Of a stretch of 64,000 bases of DNA, positions 1 to 64,000 are shown piece by piece. The stretch lies in assembly GCF_001006305.1 (NCBI RefSeq), contig NZ_LBHJ01000020.1, positions 310,001-374,000 on the forward strand, written 5' to 3'. How positions within the stretch are numbered: the stretch's first letter is position 1; each line of letters opens with the position of its first letter. The DNA is from Silvibacterium bohemicum. GTDB taxonomy: Bacteria > Acidobacteriota > Terriglobia > Terriglobales > Acidobacteriaceae. The position numbers and the translations under genes were made by a program. Below the pieces are notes generated by a model. The model worked only from the letters and a program-made list of their open reading frames with translations. It was not told the DNA's origin and ran no database searches.

Positions 1-304
1 GATCCAGGGCGGCGGTCATCTTGGCGCCGGATACCTCGCCCACGCTGCCACCCTGGAAGGCTCCTTCAAACGCAATGGCGACTGCTGAAAGACCGCCGAT
101 TTTCCCCTTGATCACAATGCAGCCATCATCAGACTGTGGAGCGATGCCCTGTTTCGCAAGCCATGGAGACTCGATGCGATCGAAGGGCCCGACAAGCTCC
201 TTTGAAGTACTTTCATCGAAGAGGCTCTGAGCACGGGCACGCGCGTCCAGTTCGATAAAGCTTTTGCGGTTGACAAAATCGGGAATGAGAGTTGGCGCGT
301 TCAT
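1..304 (-). CDS. mdcD: Malonate decarboxylase beta subunit (partial, N-terminal 101 residues)
   Basis: This is the N-terminal part of the carboxyl-transferase-like beta subunit, which with MdcE decarboxylates malonyl-S-ACP in biotin-independent malonate decarboxylase. The reading frame gives the family pattern SFIELDARARAQSLFD, then GPFDRIESPWL, then EGAFQGGSVGEVSGAK. The ATG at 304 overlaps the mdcC stop in an ATGA junction, which fixes the start. The gene is cut by the window edge, so the C-terminal half and any mdcE, mdcG or mdcH lie outside. It is the last visible gene of the minus-strand mdc operon. The assignment is firm from motif and gene order. Confidence 0.9.
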   Translation of the reverse strand, partial: MNAPTLIPDFVNRKSFIELDARARAQSLFDESTSKELVGPFDRIESPWLAKQGIAPQSDDGCIVIKGKIGGLSAVAIAFEGAFQGGSVGEVSGAKMTAALD

Positions 305-597
305 TGCTCAATCACCTCCACTGCCTGTTCGAGACGAAGTAACACACTTCCGGGTGTTGCGCCGGCATCGTTAATGTCGATACGGACCGCGCCGTCGAAC
401 TTCGAGAAGAAACGATCGAAGACCGCCTTCCACGCATCGCCGAAGCCATTGACGCTGGTCGTTATGAAGACCTGGGCTCCCTCCTCACGGTTCGGTTCGA
501 GAAGGACCTCCATATCACCCGAGCCCACGACACCCACGTGCGCTCTCTTGGTGATGAGGCGTTTTGCCTCGGGGTAGTTGAACTCAATTTTTTCCAT
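301..597 (-). CDS. mdcC: Malonate decarboxylase acyl carrier protein (delta subunit)
   Basis: Small acyl carrier protein of 98 residues that carries the phosphoribosyl-dephospho-CoA prosthetic group. Malonyl and acetyl groups are attached to this arm during malonate decarboxylation. The Ser in the GSGDMEVLLEP motif near residue 27 is the expected attachment site in the MdcC/CitD-like family. Length is normal for the family. The start overlaps the end of mdcB by 14 bases and the stop overlaps mdcD by 4 bases, so translation is probably coupled along mdcA-B-C-D. Confidence 0.92.
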   Translation of the reverse strand: MEKIEFNYPEAKRLITKRAHVGVVGSGDMEVLLEPNREEGAQVFITTSVNGFGDAWKAVFDRFFSKFDGAVRIDINDAGATPGSVLLRLEQAVEVIEQ

Positions 598-1501
598 TGT
601 TTTCCTCCACTAGACTGTTGTCCTTTTCCACTCCTTCAAGCCCGCGTTCGAGAGCATCCAGAAAAAGTGTGGCAGCGAGAAGATCCGCGCTGCCGCCGGG
701 AGAGATGTGCAGACTGACAAACTCCTGTCCGAGTGCGATCAATGCTGCATTTCCCTTTATGCTGCCCGGGCCGCCAACCCTGATCACACGAGTGGCACCC
801 TCGCACACAATCTTTTGCGCCTCAGGTCCCCCTCGATAGAGAACGCAGGTGTCATCGAGATGCGACATGATGGCAAGCAGAGCCGCGAGCCGACTATCCT
901 GCTCTGTTCGGCCGCTTTTGCGAGCTGACTTCAGCGCCGGAAGGCCAATTTTGATGACGTGCGGAAAATTCACATAGGCTTCGCCTCGAGCTCCGGTAGC
1001 CCCATATCGTTCAAGAACCACGTCGCCGTGAGATACTGCCAGCGGTCTCGCACGATCGGGCAAACGCGCTAGATATCCGGCAGCTTCAGCTACAAATTCC
1101 GGATCGGATCCTTCGCTCAGACTTGCAGCGCAAACCAGTAGTCCTAGAACCCAGATGGCGCCTTTGTGCGCATTGCTGCCTGAAGTGGCGCGAAGCATCG
1201 CCCCTTCGGCTTCCCTACCAATATTCGCTACGGTTGCGCGCAGACTGGCATTCATCTGAGCTTCTGTGGATGTCAAAGCCATTTGCGTAAAGTATGGGGC
1301 AATCGCGTTGGCAGATCTTCGCATTAAATCGAACGACAGATCCGAATGAGATCCTGAGCTGCGACCATCGACGAGACCAGGTTTAGGTGTGAGCTCCGCT
1401 TCAGCAATCAACGATTGCAGGGCGAGTTCCGCAAGCCATTCAGACCGGTGCAAAGCGTTGAGTTGCAGCGAGGATTTCGTGATTATGTTTGACCGTGCCA
1501 T
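584..1501 (-). CDS. mdcB: Triphosphoribosyl-dephospho-CoA synthase
   Basis: Makes 2'-(5''-triphosphoribosyl)-3'-dephospho-CoA, precursor of the MdcC prosthetic group, from ATP and dephospho-CoA (CitG/MdcB family). Seen in the 305-residue product: LIAEAELTPKPGLVDGRSSG near the N terminus, then GSNAHKGAIWVLGLL, then SHLDDTCVLYRGG, which are family hallmarks. An ATG further upstream at 1549 is in frame, but the ATG at 1501 forms a TAATG junction with the mdcA stop and starts the MARSNI sequence directly, so 1501 is preferred. It lies between mdcA and mdcC, an order also known from other mdc operons. Confidence 0.92.
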   Translation of the reverse strand: MARSNIITKSSLQLNALHRSEWLAELALQSLIAEAELTPKPGLVDGRSSGSHSDLSFDLMRRSANAIAPYFTQMALTSTEAQMNASLRATVANIGREAEGAMLRATSGSNAHKGAIWVLGLLVCAASLSEGSDPEFVAEAAGYLARLPDRARPLAVSHGDVVLERYGATGARGEAYVNFPHVIKIGLPALKSARKSGRTEQDSRLAALLAIMSHLDDTCVLYRGGPEAQKIVCEGATRVIRVGGPGSIKGNAALIALGQEFVSLHISPGGSADLLAATLFLDALERGLEGVEKDNSLVEENNGKN

Positions 1502-3156
1502 TACCAGCTCCTGAACTTGGCCGGCGGCTGATAAAGGCCACCAGACCATGCAACCAGATCTTCCATGCTCCGCGCGGCAAGCAGAGATCGCTTGGCCTGG
1601 AGACGCTGGACTCCAATATCCTCTGGAAATGCGACGACGCCGCGACGGCGAAGTTCGGCCGTCTCATTGGCCTTTGCCTTGAGACCGACAGGACTGATAC
1701 CTGCTACTGCAGCCAAAGCCCGGCGGCGCTCTTCAACGCCTTCGGTTTTGTACAGATAAGCAATGCCCTCTTCCGTCACGACGTGGCTAACATCCTGGCC
1801 ATAGATCATGACCGGTGCGATCGGCATGCCGGCCCTCCTGCCAACTTCAACTGCATCCAGAGTTTCGACAAATGCCGGCTCACCACCTTTGGCAAAGGTT
1901 TCAATCGTCTGAACCACCAGTTTGCGTCCCGGCAGAGTTGGGTCTGCATTGGTCTTGAGATCGAGCCAAGCCGGCGATGAGTGGCGGCGTCCATGCGGGT
2001 CATGTCCCATATTCGGCGCTCCTCCGAAGCCCGCAAGGCGTCCGGTCGTTACCGTCGAGGAATTGGCATCCCCATCCATCTGAAGCGTGGCTCCAATAAA
2101 TGCATCGACGGCATACTGTCCTGCAAGCTGGCAGAGAACGCGATTAGAGCGCAGGCTGCCATCCCGGCCGGTAAAGAAGATGTCGGGGCGAGCACGGATG
2201 TACTCATCCATACCGATTTCGCTTCCGAACGAGTGAACGCTCTCAACCCATCCGCTCTCGATCGCCGGAATCAATGTGGGGTGCGGGTTCAGTGCAAAAT
2301 GTTTGCAGATTTTCCCGCGCAGCCCAAGAGACTCTCCATAGGTAGGGAGAAGAAGTTCAATAGCGGCTGTGTCGAAACCAATTCCGTGATTGAGTGACTG
2401 GACCTGATGTTTCTCATAGACGCCACGGATAACCATCATCCCCGTCAAAATCTGAAGATCGTTGATGTGGCGCGGATCGCGCGTAAAAAGAGGTTCGACC
2501 GCGTATGGCTTGTCGGCCTCGACAACGATATCGATCCAGGAACCGGGGATGTCGACCCTTGGCAATGTATCGACGATTTTGTTGACCTGCACGACCACGA
2601 TGGCGTCGTGGAAGGCAGCAGCCTCGACAATGACCGGGGTGTCTTCAGTGTTAGGACCTGTGAAGAGATTACCCTCATGGTCTGCCTGCTCAGCGCACAC
2701 CAGAACAACATTAGGAACCAGATCCACCAGAAGTCGAGCGTATAGCTCGACATAGGTGTGAATGGCGCCGATCTCCAGTACGCCGTCTTCGAGCAGTTGC
2801 GCTACACGGAGGCTTTGCGGGCCGGCGAAGGAAAAGTCGATCTTCTTCGCGATCCCAAGCTCGAAAAGCGTGAGTTGCTCGGGGCGGCTGATGCTGGAGA
2901 TGATGAGATGAAGATCGTGAATCTTTTTGGCATCGACCTTCACGAGGGAACGCGAGAGGAAGTCGGCCTGCTTCTGATTGTCTCCTTCCATCACAAGACG
3001 ATCGCCGCTGGCGATGATGGATTCGAGCGCCTCAACCGTCTTCCCAGCCGGGAGGATAGGCCCGGTCATCCATGGCCGCACGATCTGCATCCGGCGCGCC
3101 TTCTCGTCCCGGCGCGTTGTCCAAGAGGTCCGTCGCTGCTGTGTCTGTTCCTTCAT
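1501..3156 (-). CDS. mdcA: Malonate decarboxylase alpha subunit (acetyl-S-ACP:malonate ACP transferase)
   Basis: Transfers the ACP thiol arm from acetate to malonate, loading malonyl-S-ACP for decarboxylation; cytoplasmic. The 551-residue product has the usual family length and begins with the MdcA-like WTTRRDEKARRM segment. Other recognisable stretches are EQADHEGNLFTGPNTEDTP, SLNHGIGFDTAAIELLLP, and GGAPNMGHDPHGRRHSSPAW in the C-terminal half. An AAGGAG ribosome-binding site lies about ten bases before the ATG. It is the first gene of the operon and faces a palindrome at 3226-3242 and a LysR regulator, suggesting control by malonate. Confidence 0.95.
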   Translation of the reverse strand: MKEQTQQRRTSWTTRRDEKARRMQIVRPWMTGPILPAGKTVEALESIIASGDRLVMEGDNQKQADFLSRSLVKVDAKKIHDLHLIISSISRPEQLTLFELGIAKKIDFSFAGPQSLRVAQLLEDGVLEIGAIHTYVELYARLLVDLVPNVVLVCAEQADHEGNLFTGPNTEDTPVIVEAAAFHDAIVVVQVNKIVDTLPRVDIPGSWIDIVVEADKPYAVEPLFTRDPRHINDLQILTGMMVIRGVYEKHQVQSLNHGIGFDTAAIELLLPTYGESLGLRGKICKHFALNPHPTLIPAIESGWVESVHSFGSEIGMDEYIRARPDIFFTGRDGSLRSNRVLCQLAGQYAVDAFIGATLQMDGDANSSTVTTGRLAGFGGAPNMGHDPHGRRHSSPAWLDLKTNADPTLPGRKLVVQTIETFAKGGEPAFVETLDAVEVGRRAGMPIAPVMIYGQDVSHVVTEEGIAYLYKTEGVEERRRALAAVAGISPVGLKAKANETAELRRRGVVAFPEDIGVQRLQAKRSLLAARSMEDLVAWSGGLYQPPAKFRSW

Positions 3157-3210
3157 TCCATACGCTCCTTCTGTCCTTCCATAACTGATTAGAGCTTTCT
3201 CCTAGGGATT

Positions 3211-3241
3211 AGGTTCGTTGTATGTTTAATCATTATGATTA
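3211..3241. repeat. Upstream copy of a roughly 31-bp duplicated regulatory block
   Basis: This stretch (AGGTTCGTTGTATGTT followed by an ATC...GATTA half-palindrome) is repeated with changes at 3555-3586, where it begins AGGATCGTTGTATGTT. Each copy lies upstream of a LysR start, the first before the relic and the second before the intact gene. That pattern suggests a tandem duplication of regulator plus promoter. Confidence 0.7.
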
Positions 3242-3242
3242 A
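3226..3242. promoter_or_regulatory. Perfect 17-bp palindrome, candidate LysR operator for mdc
   Basis: TTAATCATTATGATTAA is a perfect inverted repeat (8-1-8). It lies 70 bases upstream of the mdcA start, and it falls inside the duplicated block shared with the region before the intact LysR gene. Position and AT-rich symmetry fit a LysR-type binding site. The assignment is inferred from sequence only. Confidence 0.6.
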
Positions 3243-3263
3243 CTCTGCTTATGAAGGGGCCTT

Positions 3264-3442
3264 ATGGAGCTACGCCTATCCGCACATTTCTCTCTGTCGC
3301 AGAAACGCTTCACTTCGGCCGCAGTGCAAAGCTGCTTTACCTCAGCCAGCCCGCGTCGAGTCAGATCAAGTTTTTCGAATAGGAACTGGAAATAAATCTT
3401 CAGCATTTGAGCTTGTATAACGTCACGCCGGTCAGGGTCTAA
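3264..3442 (+). pseudogene. Decayed LysR regulator fragment (N-terminal HTH only)
   Basis: The sequence starts ATGGAGCTACGC, like the start of the LysR gene at 3713. It then loses one base, shifting frame by 3278, where IRTFLSVAETLHFGRSAKLL, LSQPASSQIK can be read. This is nearly identical to the HTH of the downstream LysR (IRSFLSVAETLHFGRSARLL, LSQPALSLQVK). An in-frame TAG at 3380-3382 follows, then degraded ELEINLQ...VTPVRV ending at 3442. Nothing like the effector domain remains. A frameshift plus a stop shows it is dead. It is probably an old tandem duplicate of the neighbouring regulator. Confidence 0.85.
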
Positions 3443-3554
3443 CGTCGCTTTCGTCCCTGCTGGTTGTCATGTAGCCCGCTGCCGCGTCAGTGTTTCGTCA
3501 TGCATTCACTTCTCCACTCCAGCACACATTTATTCGAGTCTTGTTCTGGTGAGG

Positions 3555-3586
3555 AGGATCGTTGTATGTTGTTATCGTCGTGATTA
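3555..3586. repeat. Downstream copy of the duplicated regulatory block
   Basis: Matches 3211-3241 with a few changes and one indel. The core GTTGTATGTT is identical and the 3' end keeps TGATTA. The central palindrome is less perfect here (ATCGTCGTGAT). It lies about 130 bases before the intact LysR gene. Confidence 0.65.
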
Positions 3587-3712
3587 GCGAGCACAATCAG
3601 GCGCGCCATCGAGCGCGACGAAACAGTGCGAATGACTTGATACTGACGCATCATTTACGACGGATGAGGTGTTTTTATTAATCGTGATAACGTCAGCTAA
3701 TCAGGAGGCAGC

Positions 3713-4603
3713 ATGGAATTCCGTCACATCCGCTCGTTCTTGTCCGTCGCTGAAACTCTTCATTTCGGTCGAAGCGCTCGGCTCCTTAACTTGAGCCAGC
3801 CTGCGCTGAGCCTTCAAGTCAAAGCGCTTGAGGACGAATTGGGGATCCAACTCCTAAGTCGAAACCGGCAGGGTACGGTGCTTACGGAGGCGGGGCAGGC
3901 GTTTCGGGAAGACGCGGCGATCGCTCTGGAAAGGCTTGAATTTGCCAAGAGGAAAGCTCAGTGGACGTCAGCGGGAAAACTCGGCCATATTCGCATCGGT
4001 TTTATATCAACTGCCGGTTTTGAGATCGTCCCGAACTTGATGCGGCGCTTTCGGAAGAGCTACCCAGATGTCGAGTTTTCGATAAGAAACATTTTGACAG
4101 AAACCCAACTGGAAATGATCGGCGATGGTTTGTTAGACGTAGGATTTCTTCGCCTTCCAATTGAAAATCGCAAAGAGATCGAGGTGACAACGGTTCATCG
4201 GGAACCATTCGTCGCGATCTTGCCTTCATGGCACCCACTTTCGGCAATGAAAGAGATTCGTCTGCGCGAGCTCAAAGAGAGTCCATTTGTCATGTATGCG
4301 CGGGAGTACGCTCCTGGATTCCATGATCTTTTGATTGGAATTCTGAGCAACGCTGGAGTCGTCCCTAAGGTAGTGCAAACGGCAGGAGAGATGCCTACAC
4401 TCATCTCTCTCGTTGATGCCGGGGTAGGCGTCTCGATTGTGCCAGCATCCGTTGCAAAAAAAATCGTCTCCAAGGCGACCGTATGCTCGATCGCTGATCG
4501 ACTACCGGAGTCCGAAACTGGCTTAGCCCTCGCACGCCATCACACTGCAGCGGTCGTTCGCCGATTTTGTGAATTCGCTCGCACATCACTGAATAAGTGG
4601 TAA
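3713..4603 (+). CDS. LysR-family transcriptional regulator, probable malonate operon regulator
   Basis: A 296-residue LysR regulator with an N-terminal winged helix-turn-helix (residues 1-60, FLSVAETLHFGRSARLLNLS then QPALSLQVKALEDELG) and a periplasmic-binding-like effector domain from about residue 90 (IRIGFISTAGFEIVPNLMRR). The effector domain resembles the CatR/BenM branch by eye. A good AGGAGG ribosome-binding site precedes the ATG. It is divergent from mdcA with the relic LysR in between, so control of mdcABCD (an MdcR role) is the natural inference. The sequence alone does not prove the ligand. Confidence 0.85.
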   Translation: MEFRHIRSFLSVAETLHFGRSARLLNLSQPALSLQVKALEDELGIQLLSRNRQGTVLTEAGQAFREDAAIALERLEFAKRKAQWTSAGKLGHIRIGFISTAGFEIVPNLMRRFRKSYPDVEFSIRNILTETQLEMIGDGLLDVGFLRLPIENRKEIEVTTVHREPFVAILPSWHPLSAMKEIRLRELKESPFVMYAREYAPGFHDLLIGILSNAGVVPKVVQTAGEMPTLISLVDAGVGVSIVPASVAKKIVSKATVCSIADRLPESETGLALARHHTAAVVRRFCEFARTSLNKW

Positions 4604-5285
4604 GCCGAGAGACTCATCGATTACATCGGCCAGTGACTGCGTTTTTCTCACGGCTCTATGAGGCGACTGTCCTTGACTCGACTCCTAGGACCGAATTCCT
4701 TTCACTTGCAATTCGACTGCCTTACCAGTTGAGCAGAATTGCCGGCGGCATTAACGAGTCATCCTCAACAGGGCTTTGCCAATCTAAAAATTTTATTTGC
4801 GCCAATCCAGTTCGGCGAACTGTTTGGTATCCGTGATTAGTCGCCCCTATCACGACCATAAGAACAAACAACGATCACAAATCACCTGTGAAGCGTCCAA
4901 CGTAGCGTGAGGCACAAAATTGGTGTTCTCTTTGGAAACTGATCGCGCGATCGGATCATTCGTGGCGGCCGGTTCACACCACCTATTGCGTTCGCCTGAT
5001 CACCTCCCATGGCATCCTTGCGGCATGGCTTCGAAAAGCCGGAGATGTACAGGTGAGACGGCTTTGAAGCCCGCAGCAATGGATCTGTGAACTGCCCTCA
5101 AAGAATCAACAACCGAGATGGGAGCTTATGGCAAGTGAAGAAGCTTGACTCAAAGGAAAATGAGCTCCGCAACGTATAAGGCGTGAGAGGCAACCGCTAG
5201 ACGAAACCCGCACCAGCAATGACGACGGAGCTTGGTTTTTGAAACGCATCGCAGAACTCAACAAAAAAGGAATTGGGAGCTAAGT
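4604..5285. other. Intergenic region without recognised features
   Basis: About 680 bases between the LysR stop and the secreted hydrolase. No coherent coding frame, tRNA or strong hairpin was seen; the short open frames here have no recognisable protein character. It presumably holds the promoter of the hydrolase gene. Confidence 0.5.
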
Positions 5286-6062
5286 ATGTTCAATCGGTTC
5301 ACTGTATTTTCCATAACGTTATGTGCTGCCTCCCTGTCGAGCGCACCAAACTTACAAGCTCAGAAGTCCGAAGTGAAAAATATCGTTCTGGTTCACGGCG
5401 CCTGGGCGGACGGTTCGGGCTGGAGGGGCGTTTACGACATTCTTGTCAAAGATGGCTTCGACGTCAGCATCGTCCAAGAGCCAGAGACATCCTTTCAGGA
5501 TGATGTAACTGCCGTGAAGCGTATCCTCGCGCTGCAGGACGGACCAAGCATCCTTGTCGCGCACAGCTATGGGGGAGCCGTAATCACAGAAGCGGGCACC
5601 GGGCCATCGGTTGCCGGAGTCGTGTATGTTGCAGCGCACATGCCGGATGCCGGCGAGAACGAAGCCGACGACGGCAAACGCTTCCCGAGTGACCTCAGCA
5701 AGTCTGGTGCGATAAAGAAGACAGCAGATGGTTTCACGTACCTCGATCCCGCCCATTTTCATGAGTATTTCGCAGCCGATCTTTCTGTGGAGCAGGCCGC
5801 CTTCATGGCGCGGTCCCAGGTCCTCAACGCTGCGGACAATTTCAAAGCCGTCATCACCACGCCTGCATGGAGAGAAAAGCCGAGCTGGATGATCGTCGCC
5901 GGGGCGGATCGAACGATCAACCCCGACCTCGAACGGTTTTATGCCAAGCGAGCTCATAGCCACACGGTCGAAGTCCCAGACGCCAGCCACTCAGTCTATG
6001 TCTCGCATCCAAAGGAAGTCGCAGATGTAATTGAGAGTGCTGCACACGCAGTCTCGAAGTAA
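5286..6062 (+). CDS. Secreted alpha/beta-fold hydrolase
   Basis: A 258-residue hydrolase with an N-terminal signal peptide (about residues 1-23, ending near LQAQ), so probably periplasmic. Oxyanion region LVHGAWADGSGW; nucleophile Ser in AHSYGGAV; acid candidate Asp in VAGADRTI; His in DASHSVYVSHP. The ATG at 5286 is chosen over an upstream in-frame start because GGGAG precedes it and the signal peptide starts there. It is paralogous to the cytoplasmic protein at 16499-17200, which has lost the nucleophile. Substrate unknown (esterase type). It stands alone between two operons. Confidence 0.85.
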   Translation: MFNRFTVFSITLCAASLSSAPNLQAQKSEVKNIVLVHGAWADGSGWRGVYDILVKDGFDVSIVQEPETSFQDDVTAVKRILALQDGPSILVAHSYGGAVITEAGTGPSVAGVVYVAAHMPDAGENEADDGKRFPSDLSKSGAIKKTADGFTYLDPAHFHEYFAADLSVEQAAFMARSQVLNAADNFKAVITTPAWREKPSWMIVAGADRTINPDLERFYAKRAHSHTVEVPDASHSVYVSHPKEVADVIESAAHAVSK

Positions 6063-6358
6063 CTCGGACTCCGCAAGGAGTTCCCACACCTGGAGGGACA
6101 AAGACCGATTTCATAAGGGTCATCAGGGAGAAGAGGGTGAAACAGAAGAAAGTCGAAAGGAGTTTACATTTACCAAACACTCCGATCGATAGCAATCGCG
6201 GGCATTAAGAGCCAGATTTCCGATCGTGCTGCTTACGGGCTCCTGGAGATGCTTGCGAAAATCAAGTTTCGGATTGTGGGTTGTGTAAGCATCGACAGTT
6301 GTGCGGCCGCGGGAATGGTGTGTCCATTCCCGCAGCGAACTTAATTTCGACGCCCCAG
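6063..6358. other. Convergent intergenic region
   Basis: About 300 bases between two converging genes. An AGGAG motif and a short unassigned open frame occur near 6155-6340, but no protein family is recognisable. No clear terminator hairpin was found. Confidence 0.4.
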
Positions 6359-9028
6359 CTATTCCGGCAAGCCATACTGGCCCTCAATGTGGAAGTGACC
6401 ACTCACGCTAGGCGCTGCGGTATCGGGCTGCCCACCACCGATGCTTAACGTGTAATCACCCTGAGCAATGATCGGATTGCCATTCTCCGTCACCATGCCT
6501 AGATCACGCGGCGTCAATTCAAAATGAACTTTCTGGTTTGCGCCTGGTTCGAGGTGAATGCGTCGAAATCCACGAAGAGCGATGCGGGGCGCGCCCTTTT
6601 CTTCAGGAAATTTGAGATAGAGCTGCACCACTTCAGCTCCTGCGACGTTGCCGGCGTTGGTGACGGTCACGTCAGCACCGAGTGGCTGTCCTGCCGCCAC
6701 CGACTGCGCCGAAACCGTGATGTCGCTGTAGCTGAATTTGGTGTAGCTAAGCCCGTATCCGAATGCATAAAGCGGCTTGCCATCGAAGTATCGATAGGTC
6801 CTGTTGGCCATTCCGTAATCTTCGAAGTTGGGCAGCTGATCCACACCCTTATAAAAGGTGACCGGCAATCTGCCCGAGGGATTATTTTTCCCACTGAGAG
6901 TTTCGGCCACAGCTGCGCCGCCTTCCTCGCCGGGATACCATGCATCAAGCACGGCGTTCGCATGCTCATTGATCCAGTTAATAGATAAAGCGCTGCCGTT
7001 CAGGAGTACGACGGCGAGGGGCTTGCCCGTCGCGGCGACAGCTTCCACCAGATCTTCTTCCGGTTGAGGCAGATCGATACTGGTGCGATCACCTCCAAGG
7101 AAGCCAGGTTCGCTGACTGGCATCTCTTCCCCCTCAAGCTGGCTGGTGATTCCGACGACCGCGACGACAGCATCGGCATCCTTCGCTGCGGCGATCGCTT
7201 CGGGTGAGACCTCGTTGTGAACTTTGGCCCAGATCAGCTCCGCGTGGACCTTCCCGTTCTGCGTGCCATAGTGGATCTCGATAGCAGCCTTGCGGCCTTT
7301 CTCCAGATGAGCACGGCCGACTACCGGCACAATCTCACTGCCGCCTCCGTACATCATCGCGACTTGCTTGCCGTCCACCGTCAGTCTCGCGAAACCCTGG
7401 GAGCGGACGCCGAGAAGGAAGTCGCCCGACTCAGTGGGCGTGAGAAACCCCGTCCATTGCACGTTGAAGCTCTTCTTCCCTGCAACTTCCCTGGGAAGAT
7501 CCTTCTCCGTCAGCATGACGTTCGTCTCCGTCCGAGTGACGAAGGGCTTCTTTTTCTCCTCCGGATTCATCCGTCCTTCGCTGTACTCCGCTTTCAAACC
7601 AGCGTGGCCTTCCGCGGTGGTGAGTAGCGCATCCGGTACCGGCGTTCCTTCAGGCCGGAGGAACTGCGTGCCAGGAACAAAGGTGATGCTGGCATTCGGA
7701 AACTCGGCCTTAAGACCCTCGACGATCGAAACGATGTGCGTGGGCTGGCCGGCGTAGTTTCCGATGAGCGGCCGCGTCTGATCGGCGAGCGGACCGACGA
7801 CGGCGATTTTCTGAATTCCGGATTTCAGAGGGAGCAGGCCGTCATTCTTGAGCAACACCATGGACTCGTTCGCCAGCTTGCGCGCATGTATGCGATGCTC
7901 TGCGCTGTCCAGCTCCTTCTCATCGATCTTCGTGTAGGGGACCATCTCAGGTGGATCGAACATGCCAAGCTTGATGCGCGCCGTGAACAGCCGAATCAAA
8001 GCCGTATCGAGAACGCTCTCAGGCAGGTATCCCTGTTGAACGGCGTCGACATACGCTTTTTCAACCGGCTCACCGAAACGAGAGGTGAAGGTGACGCACT
8101 CGTTGTCCATGCCGCGCATGACAGAGATGGCAGCCCCTTGCGCTTGTGTCGCCCGATAGCGATGATTGGCGGCAACGTCGCGAACGGCGTCACAATCCGA
8201 CACCACGTATCCCTGGAATCCCCATTTGCCGCGAAGCTGGTCTTGCAACAGATATTGATTGGCACAAGCCGGCTCACCATTGATGGCGTTATATGCACAC
8301 ATCACTGATCCCGCTTTGCCTTCTACAACAGCAGCGCGGAAGGCGGGCTCGTAAGTGTCTACCTCATCGTGCTTGCTGACATCCACGTCCGCGAAATGGC
8401 GCGTTGGTTCTGGTCCGCTGTGCACTGCATAGTGTTTGGGGGTTGCGATGGCGAGATAATATTTCGGGTCATTGCCCTGCAATCCAGTCACGTAAGCGAC
8501 GCCCATGCGCGCCGTGAGGAACGGGTCTTCGCCATAGGTCTCCTGCCCGCGGCCCCACCGGGGATCGCGGAAGATATTCAGATTGGGCGACCAGAAATCC
8601 AGGCCGCCCATAATGCCGGTGTGACCTTCGCGTAGATTTTGCACGTGCTTGATGCGACCTTCAACGCCGATCTGCGCAGCCATGGTGTGAATGCCCTCGG
8701 GGTCGAATGTGGCAGCGAGTCCAACGGGCTCGGGATACTCGGTGACGCCTTCATTGATCACTCCGTGAAGGGCCTCGCTCCACCATTGATAAGCAGGAAC
8801 CTTGAGACGCGGAACCGCGGCAGAGTTGTTCTGCATCTGCGTGGCTTTTTCCTCGAGAGTCATCCGGCGCACCAGATCTGTCGCGCGCACCTGGGGCGGA
8901 AGCTGAGGATTCATGTAGGGAGCGTTCTGCGAATCCTGAGCGCCTGCAGTCCGAAGGCTCAGACCGAGTAGGATTATTGCCGCAAAAGTTGCGGGCCGTT
9001 CAACATACTGCCACACGAATCTTTTCAT
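6359..9028 (-). CDS. GH3 beta-glycosidase with inserted PA14 domain (beta-xylosidase/beta-glucosidase type)
   Basis: A secreted GH3 enzyme of 889 residues. A hydrophobic signal segment comes first, then the (beta/alpha)8 domain with FRDPRWGRGQETYGEDP and the nucleophile Asp in VVSDCDAV. The second domain is interrupted around residues 480-620 by a PA14-like insert (YSEGRM...GDFLLGVRSQGFARLTVDGK). A C-terminal fibronectin-III-like domain follows (DVTVTNAGNVAGAEVVQLYL). The DPRWGRGQETYGEDP and SDCDAV pattern resembles bacterial beta-xylosidases, but specificity cannot be read. The ATG at 9028 has GGAG six bases upstream; another in-frame ATG is at 9043. It is the last gene of the GH51-esterase-GH31-GH3 operon. 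Confidence 0.9.
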   Translation of the reverse strand: MKRFVWQYVERPATFAAIILLGLSLRTAGAQDSQNAPYMNPQLPPQVRATDLVRRMTLEEKATQMQNNSAAVPRLKVPAYQWWSEALHGVINEGVTEYPEPVGLAATFDPEGIHTMAAQIGVEGRIKHVQNLREGHTGIMGGLDFWSPNLNIFRDPRWGRGQETYGEDPFLTARMGVAYVTGLQGNDPKYYLAIATPKHYAVHSGPEPTRHFADVDVSKHDEVDTYEPAFRAAVVEGKAGSVMCAYNAINGEPACANQYLLQDQLRGKWGFQGYVVSDCDAVRDVAANHRYRATQAQGAAISVMRGMDNECVTFTSRFGEPVEKAYVDAVQQGYLPESVLDTALIRLFTARIKLGMFDPPEMVPYTKIDEKELDSAEHRIHARKLANESMVLLKNDGLLPLKSGIQKIAVVGPLADQTRPLIGNYAGQPTHIVSIVEGLKAEFPNASITFVPGTQFLRPEGTPVPDALLTTAEGHAGLKAEYSEGRMNPEEKKKPFVTRTETNVMLTEKDLPREVAGKKSFNVQWTGFLTPTESGDFLLGVRSQGFARLTVDGKQVAMMYGGGSEIVPVVGRAHLEKGRKAAIEIHYGTQNGKVHAELIWAKVHNEVSPEAIAAAKDADAVVAVVGITSQLEGEEMPVSEPGFLGGDRTSIDLPQPEEDLVEAVAATGKPLAVVLLNGSALSINWINEHANAVLDAWYPGEEGGAAVAETLSGKNNPSGRLPVTFYKGVDQLPNFEDYGMANRTYRYFDGKPLYAFGYGLSYTKFSYSDITVSAQSVAAGQPLGADVTVTNAGNVAGAEVVQLYLKFPEEKGAPRIALRGFRRIHLEPGANQKVHFELTPRDLGMVTENGNPIIAQGDYTLSIGGGQPDTAAPSVSGHFHIEGQYGLPE

Positions 9029-9160
9029 CTTGGTCTCCAACATTCTTTTTCGAATAGTTTTAGGGCAACAACTGGCTAACTTTTCTGGCTGCGAGATGGA
9101 TCATATTGCTTACTTCATAAGTGGCGTCAGGTAAGAGCTCTATCTTGGTGGACCACGCGT

Positions 9161-11563
9161 TCAACGCACGGCCTTTCGAATTTCTTTACCGCTGTACTCA
9201 ATGTCTGCATCGGAAGCGCCGGTCGCTTCAGCGCCAGTCCCATGTCCGCTGCCGACAAGGACGACGCGAAAGCGGCGGTGCTCGAGCATTCCGGGGAATG
9301 ATCCCGCGCGGGCGCCGATCGTCAAGATGCTGGCGCTATCTTCCCAGTGGATCGGTATGACTGAGCGCTCGCCTTTCTCGTAGTCATAGCTGTCGCCTGC
9401 GTCTTCATAGAGGTTGAAATCTCCGTTGGCGCCGCGATAGATGCGGAGCTCGATGGGCCCGTCGGCATTCTGTGTCGCGTATTCGATCTCAGGGCCCATC
9501 GGAAGAATCGAGCCTGCGCGCACAAAGAGTGGCATCCGATCCAGCGGCGCATCGGCCTCAATCTCTCCTGGGCTCGTGATCGACTTGCCGGACCAGAAGT
9601 CGTACCAGGCGGGCGCGGCTGGAAGATAGACGCTTCGCCCGGTTGCGTTGGGCTTCAACACGGGGTTGACCAGCAGAGCGGGGCCGAACATGAACTCGTC
9701 GCCGAGGTTCCAGGTATTCGGGTCTGTGCGCCAGTCCATCACAAGAGGCCGCTGGATGGTGTAGTCCTCGTTTGTCACCTTCCACGCCAGCGAATAGATG
9801 TACGGCATCAGGCGGTAACGAAGTTTGTCATAGGTCAGCAGGATCGGCTCGACCTTATCGAAAGACCACATCTCGTTATGCGGACGGTGACCGTGCGTGC
9901 GAAAGATGGGGCAAAAGGTTCCATACTCATACCAGCGCGCATACAGCTCCTGGAAGGCTGGATCGGCGAGCGGATCCTCATGCGGCGGCCAGTAACCGCC
10001 AATGTCCGTGGTCCAATAAGGGTAGCCTGAAAGAGCGAAATTCAGGCCGGCGGCCACCTGGTGTGCGAGCCCCCAATAGGTTCCGTAGACATCGCCCGAC
10101 CAGACCGTGGCTCCAACGCGCTGCTGGCCAAGAAAAGCGGAGCGTGTGAGCAGGAAGACGCGCTTCCGATCGGTCGTGGCCTTCCAGTGGTCTTGCACTC
10201 CGAGCGTATGGAGAAGCGGAAAGACATTGGTGTACTCCGCGCCGTTGCCGATACTGAGCTGCCTGCTGCGCAGAATCGCGTCTCCCATGTGAGGCCAGTA
10301 CTCCTCAGGCTCCGCGCTGTCGAGCCAGAAAGCATCCCATCCCTGCGCCAGCAATTTGCTCGTTAGGCGATCCCAATAGATGTCACGGGCCTCAGGGCTG
10401 CTGGCATCGTAGACGTGGGCGTCCGGAATGAGAAGGTGCTTTGCATCAAGGATCTTGTAGGTCTCCGATTGAGGATCGAGCAATCCCCACACCGAGATCA
10501 TGGCGTGCACATTCTCTTTGTGCAACGCATCGAGATCTTTCGCCACGTCGTGATAGTTCGAGTTGAAGACTGGATCGCCCTCGGTCTTCCACCAGAACCA
10601 ATCCTGAACCATCGCATCGAGCGGCTTATTCTCCTTGCGATAGCGGCCGGCGATGTCCCGAATTTCATCGAGAGAAACGTAGCGATCCTTCGATTGAAAG
10701 AGCCCGTAGCCCCATTTGGGAAGCATAGGCGTGTGGCCTGTCAGACCTCGGTATTCGTGGAGAACGGTGTCGATCTCGGGTCCATAAAGAAAGTAGTAGT
10801 CAACGGATTTGCCAGCGATGGAAGTGAGGACGAGATCGAGGGGAAAGCGATTGTCTACGTAAGTGAGTGCTGCTGTATTCCACATCAACGCATAGCCCTT
10901 GCTGGAGACGAGAAGCGGAATGGCAACGTCAGTGTTGTTCTGACCTAGTTCAACGGTAGCGCCCCGATAGTTGAACATGCCATTCTGATGCTGGCCGAGG
11001 CCATAGAAAGCCTCTGACATGCTGGGCGAAAAGCGATTTGTGACCCGGTACGTGTGGTCGCCATTCAATTCGACCGGCTCATAGGTTCGAGGTATCGCCG
11101 AGCCCTCATTGACGAGTGTTTCTCCTGTAAGAGCGCGAAAGGAGAGATTACCGCGTTCGAGATTCATTGCAAGCTCGATCTTCGCAGTTCTGAGCAACGC
11201 GGATTTATCATTTTGCGCGAACGTGAACGGCGCGCCAGGACAGGATTCTTTCTCGTCCAACATCCATGGCCTGGCTGGCTGATGATTCAATGGCTCGGGC
11301 ACAGCGACCACGTGAATCACGGAGTCGGAGCACACGGTCGCCTCTAAAATCTCCTTGCCTGCCGTGGCTCGAATTCCGTTGGCCATCTGTTGAACCTGAA
11401 TTGGCACAAGTCCAGGCAACTTTTGTCCGGGCATCTGACCGCCTGCTGTCGAACAAGCGGAGAGCGCGAAAAACGCGAGCGCAGGAACGGATACGGCTCC
11501 AAACGGCATTCGACGGGATAGCGTGGTTCGATGCATACGGGATTCCATACTTCTGAATTGCAT
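9161..11563 (-). CDS. GH31 family alpha-glycosidase (alpha-xylosidase/alpha-glucosidase type), putative lipoprotein
   Basis: An 800-residue GH31 enzyme. The catalytic domain has the nucleophile Asp in DAFWLDSAEPE, and TDIGGYWPP follows with further active-site residues. The substrate end of the barrel shows YGLGQHQNGMFNYRG. The N terminus has a hydrophobic stretch ending LSACS, which fits a lipobox and membrane anchoring. Later in-frame starts at 11548, 11536 and 11509 are possible; no start has a convincing ribosome-binding site. The context of arabinofuranosidase, esterase and GH3 supports removal of side chains from xyloglucan or xylan-derived oligosaccharides; alpha-xylosidase is an inference. 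Confidence 0.88.
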   Translation of the reverse strand: MQFRSMESRMHRTTLSRRMPFGAVSVPALAFFALSACSTAGGQMPGQKLPGLVPIQVQQMANGIRATAGKEILEATVCSDSVIHVVAVPEPLNHQPARPWMLDEKESCPGAPFTFAQNDKSALLRTAKIELAMNLERGNLSFRALTGETLVNEGSAIPRTYEPVELNGDHTYRVTNRFSPSMSEAFYGLGQHQNGMFNYRGATVELGQNNTDVAIPLLVSSKGYALMWNTAALTYVDNRFPLDLVLTSIAGKSVDYYFLYGPEIDTVLHEYRGLTGHTPMLPKWGYGLFQSKDRYVSLDEIRDIAGRYRKENKPLDAMVQDWFWWKTEGDPVFNSNYHDVAKDLDALHKENVHAMISVWGLLDPQSETYKILDAKHLLIPDAHVYDASSPEARDIYWDRLTSKLLAQGWDAFWLDSAEPEEYWPHMGDAILRSRQLSIGNGAEYTNVFPLLHTLGVQDHWKATTDRKRVFLLTRSAFLGQQRVGATVWSGDVYGTYWGLAHQVAAGLNFALSGYPYWTTDIGGYWPPHEDPLADPAFQELYARWYEYGTFCPIFRTHGHRPHNEMWSFDKVEPILLTYDKLRYRLMPYIYSLAWKVTNEDYTIQRPLVMDWRTDPNTWNLGDEFMFGPALLVNPVLKPNATGRSVYLPAAPAWYDFWSGKSITSPGEIEADAPLDRMPLFVRAGSILPMGPEIEYATQNADGPIELRIYRGANGDFNLYEDAGDSYDYEKGERSVIPIHWEDSASILTIGARAGSFPGMLEHRRFRVVLVGSGHGTGAEATGASDADIEYSGKEIRKAVR

Positions 11564-11620
11564 ACAGTCTGTCGCGCCGTTACAGGAGATTCTGCATAGC
11601 CAGCGCGTCTTCGTTTTTTC

Positions 11621-12727
11621 TCACTTGCAGCCTGCGGTGAAGCAAAGGTTCTTGCTGAAAAAGGGCAATACATGGTTTTGGAAGCGATCGGCGACTGCAC
11701 TGATGTGCGTGCCGGAATATATCTCAAAGGCGTTGACCACGCCATAGTTGTCGAGAATCTCATGCAGCTTGGCGGCGTCCACGCGCAAACCATCCTGATC
11801 TCCCACATCCATCGCAATTGCCCGATACTGCTTCAGATTTCCGATGTACTGATCCACGAACGCAAGCGGCGCATTGGCCGTGAATTTCGCAACAATCTCG
11901 GGCTGAGGAACGCCGTCCTTCGTCGGAAGGTCGAAGTAAAGCGGCGGGTTCTTTGGATTCGGCGCCCACGCTGCTGCGGTTGCGTATTGCGCGGAGCCGA
12001 AGCCGGGCGACTGTGCCGCCAGATCGGCAGGCGACCTTGCCGCAGCCACCTTCTTCTCACTTGCCATTGCTCGCTCCTTCGCCTGATCCGCGGGCCCTGG
12101 TCCGCCGCCGGCCATTGGAGACAAGCAGCAAGGGCTCATGATGTAGAGCGCACCGAATACGTCAGGGTGCTTCATGCCGATGCGCGAAGCTCCGTAGCCT
12201 CCCATGGAGTGGCCGACGAGACCGCGGCTCGAGCGATTGGGAATGGTGCGATAGTGTGCGTCCATGTAAGCGACAACGTCGTGCGCGATGTAATCTTCGA
12301 AGTCGCCGGTGGTCGCCGAGCTCGAGTACATGGATCCGTTGTAGATGGTTTTTGAGTCGGGCAGGACAACGATCATCTCCTGCGCACCCTGCGCGAAACC
12401 GCCTTCGATCGTTTGCGGAACATGAATCTCGTGCGTCCACTGCTCGGCGCCAATCGAGTATCCGTGCAAGGCATAGACCACCGGATAACGACGCTTCTTC
12501 TCCTTCGCATAACTGGGAGGAAGAAAGACGATAACATCGCGATCGACCGCATCGCCTTCGAGATTTCCCTCTAGCGCCGCACCGTGGATCTTGATGTGCT
12601 CGACACTTGCGGGCTTAACGCCGGGAATGACGGCTGGCACATTGGTCTGCGCCTGGCAACTGGCGACGGGTGACGGGACCGAGGCGGCGATAACTGCACC
12701 CGCAAGAAACCATCTCATTCTTTTCAT
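11621..12727 (-). CDS. Secreted esterase of the putative esterase (Fae/esterase D-like) family
   Basis: A 368-residue alpha/beta hydrolase with a signal peptide (FLAGAVIAASVPSPVASCQA). Visible motifs are YPVVYALHGYSIGAEQW, the nucleophile Ser in GLVGHSMGGYGASRIGMKHP, and a C-terminal His in YSGTHISAVADRFQNHVLPF. This architecture is that of feruloyl- and acetyl-esterases acting on hemicellulose decorations and of S-formylglutathione hydrolases. The glycosidase operon favours a hemicellulose esterase. The start at 12727 is preceded by AAGAGGT; a longer frame starting at 12835 would run into the GH51 gene and is rejected. Confidence 0.85.
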   Translation of the reverse strand: MKRMRWFLAGAVIAASVPSPVASCQAQTNVPAVIPGVKPASVEHIKIHGAALEGNLEGDAVDRDVIVFLPPSYAKEKKRRYPVVYALHGYSIGAEQWTHEIHVPQTIEGGFAQGAQEMIVVLPDSKTIYNGSMYSSSATTGDFEDYIAHDVVAYMDAHYRTIPNRSSRGLVGHSMGGYGASRIGMKHPDVFGALYIMSPCCLSPMAGGGPGPADQAKERAMASEKKVAAARSPADLAAQSPGFGSAQYATAAAWAPNPKNPPLYFDLPTKDGVPQPEIVAKFTANAPLAFVDQYIGNLKQYRAIAMDVGDQDGLRVDAAKLHEILDNYGVVNAFEIYSGTHISAVADRFQNHVLPFFSKNLCFTAGCK

Positions 12728-12749
12728 CGGGACCTCTTGAATTTTTTCG

Positions 12750-14885
12750 TTATTCGACCGCATAGGAGTATATGTTGACGCTGAACGGTCGCACCGTAAT
12801 CGCGTCAGGCAGCGGCCCAAGCAACTGATCTTCAACCTGTACCTCAGGCTTCTTGTCCACCACTACGGTCGCGTCAATGGAATCGGGAGCCATGCGATAA
12901 AGATGCCCTGAGTTGGCGAGCTTCGCTCCATTCAGAACAATCTGGATGCTTTGTTGCGAGTCGGAAGGATTGAGTACGGCGATCGCGAGCGTCTTGCGGT
13001 CCTCGCTCAGTGCCGCGCTTACATCCAGCGGATAAGTTGGGCTCCCAGGATTGACAGCAGGCTGATCGCCCCCGGCTGGGAATGCGGGTTTCGGTTGAGG
13101 CGAGTCGCCAGTGACCTCGACTGGAATCGTACCGAAGTGATCGCGATACATTTTGAAAAGCATGCCGGTCGGATTGAGAACGGCCTCGGTGCGGTTCTCG
13201 CTCATCATCGCGGTGGCGAAGGTGAACGCTCCCATTTGAAAAACATCGGAGTGACGGAACATCTCATGGAAGGCCCAGGCGTAAGCGGGAACCACCTTAT
13301 ATCCATCGCGGGAGCTTCCTGAATAAGCCCATTCATCAATGGCAATCGGGACAGGCTTGGCGCGCAACGCGGGAATACGTTTCAGATACTCCTCGTAGTG
13401 CTCATACTTGGCCCGAATCTGTACCGCCGGCGCGCGTTCCCACTCGACAAGAGACAGCGGCGGATCGATAGGGACTTTCTTCTGCAGCTTGATGTCCGTG
13501 TGCTGAGTGCCCGAGGCATAGTAGTGCTCGCTGACCATGTCAATATCGTCGAGACAGTTCAACAGCATCTGCCCCGTCCAGTCGGCTGAAGAAAGATAGT
13601 CGGGAACGTATTGGCCGTTGATGCGCCTCGCCTGATCGGCGCCTTCCATCACGTCAGGCATCGCTCCGCCTGCGATTAATTTGATAGAGGGATCAACCTT
13701 GCGCATCTCCTTTGCGAATAAGTTGTGCTTGACTTCGAATTGTGGAAGCGACATCGCTCCCATCTGGTAGTCGCCCCACGGCTCATTGCCCACGCCCCAG
13801 AATTTGACGTGGTAAGCCTCGGGATGGCCGTTTTCGGCGCGCCACTTGCCCATCGGTGTGCTTGCAGCGCCATTCGTATACTCGACCAGTTCGCGCGCGG
13901 ACCATGCGTCGCCGAAGCCAGCATTGACGGTGATGTAGGGATCGACGCCCAGCAAACGGCATAGAGTGAGAAATTCGTCGGTGCCGACATCATTTGGCTG
14001 CACGGCATGCCATACCGGATCGAAGATAGGCGGACGTTTGTCGATGTCGCCGACCCCGTAGCGCCACTCGTATGAAGACACGAAGTTGCCGCCGGGAAAG
14101 CGAAGTACGCCGAAGCGCAACTGTTTGAGGGCGGCGATCACCTCAGGGCGAAAGCCTTCGACATTATTTGCAGGCATGAGCGAAACGGCCCCGACATGAT
14201 AAGAGCCGGTGCCCGTGCCGGTGATCTCGAGGGCCGCGTCGTCGGTATCGACGGCGGCAGCGTAGCGCAAAGCAAATTTACGATATCCCTCGCTCAGTGA
14301 GTGAACGGTGACGGTTTCTCGATCGGATGCTTCCTTCCCCCAGATCAGTGTGACCTTGATAACGGCACTCGGTGATCCCGCGAGCACGATCCGGCCGGTG
14401 TAGGCCTGACCTTTGCGAACGGCGATACCTGACTGGCTGAGGCCGCGCGGTTCCTTTCCATCAAGTCCGATGAGCGGTGACTGGTCGCCAGTATAAGGAG
14501 CCTTCTTGTCCATCGAGACGGCCTGGTCACCACCCACCGGCGCCCACCAGCGAGTGGGCGTGCGCCGCAGACGCGGGTTTCCTGCCGCATTGGCCATGAG
14601 CGGCGGAGGCGTGGGAGCGGATGCCGCGACCGGATAGAAGAACTTGCGGTCGACGAGCATTTCGGACCAAATACCCGTATTGACAATGTCGCCGCCGTGC
14701 TCGAGAAACTGCCCGTAAATGTATTTCGAGATGGGCGTTCCAGTCTTGGAAGCATCAATCGTGGCATGAATTGTGGGTGATTGAGAAAAAGCCGAAAACG
14801 GCAACCCGGCGAGCAGCAACAAGGCCATTCCAAGATGAAAAATAACCCGTCGAGGAGCGGTGGCGTTTCTGGATGAGACCGCCAT
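12750..14885 (-). CDS. GH51 alpha-L-arabinofuranosidase
   Basis: A secreted GH51 enzyme of about 711 residues that releases terminal arabinofuranosyl groups from arabinoxylan or arabinan. The signal segment HLGMALLLLAGLPFSAFSQ is followed by IYGQFLEHGGDIVNTGIW, typical of GH51. A carbohydrate-binding-like beta domain precedes the barrel. The acid/base Glu is in FWGVGNEPWG and the nucleophile Glu in AIDEWAYSG. The start at 14885 puts the signal peptide near the N terminus; an in-frame ATG at 14981 would add 32 residues. It is the first gene of the minus-strand hemicellulose operon, 22 bases before the esterase start. Confidence 0.92.
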   Translation of the reverse strand: MAVSSRNATAPRRVIFHLGMALLLLAGLPFSAFSQSPTIHATIDASKTGTPISKYIYGQFLEHGGDIVNTGIWSEMLVDRKFFYPVAASAPTPPPLMANAAGNPRLRRTPTRWWAPVGGDQAVSMDKKAPYTGDQSPLIGLDGKEPRGLSQSGIAVRKGQAYTGRIVLAGSPSAVIKVTLIWGKEASDRETVTVHSLSEGYRKFALRYAAAVDTDDAALEITGTGTGSYHVGAVSLMPANNVEGFRPEVIAALKQLRFGVLRFPGGNFVSSYEWRYGVGDIDKRPPIFDPVWHAVQPNDVGTDEFLTLCRLLGVDPYITVNAGFGDAWSARELVEYTNGAASTPMGKWRAENGHPEAYHVKFWGVGNEPWGDYQMGAMSLPQFEVKHNLFAKEMRKVDPSIKLIAGGAMPDVMEGADQARRINGQYVPDYLSSADWTGQMLLNCLDDIDMVSEHYYASGTQHTDIKLQKKVPIDPPLSLVEWERAPAVQIRAKYEHYEEYLKRIPALRAKPVPIAIDEWAYSGSSRDGYKVVPAYAWAFHEMFRHSDVFQMGAFTFATAMMSENRTEAVLNPTGMLFKMYRDHFGTIPVEVTGDSPQPKPAFPAGGDQPAVNPGSPTYPLDVSAALSEDRKTLAIAVLNPSDSQQSIQIVLNGAKLANSGHLYRMAPDSIDATVVVDKKPEVQVEDQLLGPLPDAITVRPFSVNIYSYAVE

Positions 14886-15337
14886 CGTTAGATCAACGCG
14901 TAAAACACTTCTCAGCAGATTCTTGAGGGCGCCCCTGAATGAAATTACTCCCAGCTCCAGATCCCGGCAAACGTTTTCCATAGAGAAACTTGTTCTGCCT
15001 CGCTTGTCATTGTCCGCAAGATTTTTGTACTTGGCGAAACATCAGAACTATATAGAGGTTGCTTCACAGCAGACAACATAAATCGGTTTATTAAAGAAAA
15101 AGGAAGGGTCTCCGGTCAGGAAGCAGTCTGCCGGACTGCCATACCGGGCTGGAGGAGATTGAGTGAAACGTATTCTGCTTCGACGGAAAACTCCTATTCG
15201 GTTGATGGTTAGATCGCGTCGATCATTTGGCCTCACAGTTTTATCGAGATAAGCGGACGTCGTCTTCTCCCAGCTTCTGAACGAAGTATTGATTGTCGAT
15301 CGTGTGAACCCGCCGCCTGAGCCTGTTGGGGTATGTG
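14886..15337. other. Intergenic region, promoter side of the GH51 operon
   Basis: About 450 bases. It should contain the promoter of the minus-strand GH51 operon. A short hairpin (GCAGTC, 5-nt loop, GACTGC) lies at 15123-15139. No coding frame with family character was seen. Confidence 0.4.
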
Positions 15338-16312
15338 TTAGTCGTGAACAACAACCATCTTTCCGTGAGCCTCGTGTGCCTCCATAACGCGGTGTGCTTC
15401 ACGGATTTCCTCGAAACGGAAAACCCTGGATGGTTTGACATCGAGCCTGCCGGCCTCTGCGTCTGCAGCGATTTGTTGCAGGGGAACATCCAAGAGCGGA
15501 AAGCCTGGCGTTCCAAAGACAAAGCTGCCAAAGAAGGTTAGATAAACGCCGCTCGCCATTTGCAGTAAAGGGTTGAAGTCGGCGATCGGGGCAAGACCAC
15601 CGAGCCAGCCCGCCAGACAGGAGCGCCCGCCGCGGCGAAGCATGGCGAGTGAATCAAGCAGGACGCTGTTTCCAACTAAATCAAGCACTGCATCAATTTT
15701 CTTTGCTTCGGCGATATGCTTCGACAGATCGCGCTGTTCGATTTCACAGCGCGCGGCTCCCAGCTTTTCCAAAATTTCGAAGCGATTACGATTACGTGTT
15801 GTGGCGATAACGCGAGCGCCCGCATTTACCGCCATCTTGAGCGCGGCTTGCCCAAATGACGAGGTCGCACCGCGGATGACTATCAATTGCCCCTTTTGAA
15901 TTTCCAGGTTTCGAAACAAGCAAGTCCATGCGGTCGCGTAGGTTTCAGGAATTGTGGCAAGTTCAGCCCAAGACAACTTCGACTCGATCGGCGCTACATT
16001 CGAGGCTGGGGCCCGAGTATATTCGGCATAGCTTCCGTTGATCGTCCGGCCGAGGCCGCCCATCAAGGCTGCGACTTTAGCCCCGACTGGAAACTCGCCG
16101 CCAGGACACGACTTCACCAAGCCAACGCATTCGATGCCGCTGACAGGAGCGGCCTCGGCCCACTCGCCTCGACGCATGTGCATCTCGGCATGGTTGATGC
16201 CGAAGGCCTTGATCTGGATGACTACGTGGCCGGGCTTGGGATCGGGTTCCGCGATGTCCTTGTAGACCAGGCTGTCCGGTCCACCGAATTTCTCGAGAAC
16301 GATGGCGCGCAT
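15338..16312 (-). CDS. Zinc-independent MDR-family NADPH:quinone oxidoreductase-like protein
   Basis: A 324-residue medium-chain dehydrogenase/reductase. It starts MRAIVLEKFGGPDSLVY, a typical quinone-reductase opening, followed by AFGINHAEMHMRRGEW and a Rossmann region (IVIRGATSSFGQAALKMAVN). It lacks the Cys-rich structural zinc loop, so it fits the quinone oxidoreductase branch. The ATG at 16312 has AAGGAG nine bases upstream; a much longer upstream extension in frame is not protein-like. It follows two alpha/beta hydrolases on the same strand and may be co-transcribed. The true substrate is unknown. Confidence 0.85.
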   Translation of the reverse strand: MRAIVLEKFGGPDSLVYKDIAEPDPKPGHVVIQIKAFGINHAEMHMRRGEWAEAAPVSGIECVGLVKSCPGGEFPVGAKVAALMGGLGRTINGSYAEYTRAPASNVAPIESKLSWAELATIPETYATAWTCLFRNLEIQKGQLIVIRGATSSFGQAALKMAVNAGARVIATTRNRNRFEILEKLGAARCEIEQRDLSKHIAEAKKIDAVLDLVGNSVLLDSLAMLRRGGRSCLAGWLGGLAPIADFNPLLQMASGVYLTFFGSFVFGTPGFPLLDVPLQQIAADAEAGRLDVKPSRVFRFEEIREAHRVMEAHEAHGKMVVVHD

Positions 16313-16498
16313 AGCGAATTCTCCTTGAGGAAGTCGCACCGCTTGATATCGCGGGGCGGCCACGAAGTTGTGAATCCAGATCCGATCAAGAGAAATGCTT
16401 CCAAAGATCGCAAGAACAGACCTGTTTGCGATTCTCCGTTCATTCCAAGCCTGCCTGAACAGGCTCGGATGCGGACTCAACGCGAAGCAATTCTCGCT

Positions 16499-17200
16499 TT
16501 ACTCCGGAAGTGTTTTCCTGGCAGCGTCGAGTATCAAGTCGACTACGAAGTTCGGCGCGGTGTGCATTGGCGTGTGATCAACATTGTGGGATCGTATCGT
16601 CGCGCCCATCCGTTCCGCCATAAATCTTTGCACCTCTGGGATGATCATGCGATCCTCCTCGGCGATGAGATACCACGATGGCGTGCTCTTCCATGCAGGC
16701 GTGGGCGCCTTTTCCTGGATACATTGCACTGAGATTGGCTGCTGTAGAGCAGTCATGATGGCAATCTGGTCCGACGAAGCCTTGTGAGCGACTGCACTGC
16801 CAAAACTCTCTTCCGGCATCCAGATAAACCCATAGGCGTCCGGCTCGAGATGCGGAGCTTGCGGATGTGGCGTCGCACGATAGAACACGTCCATCACAGT
16901 CTCCCCCTCGTCGGGGGCCAGCGCAGCCACATACACCAGTGATTTCACCCGATCATTATGGGCGGCTGCGATCACAGCGCCGGCATATGCGTGTCCTACC
17001 AGAGTGACGGGCCCCATGGTCCTCTCGATGACGCGCCGCAAAGCGGCGGCGTCATCGGTGAGAGAGGTAAGAGGAATTTGAGCCGAGATAACGTTCAGCC
17101 CATGGCGTCGCAAGGGAATGATGATGTTGCTCCAGCACGACCCATCAGCCCAGGCACCATGTACCAGCACGACTGTACCCATGTGCTTAGGATGATTCAT
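16499..17200 (-). CDS. Alpha/beta-fold hydrolase homologue lacking the serine nucleophile
   Basis: A 233-residue cytoplasmic paralogue of the secreted hydrolase at 5286-6062. It shares LVHGAWADGSCW at the oxyanion region and WYLIAEEDRMI near the acid residue, and keeps a His in NVDHTPM. The nucleophile elbow reads GHAYAGAV instead of GHSYGGAV: the codon at the nucleophile position is GCA (Ala), so classical hydrolase activity is not expected. The ATG overlaps the upstream stop as ATGA (17197-17200), so translation is coupled to the dehalogenase-like gene. Function is unknown; a lyase-like or non-enzymatic role is possible. Confidence 0.8.
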   Translation of the reverse strand: MNHPKHMGTVVLVHGAWADGSCWSNIIIPLRRHGLNVISAQIPLTSLTDDAAALRRVIERTMGPVTLVGHAYAGAVIAAAHNDRVKSLVYVAALAPDEGETVMDVFYRATPHPQAPHLEPDAYGFIWMPEESFGSAVAHKASSDQIAIMTALQQPISVQCIQEKAPTPAWKSTPSWYLIAEEDRMIIPEVQRFMAERMGATIRSHNVDHTPMHTAPNFVVDLILDAARKTLPE

Positions 17201-18135
17201 CGGGAGCCCGCTTTCTGGCTTTTCCCCGAGATGTGGTTCGCCTTGAGAAAGCCTTTGATCGCAGCGGCAATCTCGAGCACATGCGTTTCAATGGCAAAGT
17301 GGCCTGTATCGAGGAAACTGACCTGCGCATTGGGAATGTCCTTACGAAACGCGTCGGCTCCGGCGGGAATGAAGAAGGGATCGTTCTTACCCCAGATCGC
17401 AAGCAGCGGCGGCTTCGACTGACGGAAGTACTCCTGAAACTTCGGATACAGCTTCACGTTCGACGCATAGTCGAGAAACAGATCGAGCTGGATGTCCTTG
17501 TTCCCCGGGCGTTCCAGTAACGCAGCATCCAGCGTGTACGATTCGGGCGCAACGACTTCAGGATTCGCTACACCGTGGGTGTACTGCCAGCGAGTTCCTT
17601 CGAAATTCAGAATGTTTTGCCGGATCACTTCCCGATTTGCTGGAGTTGGCTGAGCCCAATAGGTCCTGATCGGTCCCCATGCATCACCGAGACCCTCTTC
17701 GTAAGCATTGCCGTTCTGGGAGACGATTGCCGTCACTCGTTCAGGATGGCTAAACGCCAGCCGCAGGCCTGTCGGTGCTCCGTAATCAAATATGTAGATC
17801 GCGTAGCTCTTCAGACCAAGCGCTTCAGTGAAAGCGTCTATCGTACCGGCCAATGCCTCGAAGGAATATGTATATTTTCGCTTCTCCGGCACGTCGGTGA
17901 AACCGAATCCCGGAAGGTCTGGGGCGATCACCCGGTACTCATCGGCAAGACGGGAAATGAGATTGCGGAACATGAACGATGAGCTTGGAAAGCCGTGCAG
18001 CAGAAGCAGCACAGGCGCCTCCGGGTCGCCGGCGGACCGGTAAAAAACCTGAATACCATCCGCCTCCGTTTTGTGGACGGACGTTAAGGGCACATTTCCT
18101 GCGCTGCTTGTTTGTTCTGCCTGAACTGGACTCAT
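17197..18135 (-). CDS. Alpha/beta hydrolase, haloalkane dehalogenase/epoxide hydrolase-like
   Basis: A 312-residue alpha/beta hydrolase. Oxyanion motif LLHGFPSSSFMFRN; nucleophile Asp in IFDYGAPTGLRLA (Asp instead of Ser, as in haloalkane dehalogenases and epoxide hydrolases); His in LDTGHFAIETH near the C terminus. No N-terminal export signal is visible. A purine-rich GAGAGAGA precedes the ATG. It is the first gene of a three-gene minus-strand unit with the nucleophile-less hydrolase and the quinone-reductase-like protein. The substrate cannot be told. Confidence 0.85.
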   Translation of the reverse strand: MSPVQAEQTSSAGNVPLTSVHKTEADGIQVFYRSAGDPEAPVLLLLHGFPSSSFMFRNLISRLADEYRVIAPDLPGFGFTDVPEKRKYTYSFEALAGTIDAFTEALGLKSYAIYIFDYGAPTGLRLAFSHPERVTAIVSQNGNAYEEGLGDAWGPIRTYWAQPTPANREVIRQNILNFEGTRWQYTHGVANPEVVAPESYTLDAALLERPGNKDIQLDLFLDYASNVKLYPKFQEYFRQSKPPLLAIWGKNDPFFIPAGADAFRKDIPNAQVSFLDTGHFAIETHVLEIAAAIKGFLKANHISGKSQKAGSR

Positions 18136-18828
18136 AATAAAAATCTCTCTCTTTGGCCGATCTGGTTGTGTGTGAACGATGTTCCGATAGGTGCTGCCAA
18201 TACATCAGTGGCCGCCCATCAGCGTGGAACAAAATGCGCTTACGGACCCGATCAGAATCGCGTGGCCGGCGCGTCCCTCGGCCCTAATCTGGGCTCAAGT
18301 ATCGCGGCTTCCCCACTTAGGACGTATGAGCGACTTTTCGAAATCCGAGTTATCAGGTTGCAAGCCCGAGGTGGAATCGCGCTTGGCAAATCGATGAAAA
18401 ACATTTCAACGCTGTCTCTGCCTATGAAGGCTTCTTTTTCGGGAGTTCCTAACTGATCTCCTTCGGAGATATTCGCTAGCAAGGACATCGCCAAACCGCA
18501 ACCTCACGATGTGTCCGGAGGAATCCAGACCTAAGCGATGCTTTTACTCAAGACCGCACCGCTAGAGTGCGTTCGATAGCGTGGCCATCCGTGACAGATC
18601 TGTGACTGATATCCGTCACTGGCGAGTTCTCGTCGCGCCGATCACCACTTCACACAGGAGCAACGCAAGTGAGACACAGCTGCGGCCTGCCGTCGTGAAA
18701 GCTTCGCGTCTAGCATTTAGCGGCTGCAGGAAGGAGGTTCGACCCTGAATTCCCGTTTTTTGATGAGGTGTTGGCTCGTAAAACTGAATTCTTTGCCGCT
18801 CTTGATCGTGCATGGTATTTTCTTGTTC
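18136..18828. other. Divergent intergenic region with repeats
   Basis: About 690 bases between the divergent hydrolase and DeoR operons. At 18591-18620 GTGAC occurs twice in direct orientation around the palindrome CAGATCTG, then GTCAC completes an inverted repeat. This could be an operator. No protein family is recognisable in the short frames. Confidence 0.4.
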
Positions 18829-19599
18829 ATGCACGTTCTGTCTGGAGCAACAAGGAAGAGCGAGATTGAAAATCGCCTGCAACGTGGCCTTCCCGTCAAT
18901 TCCACGGCCCTCGCAAAGGAGTTCCTGGTGTCGGAAGACGCCATCCGCCGCGACCTGCGGGCGTTAGCCGCGGAGGGCAAGTGCAAACGGGTTTACGGTG
19001 GCGGACTTCCGATATCCCCGGATGGAGTTCCGTTTGAACAGAGACTCTTGAACGACTCGAAAGAAAAACGTGCTTTGGCTTTGGCCGCTCTCAGCTTAGT
19101 CTCCGAAGCATCGACGGTGTTCCTCGATAGCGGCACTACTAACCTGGCCCTGGCCAGAGAGATGCCGCCCGATCGCTCTCTTACCATCGCCACAAATTCG
19201 ATTGCGATCGCCAGCGCCCTCCTTGAGCGAAAAAATTTCAAAGTCATCGTTCTAGGAGGAGAGATCGATCGTGAAATCGGCGCGGCCATCGGGCTGTCTG
19301 CTGCCCGCGAAGCCGAACGCTTGAGCCTTGATCTGTGCTTCCTGGGAGCGTGTGCCGTTTCCGTGTCTCTTGGAATTGGCGCGTTCCATATGGCAGATGC
19401 CGAGTTCAAACGCACACTCATCGCGAGAAGTGATCGTACCGCCGTGCTTGTCACTATGGACAAAGTTGAGACCCGGGCGCCGTTTCAGGTCGCCGCACTG
19501 GCAGTCCTTGACCATGTCGTTCTTGAAGCTGGCACATCGGAGGAGATTGTCTCGACCTTTTCCAATGCCGGCCCCACAGTCATCCTTGGGCAACCGTAG
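18829..19599 (+). CDS. DeoR/GlpR-family transcriptional regulator
   Basis: A 256-residue repressor-type regulator. An N-terminal HTH (residues 8-60, RKSEIENRLQ ... FLVSEDAIRRDLRAL, then KRVYGGG) is followed by the sugar-phosphate-sensing domain (KRALALAALSLVSEASTVFL, DSGTTNLALAREM; IVLGGEIDREIGAAIG). The ATG at 18829 places the HTH as in other family members; the in-frame ATG at 18760 would add an odd hydrophobic stretch. Neither has a good ribosome-binding site. It heads an apparent operon with an MFS transporter and a HAD phosphatase, so it probably senses a sugar phosphate handled by them. Confidence 0.88.
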   Translation: MHVLSGATRKSEIENRLQRGLPVNSTALAKEFLVSEDAIRRDLRALAAEGKCKRVYGGGLPISPDGVPFEQRLLNDSKEKRALALAALSLVSEASTVFLDSGTTNLALAREMPPDRSLTIATNSIAIASALLERKNFKVIVLGGEIDREIGAAIGLSAAREAERLSLDLCFLGACAVSVSLGIGAFHMADAEFKRTLIARSDRTAVLVTMDKVETRAPFQVAALAVLDHVVLEAGTSEEIVSTFSNAGPTVILGQP

Positions 19600-19638
19600 G
19601 TTGCGTCTCGCTCGACATAACCGAGAACAGGAATTTTC

Positions 19639-20784
19639 ATGACAGAGGGTTCGAATCTATCGCGCGCGAAGCTATCGACCCGGCTGGCATTCATTGCTGC
19701 AGGTTTCGGCGTAGCTTGCTGGGCACCCTTAGTGCCTTTCGCAAAGACCCGCTGCCATCTCGGCGATGACACGATGGGGTTGGTTCTTCTGCTCTTGGGC
19801 GCTGGTTCCATCGTTGCCATGCCGCTTGCTGCGAACCTGTGTGCGCGCTTCAGCAGTAAGCCGGTCGTACTCTCAGGTGGAGTAGGACTGGCACTCATAT
19901 TGCCGCTCTTGAGCATCGTATCGTCGCCAATCGCCCTTGGAGTCGCATTGTTCGCTTTCGGGGCGTCTCTGGGATCGCTGGATGTTGCGATGAACCTGCA
20001 TGCTGTCGATGTTGAGCGTATCTCTGAGAAACCGTTGATGTCTGGATTTCACGCACTCTTCAGTATTGGCGGATTTCTAGGTTCGGGAGTCGTGACAGCC
20101 TTTCTCTCGCGAGGAATCGCACCCAGTTCAAGCACAATCTTCAGCTCCATTCTTCTTGTTTCCCTGATTGTTGTGGCTCTTCCGCGCATGCTCTCGAATC
20201 GGGAGAGAGAGAAGCAGCCTCTCTTTGCCATCCCGAGAGGTGTCGTGCTCGTCATCGCTATCGTCGCAGCAATCTCGTTCCTGGTTGAGGGGGCTCTGCT
20301 CGACTGGAGTGCGCTTTTGCTTGTAGGCGAACACCTCGTCTCGACTGCACATGGTGGGGTGGGATACATGCTCTTCTCGATCGCGATGACATTCAGCCGC
20401 TTCGCGGGCGATAGCATCGTAGCGCGATTCGGGAACCGCATTGTGCTGACATCTGGCGGGGTGATAGCGCTCCTCGGCTTGTGCGGCCTCCTGCTCGCAC
20501 CGGTCGCATGGATCGGGCTTGTCAGTTTTGTCTTTGTGGGCCTTGGAGCCGCGAACATCGTGCCTATCCTGTTCAGACTCGCGGGTACGCAACACGCAAT
20601 GCCTAAGGGGCTGGCCGTCGCCGCCCTCACTACGGCAGGTTATGCCGGCATGCTGACGGGACCAGCCGCCATCGGCTTCCTGTCCAAGGGAATCGGCTTG
20701 CACAACGCGTTCTGGTTTCTTGTCGCTCTCCTGGCGTGTGTGCCGCTCTTCGCGAAATATGTGACGGTCGAAAATGCTGACTGA
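19639..20784 (+). CDS. MFS transporter, YbjJ-like
   Basis: A 381-residue membrane protein with about twelve hydrophobic segments. The GFHALFSIGGFLGSG segment near residue 135 is typical of the YbjJ-type branch of the major facilitator superfamily, whose substrates are poorly known. AGGA precedes the ATG by nine bases. It sits 39 bases after the DeoR gene and next to a HAD hydrolase, an arrangement reminiscent of E. coli ybjI-ybjJ. A sugar or sugar-derivative substrate is inferred from the DeoR partner. Confidence 0.85.
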   Translation: MTEGSNLSRAKLSTRLAFIAAGFGVACWAPLVPFAKTRCHLGDDTMGLVLLLLGAGSIVAMPLAANLCARFSSKPVVLSGGVGLALILPLLSIVSSPIALGVALFAFGASLGSLDVAMNLHAVDVERISEKPLMSGFHALFSIGGFLGSGVVTAFLSRGIAPSSSTIFSSILLVSLIVVALPRMLSNREREKQPLFAIPRGVVLVIAIVAAISFLVEGALLDWSALLLVGEHLVSTAHGGVGYMLFSIAMTFSRFAGDSIVARFGNRIVLTSGGVIALLGLCGLLLAPVAWIGLVSFVFVGLGAANIVPILFRLAGTQHAMPKGLAVAALTTAGYAGMLTGPAAIGFLSKGIGLHNAFWFLVALLACVPLFAKYVTVENAD

Positions 20785-20806
20785 ACGAACTGATTGGACA
20801 AAGCAA

Positions 20807-21460
20807 ATGACGAAGCCACAAGCCATCGTCTTCGATATGGACGGGGTGCTGATCGACTCTGAAGAATTGCACGCACACGCGAAGCGCATCGCATTTGAGC
20901 ACGCAGGGATCGCCTTGTCAGACGCCGATCTGCGCGCTTATATAGGCCGGAGCGATGCCGTCATGATCGACGAAATCGGAGCTCGACACGGACTGGCTGA
21001 CGGGCGAAAATCTGCGGTCCTGAATGAAAAGAAGCAGTTCTACGAACAAGAAGAACAAGGGATAAAGATAGTTCCCGGTGCGATTGAGTTCGTCCGGTGG
21101 GCAGCTCAGCATTATCGTCTGGCTCTTGCAACCTCGGCAACGCCGCGCAATCGGATTGCGACTCTGAACCGTCTTGGCATAGCAGACCTTTTTGAAGCCG
21201 TTGCTGATCTAGGGGATATTTCTGAGCCCAAACCCTCGCCGGAGATCTACCTAACCGTCACTTCGCGCCTTGCGCTCCGGCCGTCCCAATGCCTCGTGGT
21301 GGAAGACGCACTGACAGGAGTCCTCTCTGCCAAGGGTGCAGGATGCTGCGTTTCGGCCCTGACTCGAACCTTCGCCGCCCGTGAGCTTCTCGATGCGGGA
21401 GCGGATTTCATTTTCGAAGACTTTGCATCGCTAAAAAGGTTTGCTGAGATCGAGAAGTAA
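20807..21460 (+). CDS. HAD-superfamily phosphatase/beta-phosphoglucomutase-like
   Basis: A 217-residue HAD hydrolase acting on a phosphorylated small molecule. Motif I is FDMDGVLIDSE (catalytic Asp pair), motif II LALATSATPRNR, motif III Lys in EPKPSPEIYL, motif IV VVEDALTGVLSAKGAG. The cap insertion after motif I is of the subclass I type, as in beta-phosphoglucomutase. The ATG at 20807 gives a normal N terminus; an in-frame ATG at 20774 overlaps the MFS stop by 11 bases and would add 11 residues. It probably dephosphorylates the inducer or substrate of the DeoR-MFS operon. Confidence 0.85.
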   Translation: MTKPQAIVFDMDGVLIDSEELHAHAKRIAFEHAGIALSDADLRAYIGRSDAVMIDEIGARHGLADGRKSAVLNEKKQFYEQEEQGIKIVPGAIEFVRWAAQHYRLALATSATPRNRIATLNRLGIADLFEAVADLGDISEPKPSPEIYLTVTSRLALRPSQCLVVEDALTGVLSAKGAGCCVSALTRTFAARELLDAGADFIFEDFASLKRFAEIEK

Positions 21461-21548
21461 AACCGTTAGGATAGGAAGCTTGCGAGCTTAAGGCTCATTG
21501 CTGCCTACGTTTGAAGTAAGCTTCCATTGAACCCGAGGAACACTCTGA

Positions 21549-22817
21549 ATGCCCGGCCACAGCGAGACAAAGATTATTCCAAATGCGGCTTTGGTTCGCG
21601 AACAACTGAACCGCCTCCTCGCGCACCCCTTGTTCACAAATAGCAAGCGATACCCGGTATTGCTCGCGTATACGGTAGAACAAGCATTGCTGGGCAACGC
21701 CGGCGAATTAAAGGAGAGAACAATCGGCGTCGAGGCCTTCGGGCGTGAACCGAATTACGATGTCAATCTTGACCCGGTAGTTCGTACGACGGCTGCTGAG
21801 GTTCGAAAGAGGCTTATTCAGTACTATTACAGCCCCGATCATGCGGGTGAGCTGATCATCGAGTTGCCGCTTGGCTCGTATGTTCCGCTATTTCGAGAGC
21901 CTTCGTCTCATACCGCCGTTCCAACCGATACTCAGTTAGGCGATGAGTCGCCTGAGGCATTCCCTCAAGGTCCCATAGAGGCGGAAACTCGCTCGGTGGA
22001 TTCTCCTAAAGGATCTTCAGGTCGTGCCGTTCATGCCTGGATACCGATTGCTCTGCTTGTTACTGGGCTGTTGGGCTTCGGTCTCGGCCATGTGAGATTC
22101 CCGGGACAGACCGCGCGCCCCGGCGCTTCCGCAAATCCCAGCGATCTCTCAAATATGAGCCGCTTTTGGGAGCCGATTACCGCCACTTCCAGCCGGGTTA
22201 CATACTGCCTGGGCGTGCCGACTGACTCTGTCGATCTCCAAAGCAGAACGATCCCCCCGATCCCCGCTGGAGAGACTGGCAGTTTGAATGTTTACGACGT
22301 CATCACGCTTGCGCGTTCCATCGCGCCCCTGGTACCGAAAAACGGCGAATTTCGCGTTCTAGCGGGTTCGGAGACTGGTTTCGCTCAATTGCGTGAGGGT
22401 CCATCCGTCATGATTGGGGCTTTCGACAATCCCTGGACGATGCGCATAACCCAGGATTTGCCGATTGGCTTCGAATACGACAATCATGTTCGCAAGGTGG
22501 TGGATCGCAAGAGTGTCCCCAGAAGAATGTGGACGCTTGAATGGCAGGTTCCGTTGAAAAGCCTTGCCCGGGACTACGCCGTTGTCGCCCGAATTCATGA
22601 CCAGGTATCGGGGCAGCCGGTGATCATCCTGGCAGGTATTCTGGGCGAAGGCACGGAGGCGGCTAGCGAGGTCGTGTCGAACTCTGCGTATCTGGATGCA
22701 ATGTTGAAGAAGGCTCCGAAGAATTGGGATCAGTTAAATCTAGAGGCCGTCATAGAAGCGAATGTGATTGAAGGTCACCCCGGACCGCCCACGGTCATTG
22801 CTGTGGAGACGTGGTAA
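21549..22817 (+). CDS. Membrane-anchored protein with acidobacterial winged-helix-like N-terminal module
   Basis: A 422-residue protein. Residues 10-120 carry a module I know mainly from acidobacterial regulator-like proteins (LKERTIGVEAFGREPNYDVN, then LDPVVRTTAAEVRKRLIQYY and LPLGSYVPLF). A proline/serine-rich linker follows, then one membrane helix (about residues 162-180, AWIPIALLVTGLLGFGLG), and a 230-residue probably periplasmic C-terminal domain I do not recognise. The N-terminal part is thought to act as a DNA-binding or signalling domain. GAGGA precedes the start. It is placed just upstream of the GH3/TonB receptor cluster, so a transmembrane regulator role is plausible but unproven. 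Confidence 0.7.
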   Translation: MPGHSETKIIPNAALVREQLNRLLAHPLFTNSKRYPVLLAYTVEQALLGNAGELKERTIGVEAFGREPNYDVNLDPVVRTTAAEVRKRLIQYYYSPDHAGELIIELPLGSYVPLFREPSSHTAVPTDTQLGDESPEAFPQGPIEAETRSVDSPKGSSGRAVHAWIPIALLVTGLLGFGLGHVRFPGQTARPGASANPSDLSNMSRFWEPITATSSRVTYCLGVPTDSVDLQSRTIPPIPAGETGSLNVYDVITLARSIAPLVPKNGEFRVLAGSETGFAQLREGPSVMIGAFDNPWTMRITQDLPIGFEYDNHVRKVVDRKSVPRRMWTLEWQVPLKSLARDYAVVARIHDQVSGQPVIILAGILGEGTEAASEVVSNSAYLDAMLKKAPKNWDQLNLEAVIEANVIEGHPGPPTVIAVETW

Positions 22818-23032
22818 GGGTTTCCATTCCCAAAAAGCTGTATCATACATCCCTTAAAACGAAGCCCAGCCCCCTCCCTATCGCATTGCAAATAAGACAC
22901 TTATACATGCTCCTGCGCCGTCTGATGCACGATGCAGCTTATAAAAACTATCGGCTCTCCCTAATCTGAGTGCGTTCCAGAGTTTTGTGGAGGATCCAGC
23001 AGTATCCCTCCACGAATGGGAGGGGACTTTGT
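22818..23032. promoter_or_regulatory. Intergenic region before the small secreted protein/GH3 operon
   Basis: About 215 bases, probably holding the promoter for 23033 onward. GGGAGGGG just before the start is a strong ribosome-binding site. No hairpin of note was seen. Confidence 0.4.
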
Positions 23033-23383
23033 ATGAGACGCATTCTCGGATTCGTCCTCTTGTCGATTTTGTTTTCGGCCAACTTGATGGCTGCCCAGAA
23101 CTCTCAGACGTTTTATCTCGCCGCCTCTACCCGGGCAGGTAACATCCAGCTTCCTCGTGGGATATACGAGATCACCTGGAGCGCGCCCTCGAAATCGCGA
23201 GTGACGTTGACCATCAGGACCGAAAACCAAAAGACATTCAAGATTCCCTCGCGCGTGATCGAGGGAAAGCAGGACCGAATCGGCGTGATCACCTCCGTCG
23301 TGGACGGAATTTCGTACCTGCAGGAGCTTGACACCAGCAATGCCAGATTCATACTTCAAAACGAGATAGAAGGGTCCAAATGA
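23033..23383 (+). CDS. Small secreted protein of unknown function
   Basis: A 116-residue protein with a clear signal peptide (RRILGFVLLSILFSANLMAA). The mature part is about 95 residues and predicted mostly beta (FYLAASTRAGNIQLPRGIYE, ITWSAPSKSRVTLTIR). I recognise the look of small acidobacterial periplasmic beta proteins but no named family. A GGAGGGG ribosome-binding site lies eight bases upstream. Its stop overlaps the GH3 start as ATGA (23380-23383), so the two are co-translated and it may assist or bind the same glycan. Confidence 0.75.
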   Translation: MRRILGFVLLSILFSANLMAAQNSQTFYLAASTRAGNIQLPRGIYEITWSAPSKSRVTLTIRTENQKTFKIPSRVIEGKQDRIGVITSVVDGISYLQELDTSNARFILQNEIEGSK

Positions 23384-25641
23384 GTTCCGTAGGGAGACAA
23401 ATGCAGAATCGCAAGTTTGGTTTTTACCTCTTTTGCACCGTCATCGCAGCCTTGGGAGCGATCATCGCAACCTCCGTGGCCGCCGCTCAGGTCACGGACC
23501 GGCCGTGGATGAATCCTCAACTCTCCCCGGAAGAACGTGCCGAAATGGTTCTCAAGCAGCTCACTCTCGACGAGAAGCTGGCTTTATTGCACGGGAACGG
23601 GATGGCTCACGCGTCCCAATGGCAGATGCCTCTCTCCCACCTCACCAACGGCGGTGCGGGATACGTTGAGGGCGTCCAGCGCCTGGGCATTCCCCCTCTG
23701 GTAATTTCCGATGCGGGCTATGGGGTGAGAGACAGCGGGGCCAACGGAAGGTATTCGACGGCTATGCCTTCGAGCCTGGGCGCTGCAGCAAGTTGGGATC
23801 AAGACTCCGCTTGCGACTTCGGCACTGTGATTGGCCAGGAACTCCGGGCGCAAGGGTTCAATATGACGTTGGGTGGTGGGGTGGATTTAGCCCGCGAGCC
23901 AAGGAATGGACGCAGCTTCGAATATGCGGGTGAAGATCCACTCCTCGCGGGCACCGTCGTCGGCAGCCTGATGAAGTGTGAACAGGCGCAGCATGTGGTC
24001 GGCGACATCAAGCACTATGTGATGAATGATCAGGAGACGGGGCGTTTCTTTGTGAACGCGGTCATCTCGAAGCGGGCGATGCAGGAATCTGATTTGCTCG
24101 CCTTCCATATCGCGATCTCCATCGCGAATCCGGGCGCCGTGATGTGTTCCTATAACCGGACCAATGGCGACTTCGCCTGTGAGAACTCCTACACGCTGCG
24201 CGATGTCCTCGAGAAGGAATGGGGCTTCAAAGGATTTGTCATTTCCGATTGGGGTGGAACACACAGCACGGAAAAGGCGTCCGCAGCGGGTCTTGATCAG
24301 GAACAGCCTATGGCCGACTTCTTTGGTCCAAAGCTGAAAGAAGCAGTGGAAGCCGGCAAAGTTCCGCAGGCCGAAATAGACGACCATGCACGCCGAGTTC
24401 TATATGCGGAGTTTCTGTCGGGAATCGTAGACGATCCGCCGCAGAAGGGCGTGGTGGATGTCGAGAAAGGACTCGAAGTCTCCCAGCGAGTAGAAGAAAA
24501 GAGCATCGTTCTGCTGAAGAACAGCCCGGCCGTGCTTCCGATCAATCCATCCAAGGTCCACACCATTGCGATGATTGGCGGTCATGCCGATGTCGGGATG
24601 ATCTCCGGTGGAGGATCGGCGCAGGTCGATCCTCCTGGCGGCAATGCCATCATGCCTCCCGGTAAAGGCGCGACGATCTGGCAGAAGCCCGTCTGGTTCC
24701 CAACTTCTCCCTTAAAGGCGCTGCAGACGAAGCTGCCGAACGCAAAGATTGATTTCGATCCGGGAACCGATCCGCAGTCAGCTGCCAGCCTCGCTAAGTC
24801 TGCTGATCTTGCAATTGTCTTTGCATATCAGTGGCTGTCGGAAGACATGGACGTACCCAGCCTTTCGCTTCCGGATAACCAGGATGCATTGATCGAGCAG
24901 GTGGCGGCAGCGAATCCGCATACCATCGTCGTGCTCGAAACCGGCACCGCCGTCACCATGCCCTGGATCGACAAAGTGGCGGGCGTGATCGAAGCCTGGT
25001 ACGCCGGAAGTTCGGGACACAAGGCGCTGGCAAATGTGCTCGTAGGGGACGTCAATCCGGCAGGCAGGCTCCCGCTGTCTTTCCCGAAGAGCGAAGCGGA
25101 TCTTCCGCATCCCGATGCGCCTAAGATTCCAGAGAACCAGGTGCGCACTGGGGATGTTGCCGACAACGGTGCGCCTACAGCGAATGCTTCGGCCCACGCT
25201 GGTTACGCTGTCCGCTACGACGAGGGGCCTGCGGTTGGTTACAAGTGGTATGAAGCACAGAATAGGAAGCCACTGTTTCCCTTCGGCTTCGGTCTGTCTT
25301 ACACCACCTACACATACTCCGGCTTGTCTGTTGATTCAGCCGCCAGGACTGCGCGCTTCACGGTAAAGAACACCGGTAAGCGAGCGGGCACGGAGATTGC
25401 CCAGGTTTACGGGCGTCTTCCGAAAGGTTCCGACGAATCCTTCAAGCGGCTTGTCGGATGGAAGCGAATCACACTTGCTCCTGGCGAATCGCAGACCGTT
25501 ACGATTACGATCGACGATCGGGCGTTGAAGACCTTTGATGAAGAGAAGAACGTCTGGAACCTGCCTTCGGGCGAATATCAGGTACTGGCCGGGAGCTCGT
25601 CGGACAACACGCCTCTGACCGCAAGTCTGGTGGTTCGCTGA
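23380..25641 (+). CDS. GH3 beta-glucosidase-like enzyme
   Basis: A 753-residue secreted GH3 enzyme. The signal/anchor segment is at residues 12-36, then the barrel domain (GAAASWDQDSACDFGTVIGQ; LAREPRNGRSFEYAGEDP) with nucleophile Asp in VISDWGGTHS. The alpha/beta sandwich and C-terminal fibronectin-like domain follow (FPFGFGLSYTTY; ARFTVKNTGKRAGTEIAQVY). No PA14 insert is present, unlike the GH3 at 6359. It overlaps the small secreted protein gene and is followed 55 bases later by a TonB receptor, suggesting a saccharide capture-and-cleavage unit. Specificity (beta-glucosidase most likely) is inferred. Confidence 0.9.
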   Translation: MSSVGRQMQNRKFGFYLFCTVIAALGAIIATSVAAAQVTDRPWMNPQLSPEERAEMVLKQLTLDEKLALLHGNGMAHASQWQMPLSHLTNGGAGYVEGVQRLGIPPLVISDAGYGVRDSGANGRYSTAMPSSLGAAASWDQDSACDFGTVIGQELRAQGFNMTLGGGVDLAREPRNGRSFEYAGEDPLLAGTVVGSLMKCEQAQHVVGDIKHYVMNDQETGRFFVNAVISKRAMQESDLLAFHIAISIANPGAVMCSYNRTNGDFACENSYTLRDVLEKEWGFKGFVISDWGGTHSTEKASAAGLDQEQPMADFFGPKLKEAVEAGKVPQAEIDDHARRVLYAEFLSGIVDDPPQKGVVDVEKGLEVSQRVEEKSIVLLKNSPAVLPINPSKVHTIAMIGGHADVGMISGGGSAQVDPPGGNAIMPPGKGATIWQKPVWFPTSPLKALQTKLPNAKIDFDPGTDPQSAASLAKSADLAIVFAYQWLSEDMDVPSLSLPDNQDALIEQVAAANPHTIVVLETGTAVTMPWIDKVAGVIEAWYAGSSGHKALANVLVGDVNPAGRLPLSFPKSEADLPHPDAPKIPENQVRTGDVADNGAPTANASAHAGYAVRYDEGPAVGYKWYEAQNRKPLFPFGFGLSYTTYTYSGLSVDSAARTARFTVKNTGKRAGTEIAQVYGRLPKGSDESFKRLVGWKRITLAPGESQTVTITIDDRALKTFDEEKNVWNLPSGEYQVLAGSSSDNTPLTASLVVR

Positions 25642-25696
25642 ATATCCGTCGTTGAAAACGTAGATAGAGAAAGGCGCGGGAGCATTGGAGAACACG

Positions 25697-28600
25697 ATGG
25701 GCCGGATTTTTAAAAGAACTCGATGCTCTGCCGGGCAGCTCCTGATGCTCGTATTGGCCTTAACAGTACCGCTTTTCGCACAGGAACAGAGCACCTTCGC
25801 CATATGGCATGGCCTGGTGAAAGACAGCGCCGGAACTCCGCTTGTGGGAGCGAAAGTACGACTGAAAGGAGCTTCCACCGGTGAATCAACCACAGCGGCG
25901 GACGGAAGTTTTTCTCTTGTTGCTCTGCCGGCCGGAGAGTACAAGCTCACGATTGTTGCGAATGGAAAGACCGCTACTTATGCGCAGACGATTACTTTGG
26001 CCTCGGATTCACCTGCCGCGTTAATCACCGTGTCGAACAGCCGTCAAATCACGGTGGCTGCGCAGCAGCAGACGGACCAGAAAGGCAGCGAGAAGCTCTC
26101 AAGTCAGAAGGTGAACGAGCTGCCGTTGAACGGACGCGATTTCAGTACGCTGCTTCTGCTCGCGGCAGGCACCATGACAGACGCGAATGGCGCTACGAAC
26201 TTTACACAGCAATTTGCGATCAATGGACAGCGTGGTGTCGAAGCAGTGTTCGCGATGGATGGAGCGGACATCAGCGATCCGGAAATGGGCGGGAGCACAT
26301 TCACGAATTTCAACGTGGATGCAATTCAGGATCTGCAATCAAGTTCGGGCTGGATGCCGGCCGAGATCGGACGCGGCGCCGCCGGTTTCACAAACATTGT
26401 GACACGGTCGGGCCAGAGTGGGTTTCATGGATCGTTCTTCGAGTTCATAAGAAACTCCGCTCTTGACGCACGGAATTATTTCGATCACCCGTCAGTTGCG
26501 GAGCCGGGCAGGATCCCGCCGTTCCGAAGAAATGAATTCGGATTCACGAACGGCGGACCGGTCGTTCTGCCCCACGTCTACGACGGGCGCGGCCGTACAT
26601 TCTATTTTGGACAGTACCAGGGCTTCCGGCAGGTGCTTGGAACCACGCAGGTGCTGGCCGTGCCGACAGCAGATGAGCGGAGAGGCCAGGACACAGTGAC
26701 CTACCCCGACGGCAGCACGGACACCCTGCAGGTGAATGTCAATCCTAAGATCGCAACTGCATTTGCCCGATACCCGCTTCCAAACAACCCGACTGGCGCA
26801 TACGGGCCTCGAACATACTCCGCGCCGTCGAAGGTCGACACGGACGCCGATCAGTTTTCCATTCGCATCGATCAAACGTTGGGAGCAAAGGGGCAGTTTT
26901 TCGGTCGATTCAACTACGATAACCTGACCGGACCAACGACGAATCCCGACCAGACACTCCTCGATCCCACCTTCGGTGTGCAGTATGTCGATAGACAGCG
27001 AAACGTAGTATTCACCTACACGCGCACAGAGTCGCCGCAGTTTCTCTGGTCGTCGTCGCTGAGCATTACGCGGACGACTCCATCCTTTCCGACACAAAAC
27101 TACACCGACCCGGCACTGAAGTTCACGGATGGCCTCTACGAGGCATTCAATTCAGCGGCGGGATCGGTGATGTCCGCATTCGGCAATCTGTTTCACGGAC
27201 AGGTGGATTTCGTGAGGACGACACCGCAGCATGCAGTGAAGTGGGGTATCGAGGCACGCCTCAATCGAGACACCACCTATTTCGGCACCAGCCCGAACGG
27301 GGAATACGACTTCGGCGGTGGAACGGTCTATTCGCCCGTATTTATTCCTTCTGCATCCGGAGAGCACAACGTGCAGGTGGGCGATCCCCTGCCCGACACG
27401 CTGAGCAGTTTGCTGGTCGGGTATCCGTATGGGTATACGATCGCCGTCGCCCCACCCTATCTGTCGAACGGACCACACATCGGGCCGGCGGCAATCAACA
27501 GGAACGACGTGAATGTCTATGTACAGGACACATGGAAAATCAACCGGCAGTGGGAGCTCGATTACGGGCTGCGATATGAGTTATACACACCGATAACTGA
27601 GCGGGCGAAACGGACAGCAGGTTTTCTAGACGCGAATCCGCCGGCCGGAGTCGAGCAGGAGTACGTAATCAATCCTCAGCCCGGCTACCAGACGGGTTGG
27701 AATGGCTGGGAGCCCCGTGTGCAAGTGAATTGGAATGCGCCACAAGCCGTGCGTGTGCACGCAGGTGCAGCGATCACGGTAATTCCACCGAACATCTGGC
27801 AGGACAACTCTCTCACAGGATCGACGCCGTTTGTGATCTATCCCCGCGTCAATGCGACGAAGAACGGCGAAATTGCCTACGGATTCCAGATCACACCCGG
27901 CGAACTACCGCAGGTTTATTCCCCTGAGGGTGTAAGCGTATTAGCCAGTGGCGATACAAAGAAGGTTCCAGCGAATACCGTGATGGACGTGAATCGATAC
28001 CAGGAAGATCTGGCGGCATTGTCGCCGGGCAATCAGCTATCTCTGCTGAATCTGAGCGGGATCGATCGCCGCTTCAACAATGCCTATCTCCAGACCTGGA
28101 CGCTCGGCGTGGAGCGGGCATTCGGCAGGCTGACAGCCGATGCGGCGTATGTCGGAACAGCGGCGTTTCGCCTTCCCCGGTTTTCATACCCCAACGCATA
28201 TCAAGGAGCGGGTCCGGGATTCGCGAAATATACGAACTTCGACAGTGATGGCGTCGCAACTGGAGGTTTCGGGTTTGAGTCTGTGACTACCGATACATCG
28301 CATTCCTCCTATCACGCGTTGCAGACTTCATTGTCAGGACAGGTTGGACACGGCGGTCCGGGATTGCAGGCGGGATACACCTGGAGCAAATCGCTGGATG
28401 ACGTGAGCGGCGTGCTGGGAGGAACAGGTTCGACGGGCGCGGTATCTCTGTTCAGCCCGCAGAACCCTTTCGACACACATGCAGAGAAAGGCCCGTCAAA
28501 CTTCGATGTGACACACGCCTTCACTTTGAGCGCAGCCCAGGACATGCATTTGCAGAGTCTGGGAGACCAGCCCGCTCTGATACGACCGTTAACTCAGGGA

Positions 28601-29110
28601 TGGCAGTTGCTGAGCATCTCGACGATCACCAGTGGCGCGCCGTTCACCATTTACTCAGGGATTCAGCAGACGGGCGCGGGGACAATAGGGGCGGACCGGC
28701 CCGACCAGATTGGCAAGCCGATCCTCTCGACGTCTCATAGCGCAACTCGCCGACGGGAAGACTACTTTGGACTCGGTGATGCCAACGCAACATTCTTTTC
28801 GATTCCTATCGGGATACCGGATGGAACCGGACCGAACTCGGGGCGATTCGGAACCCTCGGACGGAATAGCTTCCGCGGGCCGGCTTACTATGACTTCGAC
28901 TTTGCTGTCATTAAGACAACGCCGATTGCCCATCGAAGCAATGGCCTGGAGCGTGCCGACCTTCAGTTTCGCGGAGAGTTCTTTAATGTGTTCAACGTGG
29001 TGAATATGGGGCTGCCGGCGAACACGATCAAAGGATCGGGGTTTGGAGTGATCAGCAAGACAGCAGGGACCTCCCGGCAAATTCAGTTTTCCCTGAAGCT
29101 CATCTATTAA
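25697..29110 (+). CDS. TonB-dependent receptor, Oar-like with carboxypeptidase-regulatory N-domain
   Basis: A 1137-residue outer-membrane receptor with a signal peptide ending near LFAQ. A carboxypeptidase-regulatory-like domain follows (residues about 35-110; VKDSAGTPLVGAKVRLKGAS). The plug is marked by VNELPLNGRDFSTLLLLAAG, then AINGQRGVEAVFAMDGADI. A long beta-barrel ends in FSLKLIY with the terminal aromatic residue. This type is abundant in Acidobacteriota and imports oligosaccharides or other large solutes using TonB. The ATG at 25697 has GGAG seven bases upstream; a TTG at 25685 is also in frame. The neighbouring GH3 suggests a glycan substrate. Confidence 0.92.
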   Translation: MGRIFKRTRCSAGQLLMLVLALTVPLFAQEQSTFAIWHGLVKDSAGTPLVGAKVRLKGASTGESTTAADGSFSLVALPAGEYKLTIVANGKTATYAQTITLASDSPAALITVSNSRQITVAAQQQTDQKGSEKLSSQKVNELPLNGRDFSTLLLLAAGTMTDANGATNFTQQFAINGQRGVEAVFAMDGADISDPEMGGSTFTNFNVDAIQDLQSSSGWMPAEIGRGAAGFTNIVTRSGQSGFHGSFFEFIRNSALDARNYFDHPSVAEPGRIPPFRRNEFGFTNGGPVVLPHVYDGRGRTFYFGQYQGFRQVLGTTQVLAVPTADERRGQDTVTYPDGSTDTLQVNVNPKIATAFARYPLPNNPTGAYGPRTYSAPSKVDTDADQFSIRIDQTLGAKGQFFGRFNYDNLTGPTTNPDQTLLDPTFGVQYVDRQRNVVFTYTRTESPQFLWSSSLSITRTTPSFPTQNYTDPALKFTDGLYEAFNSAAGSVMSAFGNLFHGQVDFVRTTPQHAVKWGIEARLNRDTTYFGTSPNGEYDFGGGTVYSPVFIPSASGEHNVQVGDPLPDTLSSLLVGYPYGYTIAVAPPYLSNGPHIGPAAINRNDVNVYVQDTWKINRQWELDYGLRYELYTPITERAKRTAGFLDANPPAGVEQEYVINPQPGYQTGWNGWEPRVQVNWNAPQAVRVHAGAAITVIPPNIWQDNSLTGSTPFVIYPRVNATKNGEIAYGFQITPGELPQVYSPEGVSVLASGDTKKVPANTVMDVNRYQEDLAALSPGNQLSLLNLSGIDRRFNNAYLQTWTLGVERAFGRLTADAAYVGTAAFRLPRFSYPNAYQGAGPGFAKYTNFDSDGVATGGFGFESVTTDTSHSSYHALQTSLSGQVGHGGPGLQAGYTWSKSLDDVSGVLGGTGSTGAVSLFSPQNPFDTHAEKGPSNFDVTHAFTLSAAQDMHLQSLGDQPALIRPLTQGWQLLSISTITSGAPFTIYSGIQQTGAGTIGADRPDQIGKPILSTSHSATRRREDYFGLGDANATFFSIPIGIPDGTGPNSGRFGTLGRNSFRGPAYYDFDFAVIKTTPIAHRSNGLERADLQFRGEFFNVFNVVNMGLPANTIKGSGFGVISKTAGTSRQIQFSLKLIY

Positions 29111-29161
29111 GAGACCGCGATTCCGATGGAGCCATGGCGGCGACGCCATCGCGGAAGTCTC
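29111..29161 (+). terminator. Imperfect stem-loop directly after the TonB receptor stop
   Basis: GAGA then CCGCGAT at 29111-29121 pairs with ATCGCGG then TCTC at 29148-29161, with a small bulge; an inner ATGGCG-GCGA-CGCCAT hairpin lies within. There is no T-tract, so this may be a factor-dependent end or an mRNA-stabilising structure. Confidence 0.4.
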
Positions 29162-29207
29162 CGACGAAGAACTCGTGAACCCATCCAAAACCGAGTCGTT
29201 GCGGACT

Positions 29208-29302
29208 TGGCGGAAGTGCGTGTGAGTCGAACACACCGTCACCCGTTAAGAGCGACCGCCGGTTTTGAAGACCGGGAGGATCACCGGAGCCTAGGCACTT
29301 CC
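29208..29302 (-). tRNA. selC: tRNA-Sec (anticodon UCA)
   Basis: On the minus strand the sequence folds as a bacterial selenocysteine tRNA of about 95 nt. It has an 8-bp acceptor stem (GGAAGTGC at the 5' end pairing GCACTTCC). The anticodon arm is CCGGT-CTTCAAA-ACCGG with anticodon TCA, followed by a long variable arm. The T arm is GTGTG-TTCGACT-CACAC, and the gene encodes discriminator G plus CCA. The 8-bp acceptor, long extra arm and UCA anticodon are the known hallmarks. It reads UGA codons when brought by SelB. It lies 82 bases from, and divergent to, selD. Confidence 0.96.
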
Positions 29303-29384
29303 AATTTCGCAAGGACGTCTGATGCCGCTGCATCCTTGCCGAAGTAGGTATGATCTTATCTGAGAATCAGGCGGAAAATACTGG

Positions 29385-30452
29385 ATGAGAGATTCTGCAA
29401 CTGTAAGACTGACACAACAGGTCAAGGCCGGCGGGTGTGCAAGCAAGCTGGCGCCCGGTTCGCTTGCGGCCGTGCTATCGAGGCTTCCGAAGCAAAGCGA
29501 CTCAAATTTGCTCGTGGGGTTCGACACCTCTGATGACGCAGGTGTCTATCGGATCGCGCCTGATCTTGCAGTTGTCCAGACCGTCGATTTTTTTACTCCT
29601 CTTGTCGACGACCCTTTTACCTTCGGTCAGATTGCCGCTACCAATGCATTGAGCGACGTTTATGCAATGGGTGGCCGGCCAGTGACGGCTCTTTCGATTG
29701 TGTGTTTTCCCCAAGAGGGCGACCTCGACCTCCTCGAACAGATTATGCTCGGCGGCATGACGAAAATGGGCGAGGCTCAGTGTGTTGTCGTTGGTGGGCA
29801 CAGCGTCCGCGATCCAGAGATCAAATTCGGATACGCAGTTACCGGGCTGATTGATCCAGACCACGTTTATATCAATGCGGGCGCGGTTCCCGGGGATGTC
29901 CTGATCCTCACCAAGCCGATTGGCACGGGTGTAATTACAACAGCGCTGAAGCGCGACCTTGCGCAACCAAGTTGGGTGGAGAACGCGGTGCGGTCTATGA
30001 CCACCCTCAACCGCGCGGCTTCTGCGGCCGTTACCAGTGCGACCGGCATCCATGCAATGACCGATGTTACGGGTTTCGGTTTGATGGGGCACGGTCGCGA
30101 ACTGGCAATAGGCAGCGGAGTGACGATAGAGATCGTAGTGGACCAGGTGCCGCGCATTGAGGGGGCTCTCGAAGCGATCCATCTCGGCGCGATCCCTGCC
30201 GGGCTTTTGGCAAATCGCGAGTTCGCAGAATGCGTGAGTGCAGATGCGCCCGGCTCTCTAATTCCTGATGACCTACGAACCTTGCTCTATGATCCGCAAA
30301 CGGCGGGGGGCCTATTGATTTCCATCGCTCCAGAAAACGCGGGCTCCCTGCTGGATTCATTGCACGCTGCGGGCCTGAACGCGGCCAGAATCGGCTCCGT
30401 TCTAGGGCCTTATACTGCGGGACAGGGCGCACCCGCCATTCTCTTGCGATAG
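29385..30452 (+). CDS. selD: Selenide, water dikinase (selenophosphate synthetase)
   Basis: Makes selenophosphate from selenide and ATP, the selenium donor for Sec-tRNA synthesis. The 355-residue product has the N-terminal catalytic loop AGGCASKLAP. The Cys corresponds to E. coli Cys17 and the Lys to Lys20, while the second Cys (Cys19) is replaced by Ser. The enzyme is thus a Cys form, not a selenoprotein. Later motifs are GFDTSDDAGVYRI, VVQTVDFFTPLVDDPFTFGQ, MTDVTGFGLMGH and YDPQTAGGLL. It is the first gene of selD-selA-selB and is divergent from selC. Confidence 0.96.
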   Translation: MRDSATVRLTQQVKAGGCASKLAPGSLAAVLSRLPKQSDSNLLVGFDTSDDAGVYRIAPDLAVVQTVDFFTPLVDDPFTFGQIAATNALSDVYAMGGRPVTALSIVCFPQEGDLDLLEQIMLGGMTKMGEAQCVVVGGHSVRDPEIKFGYAVTGLIDPDHVYINAGAVPGDVLILTKPIGTGVITTALKRDLAQPSWVENAVRSMTTLNRAASAAVTSATGIHAMTDVTGFGLMGHGRELAIGSGVTIEIVVDQVPRIEGALEAIHLGAIPAGLLANREFAECVSADAPGSLIPDDLRTLLYDPQTAGGLLISIAPENAGSLLDSLHAAGLNAARIGSVLGPYTAGQGAPAILLR

Positions 30453-30498
30453 CGGCATAGGATCACGGGCACTCCACTTCAGGGAATAGAGTCAGGTC

Positions 30499-31977
30499 AT
30501 GAAACGCAGCGAGAACACGACGGGCGATCCCGAGGCTGCGAGTCTGTACAGCCTTTTGCCCTCGATCAATCGTCTCTTACTCGCTCCCGAATTCGCCATA
30601 ATCCTGCAATCCGAATCCCACAGCACAGTGGTTCGCGCCATGCGAGACGTTCTTTTTCGCATCAGGCAGGAGATAGCTGAGGGACTCCATACGCCGGCCA
30701 GCCTAAATAGTTTTCTGATTGGGCTCCATCTGGCAGTTACCCGCGAGATCAGCCAGAGTAAGCGGTATTCCCTGCGACGCGTCATCAACGCGACCGGCGT
30801 GATCCTTCATACGAATTTAGGCCGAGCTCCTCTCAGCGCGTCTGCTCTCTCACACATTCAGGAAATTGCTGCGGGCTATTCCAATCTCGAACTCGATCTC
30901 GAAACTGGAGAGCGGAGCCGCCGTGATGTCCACACAGAAGAGCTACTTCTGCGTCTGCTCAACTTCAACGCAGGCAAACTCAAAGCGAGCTCCACGGCCC
31001 CCCCAAGATCTGCGGTCGTCGTAAATAACTGCGCCGCTGCTACATTTCTCGCACTCAACTCTTTGGCCGAGGGAGCGGAAGTGATCGTCTCCCGAGGTGA
31101 GCTCGTCGAGATTGGCGGCGGTTTTCGTATTCCTGAGATTCTTGCCAAATCAGGGGCGCGCCTGCGAGAAGTCGGCACGACTAACCGAACCAAGTTAGCC
31201 GACTATGAGAGCGCCATCTCCTCCGATACTGGCCTTATCTTGCGTGTTCATCAATCGAACTTCAGCATGGAGGGCTTCACCGAGAGGCCGACATTGCAGG
31301 ATCTTGTCTCGCTGGGACGCCGCCGGGGCATTCCAGTTTTCGACGACCAAGGCACAGGCTTGGTCTGCTCGTTAGACGACCTGGGAGCCCGAGCGGAGCC
31401 AACGTTGTTCGACAGCGTCGACGCCGATCTTGTCTCCGCTAGCGGGGACAAGTTGCTGGGCGGTCCACAGTGCGGCCTCCTTGTCGGCAAAGCTGATCTG
31501 ATCGACCGCATCCGCAAAAATCCCTTGCTGCGAGCGCTTCGCGTCGACAAGCTTACTTATGCAGCGCTCGAAGCAACGCTTGGGGATTACCTATCGGAGA
31601 AGGCGGATTCAGTTCCAGTCGTAAATATGATTCGTCTATCTCCGCTGGACATTCAAAAGCGGTGCGAGTGGGTTGCCGATCAGGTGTGCTCCGACAAGCT
31701 TTTCGCAGAAGCGGTTCCAGTCCTCAGCCTCATCGGTGGCGGGACCGCGCCTTCGGCCCGGCTGCAGAGCTCCGCCGTGTCTCTGCGCCATTCGACGCTC
31801 CAGGCTCAGACGCTGCTGCATACCCTGAGGCGGCTTGATCCACCGGTGATCGGCCGCGTCAGCGATGATGCTGTACTCCTGGACCTCCGGACGGTTGAAC
31901 CTGAATTCGATGCGATCCTCGCGACGCTACTGCGGCAGGCAATCGGCAATGGATCACACTCGTCGGTTCGTGAGTGA
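30499..31977 (+). CDS. selA: L-seryl-tRNA(Sec) selenium transferase (selenocysteine synthase)
   Basis: PLP enzyme converting seryl-tRNA-Sec to selenocysteyl-tRNA-Sec with selenophosphate. The 492-residue length is close to the bacterial norm. Seen: RRVINATGVILHTNLGRAPL in the N-terminal third, VNNCAAATFLALNSLAEGAE, VGTTNRTKLADYE, and the PLP-binding Lys in SASGDKLLGGPQCGLLVG near residue 315. The ATG follows selD by 46 bases in the same operon. Together with SelD and SelB it gives the complete bacterial Sec pathway. Confidence 0.96.
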   Translation: MKRSENTTGDPEAASLYSLLPSINRLLLAPEFAIILQSESHSTVVRAMRDVLFRIRQEIAEGLHTPASLNSFLIGLHLAVTREISQSKRYSLRRVINATGVILHTNLGRAPLSASALSHIQEIAAGYSNLELDLETGERSRRDVHTEELLLRLLNFNAGKLKASSTAPPRSAVVVNNCAAATFLALNSLAEGAEVIVSRGELVEIGGGFRIPEILAKSGARLREVGTTNRTKLADYESAISSDTGLILRVHQSNFSMEGFTERPTLQDLVSLGRRRGIPVFDDQGTGLVCSLDDLGARAEPTLFDSVDADLVSASGDKLLGGPQCGLLVGKADLIDRIRKNPLLRALRVDKLTYAALEATLGDYLSEKADSVPVVNMIRLSPLDIQKRCEWVADQVCSDKLFAEAVPVLSLIGGGTAPSARLQSSAVSLRHSTLQAQTLLHTLRRLDPPVIGRVSDDAVLLDLRTVEPEFDAILATLLRQAIGNGSHSSVRE

Positions 31978-32015
31978 TTTTCTTCGATCACGGTCTTGAA
32001 TAAAATCCTCCCAGC

Positions 32016-33914
32016 ATGACTAAGCCAAGCAAATCTATCGTCATTGGAACAGCCGGCCACATCGATCACGGTAAGACTATGCTCGTGCGTGCACTCACGG
32101 GGGTTGACACCGACCGCCTGCCGGAAGAGAAGCGGCGTGGCATCACCATCGATCTGGGATTCGCTTTTCTCGACGCAACAGGGCCTGACGGCAGCTCCTG
32201 GCGAATCAGTTTTGTCGATGTTCCCGGTCATAGTCTCTTTATTCGCAACATGCTCGCCGGCGCCGGCTGCATCGATGCAGTTCTTTTGGTCATTTCTGCT
32301 GAAGAAGGCGTGAAGCCACAGACCGAGGAACACCTCGCGATCTGCACTCTCCTCGGGGTCCGCCGTGGTCTGACCGTCGTCACCAAAGCCGATGCCGTCA
32401 GCCCCGCCCGCCTCGAACAGGTCTGCTCTGATATCCGAACCTTTCTTTCCGATACCTTTCTTGAAGAAAGCCGCGCCGCGATTCTCCCCGTGAGCGCACA
32501 TACCGGCCAAGGGATCGATGAGCTTCGGCGCGAACTGCTGTCTCTAGCCATGAGCGCAACTTCCCACAATCCTGATCATCTGCCCAGGCTTCCGCTCGAT
32601 CGTGCTTTTGTGATGAAGGGATTTGGCACCGTCGTCACGGGCACCTTGCTTTCGGGAGAACTCCAGGTGGGTGAATCTCTCACCCTCGAACCGGGAAGCC
32701 GCAGCGTACGCGTGCGCGGGATGCAGACCCACGGCCGTCCTGAAGAGCGTGTCGAGTCCGGTTCGCGCGTGGCCCTGAATCTAGCGGGTATTGAAGTCTC
32801 GGATGTCAGCCGGGGCCAGACTCTGGTCTCAGAGGGAACACTGACCTCGACATCCGTTATCGACGTCGACGCGATGTTATTGCCGGGATCATCCGTGGTG
32901 AAGCATCGATCAAGAGTACACTTTCATGCCTTCACTTCTGATACGCTGGCCACCGTTTCGCTCTACGGTTACGAAGCAGCAGAGCCGGGTGTTCGCCGGC
33001 TCATGCGCCTCAAACTCCAGCAGCCTATTGTGCTTGTGCCAGGCGATCATTTTGTATTGCGCCAGCCTTCTCCTGCCGCCACCATTGGCGGAGGACGAGT
33101 TCTCGACGCACATCCCCTCCCCAATCTGCGAAAGGCGAAGTGCCTGGCGTGGTTGGAGAGCTTGAAGGATACGTCACCCGAAGAGCAGCTTCTATTGCGG
33201 GTTGCGCGCCGAGGCAGCGTGGGCCTTGCCATGCATGAGCTGATGGCTGAAACCGGGTTTACACCAGAGGCCCTGGAGCGGCACGTTGAACGGTTTGTCA
33301 GCAGCGGCCATCTGTTTCGTATTCCCGGCAATCGACTGCTCTCCAAAGAGTGCGCAGAGACCGGTATCAACGACATTTCCAACCGTCTCAAGAAGAGCGC
33401 AAAGAGCGATGGCCTCAAGCGGTCAGAATTGAAGGGCCAAACCGGTTTGAATGCGGCGATCTTTGACTTCCTCATTGAGACGCTTGCGAGCAGGCAGGAA
33501 ATTCGGCTGCAGGACGAACGCATTTACCCAGCCGGGCAACCGCAAAGCATCGATCCGGATCTCAAGCAGCGGTCGGCAATTGCCACAATCTATGAAGCGG
33601 CTGGTCTGGCTGCTCCTTCATCTTCTGAAGTTGCAGTGAAGCTCGGACTCAACGAAAGCGAAATGCGCAGGCTCATGACACGTCTGCTTCGCGAAAAAAT
33701 ATTGATCAAGATGGGCACCGATGCACTGTATATCCACCATGGAGCGCTTGAAACATTGCGCGGCCGGGTGCGGGAGTTGCGCGGTCAAATGCTCGACGTC
33801 TCGGGCTTCAAGCAGCTCACCGGGTTATCGAGGAAATACGCGATCCCACTTCTTGAATATCTCGACCGGGAGAGAGTCACTCGCAAGGACGGAGAGAAGC
33901 GTTTGGTGCTTTAG
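32016..33914 (+). CDS. selB: Selenocysteine-specific elongation factor
   Basis: GTPase that carries Sec-tRNA to the ribosome at UGA codons marked by a SECIS hairpin. The 632-residue product opens with the GTPase P-loop ([19 protein letters not shown]), then [17 protein letters not shown] (G3) and VVTKAD (G4). EF-Tu-like beta domains follow ([19 protein letters not shown]). The C-terminal ~230 residues form the winged-helix series that binds the SECIS RNA ([20 protein letters not shown] at the end). It ends by overlapping the last 4 bases of the convergent formate dehydrogenase operon. Confidence 0.96.
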
Positions 33915-34885
33915 AGCCTTCGAGATTGGCCGTCCATCGCAATGTCCCTGGATGATTCGCCGCTTCGGACTTCCAATTCCGCAGCGTGGGGTATCTTGAC
34001 GTACACGGAACGGATGAGCCAGCTTTGCGCTAAAAGAACAATCACGGCAGCCAAGATAAAGACCAGACCGCGATTGAGGATCATCAGGCCGAAAGGGATC
34101 AGCGTCCCGGCAGCGATGAGCACACCAACTCGCCACTGCTGCTTGCCGGTATAGAGTTGCGCATGGATCGTCCGAAGGTTTGCAAACAACAACGCTAAAG
34201 GGATCACGTTGAGCACGAGCAGTACGAGAAAGGCGGTGTGGAGGATCGCGACCGCCTGCGTTTGTCTCATCAGAGCAGACAGGATAAGAAACTCGCCGCA
34301 GCCCATCAGGAGGGCTGAATTCGTGAGATAACCACCCAGCCAGCGTGCGTCTTTCCAACCGGGTTGCGCGTTCGTGCTGAGCAAGACGCCCTTATAGGCC
34401 GCGGCGCCGAAGCCAGGCAGCAGTCCTAAGACCACGGCGAGTATGTGGGCCCACCCAAAATCAAAACCCAGTTCGGCCAGCAGGCTAAGCCCTGCCGCCG
34501 CGGTCAGCGGGAGGGAAAAGATCGTCAGGCACCACGTTCCCACCGACATTGGCGAGGCGGGCTTGAAAATCCTCAGCATGTGATGGAAGCGCAACGGATC
34601 ACCCAGATCCAGCACGAGCAATCCCATGTCAGCGAGAAAAAGCACGAGCGCGACCGGATAAGCAATTTTCGCTCCGCGCATGAAGACCGCGGGCGCGGCC
34701 AGTTCACTGACCGCGGCAACCAGGAACAGTCCCATCGCCATGCCGTTGAGCAAAGCGTCCCAGGCGATAATGCCGTGCCACCCCGGCACCTTCGTCACCG
34801 GCATATTTTCATAGCCGACCTCGCTCCCTCCTTCCGGCAAGGGAGGTTCGGCAAAGGCGTGCTGCGATTTGGAGTTGGTGTGCAT
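33911..34885 (-). CDS. Formate dehydrogenase membrane subunit, NrfD/PsrC-type
   Basis: A 324-residue integral membrane protein with about eight hydrophobic helices. The N-terminal part is WHGIIAWDALLNGMAMGLFL, then FLADMGLLVLDLGDPLRFHH, both typical of NrfD/polysulfide-reductase-type quinone-binding anchors. It is not the two-heme cytochrome b (FdnI) of E. coli FDH-N. It begins directly at the beta-subunit stop (TGAATG), so the three subunits form one operon. It probably passes electrons between the iron-sulfur subunit and the quinone pool. Its end overlaps the convergent selB by 4 bases. Confidence 0.85.
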   Translation of the reverse strand: MHTNSKSQHAFAEPPLPEGGSEVGYENMPVTKVPGWHGIIAWDALLNGMAMGLFLVAAVSELAAPAVFMRGAKIAYPVALVLFLADMGLLVLDLGDPLRFHHMLRIFKPASPMSVGTWCLTIFSLPLTAAAGLSLLAELGFDFGWAHILAVVLGLLPGFGAAAYKGVLLSTNAQPGWKDARWLGGYLTNSALLMGCGEFLILSALMRQTQAVAILHTAFLVLLVLNVIPLALLFANLRTIHAQLYTGKQQWRVGVLIAAGTLIPFGLMILNRGLVFILAAVIVLLAQSWLIRSVYVKIPHAAELEVRSGESSRDIAMDGQSRRL

Positions 34886-35839
34886 TCAGGGCTTCAAAAG
34901 AAAAACTACGATGAGCAGTGCCGCAATCGCGGCCAGGCCGCCTGCGACGGAACGAACATAATCTCCCGCCATATGCAGCCACGGATTGAATGGAGCATCC
35001 GGCAAGCCATAGACGGAAGGGCGATCGACAAGCAGATAAAAGGAGTGCATCGCGGAATAGGTGTCGGTAGGGGCGTCGCCGTAAAGGTACGCCTGCGGGA
35101 GTCCGCGCTGGTGAAGTTCTTCCACACGTTTGCGGGCCTGTTCGCGAAGCTCGTCGATCGGGCCGAAGTGAATGGACTGGGTTGGGCATGCCTTGGCGCA
35201 GGCCGGCTCCAGTCCGTCACGCTGGCGATCGTAACAAAGCGTGCATTTGTGCGAATGACCGCCCATGTCGCTGCGCGTGATGACGCCGAACGGGCAGGCC
35301 GCCACGCAGGACGAGCAACCGTTGCAGATGTCCGCCTGGATATAAATGTTCTCGAACTCGTTTTGGATAATGGCGCCAGTAGGACAGGCCAGATGGCAGG
35401 GCGACGCCACGCAGTGCTTGCAATGGTCGCTCATCATGAGCCAGCGGTTCAGAATCTGCTCGTCGTAGACGGTGCCGGGCTCCACGTTAAGGGAACCGTT
35501 TGGAGAAATAAGCGTGCTTGGCGATCCGTCGGAGAATTGTTCGATGAATTTCACATGGCGCCACGTCGTCGCCGACAATTCCGTCGTATTGTCATAGCTA
35601 TTGCCGGACCAGTTAAAGCCATCCGAGGGCAGCTGGTTCCACTGCTTGCATGCGACCTCGCAAGCCTTGCAGCCGATGCACACGGTCGTGTCCGTGTAAA
35701 AGCCGGTAGCCGGACGAGGCTGGGGCGCCTCACCACGCAGGAACGGATAGATCAGACGCCGCATCAGCTCCGACAGCGGGCCGCGCGGCGGATCGCTGGT
35801 CTGAGTCAGAGCGGATAGTTCCTTTTCCCTACTTGCCAT
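34886..35839 (-). CDS. Formate dehydrogenase iron-sulfur (beta) subunit
   Basis: A 317-residue ferredoxin-type electron-transfer subunit. Four Cys clusters are visible: CIGCKACEVACKQW, CKHCVASPCHLACP, CNGCSSCVAACPFG, and CTLCYDRQRDGLEPACAKACP. These are four [4Fe-4S] sites as in FdnH/FdoH. A single C-terminal membrane helix (SVAGGLAAIAALLIVVFLLK) would dock it to the anchor subunit. No export signal is seen. The start overlaps the end of the catalytic subunit gene by 11 bases. Confidence 0.93.
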   Translation of the reverse strand: MASREKELSALTQTSDPPRGPLSELMRRLIYPFLRGEAPQPRPATGFYTDTTVCIGCKACEVACKQWNQLPSDGFNWSGNSYDNTTELSATTWRHVKFIEQFSDGSPSTLISPNGSLNVEPGTVYDEQILNRWLMMSDHCKHCVASPCHLACPTGAIIQNEFENIYIQADICNGCSSCVAACPFGVITRSDMGGHSHKCTLCYDRQRDGLEPACAKACPTQSIHFGPIDELREQARKRVEELHQRGLPQAYLYGDAPTDTYSAMHSFYLLVDRPSVYGLPDAPFNPWLHMAGDYVRSVAGGLAAIAALLIVVFLLKP

Positions 35840-38800
35840 GTCCGAGCCTTCCTTCTGGTTGCGCGCTATCCGGCGTGTCCGGGATGGGATCGAGGGTCGG
35901 CCAGTGGGCCGTGGGCACCGTTGGTTGCGGAGCCGGACCTTCGAGCCGCCCGGCCTGGACCTGGCAGGTGAACGCCTTGCTTTCGTGCATGCTCACGTTC
36001 GGGTCGGCCATCAGAGCGGTTAGGTCGTTGGCATTGCCGCCGACACTCTCGCCAGCGAAAGCCCAGTGGAACGGGAGGCCGATCTGGTGAACCACGCGTC
36101 CTTCGATAACAAACGGCCGTAGCCGCCTGGTCACCATGGCGCGGGCCTCGATTCGTCCGCGCGGCGTCTGTATTGTCATCCAGCCGCCGTGAACAATGCC
36201 GCGCTCGGCGGCCAGCTCGAAGCTCAGCTCGGCGAACATCGCCGGCTGCAATTCGTTGAGCCAGCTGTTGAAACGGCTCATCGGTCCGCTAAGGTAATGC
36301 TCGGTGAGACGGAAAGTTGTCGCCACCACGGGATATTCAGCTGTCGGCGCGTGGGCGATGCGATTCAGCGGTCCGTCGAAAAAGCGCACCATCGGGCTGG
36401 AACTGTGTTTGGGATAGAGCAGGTTGCCCAGCGGCGACTCGACCGGCTCGTAGTGCGTCGGAAGAGGACCGTCCTTGGTGCTGGGTGAGTACAGCCAGCC
36501 CAACCCGTCAGCTTTGGTGATGAACGGCGTTGTGCCGGCGATGGCTGCCATGCCCTTCGCGCCAGGAGGTGGTTCGTAATCGGGTGCCTTCTCGAGCTCG
36601 AAGTCCGGTTTGTCGGGACCGGACCATTGCCGCTTCTCAAAATCCCACCAGATCAGTTTCTTTCGCTCCGACCACGGGCGCCCTTGGGGATCGGCAGAGG
36701 CGCGGTTGTACAGGACGCGGACATTGTTCGGCCAGGCAAAGCCCCATTCCGGCTGGACCGGGTTATCCGTGATCTTGCGTTCGTCGGCGCGGTTGCGGTG
36801 CGGCTCGGGAAAGACACCGCTGTAGATCCAGCAACCACATGCCGTTGTTCCGTCGTCCTTCAGCTCCGAGTAGCTGCTCAGAAGACGTGGCCGGCCGGTG
36901 CGCGGGTCGGTTTCAACGAGCCGGTGACCGTTTATCTCCATGAGCACCTTTTCCAGGTCCGGCTCCCCTTCGATACGGCTGGGCGTTCCATCGGGCAGAT
37001 GCGGGTGTTCGTCGTAGTCGTAGTCCCAGGTAAGGTTCAGCAGCGCCTGATCCCTTGGGTCGGTCGATCCGGCGTAAAGCTTCTTGAGTCGCTTCCCCAG
37101 ATTGTAGAAAAACCAGGCGTCGGAACGGCAGTCGCCCGCCGGATCGATAGCTTTCTTGTGCCATTGGATGAGCCGCTGGGTGTTGGTTAAGCTGCCCTCT
37201 TTTTCCTGCGCGGCCGCGGCGGGAATGAAGAAGACTTCGGTCCCGATCTCGGACGGCGGCGGCCCCTTAGGATCGTTCTTCCAGAAAAGAGCGCTTTCCG
37301 TCTCGAACCAGTCAAGAACCACCAGCCACTCCAGGTTGCGCAGGCCGGCACGGTGCACATTGGCGTTGGGTCCGCCCCCGGCCGGATTTTGACCGGCCAG
37401 GAAATAACCCTTCACCCCACCCTTTGACATGCGATCGAAGTAGGCCAGTTGCGAATAGTCTCCATCCACACGCGGCAGCCAGGAGAATCCGAAATCGTTC
37501 TCCGGGGTCGCAGCGTCGCCATACCAGGCCTTGAGCAGGCTGACAATGAACTTGCTGAAGTTCGCCCAGTAGCCCGTCGGCATCCCTGAGGACTCGATAT
37601 AAGAACTCAAATCCTCATGCGCCGGATCGTGTGCAGGGGGCTGCGGCAGGTAGCCGGGCAACGTGTCGTACAAGGTGGAGATGTCGGTCGCGCCCTGGAT
37701 GGTCGAGTGGCCGCGCAGGGCCATGATGCCGCCACCAGGACGGCCCATGTTGCCGAGCAACAGTTGCAAAATGCCGGCTGTGCGTATGATCTGGACGCCG
37801 GTGGTGTGCTGCGTCCAGCCCAACGCGTAAGCAATGCAGCTGGTCCGCTCGCGTCCCGAGTTTGTGCAGAGCAATTCCGCGACGCGCTCAAACTCTTCTA
37901 CCTTGCAGCCACACACCTGGGAAACGACCTCCGGCGTGTAGCGGGCGAAGTGCCGGCGCAAAATCTGCATAATGCAGCGCGGATGCTGCAGGGTCGGGTC
38001 GCGCTGCGCGTTGGTCGGGTCTTTGGCCGGCGAGGTGTTGGGTTCATCGCTGCCCTGCAAACTGTGGCCCTGGCCGCCGCCTTTCGCAGACTTTGCCTGG
38101 GCCGCGTGCTCCGAACCGTCCTGCTCCGCGTGGCCGTCCCCGGACTCCTCGAAGCCCCAGTGGCCTTGCTTGGAATCGTAGGACTCGTGCTGCTGGTCGA
38201 AGCCGCTGAAAAGCCCGGCCAGATCTTCAGTGTCCTGAAAACCCTCCTCGATGATCGTCGAAGCATTGGTATAGGCCAGGACATATTCATGGAACCAGCG
38301 GTCGTGAGTTAGGACGTAATTTACGAGGCCTCCAAGGAAGGCAATGTCGCTTCCGGAACGGATGCCCACGTAAAGATCGCACACGGCCGACATGCGGGTG
38401 AAGCGCGGATCGACATGGATCAGCGTTCCACCTCTCTCCTTGGCCTTCATGGGCCAGCGGAAGCCGACGGGTTGTGCCTCCGCCATGTTTGATCCCATGA
38501 ACAGGATGCAGTCGCTATTGGCCATGTCCTGCTGATAATTAGTGGCCGCACCGCGGCCGAACGAGGCGCCCAGACCGGGCACCGAGGCGCTGTGTCATAT
38601 TCGCGCCTGGTTTTCGATCGATACCACTCCCAAGCCGCCGCCGAGCAGCTTCTTGATGAGGTAGTTCTCCTCGTTATCGATCGTTGCCCCGCCCAATGAG
38701 CCGATGCTGCGCACCGAGTTGAGCAAACGGCCTTGTTCGTCGCGAGTGGTAAAGTCGGCGTCGCGAGTGGCCTTGACGCGCTGGGCAATCTGCTCCTGTG

Positions 38801-39128
38801 CCCACTCCAAACTTCGCGTTTCCCAATGATCTGAATAGGGAGCGCGGTAGAGGACATTGCGGACGCGATGCGAATTGACGGAGAGTTGGAAGGCGTTGGC
38901 ACCTTTTGGGCATAGATGCCCCCCGCTGATGGGACTTTCAGGATCGCCCTCAATGTCGATGAGCTCGCCGCCCTTGCTATAGATGAGCTGCCCGCAGCCG
39001 ACGGCGCAGTAAGGACAAATGCCCTCGGTGACGGTGGCGCCGCGCAGCCGCGAAGCCTTTCCCAGTGTCTCTAAGCTGTATGGTTCCCGAGAAGTTTTTG
39101 GTTTCCGGGTCAGTGAGAAGCGAAACAT
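35829..39128 (-). CDS. Selenocysteine-containing formate dehydrogenase catalytic (alpha) subunit; UGA recoded at 38595-38597
   Basis: A 1099-residue molybdopterin enzyme oxidising formate (or reducing CO2), close to E. coli FdnG by motif. N-terminal [4Fe-4S] site CPYCAVGCG ... CPKG. Residues 175-183 read QARI-Sec-HSAS, matching the FdnG QARV-Sec-HGPT site; the UGA sits at residue 178 in an otherwise open frame. Conserved regions continue to the C terminus (ALGWTQHTTGVQIIRTAGIL; DDGTTACGCWIYSG). Read without recoding it would appear as two frames (38595-39128 and 35829-38582). No twin-arginine signal precedes the iron-sulfur site, unlike FdnG. A hydrophilic His/Gly/Ser-rich insert lies around residues 335-380. 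AGGATGAGG precedes the ATG. Confidence 0.95.
38557..38594 (-). promoter_or_regulatory. Bacterial SECIS element
   Basis: Directly 3' of the UGA, GTGCCC (38582-38577) and GGGCGC (38571-38566) form a stem closed by the loop GGTCT (38576-38572). The loop begins 18 nt after the UGA. E. coli fdhF has the same GGUCU loop at the same distance (from memory). SelB should bind this loop to direct Sec insertion. Confidence 0.92.
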
Positions 39129-39152
39129 AGGGCCTCATCCTTTCAAGCATTC

Positions 39153-39169
39153 GTCATCAATAAGATGAC
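39153..39169. promoter_or_regulatory. Inverted repeat in the FDH operon leader
   Basis: GTCATC, five bases, GATGAC: a 6-5-6 palindrome 25 bases before the formate dehydrogenase start. It could be an operator or a leader hairpin; no regulator can be assigned. Confidence 0.4.
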
Positions 39170-39190
39170 AAAGAGGGAGCTTAAAAGCGG

Positions 39191-39225
39191 ATATTAGCAC
39201 AAAAAAAGTAACACCATCTCCTGCT
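39191..39225 (-). promoter_or_regulatory. Candidate promoter of the FDH operon
   Basis: On the minus strand an extended -10-like TGCTAATAT occurs at 39199-39191, about 62 bases before the start codon, preceded by a T-rich tract. The -35 is weak (GTTACT). Inferred only. Confidence 0.35.
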
Positions 39226-39260
39226 GGAAGCTCGTAGAGGCGCATGCACGAAGGCGCTAG

Positions 39261-40619
39261 TTAGCGTTCGCCGTGAAGGCTATCGACGAAAGCCGGATCA
39301 ATCACATTTGTGAGGGTTTGCTGGAACGCGAGCCAATCACATGGAAATCCTTCTGCTCCGGTGCTGCACCCAGGAATGAATAGATTCGCGTCGGGGGGAG
39401 CTTGGTCCATGTTGAGGGGAACGGCATTGCGCATCTGTTCCAGCGTTTGCGCCATGTAATAAGTGTGGACCTCATAGCGACCGGCGTCTGGTTTCTGCCA
39501 AAGCTCAAAGACCAGGGCTCCTCCCGGAGGCGTATCATCGCGACGCCCGTCCAGAAGCCAATTGAGACCGAGCATCCCGGCAACATTGGCGATGTTTGTG
39601 TCGTGCCCCACCAGCACCACAGCGCGGTCGTTCAATTTTCCAAGCGCCCCGCGGAATGGTTTTCCGGAGACCGCTTGCTGCATTGTGTCGGCAATGTGGG
39701 CCAGGAGGTTCGAAGCCTGTACAGCGGCCAGGTAGGGTGTGCGGCGGGTAAGGTCGGAGGCGGCCGTGTGCAGATCCATCAGGTGCCTCACGCTCGACGC
39801 ATCGACGCGACCCCATCCAACCTGCTCCATGGGTAGGCCGTCTGCGTACTCGAGGAGGAAATTTTCGGTGATAGTGGCAGCGGTGTTCAGTGGGCCCTTA
39901 AGTTCCGCAAGATGGTCGCCGTTGCCCGCATCGAGGGTGGCCGGTATGTCGAGCAGGAGCTTGCTCGCGGTGTGGCCGGGCGTGGGACATGGAAACGCTG
40001 GAACACATCCCAGAAGAACGCTCTGCAGTTGCTCAAGCTGAGGCCGATATGCTGTTGTGACTCCATCGGGATCGTCGCCGATGCGTCCCGCGATTGAGGC
40101 GAGAGCACGTTCGTGATCAGGCTTGCCGGCACTCGCGGCCAGTGGATGGAAGAGCGGGTCAGCTGTGCCCTCGATCAGCCAATGCTGCTGCGGCCGCTCA
40201 TCCCGTGGACACTCGGGGAACATTCCTTCGGCGAGGGACTTTGCCGTCTCGACGGTGCGCTGGTCCGAATCGGCATAAATCGAAACATGGGCGGCGTCGC
40301 CGCATCCGTTGCCTGAGATCAGTCCCTGATGCGCAAAGTAGGCTCGATCGTAAGCGCCGAAGATGGCCATGAGCTTCGCGCCGTGCGGAGTGAGGTAGCC
40401 CGGAGGCACATCCCACTTGGGCCAAGGCTGCGATGAATACCGGTCCAGCTGCTCATTGCCTCCAGTTGGAGAGCGAACTCCATGGCGAGTAAGGATCAGA
40501 ACAAATTTAAGCTTGGGAGCCCGAACGTCCGGCATCTGCGCTGATGACGAGTGAACCGCCACAGCGGCAACGAGACTGAGGAGCACTAGCAGGGCTTTAT
40601 GCAGATAGCTGGTCATCAT
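39261..40619 (-). CDS. Secreted histidine acid phosphatase (phytase/glucose-1-phosphatase type)
   Basis: A 452-residue branch-2 histidine phosphatase. The N-terminal catalytic motif is LTRHGVRSPTGG (RHGxRxP) and the distal proton-donor motif is VGHDTNIANVAG (HD). A signal peptide (LLVLLSLVAAVAVHSSSAQ) points to periplasm or outside. The AppA/Agp family hydrolyses phytate or sugar phosphates. The start at 40619 (ATGATG) places the signal peptide at the N terminus; a longer frame would overlap the upstream gene. It lies 16 bases after a YncE-like gene and downstream of a TonB receptor, suggesting use of an imported phosphate ester. Confidence 0.9.
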   Translation of the reverse strand: MMTSYLHKALLVLLSLVAAVAVHSSSAQMPDVRAPKLKFVLILTRHGVRSPTGGNEQLDRYSSQPWPKWDVPPGYLTPHGAKLMAIFGAYDRAYFAHQGLISGNGCGDAAHVSIYADSDQRTVETAKSLAEGMFPECPRDERPQQHWLIEGTADPLFHPLAASAGKPDHERALASIAGRIGDDPDGVTTAYRPQLEQLQSVLLGCVPAFPCPTPGHTASKLLLDIPATLDAGNGDHLAELKGPLNTAATITENFLLEYADGLPMEQVGWGRVDASSVRHLMDLHTAASDLTRRTPYLAAVQASNLLAHIADTMQQAVSGKPFRGALGKLNDRAVVLVGHDTNIANVAGMLGLNWLLDGRRDDTPPGGALVFELWQKPDAGRYEVHTYYMAQTLEQMRNAVPLNMDQAPPDANLFIPGCSTGAEGFPCDWLAFQQTLTNVIDPAFVDSLHGER

Positions 40620-40635
40620 TGTTTTGCTGAGCGGA

Positions 40636-41631
40636 CTACCTGGTGGAGTACACAAGAATGCTGGCCGCGCTTTCGCCGCTGCCCGGAACTCCCACATAAA
40701 GGGTTTTTCGTGAACGCACGAACAGACCAGTCTTTGCGCCCGCGGCCGTATGGATCACTCCTGCCGCCTTTACGTTCTTCTCATCCGTCCTGTAGACGTC
40801 GATCGCCCCACTGCCGGCGATCAGATAGACCTGATGCGTTTCGGCATCGTAGAAAAGGTCGTCGGCCCCGGGGTCGGAAGGCAGATTCGCCAATTGTTTT
40901 CCCGTATCGCCGTCCAGGACAAGCAACCGAGCGGGCGTCCGACACGCAACGAAAAGGATGTGCTGCTCCTCGTCGTACGCAAGGGGCACATTGTTTTTTG
41001 CGCCGGTCAGCTTCCAGATCGTGGACTGCATAGCCGTTCTGCCGTCAATGACGGAAATCTCCGCGGCATCTGCAATATTGGCGAAAACCCTGTCAGTAGA
41101 TTTATCGACCTCTAATTCTTCGGGATGGGAGGTTGCTGAAATGCTCGCCTTCTGCGTCAGGTTTTTCGTATCGATAACCGCGATCCGGCCGGGATGCGCG
41201 GCATCGCTGCCACCATGGCCGACGTAGAGTAGGCCGCTGCTGGCGTCGTAGACCATGTCGTCCGCATCTTCAGAAAGCGGGATGCTCTTCACCAGCCCGA
41301 GAGGGGCGCCCCCATAGAGGTCAAGAACTCCGCTTGCTCCATCGGCAACAAACAACTGGCCCGTGGAGGCCATCCAGGCGAGCCCATGGGGCTTCCCCAA
41401 TCCGGTAAGACTTTGAAGTATTTTGCCGCTGCCTAGGTCGATCACTTCTACGGATTTGTTGCCAGTAGCCGCAGCAAAAATCCTATTGCCAGCCTCATCG
41501 ACGGCAAAGTGGTCGAACTTACCCTGAACTGCGGGGAGATAAATAGTTTTTTCGAGTACGAGCGGTGGATTCTGGCCACGCAAAGAAGATCCGGCCAAAA
41601 CCAGTACGCAGCTAACAAGGAACCTTTTCAT
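40636..41631 (-). CDS. Periplasmic YncE-like beta-propeller protein
   Basis: A 331-residue protein with signal peptide (FLVSCVLVLAGSSLRGQ). Repeated blade motifs follow: NRIFAAATGNKSVEVIDLGS, GQLFVADGASGVLDLY, GLLYVGHGGSD...IAVIDTKN, DRVFANIADAAEISVIDGRT, and HILFVACRTPARLLVLDGDT. This is the YVTN/YncE seven-bladed propeller pattern. Such proteins bind ligands or DNA, but their roles are mostly unknown. Located between a TonB receptor and a histidine acid phosphatase on the same strand, it may be a substrate-binding partner. It is not a canonical beta-propeller phytase, since the Ca-binding motifs were not recognised. Confidence 0.85.
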   Translation of the reverse strand: MKRFLVSCVLVLAGSSLRGQNPPLVLEKTIYLPAVQGKFDHFAVDEAGNRIFAAATGNKSVEVIDLGSGKILQSLTGLGKPHGLAWMASTGQLFVADGASGVLDLYGGAPLGLVKSIPLSEDADDMVYDASSGLLYVGHGGSDAAHPGRIAVIDTKNLTQKASISATSHPEELEVDKSTDRVFANIADAAEISVIDGRTAMQSTIWKLTGAKNNVPLAYDEEQHILFVACRTPARLLVLDGDTGKQLANLPSDPGADDLFYDAETHQVYLIAGSGAIDVYRTDEKNVKAAGVIHTAAGAKTGLFVRSRKTLYVGVPGSGESAASILVYSTR

Positions 41632-41700
41632 GAAAAATCTTTCTTGAGAAGCCGGTGAAGATCGGCCTCACAGATATGGTTTTCCCGCGAGGCCATACAG

Positions 41701-44598
41701 TTATTCGTGGTGCAGTGTCCACTTAATGCCCAACGAGTAGGTCGGCTTGTAATATTCGCGCTGAGCTACGAACCGTGTACTTCCGTTGAAGAAGCCGAAC
41801 ACTTCATTGTTCATGTTCTCTCCGGAGGCCAGGACAGTGAACCCTTTGAAGGCGTAGTAGCTTGCCTGCGCATCGACTTGAGTATGGGAGTAGAAGTAGT
41901 TATCTCCGTTTGGCCCAGTCACTCCGAATGGGACAGCTCCCGGCCCGGTGCTCTGATATTGGTACGCAAAGATATTCGCACTGTTGTGAGAGATACCAAC
42001 GGTCACCAACGCTCGTTTGGTAGCGTAAGCCGGAGAAATGTTCCAGGAAAATGGCGCCTGGCCCACCAGTTGAGGATTGTCCGAACGGTTGACGATGTTG
42101 TAGTTCTTCGAATTCGTGTATGCGAAGTTTGTGATCAGGCGGGCTCCGGAAAGAATTCCAGGCAGATAAGTGAAGTGCTGCTGGAAGGCCACTTCGACGC
42201 CCTGCACATAAGCGTGATCGCCATTGACCTCCTGCTGGATCTGGTCGTTTGGATATTGCTGGTAGTAGGTAGAACCTGGCCCAACGATCGCGTTTTCAGG
42301 ATAGATCGGCTTGGTAATCTGTTTATAGAAATACCCGGCCTCCAGCATGCCAACGGCGGGGAGATACCGCTCGTAAAGCAGGTCGTAATCGTTGGCGTGC
42401 TCGGCCACCAGGGCCGTGTTTCCGACCTGAATGAGGTCCTGTCCTGTCGATCCGCCCCCCTGAGTGAAAACGGTATACGGGACAAGTTGATACGGATCGG
42501 GCCGGGAGATGCCGCGCCCGTAGACAGCACGGATATCGGAATCCTTATCGATGTTATAGCGAAGCTGAATGCTCGGGAGGGGATTCACATAGGAGCCGCT
42601 GCCATGCTGTGGCGTCGTAGTGGCTGTACCATCCGCGTTGATGGCTACCAGGTATCCGGTGTTAGAAGTCGTCGTTCCTTCAATGCGAAGACCAGTCTGA
42701 AGATGAATGCGGCTACCTAGCTCCAGGGTATTCATGACGTAACCTGCTGACACCCGTTCCTGCAGGTTGTAGTTGGCAGCGTCCGATGCCTCCTGGGTTG
42801 CAACGATATCCAGGGGAAGGGCGGACGGATTGGCTCGGAGATAGGAAACGATGCTGTCGAAGTCCGTGACCCGCGGCAGGTAATAGCTGCCGCTGTAGTA
42901 GTGGTTGTTGATGAAGCTGCTTAAGAATTGGCTCTCGAAAGGAAAGGAGGCTGCTCCAGTGTTTGGGCCTGCGTCATAGGTCGGTGAATATGCATCCTGG
43001 CCTTTGTGCTCGTTGCGAAACTGCCCGCCGAATTCAAACGTTGAAGCGTATGTGCCGAGATGGTAATTGGCTCCATAAGCCGCATTCGCCTGCAAATTGA
43101 GCTGAGTCGCTTTTCCCGACGTGAGATTGATATCCGAAAGTTGATACTGGGTAGGGTCGGTTGCGGCATCGGTCGGATTGACGCATGTAAACTGCGGGCG
43201 ATAAACGCTGATCGTCGCCGTGGGATTGTAACCACAATCCGGATTGGAGGCCGTGCTGCTGAAGTCCGCTCCGGGGTTTCCGGCCGCACCCCCAAAACGC
43301 GAGTGCGCAACTGCGATCTGGTAGTGGAGGAATGAAGTGCTGAAAACTTGATTGCCACCCATGGCGAGGTCCGCAATCTGGAGGTTGGGACGGCGAACGC
43401 TGGTGTGATAGGAAGAGCTGCCGGTGAAGGGTGGCGTGGGTCCGGAATTCTTGTAGTCGTACTCGTACTTCTGCCCATAATCGCGGAAGTTAGAGAACAG
43501 CCCGTGAACGAAAAGGTCGGAGGCTTCATTCAGTCTGTAATCGAGAGCGCCGGCGAAACCGTACCTGGTTCGGTCATAGAGATACTCACGTTCGCTTAAC
43601 TTATCGAATGTCTCAGTGGTCGGATTGCCGTTGACATCGGTATTGAAATCCGGAGCAGGCTCGATATCATCGATGCCGCGCGCATTGGCGTCGTAGCTGT
43701 ATCCGAGCTCGAGCCCGAAACGCTTTCCGAAACTGGCATTGGGTCCAAAGCGAAAGCCCGTCGACGCGTTGACCAGGCCCACGTCGCGGCCGTTAGCGAT
43801 TTGCGTATAGCCCCCTACCGACTCCAGCGAGAACGTAGGCTCATCGCCGATGGCTTGCTTGATACGCAGATCTACGGATCCTCCGATCGCATCGCCATCC
43901 TGATTCGCAGATAGCGTCTTGTTGATTGCAACAGAGCCGACCAGGTCGGCTGGAACAGTATCGAGGTCGACCTGACGAACTTCAGGATCAGGTCCCGGGA
44001 CGATTACTCCGTCGATAGTGGTGTTGCTGAGGCGGGGCTCGGTGCCTCGAATCTGTACATATTGACCTTCGCCTTCATTGCGCTGCAGCGTTACTCCAGG
44101 CAGGCGTCCCACTGCATCAGCGATGTTGGCGTTTGGCAGCGACTGGATCTGCGCATCTGTTTCGACGTTCAGAATGTTCGCGGAGGTACGCTGTTCATTG
44201 ATGGCCGAGGCATCGCCGAGGAGTTGGGCATTCACCACCACCTGCTGGTTACTGGAAGCGATTTTCAGCGTCGCATTTAACTGCGCATTTTGACCGGCCA
44301 CAACAGCGATCGTATAAATCGATTCGGAGAATCCTACATAAGAAATAGACACGCTATAAGTTCCGGGCTTGAGGTCGGCGATGGAGAAATTACCCTGAGC
44401 GTCAGTAGACACGCTGGCCCCGCCAGGCTGCAGCACAATCTTGGCACTTTGCAACACAGCTCCGCCACTATCGGAGACGACACCGCTAACAGTGCCTGTA
44501 GTTGCAGGAGCCTCTCTGGCGGTGGTCGCGGCCCCGGCCATAATCGAAAGAATGATCATCGTAAGCAGAAGAGGAAGACGAATGGCCTTGCCGAACAT
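41701..44598 (-). CDS. TonB-dependent receptor with carboxypeptidase-regulatory domain
   Basis: A 965-residue outer-membrane receptor. The signal peptide is at residues 1-27, then a carboxypeptidase-regulatory-like domain (VVSDSGGAVLQSAKIVLQPG), then the plug with SLPNANIADAVGRLPGVTLQ and VQIRGTEPRLSNTTIDGVIV, then a barrel ending YSLGIKWTLHHE. The plug belongs to the type seen in Caulobacter and Xanthomonas carbohydrate/phytate receptors, distinct from the Oar-like receptor at 25697. AAGGAG precedes the ATG. It heads the receptor-propeller-phosphatase operon and is divergent from a two-component system. Confidence 0.92.
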   Translation of the reverse strand: MFGKAIRLPLLLTMIILSIMAGAATTAREAPATTGTVSGVVSDSGGAVLQSAKIVLQPGGASVSTDAQGNFSIADLKPGTYSVSISYVGFSESIYTIAVVAGQNAQLNATLKIASSNQQVVVNAQLLGDASAINEQRTSANILNVETDAQIQSLPNANIADAVGRLPGVTLQRNEGEGQYVQIRGTEPRLSNTTIDGVIVPGPDPEVRQVDLDTVPADLVGSVAINKTLSANQDGDAIGGSVDLRIKQAIGDEPTFSLESVGGYTQIANGRDVGLVNASTGFRFGPNASFGKRFGLELGYSYDANARGIDDIEPAPDFNTDVNGNPTTETFDKLSEREYLYDRTRYGFAGALDYRLNEASDLFVHGLFSNFRDYGQKYEYDYKNSGPTPPFTGSSSYHTSVRRPNLQIADLAMGGNQVFSTSFLHYQIAVAHSRFGGAAGNPGADFSSTASNPDCGYNPTATISVYRPQFTCVNPTDAATDPTQYQLSDINLTSGKATQLNLQANAAYGANYHLGTYASTFEFGGQFRNEHKGQDAYSPTYDAGPNTGAASFPFESQFLSSFINNHYYSGSYYLPRVTDFDSIVSYLRANPSALPLDIVATQEASDAANYNLQERVSAGYVMNTLELGSRIHLQTGLRIEGTTTSNTGYLVAINADGTATTTPQHGSGSYVNPLPSIQLRYNIDKDSDIRAVYGRGISRPDPYQLVPYTVFTQGGGSTGQDLIQVGNTALVAEHANDYDLLYERYLPAVGMLEAGYFYKQITKPIYPENAIVGPGSTYYQQYPNDQIQQEVNGDHAYVQGVEVAFQQHFTYLPGILSGARLITNFAYTNSKNYNIVNRSDNPQLVGQAPFSWNISPAYATKRALVTVGISHNSANIFAYQYQSTGPGAVPFGVTGPNGDNYFYSHTQVDAQASYYAFKGFTVLASGENMNNEVFGFFNGSTRFVAQREYYKPTYSLGIKWTLHHE

Positions 44599-44709
44599 AA
44601 ATCTCCTTCATGCGGCCCGCATCAGATTGGCGGAGCCGTCGGTGAGATGCAATGGATCCCGGAGGACAACTTCGCTGAGCAGCAACGCCGCGCAATGTTG
44701 CAAGGCTGA

Positions 44710-44740
44710 AATTAAGGGGCTAAGTTAACGGCTTGTTAAG
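44710..44740. promoter_or_regulatory. Direct repeats, candidate OmpR/PhoB-type operator
   Basis: AGTTAAC at 44723-44729 and TGTTAAG at 44734-44740 are separated by exactly four bases, giving the 11-bp periodicity of PhoB/OmpR-type boxes. A third ATTAAG lies at 44711-44716. It is in the divergent interval between the TonB receptor and the response regulator. Confidence 0.5.
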
Positions 44741-44846
44741 CAAGGGATGAAACTTTTCTAAGGTTGGACCGGATGCCGTGCCTTCGCGGCGGGGTTTGTG
44801 TTGGAATGAGTGCATCCTCGCAAGTTTCGCAGGAGAATTATCCACA

Positions 44847-45578
44847 ATGCGCATTCTGGTAATCGAAGATGAAGCTCGTATGCTGCATCTTCTCAACAAG
44901 GGATTGACGGAGCACGGCCATGAAGTCACGTTAGCGGCAGACGGAGCCGAAGGCTTGAAAGTGACTCTCGATCGTGAGTTCGATGTCGTCTTGTTGGATG
45001 TGGGTTTGCCTCGTTTGAACGGCTTCGATGTCGCGCAGGTGCTGCGCGAGCGAAAGTGCGCCGCTTCTATCATGATGTTGACTGCCTATAACAAGGAAGA
45101 TGATATCGTCTGCGGGCTGAACCTGGGTGCGGACGATTATCTGACCAAACCCTTTTCCTTCCCCGAACTGCTGGCACGGCTGCGCGCGGTGACTCGGCCC
45201 GCGCCGGAGCCGATAGCGCTAACGTTCACAATCGGAGATTTGCTGGTTGATAGAGTTCAGCATAAAGTCATGCGCGGCGGGCGGCCGATCGATCTCACGC
45301 GCAACGAACATCTGTTACTTGAGTTTCTGGCGCAAGAGTCTCCAAGGGTAGTTTCTAGGAGCACGTTGATCGAGGGCATTTGGAAAGAGCACAAAGAGGT
45401 TACTGCTGGAGCGCTGGATGTGCTGGTGAACGCTCTCAGAGGCAAGATCGACGCCCATTTTTCTAGCGGGCTGCTGCATACCGTAAGAGGTAGCGGCTAT
45501 GCATTACGGGCGGAGCAACAAGAGGTGGGCACGGGGCCACTGACTCCTTTAACACAGATGCGAGGACAGGCGATATGA
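44847..45578 (+). CDS. OmpR/PhoB-family response regulator
   Basis: A 243-residue regulator. Receiver domain: MRILVIEDEARML with acidic residues near 8-9, phosphoacceptor Asp in DVVLLDVGLP near residue 51, conserved Lys in YLTKPFSFPE. The C-terminal winged helix DNA-binding domain (LTRNEHLLLEFLAQE ... LLHTVRGSGYALR) is of the OmpR type. The ATG at 44847 follows AGGAGA; upstream in-frame starts would add unrelated residues. It overlaps the sensor kinase gene by ATGA. It probably controls the divergent TonB receptor-phosphatase operon. Confidence 0.94.
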   Translation: MRILVIEDEARMLHLLNKGLTEHGHEVTLAADGAEGLKVTLDREFDVVLLDVGLPRLNGFDVAQVLRERKCAASIMMLTAYNKEDDIVCGLNLGADDYLTKPFSFPELLARLRAVTRPAPEPIALTFTIGDLLVDRVQHKVMRGGRPIDLTRNEHLLLEFLAQESPRVVSRSTLIEGIWKEHKEVTAGALDVLVNALRGKIDAHFSSGLLHTVRGSGYALRAEQQEVGTGPLTPLTQMRGQAI

Positions 45579-47017
45579 GATCGATGCCCATTCGGATACG
45601 CTTGACTCTCTGGTATGGAGCCATGTTCGCGACCGCCGCAATCATGCTCAGCATCACGAGTTTTTATATGCTTCGCCACAGCTTACTGGCCACAGAAGAT
45701 CATGAGCTCCAGGAGCGAGCCGAGGACGTGCAGCTTTTGCTGACACAGCTTGGGCCGGAAGCATCTCCTATGCTCCTCCGGCAGAAATTCGCGGAAATAT
45801 ACAAAGTCAAGGACGATGGCAAGTATCTGCAGGTTCTTGATCAAGAAGGCGCTTGGATCTTCCGTTCCAAACGCATGATCGAATCGGGTTTGTACCCCGG
45901 GCCACCTGCTGGCTTACCACACCAGGGAAGCGTCACTCAGTTTCATCAAGGGACCCGGTATGTGCGCGCGCTAGCCTATCCAATCGCGGCCAATGGGCGC
46001 GCGTACTCGGTACAAACGGGCCTGGCTATGAACAAGTCCATGGTCCTGCTATCCGCTTTTCTCACGGAGCTGTTATGGCTCACCCCGGCCGTCATCGTTC
46101 TGGCGGCAGCCGGCGGACATTTCATGGCGCGGAAAGCGCTTGCTCCGGTGGCTGCAATCGCGGTGGAAACTCGCCGTATCAATGACCGCAATTTGAATAT
46201 CCGCCTACCCATCTCCGCTACGAGCGATGAAATCTCGCAGCTCTCGGAGACCCTCAACCAGATGCTCGAGCGGGTGGAGTCTGGCGTGCGCAGCATTCGA
46301 GACTTCACCGCCAACGCGGCGCATGAACTGCGTACCCCGCTTGCGTTGATCCGCACCGAGGTCGAAGTTGCGCTTTCTATGCCCCGCCGCGGAGATGAAT
46401 TTCGTGAAGCCTGCGAGCAGGTCCAGCTGGAAACCGTTCGAATGACTACTCTCATCGACAGCCTGCTGATGCTAGCGCGAGTTGACGCTGGCACTGAAGC
46501 CCTCCGATTCGAGACGCTCGAAGGCTGTGAAGTCCTCAGACGGCTTGCGGAAAAATGGAAGAACGCGGTCCGCTCGGCCGGCCTGGAACTAGAGGTCGAA
46601 CTGCTGACTCAACCAGCATTCGTGGTCGCCGACCACAGCAGCTTACAGCGTCTGCTCACCGCACTTCTCGATAACGCCATCCGCTATACACCGGTGGGCG
46701 GCTCAGTAGTTCTGCGGATAGCGCGCGCAAATGGCCGTGTAATGTTTTCGGTCCAAGATACCGGCATTGGCATCGCTCCTGAACATCAGGCGCGCATTTT
46801 CGATCGATTTTATCGCGTCGACAACATTGGAGGAGCATCTAGGGGTTCGGGGCTCGGATTGTCCCTCGCCCAAGGCATCGCCCAACAGCACGATGCCCTT
46901 TTATGTGTTGAAAGCGCAGCGGGAAGAGGAAGTTGTTTTCATTTCTCTCTTCCCGAATATTTAAAGCCCGCCGCCACGCATGAACGAGCATTGACACTTG
47001 CTGGCGTCAGAAGCTGA
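45575..47017 (+). CDS. Sensor histidine kinase
   Basis: A 480-residue membrane kinase. First membrane helix about residues 10-30, a periplasmic sensor region of about 130 residues, second helix near residues 150-175 (LLSAFLTELLWLTPAVIVLA), then HAMP. The phospho-acceptor His is in NAAHELRTPLALIRTEVEVA. The ATPase domain shows LLDNAIRYTPVGG (N box), VQDTGIGIAPEHQ (G1) and RGSGLGLSLAQGIA (G2). It is co-translated with the response regulator. The signal is unknown; phosphate or a phosphate ester is inferred from context. Confidence 0.93.
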   Translation: MRSMPIRIRLTLWYGAMFATAAIMLSITSFYMLRHSLLATEDHELQERAEDVQLLLTQLGPEASPMLLRQKFAEIYKVKDDGKYLQVLDQEGAWIFRSKRMIESGLYPGPPAGLPHQGSVTQFHQGTRYVRALAYPIAANGRAYSVQTGLAMNKSMVLLSAFLTELLWLTPAVIVLAAAGGHFMARKALAPVAAIAVETRRINDRNLNIRLPISATSDEISQLSETLNQMLERVESGVRSIRDFTANAAHELRTPLALIRTEVEVALSMPRRGDEFREACEQVQLETVRMTTLIDSLLMLARVDAGTEALRFETLEGCEVLRRLAEKWKNAVRSAGLELEVELLTQPAFVVADHSSLQRLLTALLDNAIRYTPVGGSVVLRIARANGRVMFSVQDTGIGIAPEHQARIFDRFYRVDNIGGASRGSGLGLSLAQGIAQQHDALLCVESAAGRGSCFHFSLPEYLKPAATHERALTLAGVRS

Positions 47018-47083
47018 TGCTGCGCAGGTATGGAAGCTCCTCGGGTAGACGTGATTATGCCCGAAGAAAATGTTCTTATAGAA

Positions 47084-47956
47084 TTAATTTTGGGTTACCA
47101 GCTGAGTTATCACCTCACGAAGCGGCGTTGCCCCATCGACATGTTCTGTCCCGGATACACCGAAGTGAATCCATCCGGAGTTGAATCCATCGACCATCTC
47201 TGCCCGAGGCGCCGTCCGCCCCTCCGGCATCCCTTGTGAAACCCATAACGTCTCCCATTCCGCTCTGGGAACGGCGATCGCCTCGACCGGATGCCCAACA
47301 GCATCCGCGAAAGCATCTGCTATGTCGAGAGGGCTGTAGCCCTTCGGGCCTGCAACTTCAATATGGCGAATTCCGGTCCAACTCTGGGTGAGCACCTTTG
47401 CACCCACCATGCCAATGTCCGCGGTCGCAACCAGAGGAAACTTCCGGTCGAGCGGATCAAGCTGAAACATCACCTTGCCTTCATCCCGCGCGCTTGCTAC
47501 GTCACCGGCGGAGTTTTCAAAGAACCAGCCGGCGCGCAGAAAGGCATGAGAGAACGAAAGATCGCCCAACGTCTCTTCGAGGAGATGTGAGCTTGTGATT
47601 AAACCCAATCCACTGGCCTGCTCGGCTCCGATGGAGGAAAGATAAACCGCCTTCGGAGGCAGAGCTCTTGAGAGTGCTTCATGCAGAACCTTCAGCGTCG
47701 CCTTGGTTTCAAGAAAGCCGGGCGCCGGCGCGAAGTTTGGAGGAACCATCACGAACACGCCAGCGACACCGGTGAACGCTGCCGTAAGAGCATCCACGTC
47801 GTCGTAGTCGGCTTGGAAGAGCTCCGCACCTTGCTTCTGCCACTCCGCCGCTTTCTCGATATTCCTTACGATCCCTCGAACCTTCTCGCCCTTTGCAAGA
47901 AGCGTGCTTGCAACGGCGCCGCCTACCTTCCCGGTGATTCCCATAACTGCATACAT
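47084..47956 (-). CDS. NmrA-like NAD(P)-binding protein
   Basis: A 290-residue atypical short-chain dehydrogenase of the NmrA family. It opens with YAVMGITGKVGGAVASTLLA, a GxxGxxG dinucleotide-binding loop, followed by DVDALTAAFTGVAGVFVMVP and a middle region VYLSSIGAEQASG. These proteins act as NAD(P)H sensors or quinone/isoflavone-type reductases. AGGAG precedes the ATG. The gene is convergent with the sensor kinase and lies downstream of a truncated SRPBCC gene. The substrate is unknown. Confidence 0.82.
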   Translation of the reverse strand: MYAVMGITGKVGGAVASTLLAKGEKVRGIVRNIEKAAEWQKQGAELFQADYDDVDALTAAFTGVAGVFVMVPPNFAPAPGFLETKATLKVLHEALSRALPPKAVYLSSIGAEQASGLGLITSSHLLEETLGDLSFSHAFLRAGWFFENSAGDVASARDEGKVMFQLDPLDRKFPLVATADIGMVGAKVLTQSWTGIRHIEVAGPKGYSPLDIADAFADAVGHPVEAIAVPRAEWETLWVSQGMPEGRTAPRAEMVDGFNSGWIHFGVSGTEHVDGATPLREVITQLVTQN

Positions 47957-48076
47957 ATTGATATCTCCTGGTTTCTTTTGTTGTTTTCATTGTTATCGGT
48001 GACATCTGCCAGCTGAAGTCGCGTCTGTCACCAAAAGATTCGTATCGAGCCTGCTACTCGGGCAGCGCGATACCAC

Positions 48077-48427
48077 TCAGACGTTCGCAGATCGCGAGCA
48101 GTCGATCTTGCCTGGCAACGTCGTGTGCCGCTGATCCGGAGTGTTGAGAACCTTGACGTCCTTCGAGTTCGAATACCAGGCGGGCCAGTCCTCTGCATCG
48201 ACGAGATTCGGGAAAGCGATCTCACATCTGGCGTGAATGTCGATCTCATTGTGTGCAGACAGGTCCGCATGCTCGGGCTCGAAGCCCCTGGACCAGTGAA
48301 TCTGGTTGTCGCGCTGCGCACCGTCGCCGTTCAGTGTAGGTCCCTGATGTGCCGGCGCCTGCGCATAACCGTTCATGCTGAATATTGCCGCAGCGAGTAG
48401 CGCTGCCCATCTTCTAAGAATCTCCAT
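48077..48427 (-). pseudogene. Truncated SRPBCC/polyketide-cyclase-like protein
   Basis: The 116-residue frame has a signal-like N terminus (LLAAAIFSMNGYAQA), then IHWSRGFEPEHADLSAHNEI and IHARCEIAFPNLVDAEDWPA, WYSNSKDVKVLNTPD. This resembles the start of the SRPBCC (START-like) fold. The similarity stops at about residue 100, where family members continue for another 100 residues; here the frame runs into unrelated residues and a stop. The remaining part was not found nearby. It is divergent from a LysR gene that may once have regulated it. Confidence 0.65.
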
Positions 48428-48527
48428 GTTCCTTCCCCTTCTCGGTGCTTCCACTTATCAGACTCACGGGGATTGATTCGGAATCAATCTTCTCTGCATT
48501 TCAGTTATAACCAATTAGCATAGGTTC

Positions 48528-49463
48528 ATGAGTTTCGATGACCGCCTCCTGAATGGCGTGAGCGCACTTGCAGCCGTGGTGAGATCCGGCGGCTTCGCGG
48601 CCGCGGCGAGGTCCTTGAACGTCTCCCAGCCAGGCATCAGCCGTGCTGTAGCCCGGCTCGAGGCGCAGGTTGGAATTCGGCTCCTGGAGCGGACGACGCG
48701 CTCTGTCTCCCTGACGGACGAAGGCAGGCGGTTTTACGAGACCATTGGCCCGATAGTCTCCGCGCTCGAAGACGCCACGTCCGCTCTAGCCGACGGGAAA
48801 GTCACCGTTCGGGGACGACTCCGCGTCAACATGGACCCTTACTTCTCGCAGCTCATTCTCGGGCCGCAACTCAGTGGATTTCTCAAAGCATATCCGGAGC
48901 TAAAGGTGGACCTCATCACCCGGGAGAGCCTCGGAGATCTGATCTCGGATGGATACGATCTGGGAATTCGCTTCGGCGAGCCGCGTCCATCCACACTCGT
49001 TGCTCGAAGATTGCTGGACACCAGAGTGCTTACCGTAGCCTCGCCCGGCTACTTGAAGAAACACGGCCACCCTACCGACCCGCAGCAACTGATCGCGGAA
49101 CAGCATCGGTTGATCGACTTTCGCGACCCGGAGACGGGCCGTCCCTTCGAGTGGGCATTTCGCAAAGGCCGCCGGGAGATCAAGGTCGAGACGCAAAGCC
49201 AGCTCATGTTGAGTGACGTCGCGACCATGCACGCGGTGTGTCTGGCAGGATATGGAATCGCTCAAGTTCTCGCACTTGGCGTGGACGCCCATCTCTCGAG
49301 CGGACGGCTGGTGCTCCTCTTTCCGGATTGGGAAGAGGAGCGTTTCCCTCTCTATGTCTACTATCCCTCGCGCCAATATCTCGCGCCGAAGACACGCGCG
49401 TTTCTTGAGTTCCTGACTGCAACGGTCCAGGCCTCGCACTCGCGCCAAACAACTGCAGGCTGA
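48528..49463 (+). CDS. LysR-family transcriptional regulator
   Basis: A 311-residue LysR protein. HTH at residues 8-65 (VRSGGFAAAARSLNVSQPGI, SRAVARLEAQVG), effector domain from about residue 92 (GRLRVNMDPYFSQLILGPQL; DGYDLGIRFGEP). The branch is the one that often regulates a neighbouring dehydrogenase. It is divergent from the broken SRPBCC gene and followed immediately by a fragmented SDR relic, so its natural targets may be lost. No strong ribosome-binding site was seen before the ATG. Confidence 0.88.
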   Translation: MSFDDRLLNGVSALAAVVRSGGFAAAARSLNVSQPGISRAVARLEAQVGIRLLERTTRSVSLTDEGRRFYETIGPIVSALEDATSALADGKVTVRGRLRVNMDPYFSQLILGPQLSGFLKAYPELKVDLITRESLGDLISDGYDLGIRFGEPRPSTLVARRLLDTRVLTVASPGYLKKHGHPTDPQQLIAEQHRLIDFRDPETGRPFEWAFRKGRREIKVETQSQLMLSDVATMHAVCLAGYGIAQVLALGVDAHLSSGRLVLLFPDWEEERFPLYVYYPSRQYLAPKTRAFLEFLTATVQASHSRQTTAG

Positions 49464-49472
49464 ATTTCAAAT

Positions 49473-49684
49473 TTGGCGCGCTCGCAGCACGCGCTCTCGC
49501 TATCGCAGGTCATACCGTTTACGCCAGTATGCGTGAGACGGCTGGGCGCAATGCCGCACAGGTGGAGGCAGCGAAGCAGTCCGCTACAGAAAACAGCGTA
49601 AGACCATGTGACCAGCGTTGTCGATGACAACGTCGAGATGGCCGTCTTTCTCGACGATCGTTTTGATGGCCTGGTCGGCTTATT
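49473..49684. pseudogene. Rearranged short-chain dehydrogenase relic (two pieces in opposite orientation)
   Basis: On the plus strand 49472-49600 reads FGALAARALAIAGHTVYASM, RETAGRNAAQVEAAKQSATE, an SDR N terminus right after its glycine-rich loop. From about 49600 to 49684 the minus strand reads ADQAIKTIVEKDGHLDVVID, NAGHMVL, the middle of the same kind of SDR including the NAG motif. The two parts join head to head at about 49600. The pattern suggests deletion plus an inversion inside one gene. No C-terminal YxxxK part was found. Confidence 0.75.
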
Positions 49685-49851
49685 CCCACGGTTCGGAGAT
49701 TGTCAACGGAGTTGCAGATCGTGTTCGTACCGAAATGTATCGCAACATCGGCCTGTCAGATTTACTGACTCCTGCTATCTCTCAGTCCTGCTTCGAGCGG
49801 GTGGAGAGGAGGCTATGCGATAGCATCAGGAACAGGCAGGACAACTACAAG

Positions 49852-52122
49852 ATGAGAGTCTCGATTCAGCTCCATATGCGTGTGCGTAAAGCCGCGTGGC
49901 GGCGTTTGGCAGCAGCAGCGTTGTTTGTTTCACCATATTTGGCTGGTGCACAAGCCAAAGAAAAATTGAAATATCAAGATGTCCGAATTCCCTTAGAACA
50001 GCGGGTAAATGACCTGCTGTCGCGTATGACGATTCAAGAAAAAGTGCGTCAGCTCGACATGTATTCAAGCGCGCGGGAGATTGTGAGCGCGCATACCGAT
50101 GACACGCACGCCGCTCTGGATGCCACCTTCGTTCCGGAAAAAGCTGAGTCTATTTGGGGAGATCTTGGAGTCGGCGCCGTTCATGATCTGAATCCAAACC
50201 CGGAGCAGGCAAATGCTATCCAGAAATGGGTGATCTCGCACAACAGGCTTGGTATCCCCGCGCTCTTTATTGAGGAGGGACTGCACGGCTACGACACGGG
50301 AACAGTGTTTCCTGCGCCGATTGGATTGGCCGGCACGTGGGATCCGGAAGTGGCGCGCGAGACGGGCGCAGCCATCGCAGCGGAAGCGCGGTCGCACGGA
50401 GTCGGCATGATCCTGGGTCCGGTGCTGGATCTCGCGCGCGATCCACGCTGGGGCCGTGTGGAGGAGGATTTCGGCGAGGATACCTATCTCACCGGACAAT
50501 TCGGCCTGGCTTACGTGCAGGGCATGCAGGGCGAGACATTGGCGAGCGACCACACGGCAGTGGCCGAGCCAAAACACTTCGTGGGACACGGCTCTCCAGA
50601 AGGCGGGGAGAATACATCGCCCGTTCACATGGGCGAGCGCGAGATGCGCACTGAAATGCTGGCGGCTTTCGAGCCCGCATTCCGTCAAGGGCATGCCATG
50701 AGCACCATGGCTGCATATCACGAAATCGACGGTATTCCGATGACAGCGGACCCATTGGTGCTGAAGCAGATTCTCCGCGGCGAGTGGGGCTTTCAAGGCT
50801 TCGTTCTATCCGATCTCGGGGCCATTCGCAGGCTTTATGAAGATCATCGCGTCGCATCCTCTCCCCAAGCTGCGTCATGCCTGGCTATCCGTTCAGGTGT
50901 CGATATGCAGTTCTATGATTTCGACCACGCTGTTTTCCAGAAAGCACTGATCGATTGCGTGCACGACGGCACACTGGCTTCAGCCGATCTCGATCGCGCG
51001 GTTCGTAGCGTACTGCGCGTGAAGTTCATCCTGGGGCTTTTCGATCGTCCGTACGTTGATCCAACGCTCATGTCACGCGCCGAACGCACCCCCGAGCATC
51101 TTGCACTCTCGCTGCGCTCCGCCCGCGAGTCGATGACGCTGCTCAAGAACGACGGAAATTTACTACCTCTCGCCAAGACCACAAAACACATCGCCGTCAT
51201 CGGCCCGAACGGAAACATCGCGCGCTATGGAGACTATGAGCGTGAGGCGAACGGCAAACACGTGAGCCTGTTCGACGGCATCCGAGAAGAGGCGCCGGAC
51301 GCGCTCGTCACTTTTGACGAAGGGAAGGATATTTCCGCGGCAGTCGCGATAGCCAAACAGTCCGACATCGTGATTCTGGGTCTGGGAGAGTGGCAGGGGG
51401 TGGAGGGCGAGGGTTTCGATCGTACGAACCTCGATCTTCCAGGAAATCAGGAGGCTCTGCTCGAGGCGATTGTTGCAATCGGTAAACCAGCCGTGCTCGT
51501 GCTGGAAAACGGAAGGCCGCTAACGATCCGGTGGGCCAAACAGCATGTTCGCGCCATTCTTGAGGCCTGGTATCCGGGTGAGCTCGGTGGTCAGGCTATC
51601 GCGGAGACGCTCTTTGGAGACAACAACCCGGCAGGCCGCCTTACGATTACCTTCCCGGCGAGCACTGGCCAATTGCCGGCGTATTACAGCGCGGATCCGT
51701 CCCGCGTACACAAGTACGTCGATGATGACGGCAAGCCGCTATTTCCCTTCGGATGGGGATTGAGCTATACGACCTTCCGCTACGATCGCCTGACGGCAAC
51801 GCATTCAACGCTCAAATCAGGCCAAAGCGTACACGTAACGGTAGATGTGACAAATACGGGATCTCAGGACGGAGACGATGTGGTGCAGCTCTACCTGAGG
51901 CGAGACTATAGCAGCGTGGAAACTCCAGGGAGAGAACTCAAAGGCTTCACGCGCATCCACCTAAAAGCTGGAGAGACGAAAACTGTTTCATTCGACTTAC
52001 CGCAGGAGAGCCTGCAGATCTGGAACACAGATCGCAATTGGGTTGTGGAACCTGGAGGCTACACGCTTTGGGCCGGTGGCTCATCCGAAGCCACGCTTCA
52101 GACCATGTTTCAACTTCGTTAG
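49852..52122 (+). CDS. GH3 beta-glycosidase
   Basis: A 756-residue secreted GH3 enzyme. The signal segment is residues 12-33 (RRLAAAALFVSPYLAGAQA). The barrel has ARDPRWGRVEEDFGEDTYLT and KHFVGHGSPEGGENTSPVHM, with nucleophile Asp in GFVLSDLGAI. The sandwich domain (SDIVILGLGEWQGVEGEGFD) and a fibronectin-like tail follow (VDVTNTGSQDGDDVVQLYLR). By motif it is nearer the GH3 beta-glucosidase/beta-xylosidase group with an SDLGAI nucleophile. The ATG at 49852 places the signal peptide properly; the much longer upstream frame crosses the SDR relic and is rejected. A GH18 gene follows. Confidence 0.9.
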   Translation: MRVSIQLHMRVRKAAWRRLAAAALFVSPYLAGAQAKEKLKYQDVRIPLEQRVNDLLSRMTIQEKVRQLDMYSSAREIVSAHTDDTHAALDATFVPEKAESIWGDLGVGAVHDLNPNPEQANAIQKWVISHNRLGIPALFIEEGLHGYDTGTVFPAPIGLAGTWDPEVARETGAAIAAEARSHGVGMILGPVLDLARDPRWGRVEEDFGEDTYLTGQFGLAYVQGMQGETLASDHTAVAEPKHFVGHGSPEGGENTSPVHMGEREMRTEMLAAFEPAFRQGHAMSTMAAYHEIDGIPMTADPLVLKQILRGEWGFQGFVLSDLGAIRRLYEDHRVASSPQAASCLAIRSGVDMQFYDFDHAVFQKALIDCVHDGTLASADLDRAVRSVLRVKFILGLFDRPYVDPTLMSRAERTPEHLALSLRSARESMTLLKNDGNLLPLAKTTKHIAVIGPNGNIARYGDYEREANGKHVSLFDGIREEAPDALVTFDEGKDISAAVAIAKQSDIVILGLGEWQGVEGEGFDRTNLDLPGNQEALLEAIVAIGKPAVLVLENGRPLTIRWAKQHVRAILEAWYPGELGGQAIAETLFGDNNPAGRLTITFPASTGQLPAYYSADPSRVHKYVDDDGKPLFPFGWGLSYTTFRYDRLTATHSTLKSGQSVHVTVDVTNTGSQDGDDVVQLYLRRDYSSVETPGRELKGFTRIHLKAGETKTVSFDLPQESLQIWNTDRNWVVEPGGYTLWAGGSSEATLQTMFQLR

Positions 52123-52142
52123 TATGCTCGCCGCAAACTGGT

Positions 52143-52179
52143 CCAGCAGGCTAATCACTGAAAATCGATTGCCTGCTGG
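52143..52179 (+). terminator. Stem-loop after the GH3 gene
   Basis: CCAGCAGGC plus AATC pairs with GATT plus GCCTGCTGG, a 13-bp stem with one bulged base and a 10-nt loop, 21 bases after the stop. No T-tract follows, so termination strength is uncertain. Confidence 0.5.
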
Positions 52180-52353
52180 CCTGCCCTTTCTCCTTTCCCG
52201 CCCCTTTCTAAAATAAGTTGACAAAGTCCCGCGGCTCCGCATATACATGCTGCTACGCCGCGAGTCGGTGCTCTTGAGTCCTCGAAAGCCTCCGTTCACC
52301 AACCGGCGAAAAAGTAGTTTCTGCAGTTCCAAATCCCTCTTGGAGATCATCCT

Positions 52354-53391
52354 TTGATCGCTCGTCGTAAGCTCTCGTCCATCACCGGGCTAGCTACCGC
52401 AGCCCTGCTCACGCTCTCTGGCAGCAGCATCTTCGCTCAGGGATGGCCGTCGCAATTCCCAAAGCCCGCTCCAAAACTGGTCGGCTACCTGCCCGATTAC
52501 GATGGCAGCTATGCCGGCTTCGCCAAGTCTCTCGACTTCTCGAAGATGACTCACCTCTACTTTGCCTTCGTGAACCCGCCATTCTGTAACGGGACATGTA
52601 CCGCCAGCAGCGACATGACTTTCTCGCTCGGACAAACGGATGCCGACATCAAGACTCTGGTCGATGCCGCCCATAAGGCGGGCACAAAAGTCGTCGCCTC
52701 CATCGGCGGCGGTGGTGGTGACCAGCAGATCCTGCAGTTTTATAATGCCGGCCTGTCGAAGCAGCTTGTCCACTCACTCGACCAATGGGTTCGTGAGCAT
52801 AATTTGGACGGCGTGGATCTCGATATCGAAGACCCCAACAACATGGGCCAGCCATATGAAGAGTTCACGAAGACTCTCATCGAGACCTTTCATCCGGAGG
52901 GCAAGGTCGTAACCGCCGCCGTCGCCGAGTACCTGCAGAGCGCGATGCCCGATGCCGCCCTGCACATGTTCGACTTCATCAACATCATGAACTACTCGAA
53001 CTATGATGATGCCGTGACGGCGCTGACTTACTACTCCGAAACCAAGAAGGTCCCGAAGGAGAAGATGACGCTCGGCGTGCCATTCTTTGCGCAGAGCGGA
53101 GACGGCAATATTGAGGAGACTTATGCCACCGTGCTGGCGGCGTACCCAGACGCGTGGGACCACGACATGGTCTCGGGCGGAAGTCTCGATGGAGGCGTGA
53201 CCCTCTACTACGTGGGGCAAGCCAGCATGGCTCGTCAGACGGAGCTAGGGAAGCAGTATGGAGGCATCATGATCTGGGAATTGTCGCAGGACGTCTCCGG
53301 TCCGCATTCACTCTACAAGGTGATCGAAGACAACTTCCCGAAGAAGAGGCCTGAACCATGGGGACCGTGGGGATTCTCGCTCGGTCGATAA
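52354..53391 (+). CDS. GH18 chitinase-like glycoside hydrolase
   Basis: A 345-residue secreted GH18 enzyme. Signal peptide (SSITGLATAALLTLSGSSIF, ending AQ), then LVGYLPDYDGSYAGF. The DxxDxDxE catalytic motif is in LDGVDLDIEDP near residue 155. Later YxN-type substrate residues lie in INIMNYSNYDDA, and the barrel ends with GGIMIWELSQD. It should cleave chitin-like beta-1,4-GlcNAc polymers or endo-GlcNAc links. No nearby ATG fits; TTG at 52354 with GGAG eight bases upstream is the likely start. A strong hairpin at 53456-53494 follows. Confidence 0.9.
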   Translation: MIARRKLSSITGLATAALLTLSGSSIFAQGWPSQFPKPAPKLVGYLPDYDGSYAGFAKSLDFSKMTHLYFAFVNPPFCNGTCTASSDMTFSLGQTDADIKTLVDAAHKAGTKVVASIGGGGGDQQILQFYNAGLSKQLVHSLDQWVREHNLDGVDLDIEDPNNMGQPYEEFTKTLIETFHPEGKVVTAAVAEYLQSAMPDAALHMFDFINIMNYSNYDDAVTALTYYSETKKVPKEKMTLGVPFFAQSGDGNIEETYATVLAAYPDAWDHDMVSGGSLDGGVTLYYVGQASMARQTELGKQYGGIMIWELSQDVSGPHSLYKVIEDNFPKKRPEPWGPWGFSLGR

Positions 53392-53455
53392 GACCGCCGA
53401 AGCTGCCTGAGATAAAGGGCCTCTGCTAGACGCTGTTATAAAACAAAGCATTTAG

Positions 53456-53494
53456 ATGCAGAAGGCGCTCCATTTCAAGGAGCGCCTTCTGCAT
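53456..53494 (+). terminator. Strong stem-loop terminator after GH18
   Basis: ATGCAGAAGGCGCTCC (53456-53471) is a perfect 16-bp inverted repeat with GGAGCGCCTTCTGCAT (53479-53494), loop ATTTCAA. It lies 65 bases after the GH18 stop. Only two T residues follow the stem. It is the longest perfect hairpin noticed in the window. Confidence 0.8.
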
Positions 53495-53586
53495 TTGTGG
53501 CGGGTTCACACATTTCCCCTCATGAGTCGCTCAGTGTTTACAAATCTGGAGTGTATCGACAGAAGCCAGTGCCGAGACACATCACG

Positions 53587-53865
53587 CTACATCGTGCATC
53601 TCCCTGTCATCAAAAGAAAAGGTGGTGCAGCCGCGAGTCCCAGAGCACCTGCCAACCACAGCAATGCGATCCATTTTGAGGTCTTTTCCTTTGCAAAGAA
53701 ACTTCGCTCGCCGATTGCGCGGAGCCGGTGCAGAAGAGTGCCGGAGGTAAGAAAGAGTGCTGCTTTAACCAAAGCGTGACCGACAAAGTAGACCATCATG
53801 ACGGTAAACGTCAACGGTCCCCAAAGGCGATCGCTGGAGTCGATTTCAAAACCACGCCGGAGTAG
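53587..53865 (-). pseudogene. Fragment of a proton-pumping NADH dehydrogenase/hydrogenase-4-like membrane subunit
   Basis: The frame shows IDSSDRLWGPLTFTVMMVYF, VGHALVKAALFLTSGTLLHR and later ALGLAAAPPFLLMTG. The HALVKAALFL ... PPF series is typical of NuoL/M/N, HyfB/F and Mrp membrane subunits, which are 450-650 residues long. Here only about 90 residues remain, closed upstream by a TAG and downstream by an early stop. No other subunits of such a complex are nearby. It is a relic between the GH18 and topoisomerase genes. Confidence 0.7.
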
Positions 53866-53981
53866 CTAGAGGCCGGTCTGCAGGGTTTTTCGTGCTTCGA
53901 TCCTGACTATCGATTTGCGATAGTTATCCGCGGTCGGGCTTTAATTGGCATCCAATCAACCAGACCACGCGTTAGCACTGC

Positions 53982-55118
53982 ATGTCGCTCTTGGATAATT
54001 CTTCGACCGTGAATTCAGCAGTAGCCGTTACCGACCCGGTGCAATCCGCAAAAGACGCGGGCCTTCGCTACGTTTCCGATCTTCAGCCGGGAATCGTCAG
54101 AAAGCGGCATGGAAAGGGATTTCGCTATGTCGGCCCGGATGGAAAGCCGGTGCGCGACCGCGAGGTTCTGCAGCGTATTCAGTCGCTCGTGATCCCTCCG
54201 GCCTGGACCGATGTATGGATATCCACCAGCCCCAAGGGACATCTGCAAGCGACCGGGCGCGATGCAAAAGGAAGAAAGCAGAGCCGGTATCATCCTCGCT
54301 GGCGCGAGGTGCGCGACGAGACGAAGTACGAGCGTATGCTGATTTTTGGAGCCGCTCTTCCCGCACTTCGAGAGCACGTCGTTCAGGATTTGGGCGTGCC
54401 TGGAATGCCCCGCCGCAAGGTGCTCGCGACTATCGCGCGGCTCATGGAAACGACGCTGATCCGGGTGGGCAACGAGGAATACGCCCGGGCGAATCACTCT
54501 TATGGCCTCACCACCATGCGCGTCCGCCACGTAGAAGTGGAGGGATCCACTGTCACTTTCAAATTCCAGGGCAAGAGTGGCGTTCGCCATACGATCGACA
54601 TCAATGATCGCCGCATCGCGAAGATCATCCGGCGCTGCCAGGATCTGCCGGGCTATGAACTTTTTCAATACGTCGACAGCGATGGCGAACAACATTCGAT
54701 TGACTCGGCGGACGTAAACGAGTATCTGCGCGAGATCAGCGGCCAGGACTTCACCGCGAAGGATTTTCGCACCTGGGCGGGAACGGTACTCGCCTGCATG
54801 ACTTTACGCGCGTTCGATGCATTTGAATCGGATACACAGGCAAAGAAGAACGTCGTATGTGCGATCAAGGAGGTAGCCGCCAAGCTGGGGAACACGCCTT
54901 CGGTATGCAGAAAGTGCTACGTGCATCCGGCCGTGCTGGAGTGCTATCTGAGCGGCTCGATGGCAGAAATACTGAAGAAGAAGTTGAGCGCGAAGCCCGA
55001 AAACTTCACCCTCTCGCTCGCAAATGAAGAGCTGGCGGTGCTGCGTCTCTTACGGAACACAGCTACAGAAAATGGAGTTCGCGCTCGGAGACCCTCCAGG
55101 CGCAAAGCAGTTTCCTGA
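53982..55118 (+). CDS. Type IB DNA topoisomerase (poxvirus-like)
   Basis: A 378-residue monomeric topoisomerase relaxing positive and negative supercoils by a 3'-phosphotyrosyl link. N-terminal domain: GFRYVGPDGKPVRDREVLQR, then IPPAWTDVWISTSPKGHLQA. Catalytic region: RVGNEEYARANHSYGLTTMR, FRTWAGTVLACMTL, and the active-site Tyr in CRKCYVHPAVLE near residue 318. Length is typical for bacterial family members. No strong ribosome-binding site was seen before the ATG at 53982. It is followed by an SDR and other stress-type genes. Confidence 0.94.
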   Translation: MSLLDNSSTVNSAVAVTDPVQSAKDAGLRYVSDLQPGIVRKRHGKGFRYVGPDGKPVRDREVLQRIQSLVIPPAWTDVWISTSPKGHLQATGRDAKGRKQSRYHPRWREVRDETKYERMLIFGAALPALREHVVQDLGVPGMPRRKVLATIARLMETTLIRVGNEEYARANHSYGLTTMRVRHVEVEGSTVTFKFQGKSGVRHTIDINDRRIAKIIRRCQDLPGYELFQYVDSDGEQHSIDSADVNEYLREISGQDFTAKDFRTWAGTVLACMTLRAFDAFESDTQAKKNVVCAIKEVAAKLGNTPSVCRKCYVHPAVLECYLSGSMAEILKKKLSAKPENFTLSLANEELAVLRLLRNTATENGVRARRPSRRKAVS

Positions 55119-55313
55119 CGGGTGGATTGGACACTGCACGGTACAGTTTTCCTGTGAGCCGCTTCGCGATATTCACGGGCATGAACAGTTTCCGCCATAT
55201 CGGCTCCATCTGAAATGAGTCCTTCGCCGCTGGAGCATCTTCGTGTCTCCCCATTTCGCATCTCACTGCATGCATACAGCGCACGCACATCAGTCAAAGT
55301 TGAAGGAGCCCCC

Positions 55314-56228
55314 ATGCCTACCGATCTCATTACCCCACAAGATCTCGTTACTCCCCAGGATCCGCGTTCTCAATACCCGGGTCCACCTTCCGATGTTGAA
55401 ATCCAGCCTGCTCCAGCTACCCAGACCGCGATGAGCGAAAAGCCGGATTGCGGCGAGGTTTCCTACAAAGGATCGGGAAGGTTGACCGGCCGCAAAGCGC
55501 TCCTCACCGGTGCGGACTCCGGTATCGGCCGTGCTGCAGCCATCGCCTTTGCGCGAGAAGGCGCAGACGTAGCCATCTGCTATCTGCCGGAGGAACAAGA
55601 AGACGCCGAGGACGTGGCCGAATACATTCGCGAGGCCGGCCGCAAAGCCGTACTCCTTCCCGGTGACGTCGCAAACGAGGGCTTCTGCCAGCGCTTGGTG
55701 ACTGACGCTGTCAAGCAACTTGGTGGAATCGACATCCTGGTGAACAACGCAGGCAAGATGGGCAAGACCGAAGGGCTGCTCGACACTTCCACAGAACGCT
55801 TCGATTCCCTCATGAAGACCAACCTCTATTCAATCTTCTGGATCACGAAGGCCGCGGTGCCGCATCTCAGGCCCGGCGCTTCGATCATCAACACCACCAG
55901 CATTCAGGGATTCGAACCCTCGGGCAATATTTTCGACTATGCGATAACCAAGGCGGCGATCGCAAACTTCACCAAGGGCCTGAGCGAGCAGCTGATGGAG
56001 AAATACGGCATCCGCATTAATGCAGTTGCTCCGGGCCCCATCTGGACGCCGCTGCAGGAGGCGGACGGGGATGAAAAGAAGCTGAAAAAGCTCGGCTCAA
56101 AGACGCCCTATAAGCGTCCGGGCCAACCCGTCGAGCTGGCGCCCGTGTATGTGCTCCTCGCATCGCAGGAGGGCAGTTACATCACCGGCGAAATCTACGG
56201 CGTCACCGGCGGTATGGGAATCGCGTAG
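55314..56228 (+). CDS. Short-chain dehydrogenase/reductase, YghA-like
   Basis: A 304-residue SDR. A 50-residue N-terminal extension (TPQDPRSQYPGPPSDVE, typical of YghA/general-stress SDRs) is followed by the Rossmann motif TGADSGIGRAAAIAFAREGA, then NNAGKMG, the catalytic Ser in INTTSIQ, and YAITK (Tyr/Lys). AAGGAG lies six bases before the ATG at 55314. Such proteins are often stress induced and found with catalases and DUF4142 proteins. The substrate is unknown. A hairpin terminator follows. Confidence 0.9.
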   Translation: MPTDLITPQDLVTPQDPRSQYPGPPSDVEIQPAPATQTAMSEKPDCGEVSYKGSGRLTGRKALLTGADSGIGRAAAIAFAREGADVAICYLPEEQEDAEDVAEYIREAGRKAVLLPGDVANEGFCQRLVTDAVKQLGGIDILVNNAGKMGKTEGLLDTSTERFDSLMKTNLYSIFWITKAAVPHLRPGASIINTTSIQGFEPSGNIFDYAITKAAIANFTKGLSEQLMEKYGIRINAVAPGPIWTPLQEADGDEKKLKKLGSKTPYKRPGQPVELAPVYVLLASQEGSYITGEIYGVTGGMGIA

Positions 56229-56242
56229 ACGCTCAGTCCTTC

Positions 56243-56277
56243 CGGAGACTGCTTAGGTTTTTCATGAGCAGTCTCCG
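56243..56277 (+). terminator. Stem-loop after the SDR gene
   Basis: CGGAGACTGCT pairs perfectly with AGCAGTCTCCG around a 13-nt loop that contains a T-run, starting 15 bases after the SDR stop. No T-tract follows the stem. Confidence 0.6.
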
Positions 56278-56491
56278 CCAACATCTTTCTAACTCCTGTG
56301 CAATCGCAGCATGCACGCCCAATACTCCTTCCAGGCCGCGAAAACACGAAGCGGCGAACCCCAAAAGGGAGGCGCGCGATACCGTGGTAAAGACAGACGA
56401 GCGATCCCCGCTAATGAGCAGATATTGACCCGATTCTTAGGAACATGCTAGCGTCGAAATATGGCGTTCACCTTCCGTTCTTGTTGTCGCT

Positions 56492-56514
56492 TCACCCAGC
56501 CACTCATTGGGTGA
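56492..56514. promoter_or_regulatory. Inverted repeat upstream of the CDO-rhodanese gene
   Basis: TCACCCA, nine bases, TGGGTGA, about 130 bases before the start. TTGACC occurs further upstream near 56426. Possibly an operator; the remaining intergenic sequence (56278-56643) shows no coding character. Confidence 0.4.
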
Positions 56515-56643
56515 GCCGCAACAGCTTCAGACACTTCTGAAACTCTCTTCCATAGCTCATCCAAAATCCTACGTTTGACATACTGTCCGTCGACAAGCTG
56601 GCATCTTCGCTTGTTTGCGATGGTTCAGCTATGGAGAGACCCG

Positions 56644-57597
56644 ATGGAACTCATAATCGATAGCCCGCTTTCTCACCCAGCCAGCAGCGCACCAATACCA
56701 GCGGAGGGCCCGACCACCTCTGCCTTCAGAACACCGGAGGAGCTTGCCGAGATCGTCTCGCGATTCGCTTCATCGGATGAATGGATGGACAAGGTGCGGA
56801 TGAGCGCGAAAGGACGTTGGTACGAGCGGCTGTATCACGGTCCGGACCATGACATATGGGTGATCAGTTGGCTGCCCGGGCAATCCACCGGCTTTCATGA
56901 CCATGGTGAATCCGCCGGAGCCTTCGTCGTAGCGACTGGGATTCTTGAGGAGCATCGTCCCGGTGAACAGATCGACGTGATACGTCCGGGCAAACCACGG
57001 GCTTTCGGCGCCGATTACGCTCACGACGTCCGGAATGTCTCGCTCGCACCGGCAATCAGCATCCACGCCTATTCCCCTCCGCTTGAAGAAATGAACGAAT
57101 ACGAGCTGGATGGCGATCAGCTCGTTACGCGCGATCACACTTCTGGCGAAGCTGAGACGCCCAATCGGGAGTGGGGCGAAGAGCGCCGGAACTCCGCACA
57201 TTCGCATGGTGCTTTGAGCATTGAAGAGGTGCTTTCGGAGGCACGTTACCGACTGCGACGGCTGTCTCCGGATGAGGCCTACGAAGCGATGGTCAAGGCA
57301 GAGGCGATACTCGTCGATATTCGGCCGGAGGGCCAGCGTGCGATCGAGGGCAGTATTGCGGGCGCCTTAGTTATCGAACGAAACGTGCTGGAGTGGCGAT
57401 TCGACCCGGCCTCCAACTCGCGGTTGCCCGTCGCGACCGACCATGACATCCAGATCATCGTGTTCTGCTCCGAAGGCTACACCTCAAGCCTCGCGGCCGC
57501 GGCTTTGCAGGATCTCGGCCTCTGGCGCGCGACTGATGTGATAGGTGGATTTCAGGCATGGCGCACAATGGGTCTGCCGACTACAACAAACGATTAG
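56644..57597 (+). CDS. Cysteine-dioxygenase-like cupin fused to a rhodanese domain
   Basis: A 317-residue two-domain protein. Residues 30-180 form a CDO-type I cupin (WVISWLPGQSTGFHDHGESA, GAFVVATGILEEHR; later DYAHDVRNVS), with the HxH iron ligands in FHDHGESAG and a third His in AHDVRN. Residues 205-312 form a rhodanese domain (AEAILVDIRPEGQR; active Cys in IVFCSEGYTSSLAAAAL; GGFQAWRTMGLP). The first part oxidises cysteine or a related thiol to a sulfinate and the second transfers sulfane sulfur. The ATG at 56644 has GGAGAG nine bases upstream; longer in-frame starts add unrelated residues. Confidence 0.87.
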   Translation: MELIIDSPLSHPASSAPIPAEGPTTSAFRTPEELAEIVSRFASSDEWMDKVRMSAKGRWYERLYHGPDHDIWVISWLPGQSTGFHDHGESAGAFVVATGILEEHRPGEQIDVIRPGKPRAFGADYAHDVRNVSLAPAISIHAYSPPLEEMNEYELDGDQLVTRDHTSGEAETPNREWGEERRNSAHSHGALSIEEVLSEARYRLRRLSPDEAYEAMVKAEAILVDIRPEGQRAIEGSIAGALVIERNVLEWRFDPASNSRLPVATDHDIQIIVFCSEGYTSSLAAAALQDLGLWRATDVIGGFQAWRTMGLPTTTND

Positions 57598-57661
57598 CGG
57601 GAAGCCGCTCCTACTCCCTTGGTTCCTTATGCTCTCTTATCGACGACCGTGCGGGCGCGCG

Positions 57662-57793
57662 ATGAATGAAGAAATCGCGCGCTACTGCGCGCAATCGGCG
57701 CATCAGATCGTGATGTGGGATGAAGGGGCGGAGATATGGCAAAAACAGAAGCAGCGTGCAAATCCAGTTGTAAAACCTGAATCAATGCGCTAG
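57662..57793 (+). CDS. Possible small hypothetical protein
   Basis: A 43-codon frame (MNEEIARYCAQSAHQIVMWD then EGAEIWQKQKQRANPVVK) between the CDO-rhodanese gene and the convergent UvrA-like gene. No family is recognised and no clear ribosome-binding site was seen. The amphipathic, charged composition looks protein-like, but it could be chance. Confidence 0.25.
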   Translation: MNEEIARYCAQSAHQIVMWDEGAEIWQKQKQRANPVVKPESMR

Positions 57794-57816
57794 TCCGAAC
57801 CTATTGCTTCCCGTCC

Positions 57817-60375
57817 TTATCCCGCACGGGAATGGAAATATTGCCGAAGATAGTGAGCCGTCTTACTGCGCTTGGATCTCATGACCTCGGCGGGCGGCCC
57901 AACTGCGATGATCTCGCCGCCCTCATCGCCCGCGCCGGGTCCCATATCGATGACCCAGTCGCTATCGGCGACAATCTGCATATCGTGCTCGACGACAACC
58001 ACGGTGTTCCCCGCTGCAACCAGGCTGTCGAGTTGCGCCTGCAGGCGTTCCACATCTGAGGGATGTAGCCCGGTCGTCGGTTCATCGAGAATATAAAGAG
58101 TGTCACCATGCTGCGTGCGCTGAAGCTCGGTTGCAAGCTTCACTCGCTGCGCCTCGCCGCCGGAGAGCTCAGTGGCCGACTGGCCCAGCTTTAGATATCC
58201 CAGCCCAACATCGCTCAACACCTTCAGGGAGCGTTGCACGGCCGGTTCATCGGAGAAAAATTCAAGAGCCGCGTCAACGGTGAGCGCCAGCACCTGGGAG
58301 ATGTCTTTATCGCGATACTTGATCTCGAGTGTTTTCGGATTGAAGCGCGCACCATGACATGTGGGACACGGAGCATAAACACTGGGGAGGAAAAGCAATT
58401 CGACGCACACCGATCCTTCTCCCGAACAGGTGGGACAGCGGCCCTTGACCACGTTGAATGAAAATTGCCCGGCGTCATAGTGCCTCGACCGCGCCAGTTT
58501 TGTGGCCGCGAAAAGCCTCCGCACGTGATCGAACAGTCCCGTATAGGTGGCCATGTTCGAGCGCGGCGTGCGCCCGATGGGCTTCTGATCAACGCGAACC
58601 ATGCGTCGCAGGCCTTCGAGACCGCTCACGATTTCACCGGCAGCAGTCAACGGTGCAGATCGTTCGAGGTCTTCGGCACCGTCATCTTCGTCGGCCTCGA
58701 TCTTCTGCCCCAAGCGATCGGCAACAAGATTCACCAGCGCCTGGCTGATCAGGCTCGACTTTCCCGACCCGGAAACGCCGGTAACCGAGGTGAACACTCC
58801 CAGCGGAATTGCTGCGTCGAGATGCTCCAGATTGTTCAGGCTGATTCCGTGAAGTTGAAGCCAACCGCGCGGCTCCCGCGGCGATCGGCCTGCCGAATGC
58901 TCTTCCGCGAAGATGTAACGACGCGTCTGGGATTCGGCAACATCGCGAAGACCTTCGGGCGGACCGCTGTACAAAATACGACCGCCCTTCTCTCCTGCGC
59001 CCGGACCAACATCGACAAGCCAGTCGGCGCTGCGCATCACGTCGAGCTCATGCTCCACAACGAACAGCGTATTGCCCGACTGCTTCAGTCGATGAAGCGC
59101 TTTCAACAGAGCATCCGTATCCGCGGGATGCAGGCCGGCTGATGGCTCATCGAGCACATAGACTACTCCAAACAGATTGGAATGCACCTGCGTCGCCAGA
59201 CGCAGACGCTGCAATTCACCCGGCGAAAGCGTCGGAGTGCTTCGCTCGAGCGATAAATATCCCAGCCCGAGATCGAGCAATACCTTCAGCCGCGCGAGGA
59301 TATCCTGCGCAATCCGCTGTGCAACGATTGCTTTCTCCGGGTGCAACGCGTCCGCCTTAGTTTTGCTCGAAGGGCGATCTTCCACTCGGGCACGAAACAT
59401 CGCTTCGAGGCGTTTCATTGGAAGTGAAGAAATCTCGGCGATGTCCAGGCCCGCAAACTTCACCCGTAGCGACTCCGGCCGCAGCCGCTTGCCATGGCAC
59501 GCCGGGCATTCTGTACTGAGCATGAATTGCGCAACTCGGCGCTTCATCATGGCGCTCTGGCTGTTCGCAAAGGTGCTGAGCACATAGCGCCGTGCCCCGG
59601 TGAACGTGCCTTGATAACTCGGCTCCAGCTTGCGGCGCAATGCATCGCGCGTCTCCGCTGGCGTAAATCCGGCATACACCGGAACGGTGGGCTGTTCGTC
59701 GGTAAATAAAATCCAGTCGCGATCCTCTTTCGGAAGTTCGCGCCATGGCTTGTCCACGTTGTAGCCGAGCGTCACCAGAATGTCCCTCAGATTCTGACCC
59801 TGCCAGGCCGTAGGCCATGCTGCCACGGCCCGTTCGCGGATGGTCAAAGAATCATTCGGCACCATCGACTTCTCCGTCACCTCGTAGATGCGGCCCAGCC
59901 CATGGCATTCGGGACAAGCTCCCTCAGCCGTGTTCGTCGAAAACGATTCGGCATAGAGCATCGCCTGGCCGGAAGGATAGTCGCCCGCGCGCGAATACAG
60001 CATCCGCAAAAGGTTGGAGAGTGTGGTGACGCTGCCGACCGACGACCGCGTGGTCGGCGACCCGCGTTGCTGCTGCAAAGCGACCGCGGGAGGCAGCCCG
60101 TCGATCGAATCAACCTCGGGAACTGCCAATTGATGGAAGAGCCGCCGCGCATAAGGCGAGACGGATTCCAGATATCGCCTCTGCGCCTCGGCATAAAGGG
60201 TGCCGAAGGCAAGCGACGATTTCCCGGACCCTGAAACCCCGGTGAACACCACCAGCGCATCACGCGGAATATCGACGTCGACATTTTTGAGGTTGTGTTC
60301 GCGTGCGCCTCTGACTCGCACCATTCCTGCAGAAGATGCGGCGCCGCTACCTGCTGAATCCGTTCTTTGCATCAT
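57817..60375 (-). CDS. UvrA paralogue (UvrA2-like ABC ATPase)
   Basis: An 852-residue ABC ATPase with two nucleotide-binding halves. First half: Walker [21 protein letters not shown], signature [28 protein letters not shown]. Second half: [37 protein letters not shown]. Zinc motifs: [22 protein letters not shown], and [10 protein letters not shown] ... CPTCHGARF. It is about 90 residues shorter than standard UvrA, and the region between the first zinc motif and [14 protein letters not shown] is compact, as in UvrA2 forms. These are linked to drug tolerance or alternative repair. GAGGAAGG precedes the start; divergent from the SDR at 60482. Confidence 0.9.
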
Positions 60376-60481
60376 GTGCCTTCCTCATTTTAGGATGCGA
60401 AACCCGTCGCGAGGCTGTGATCCGTTAAATGCCAATTCCGTTCGACACTGCTTCGCTCCCAACGCATGCATCCTACCGGAG

Positions 60482-61426
60482 ATGAAGAAGTCAGCTCTTC
60501 CTTACCGAAATGTGCTGCTATCGCTTGCCGCTGCCGGCGTGGTGTATGCGGCCCTGCCCAGGCCTCAACGGATTCGCCGCGGACAGGTAGCCGTCATTAC
60601 CGGTGGTTCGAGAGGTCTCGGTCTCGCAATCGCCCATGAGCTGGGCAAGGCTGGCGTCAAGCTCGTACTCGCCGCACGCGATGGAGATCAACTCGCTGCG
60701 GCCAAAGAACAGCTTCTTTTTACGCAGTCTTTCGCGAGCGGTGACGACGTGCTGACCGTCCCTTGCGATGTCAGCAACAAGCATCAGGCAGCGACTTTGA
60801 TCGAGACTGCACACAGACACTTCGGGGCGATAGACCTTCTTATCAATGACGCGGGTGTAATCGAGGTCGGTCCCATCGAGGATCAAACGATCGAAGCATT
60901 TGAAACAGCCATGTCGATCAACTTCTTCGGAGCTCTGCACACCATCTATGCAGCAATGCCTCATTTCCTCGCTCGCGGCGAAGGTGCAATCGTGAACATC
61001 TCCTCGATCGGCGGAAAAATTCCAGTTCCCCATTTGCTTCCATATGTCGCATCGAAATTCGCGCTTGTTGGATTGTCCGAAGGCCTGAACGCCGAGCTGC
61101 GTCACAAAGGAATTCGTGTCACCACGGTATGTCCCGGCCTGATGCGCACCGGAGGCGAAGTCCACGCCCACTTCAGCGGAGATGTGGCGAAAGAGAAATT
61201 ATGGTTTCAGACCTCAGCTCGCACGCCTTTAATCTCCGCTAACGTCACGCGGGCGGCCAGAAAAATTGTAGCCGCAGTAAACGCGGGACGAGCTGAAATT
61301 ACCATCACTCCCCAAGCATGGCTGGCTGCTCGAGCGGCCGGAGTCGCACCCGAGAGCACTCAAAGAATCGCCTCGCTCATCAACACGTATGTGCTGCCAG
61401 AACCAGTCAACAAGGTCTTAAGATAA
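60482..61426 (+). CDS. Membrane-anchored short-chain dehydrogenase/reductase
   Basis: A 314-residue SDR with an N-terminal hydrophobic segment ([18 protein letters not shown]) that may anchor it. The Rossmann motif is [20 protein letters not shown]; the usual NNAG motif is NDAG here ([12 protein letters not shown]). The catalytic triad lies in NISSIGG (Ser) and YVASK (Tyr/Lys). A C-terminal extension of about 50 residues ([15 protein letters not shown]...) resembles lipid- or cell-envelope-associated SDRs. The upstream in-frame extension overlaps the divergent UvrA start and is rejected. Followed by a T-tailed terminator. Confidence 0.88.
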
Positions 61427-61452
61427 TAGGGAGGGTAATCGGGGAAACGAAC

Positions 61453-61491
61453 AAAAGAAGGCATCTCCCTCAAAGAAGACGCCTTCTTTTT
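61453..61491 (+). terminator. Rho-independent terminator after the SDR gene
   Basis: AAAAGAAGGC (61453-61462) pairs with GCCTTCTTTT (61481-61490) around an 18-nt loop and ends in a T-run. The A-rich left arm gives it bidirectional character, so it may also serve the convergent DUF4142 gene. Confidence 0.75.
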
Positions 61492-61505
61492 GCGACAAAA
61501 CCACA

Positions 61506-62015
61506 CTACAGCTTCTTCTTAAGGTCGTACGCCATGTTTTTGTGCGCGGCCACCATGGTCTTGCCCTTCAGAACAGCAGCGCGGAACTTTGCGTCCTTGG
61601 TGTCTTTGGCTTCGGTGGTAAAGGCACTGAGAGCCTTGGCGTGATCGGTCACCATCTGGTCGATGTATTCTTTATCAAAGTCGGCGCCCGACAGGCCATT
61701 CAGCTTGTCCAGCTCTTTCTGGTGATCCGCGTCAGGCCCGTCTGGAGAAGTCAATCCCCAGGAATCCGCGAACGGCTTCATGCTGGCTGTCATCTTCGTA
61801 TGTTCCGTAACCATTTTTTCAGCGAAGCTCTTGACCGCAGGATTGGTGGCTTTTTCAATGGCCACCTTGCTCAGAGCAATTTCATTCTGATCAGATTGCG
61901 CGGCAGTGGCGAGAAACTTTTTGTCATCATCCGATGCAGCCCTTGCGTTGAGAGTCGTGAAAACACCGGCGAGGCCCAAGGCCGCGCATAATCCAAGTTT
62001 CGTTAGCTTATTCAT
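61506..62015 (-). CDS. DUF4142 (ferritin-like, putative outer-membrane/periplasmic) protein
   Basis: A 169-residue secreted protein with signal peptide (KLGLCAALGLAGVFTTLNAR, cut near ARA). The mature part is helical: DDKKFLATAAQSDQNEIALS, KVAIEKATNPAVKSFAEKM, VTEHTKMTASMKPFADSWGL, YIDQMVTDHAKALSAFTTEA. This is the DUF4142 pattern with His residues in EHTKM and DHAK. These proteins are common in stress regions with Mn-catalase and SDR genes, but the function is unsettled. The ATG at 62015 follows GGAG; an in-frame extension would run into the terminator of the upstream gene. Confidence 0.88.
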   Translation of the reverse strand: MNKLTKLGLCAALGLAGVFTTLNARAASDDDKKFLATAAQSDQNEIALSKVAIEKATNPAVKSFAEKMVTEHTKMTASMKPFADSWGLTSPDGPDADHQKELDKLNGLSGADFDKEYIDQMVTDHAKALSAFTTEAKDTKDAKFRAAVLKGKTMVAAHKNMAYDLKKKL

Positions 62016-62091
62016 TGTGGGTCTCCGGAGCAGCGTAACCGCTCTTGGTAGTTCAGGCAGTGAGAAGCTATTCGGCATATCTCCGTTGTAT

Positions 62092-62119
62092 AAAAAAAAG
62101 GCCGGCTGGAGCCGGCCCT
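62092..62119 (-). terminator. Rho-independent terminator of the Mn-catalase gene
   Basis: On the minus strand GGCCGGC-TCCA-GCCGGCC is followed by eight T residues. It lies 50 bases after the catalase stop and before the DUF4142 gene, so the two are separately terminated. Confidence 0.92.
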
Positions 62120-62171
62120 TGCTGCTGATATTGAACGGACTCTCTCGTGGCTTCTTCCCGATGAGCATTTC

Positions 62172-63044
62172 TTACACTTCGACGGTTGCGTTTTTCTCCG
62201 CTTCGATTTTGGCGCGTTCATGGAGGGCAGCCTGCTTTTTCCCTACCGGACCTGTGTACTGACCGACAGGGGTTGAGTCAGCAGGGACGGGCTTCTGCGA
62301 TCCAGGCTTCGGAGTGTAGGGCGTGACGTCGAGACCCTGACCACCCTTGATCTCGGACTGAACAGCGGTCAGTCCGTTGCCTTGATTCCAGGGCCCGGAG
62401 AAGTCAGTCTCTCCATATTGGCTTTCACCTGTAGAGGCATTGAAGAATTGGTCGACCAGAACCGGCGTCGGTTCGATGATACCGATCGAAAAGGGAGCCT
62501 TCTCCATGCTTTCGAGCGCGGCGGTGAATGCACGCATATGCGTGATCTCCCGAGTCATGAGGAACTGTAGAGCTTCCTTCGACCCTTGATCCTCAGTGAA
62601 TGCGATCAATCGCTCGTAGACGATCTTGGCGCGAGCCTCCGCGGCAATGTTGCTGCGGAGATCGACCGCCAGATCGCCGGTGACTTTGAGATAATCTGCA
62701 GTCCAGGCGTTGCCCATCGAATCGAATAGCGCGACTCCGCCTCCGCCAGCGATAGCTACGAGAGGATCTGCTTCTGCGGCTTCCCGCTCATTCTTCATCG
62801 GCTTAAGGTGCATGCGAATCAGAGCTCCAACTACTTCGAGGTGACTGAGCTCCTCTGTCCCGATGTCCATTAAGAGGTCTTTGCGCGGGGCATCTTCGCA
62901 ATTGAAACCCTGAATTGAGTACTGCATGGCTGCAGCAAGTTCTCCATTCGCGCCGCCGAACTGCTCGAGCAACATACGGCCGAATCTGGGATCGGGCTCA
63001 CCGATATTTACCGTGTACATCAGCTTCTTTACGTGGTGATACAT
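62172..63044 (-). CDS. Manganese catalase (ferritin-like)
   Basis: A 290-residue non-heme catalase that breaks down hydrogen peroxide. It begins YHHVKKLMYTVNIGEPDPRF. The four-helix metal site is marked by Glu/His ligands: LEQFGGANGELAAAMQYSIQ, IGTEELSHLEVVGALI, IAAEARAKIVYERL and TREITHMRAFTAAL. The C-terminal tail (about residues 225-290) is proline/lysine-rich. The ATG at 63044 follows AGAGGAG; a longer in-frame start at 63197 adds unrelated sequence. A strong T-tailed terminator follows. Confidence 0.92.
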   Translation of the reverse strand: MYHHVKKLMYTVNIGEPDPRFGRMLLEQFGGANGELAAAMQYSIQGFNCEDAPRKDLLMDIGTEELSHLEVVGALIRMHLKPMKNEREAAEADPLVAIAGGGGVALFDSMGNAWTADYLKVTGDLAVDLRSNIAAEARAKIVYERLIAFTEDQGSKEALQFLMTREITHMRAFTAALESMEKAPFSIGIIEPTPVLVDQFFNASTGESQYGETDFSGPWNQGNGLTAVQSEIKGGQGLDVTPYTPKPGSQKPVPADSTPVGQYTGPVGKKQAALHERAKIEAEKNATVEV

Positions 63045-63115
63045 AGCTCTCCTCTCAATACTCGGCAGGAGATATACATACCTGCAAGCATTGTTTGTGG
63101 ATTGGAATTTTTGGA

Positions 63116-63328
63116 TTAGAGAGGCGCGTGCGGCGTACCGCCGTCTACATTCTGTGTGATAGGAGTCAAAATTCCATTGCGCAGTTGTACGGCGCACGAT
63201 AACTGTGCGAAGCCAATTTCGAAGGCAGGATTCTCTAGAGGGTTGAGTTGATCCTGGCCTTCGGCATAAAGTAGCTCGACGCTGGGGCTATCCGCACTTC
63301 TAGGTTGTTTTTTACGCCGTAGCGTCAC
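63116..63328 (-). CDS. Possible small hypothetical protein
   Basis: A 70-codon minus-strand frame between the MFS transporter and the Mn-catalase, overlapping the MFS stop by 17 bases. It reads SPSVELLYAEGQDQLNPLEN, PAFEIGFAQLSCAVQLRNGI. No family or membrane segment is recognised and no convincing ribosome-binding site was seen. It could be a real short gene or chance. Confidence 0.25.
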   Translation of the reverse strand: MTLRRKKQPRSADSPSVELLYAEGQDQLNPLENPAFEIGFAQLSCAVQLRNGILTPITQNVDGGTPHAPL

Positions 63329-64000
63329 GCACGCCGGTGGCGTGCCGCAGCGCGGCCAGGCCGAGTAATCCCAGGCCGAGGGCGCACACTCCGCTCCATC
63401 CCCAGTGTGCCCAGGCTATGGTGGAGAAGAGCGATCCAAGCGAGCCGCCCAGGAAGTAAATCATCATGTAGATCGTGTTGATGCGGCCGCGTGCTCCGGG
63501 TTCAAGGCCGAAGATGCGCGTTTGGTTGGCAATCTGCGTTGCCTGCGTACCGAGGTCGAGGACGATGACACCGAGTACGAGTCCCATGATGTGATAACCG
63601 AGAAGCCAGAGGGTGCAGAAGCCCAAGGTCAGCAACGAGAGGCCGAGCGTTACGACGGTGCGTGAGCCGCGGCGGTCAGCAATGCGTCCGGCAATGGGCG
63701 CGATGAGTGCGCCTGTGGCTCCGAGAACTCCAAAACTGCCGGCCGTGCCTGCGCCCAGATGATAGTGCTTCGAGCCCAGCAGAAAGACCAGCGTCGTCCA
63801 GAAGGCGCTGAACGCGGCAAAGACGAGACCGCCGAGCACGGCAGATTCGCGCAGCAACGGCTGCGTGCGGATGAGCGTCCAGAGCGAACGCAGGGCCTGC
63901 ATGTACCGCACTGGCTTGTGAGGCGGAAGCTTGGGCAGCTTGCGCAACAAGAGCGGTACGAAGGCAGCGTTGCTGGCCGCGGCGAAGAAGAAGACTGCGC
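63312..64000 (-). CDS. MFS transporter (partial, C-terminal part)
   Basis: The C-terminal 229 residues of a major facilitator transporter whose N-terminal part continues beyond the window. The open frame runs to the last base (AVFFFAAASNAAFVPLLLRK, then LPKLPPHK as the central loop). At least six membrane helices are visible, with GRIADRRGSRTVVTLGLSLL as an MFS A-like motif. The fold is that of multidrug/DHA-type exporters, but the substrate is unknown. The start cannot be seen. Confidence 0.85.
   Translation of the reverse strand, partial: AVFFFAAASNAAFVPLLLRKLPKLPPHKPVRYMQALRSLWTLIRTQPLLRESAVLGGLVFAAFSAFWTTLVFLLGSKHYHLGAGTAGSFGVLGATGALIAPIAGRIADRRGSRTVVTLGLSLLTLGFCTLWLLGYHIMGLVLGVIVLDLGTQATQIANQTRIFGLEPGARGRINTIYMMIYFLGGSLGSLFSTIAWAHWGWSGVCALGLGLLGLAALRHATGVRDATA

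Follow-up and report, generated by a model that had tools for sequence, protein, structure and literature searches.

The window analyzed here, a 64,000-nucleotide stretch of the Silvibacterium bohemicum genome (contig NZ_LBHJ01000020.1), contains a three-gene operon predicted to encode a formate dehydrogenase, consisting of a catalytic alpha subunit with an in-frame TGA codon, an iron-sulfur (beta) subunit, and an NrfD-like membrane subunit. Next to it lie a tRNA-Sec gene and the selenocysteine (Sec) decoding genes selD, selA, and selB (Table 1). The selB gene and the NrfD-like gene meet tail to tail, their ends overlapping by 4 bases, and the tRNA-Sec gene is divergent from selDAB.

Table 1. 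Features of the formate dehydrogenase operon and the adjoining Sec-decoding genes (positions in the window)
Feature	Position	Strand	Description
tRNA-Sec, anticodon UCA	29212..29302	-	Rfam RF01852, 70.5 bits; ARAGORN 29208-29302
selD, selenophosphate synthetase	29385..30452	+	355 aa
selA, Sec synthase	30499..31977	+	492 aa
selB, Sec-specific elongation factor	32016..33914	+	632 aa
NrfD-like membrane subunit	33911..34885	-	324 aa; weak Pfam NrfD match
Iron-sulfur (beta) subunit	34886..35839	-	317 aa; 4Fe-4S ferredoxin-type; one C-terminal hydrophobic helix (297-315)
Formate dehydrogenase alpha subunit	35829..39128	-	1099 aa; predicted Sec at residue 178; no Tat signal
UGA and predicted bacterial SECIS element	38559..38597	-	stem GUGCCC/GGGCGC, loop GGUCU; bases 16-32 from the U of UGA

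The alpha-subunit gene begins with an ATG at 39128, meets the TGA at 38597-38595 (codon 178), and is terminated by a single TAG at 35829. The original prediction had joined the two open reading frames flanking this TGA into one gene with a product of 1099 residues and the odd codon at position 178, and all of this was confirmed, coordinates included, with both parts falling in one enzyme family. It had placed the second frame at 35829-38582, of which the end holds and the start does not, since the frame is open again from 38594 and 38582 is merely the first GTG past the TGA. Another in-frame TGA is found three codons upstream of the ATG, so that a longer alpha subunit would be impossible without a further recoding event.

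When read through, the alpha subunit scores 1014 bits against TIGR01553 (cut-off 814.2) and 1438.2 bits against the NCBIfam model NF041513 (cut-off 1400; residues 30-1062); whereas the original prediction expected automatic annotation to report two genes or a pseudogene, an NCBI model that the read-through product passes already exists. In the formate dehydrogenase families to which this protein belongs, the metal ligand is Sec or Cys. The joined product was also aligned, as had been suggested, with a Sec-containing formate dehydrogenase of solved structure, giving 766.8 bits over two aligned segments (query residues 25-335 and 375-1058) and crossing the UGA without a break there. Further, searching 61 genomes and additional genome contigs with the window alpha subunit gave 28 translated alpha-subunit loci (the window copy, L009, counted), all of which have TGA at the aligned site in the context NQAR[IVL]-U-H; homologs with neither Sec nor Cys at this position were not found among them. 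Nine other loci (L030-L038; 24-33% identity over parts) were below the limits for inclusion, and were taken as other molybdopterin enzymes. Three alpha-like sequences beyond the 28 (two in G019 and one in G035; 44-47% identity) also span the site, with one TGA inside each.

The 39 bases starting at the UGA contain a six-pair stem, in which bases 16-21 pair with bases 27-32 around the loop GGUCU, presumably the part read by SelB. An identical five-base loop is located at the same distance from the UGA in E. coli fdhF. Similarly, E. coli fdnG, with its in-frame TGA at codon 196 in the same motif, has a loop at this distance that differs in one base. When the window sequence was folded by itself, the first 43 and 53 bases were no more stable than shuffled sequences (z of 0.11 and 0.70), and the case for the hairpin therefore rests on comparison; the 71-base fold gave a z of -2.30.

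Comparison was made in the clade of enzymes without a Tat signal, to which the window enzyme belongs. Among its 17 distinct sequences (25 distinct sequences minus six Tat-type and two E. coli ones), all 102 cells of the hairpin pairs are paired, and the covariation score is 0.233, vs. 0.002-0.025 after shifting the structure by 1-3 columns. Two-sided covariation is confined to pair 18-30, which connects a Val and a Gly codon at their third positions and occurs as GC, CG, AU, and UA (four cells); the same pair count was reached by 222 of 500 shuffles, and the same cell count by none. This pair is intact in 19/19 distinct sequences from the clade's 22 loci, which was equalled by one of 20,000 shuffles, and the next pair outward (15-33) is formed in 12 of the 19. 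For the six Tat-type sequences, three pairs of the window-type stem hold in just one, three, and three sequences respectively, suggesting that the Tat-type hairpin is built somewhat differently.

Codon usage around the hairpin was compared in 20 of the 28 sequences (the six Tat-type ones and L026 and L029 left out), over 165 codon columns whose invariant residue is V, P, G, A, T, L, R, or S. Just three of these columns have one codon throughout, and they are the adjacent Pro-Gly-Leu codons at +6 to +8 relative to Sec, which make up the tip of the hairpin. We regard this constancy as the clearest sign of what would be a constraint on the RNA rather than on the protein. A SECIS covariance model applied across the genome had its top match at the alpha-subunit site (63.3 bits), followed by one of 15.9 bits, and no second Fdh-type SECIS was seen among the 150 scored of 4314 first candidates.

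All four decoding genes are within 10 kb, and selD, selA, and selB exceed the cut-offs of their models; genome-wide, a single selA and a single selB do so. Three matches to the tRNA-Sec model pass the Rfam threshold of 47, the window gene with 70.5 bits and two others with 50.0 and 47.1 bits, which probably represent ordinary tRNA genes whose products have long variable arms. The window SelD carries CxxK at the place of the UxxK motif of Sec forms (described in PMC13188914).

Given the family membership of the read-through product, the TGA kept in 28/28 loci, the hairpin kept at synonymous sites, and the nearby tRNA-Sec, SelA, SelB, and SelD, codon 178 almost certainly specifies Sec, which is predicted to be a ligand of the active-site Mo or W in a formate dehydrogenase. 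The original prediction had proposed the same reading of the UGA. A true stop, leaving two separate genes or a pseudogene, is what translation table 11 would give, as it lists two ORFs here; this is very improbable considering that both pieces belong to one enzyme, that the same TGA recurs at all 28 loci translated, that codon constancy directly follows it and is found in no other of the columns tested, and that a complete decoding set adjoins the gene. Just as improbable is the possibility that the UGA is decoded as another amino acid (e.g., Trp) through a suppressor or a code change, in favor of which nothing was found, and against which stand the SECIS hairpin 3' of the UGA and a tRNA-Sec with anticodon UCA accompanied by SelA, SelB, and SelD. 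The least credible reading is a sequencing error, mentioned in the original prediction as a possible refutation, or a recent point mutation of a sense codon: nothing was found here in its favor, and the same TGA is present in 27 other loci, two of them from named isolates (L042 and L044), an identity among independent genomes that excludes a sequencing error.

If Sec is incorporated as predicted, the hairpin just 3' of the UGA would recruit SelB carrying Sec-tRNA-Sec, itself produced by SelA and SelD, when the ribosome reaches this codon, and translation would then proceed across the remaining 921 codons. In the mature enzyme, electrons from formate would be relayed from the alpha subunit to the iron-sulfur subunit and then to the NrfD-like, presumably quinone-linked, membrane subunit.

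The original prediction likened the gene to FdnG, the catalytic subunit of E. coli formate dehydrogenase-N (FdnGHI). This comparison holds for the catalytic subunit, which is homologous (the window alpha subunit being over the TIGR01553 cut-off), but not for the complex. In the 37 residues that precede its first CPYC, the window alpha subunit shows neither an RR motif nor a hydrophobic segment, and the beta subunit reaches 162.1 bits against the FDH-beta model, below the cut-off of 334.7. Instead of an FdnI-type cytochrome b gamma subunit, which was not found as the third gene in the Pfam search, the sole Pfam match of this gene is NrfD (PF03916), at 15.8 bits with a cut-off of 25.8; its homologs in L042 and L045 are above this cut-off, with scores of 35.0 and 30.8 bits. 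Across the 28 loci, the RR motif is absent from 22/22 members of the window clade (L041 starts at residue 6, leaving its extreme N-terminus outside this check) and, as in E. coli FdnG, present in 6/6 of the other clade. The same two groups are separated in the alpha-subunit tree, which covers 25 of the 28 loci (L026, L028, and L029 were too short) and E. coli FdnG as a long branch, with the leader kept in six sequences. Lacking a Tat signal and having an NrfD-like membrane subunit, the window enzyme is not an Fdh-N complex. Without an export signal on the alpha subunit, the enzyme is probably oriented toward the cytoplasm and probably oxidizes formate there, and we infer a cytoplasm-facing, quinone-linked formate dehydrogenase.

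The window's nearest named relatives here are Acidobacteriaceae. For the window alpha subunit, identity is 88-90% with Granulicella sp. L46 (L042), Edaphobacter lichenicola X5P2 (L044), and bin L039, 85-87% with bins L040 and L041, 71-75% with two Gemmataceae bins, 48-53% with the ten enzymes of its own family that have no Tat signal, and 38-41% with the four Tat-type enzymes compared; L039, L040, L041, L043, and L045 all come from metagenome bins, in which contigs may be misplaced. In both Granulicella sp. L46 and E. lichenicola X5P2, the enzyme operon, tRNA-Sec, selD, selA, and selB are side by side as in the window, but the operon is on the tRNA-Sec side and co-directional with selDAB, and whereas the operon shares 79-89% identity with that of the window, the sel proteins share only 50-65%.

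A similar picture is obtained at fourfold sites, with rpoB for comparison (G001 and G002 excluded). Between the window and L042, divergence is 0.32, 0.34, and 0.29 for the alpha, beta, and gamma genes respectively, 0.47 for rpoB, and 0.66-0.68 for selD/A/B; with L044 also considered, alpha is 0.32 and selDAB 0.66-0.70. Between L042 and L044, the values are 0.20, 0.25, and 0.17 for the three operon genes, 0.16-0.19 for selD/A/B, and 0.50 for rpoB, and protein identities are 91.8% for alpha and 91.5-92.5% for selDAB. With rpoB as the only yardstick, the enzyme and sel genes of L042 and L044 look to have moved as one block after the hosts split, while relative to these two, the window operon looks younger than the host split and its sel genes far older. 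Acquisition may likewise account for the sel genes, or they may evolve fast: the same-genus genome G008 has an RpoB 95% identical to that of the window, yet its selA and selB show 70% and 67% identity, respectively, and a fourfold divergence of 0.64-0.66. The enzyme itself was not found in eight same-genus genomes, five of which are less than 90% complete (best match E 1.1e-27).

In the alpha-subunit tree, Gemmataceae rows join the window clade with full support, the nearest outgroups being two Gemmataceae bins. The SelA proteins of those Gemmataceae genomes are far from the window SelA in a 28-row tree. The SelA trees were based on 22 of 44 genomes with SelA over the cut-off (the 20 best-scoring as loci, the window, and G008), to which L042 and L044 were added to give 24 rows and four more to give 28; excluded from them were L083, which is part of the window gene itself, and L109, which represents the gene of L053 a second time. 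In the L039 genome, no selA passes the cut-off.

From these sequence comparisons, the history of the operon seems to differ from that of selDAB. We lean slightly toward the operon being a plug-in that moved across acidobacteria and across phyla independently of the decoding genes, and that more than once settled beside the recipient's tRNA-Sec-selDAB module, at opposite ends in different hosts. Alternatively, the whole locus may have arrived as one island in which the sel genes merely evolve faster; this is rather unlikely, though it would account for the physical linkage of enzyme and sel genes and is in keeping with the long SelA branches in the window's group and with a yardstick of one host gene. 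It fits poorly with the alpha and selDAB genes diverging alike between L042 and L044 and so differently in the window pairs, and with the place of the operon, which adjoins selB tail to tail in the window but is found on the tRNA-Sec side in L042 and L044.

Weighing against separate histories are the long SelA branches, the origin of the Gemmataceae rows and three others from bins, and the lack of insertion signs. No repeats of at least 18 bases were found in 28900-40900, and no transposase or integrase among the 13 window proteins searched against Pfam. Of the genes flanking the locus, the phosphatase gene has matches in five of the eight same-genus genomes (49-65% identity, partly fragments) and the receptor gene in six of them (65-76%, among many paralogs). 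Both flanks are matched only in G004, G007, and G008, where the two matches are on different contigs, and therefore no empty site is shown.

The gene belongs to an already known kind of selenoprotein. According to PMC13188914, no bacterial selenoprotein family is more widely distributed than formate dehydrogenase alpha, and PMC12013277 lists an acidobacterium in which three selenoprotein genes are known. The read-through protein is above the cut-off of NF041513, although the label of this model (formate_DH_Act) suggests, from the name alone, actinobacterial members, and the window's nearest named relatives are Acidobacteriaceae. A Sec formate dehydrogenase-O and a selABCD cluster are present in the genome of Streptomyces incarnatus (PMC4498112), which resembles the window in combining a Sec formate dehydrogenase with a sel cluster but is an actinomycete. 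In Pseudomonadales, fdhA of the Sec formate dehydrogenase is near or flanking selA-selB-selC, and horizontal transfer was proposed in 2006, together with a joint spread of the trait of using Sec and the first selenoprotein (PMC1794560). Both the enzyme and the decoding genes were proposed there as acquired, and the sections consulted note no difference in their histories, whereas in the window these seem to differ. No report that the enzyme operon and the sel genes were transferred separately in Acidobacteria was met in literature searches that were not aimed exactly at this point. The differing histories are the only part that may add something.

At the level of gene calling, reading the UGA as Sec keeps a selenoprotein of an already known kind from being wrongly split. 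If the operon is indeed a plug-in, its neighborhood would have been assembled by selection or through a preferred insertion place, rather than inherited as one island. With operon and decoding genes together yet seemingly of different histories, the stepwise assembly of this trait would be testable within one bacterial family.

In the alignment of the read-through alpha subunit with the best solved enzyme, a Sec-containing formate dehydrogenase, continuity is interrupted at an insert, some 39 residues long and of low complexity, which takes a varied form in the related operon of Granulicella sp. L46 (L042). The gene for the NrfD-like membrane subunit and selB end tail to tail.

Coordinates of additional features in the window
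Feature	Position	Residues
Overlapping stop codons, selB and NrfD-like gene	33911-33914	
Low-complexity insert, alpha subunit	38007-38123	336-374
DNA topoisomerase, bacterial type IB (eukaryote-like)	53982-55118	
Single protein with cysteine dioxygenase and rhodanese domains	56575-57597	

Searching with the window alpha protein, we found no Sec formate dehydrogenase in the same-genus genome G008, despite the presence of selA and selB (L108, G008:C101). Because its selA is broken off by the contig end, this genome may be incomplete, or may encode another selenoprotein. The same search returned more distant molybdopterin oxidoreductases (30-34% identity) at G021:C10, G057:C96, G015:C34, G017:C26, and G055:C1, each with one in-frame TGA, which are perhaps FdhF-like selenoproteins.
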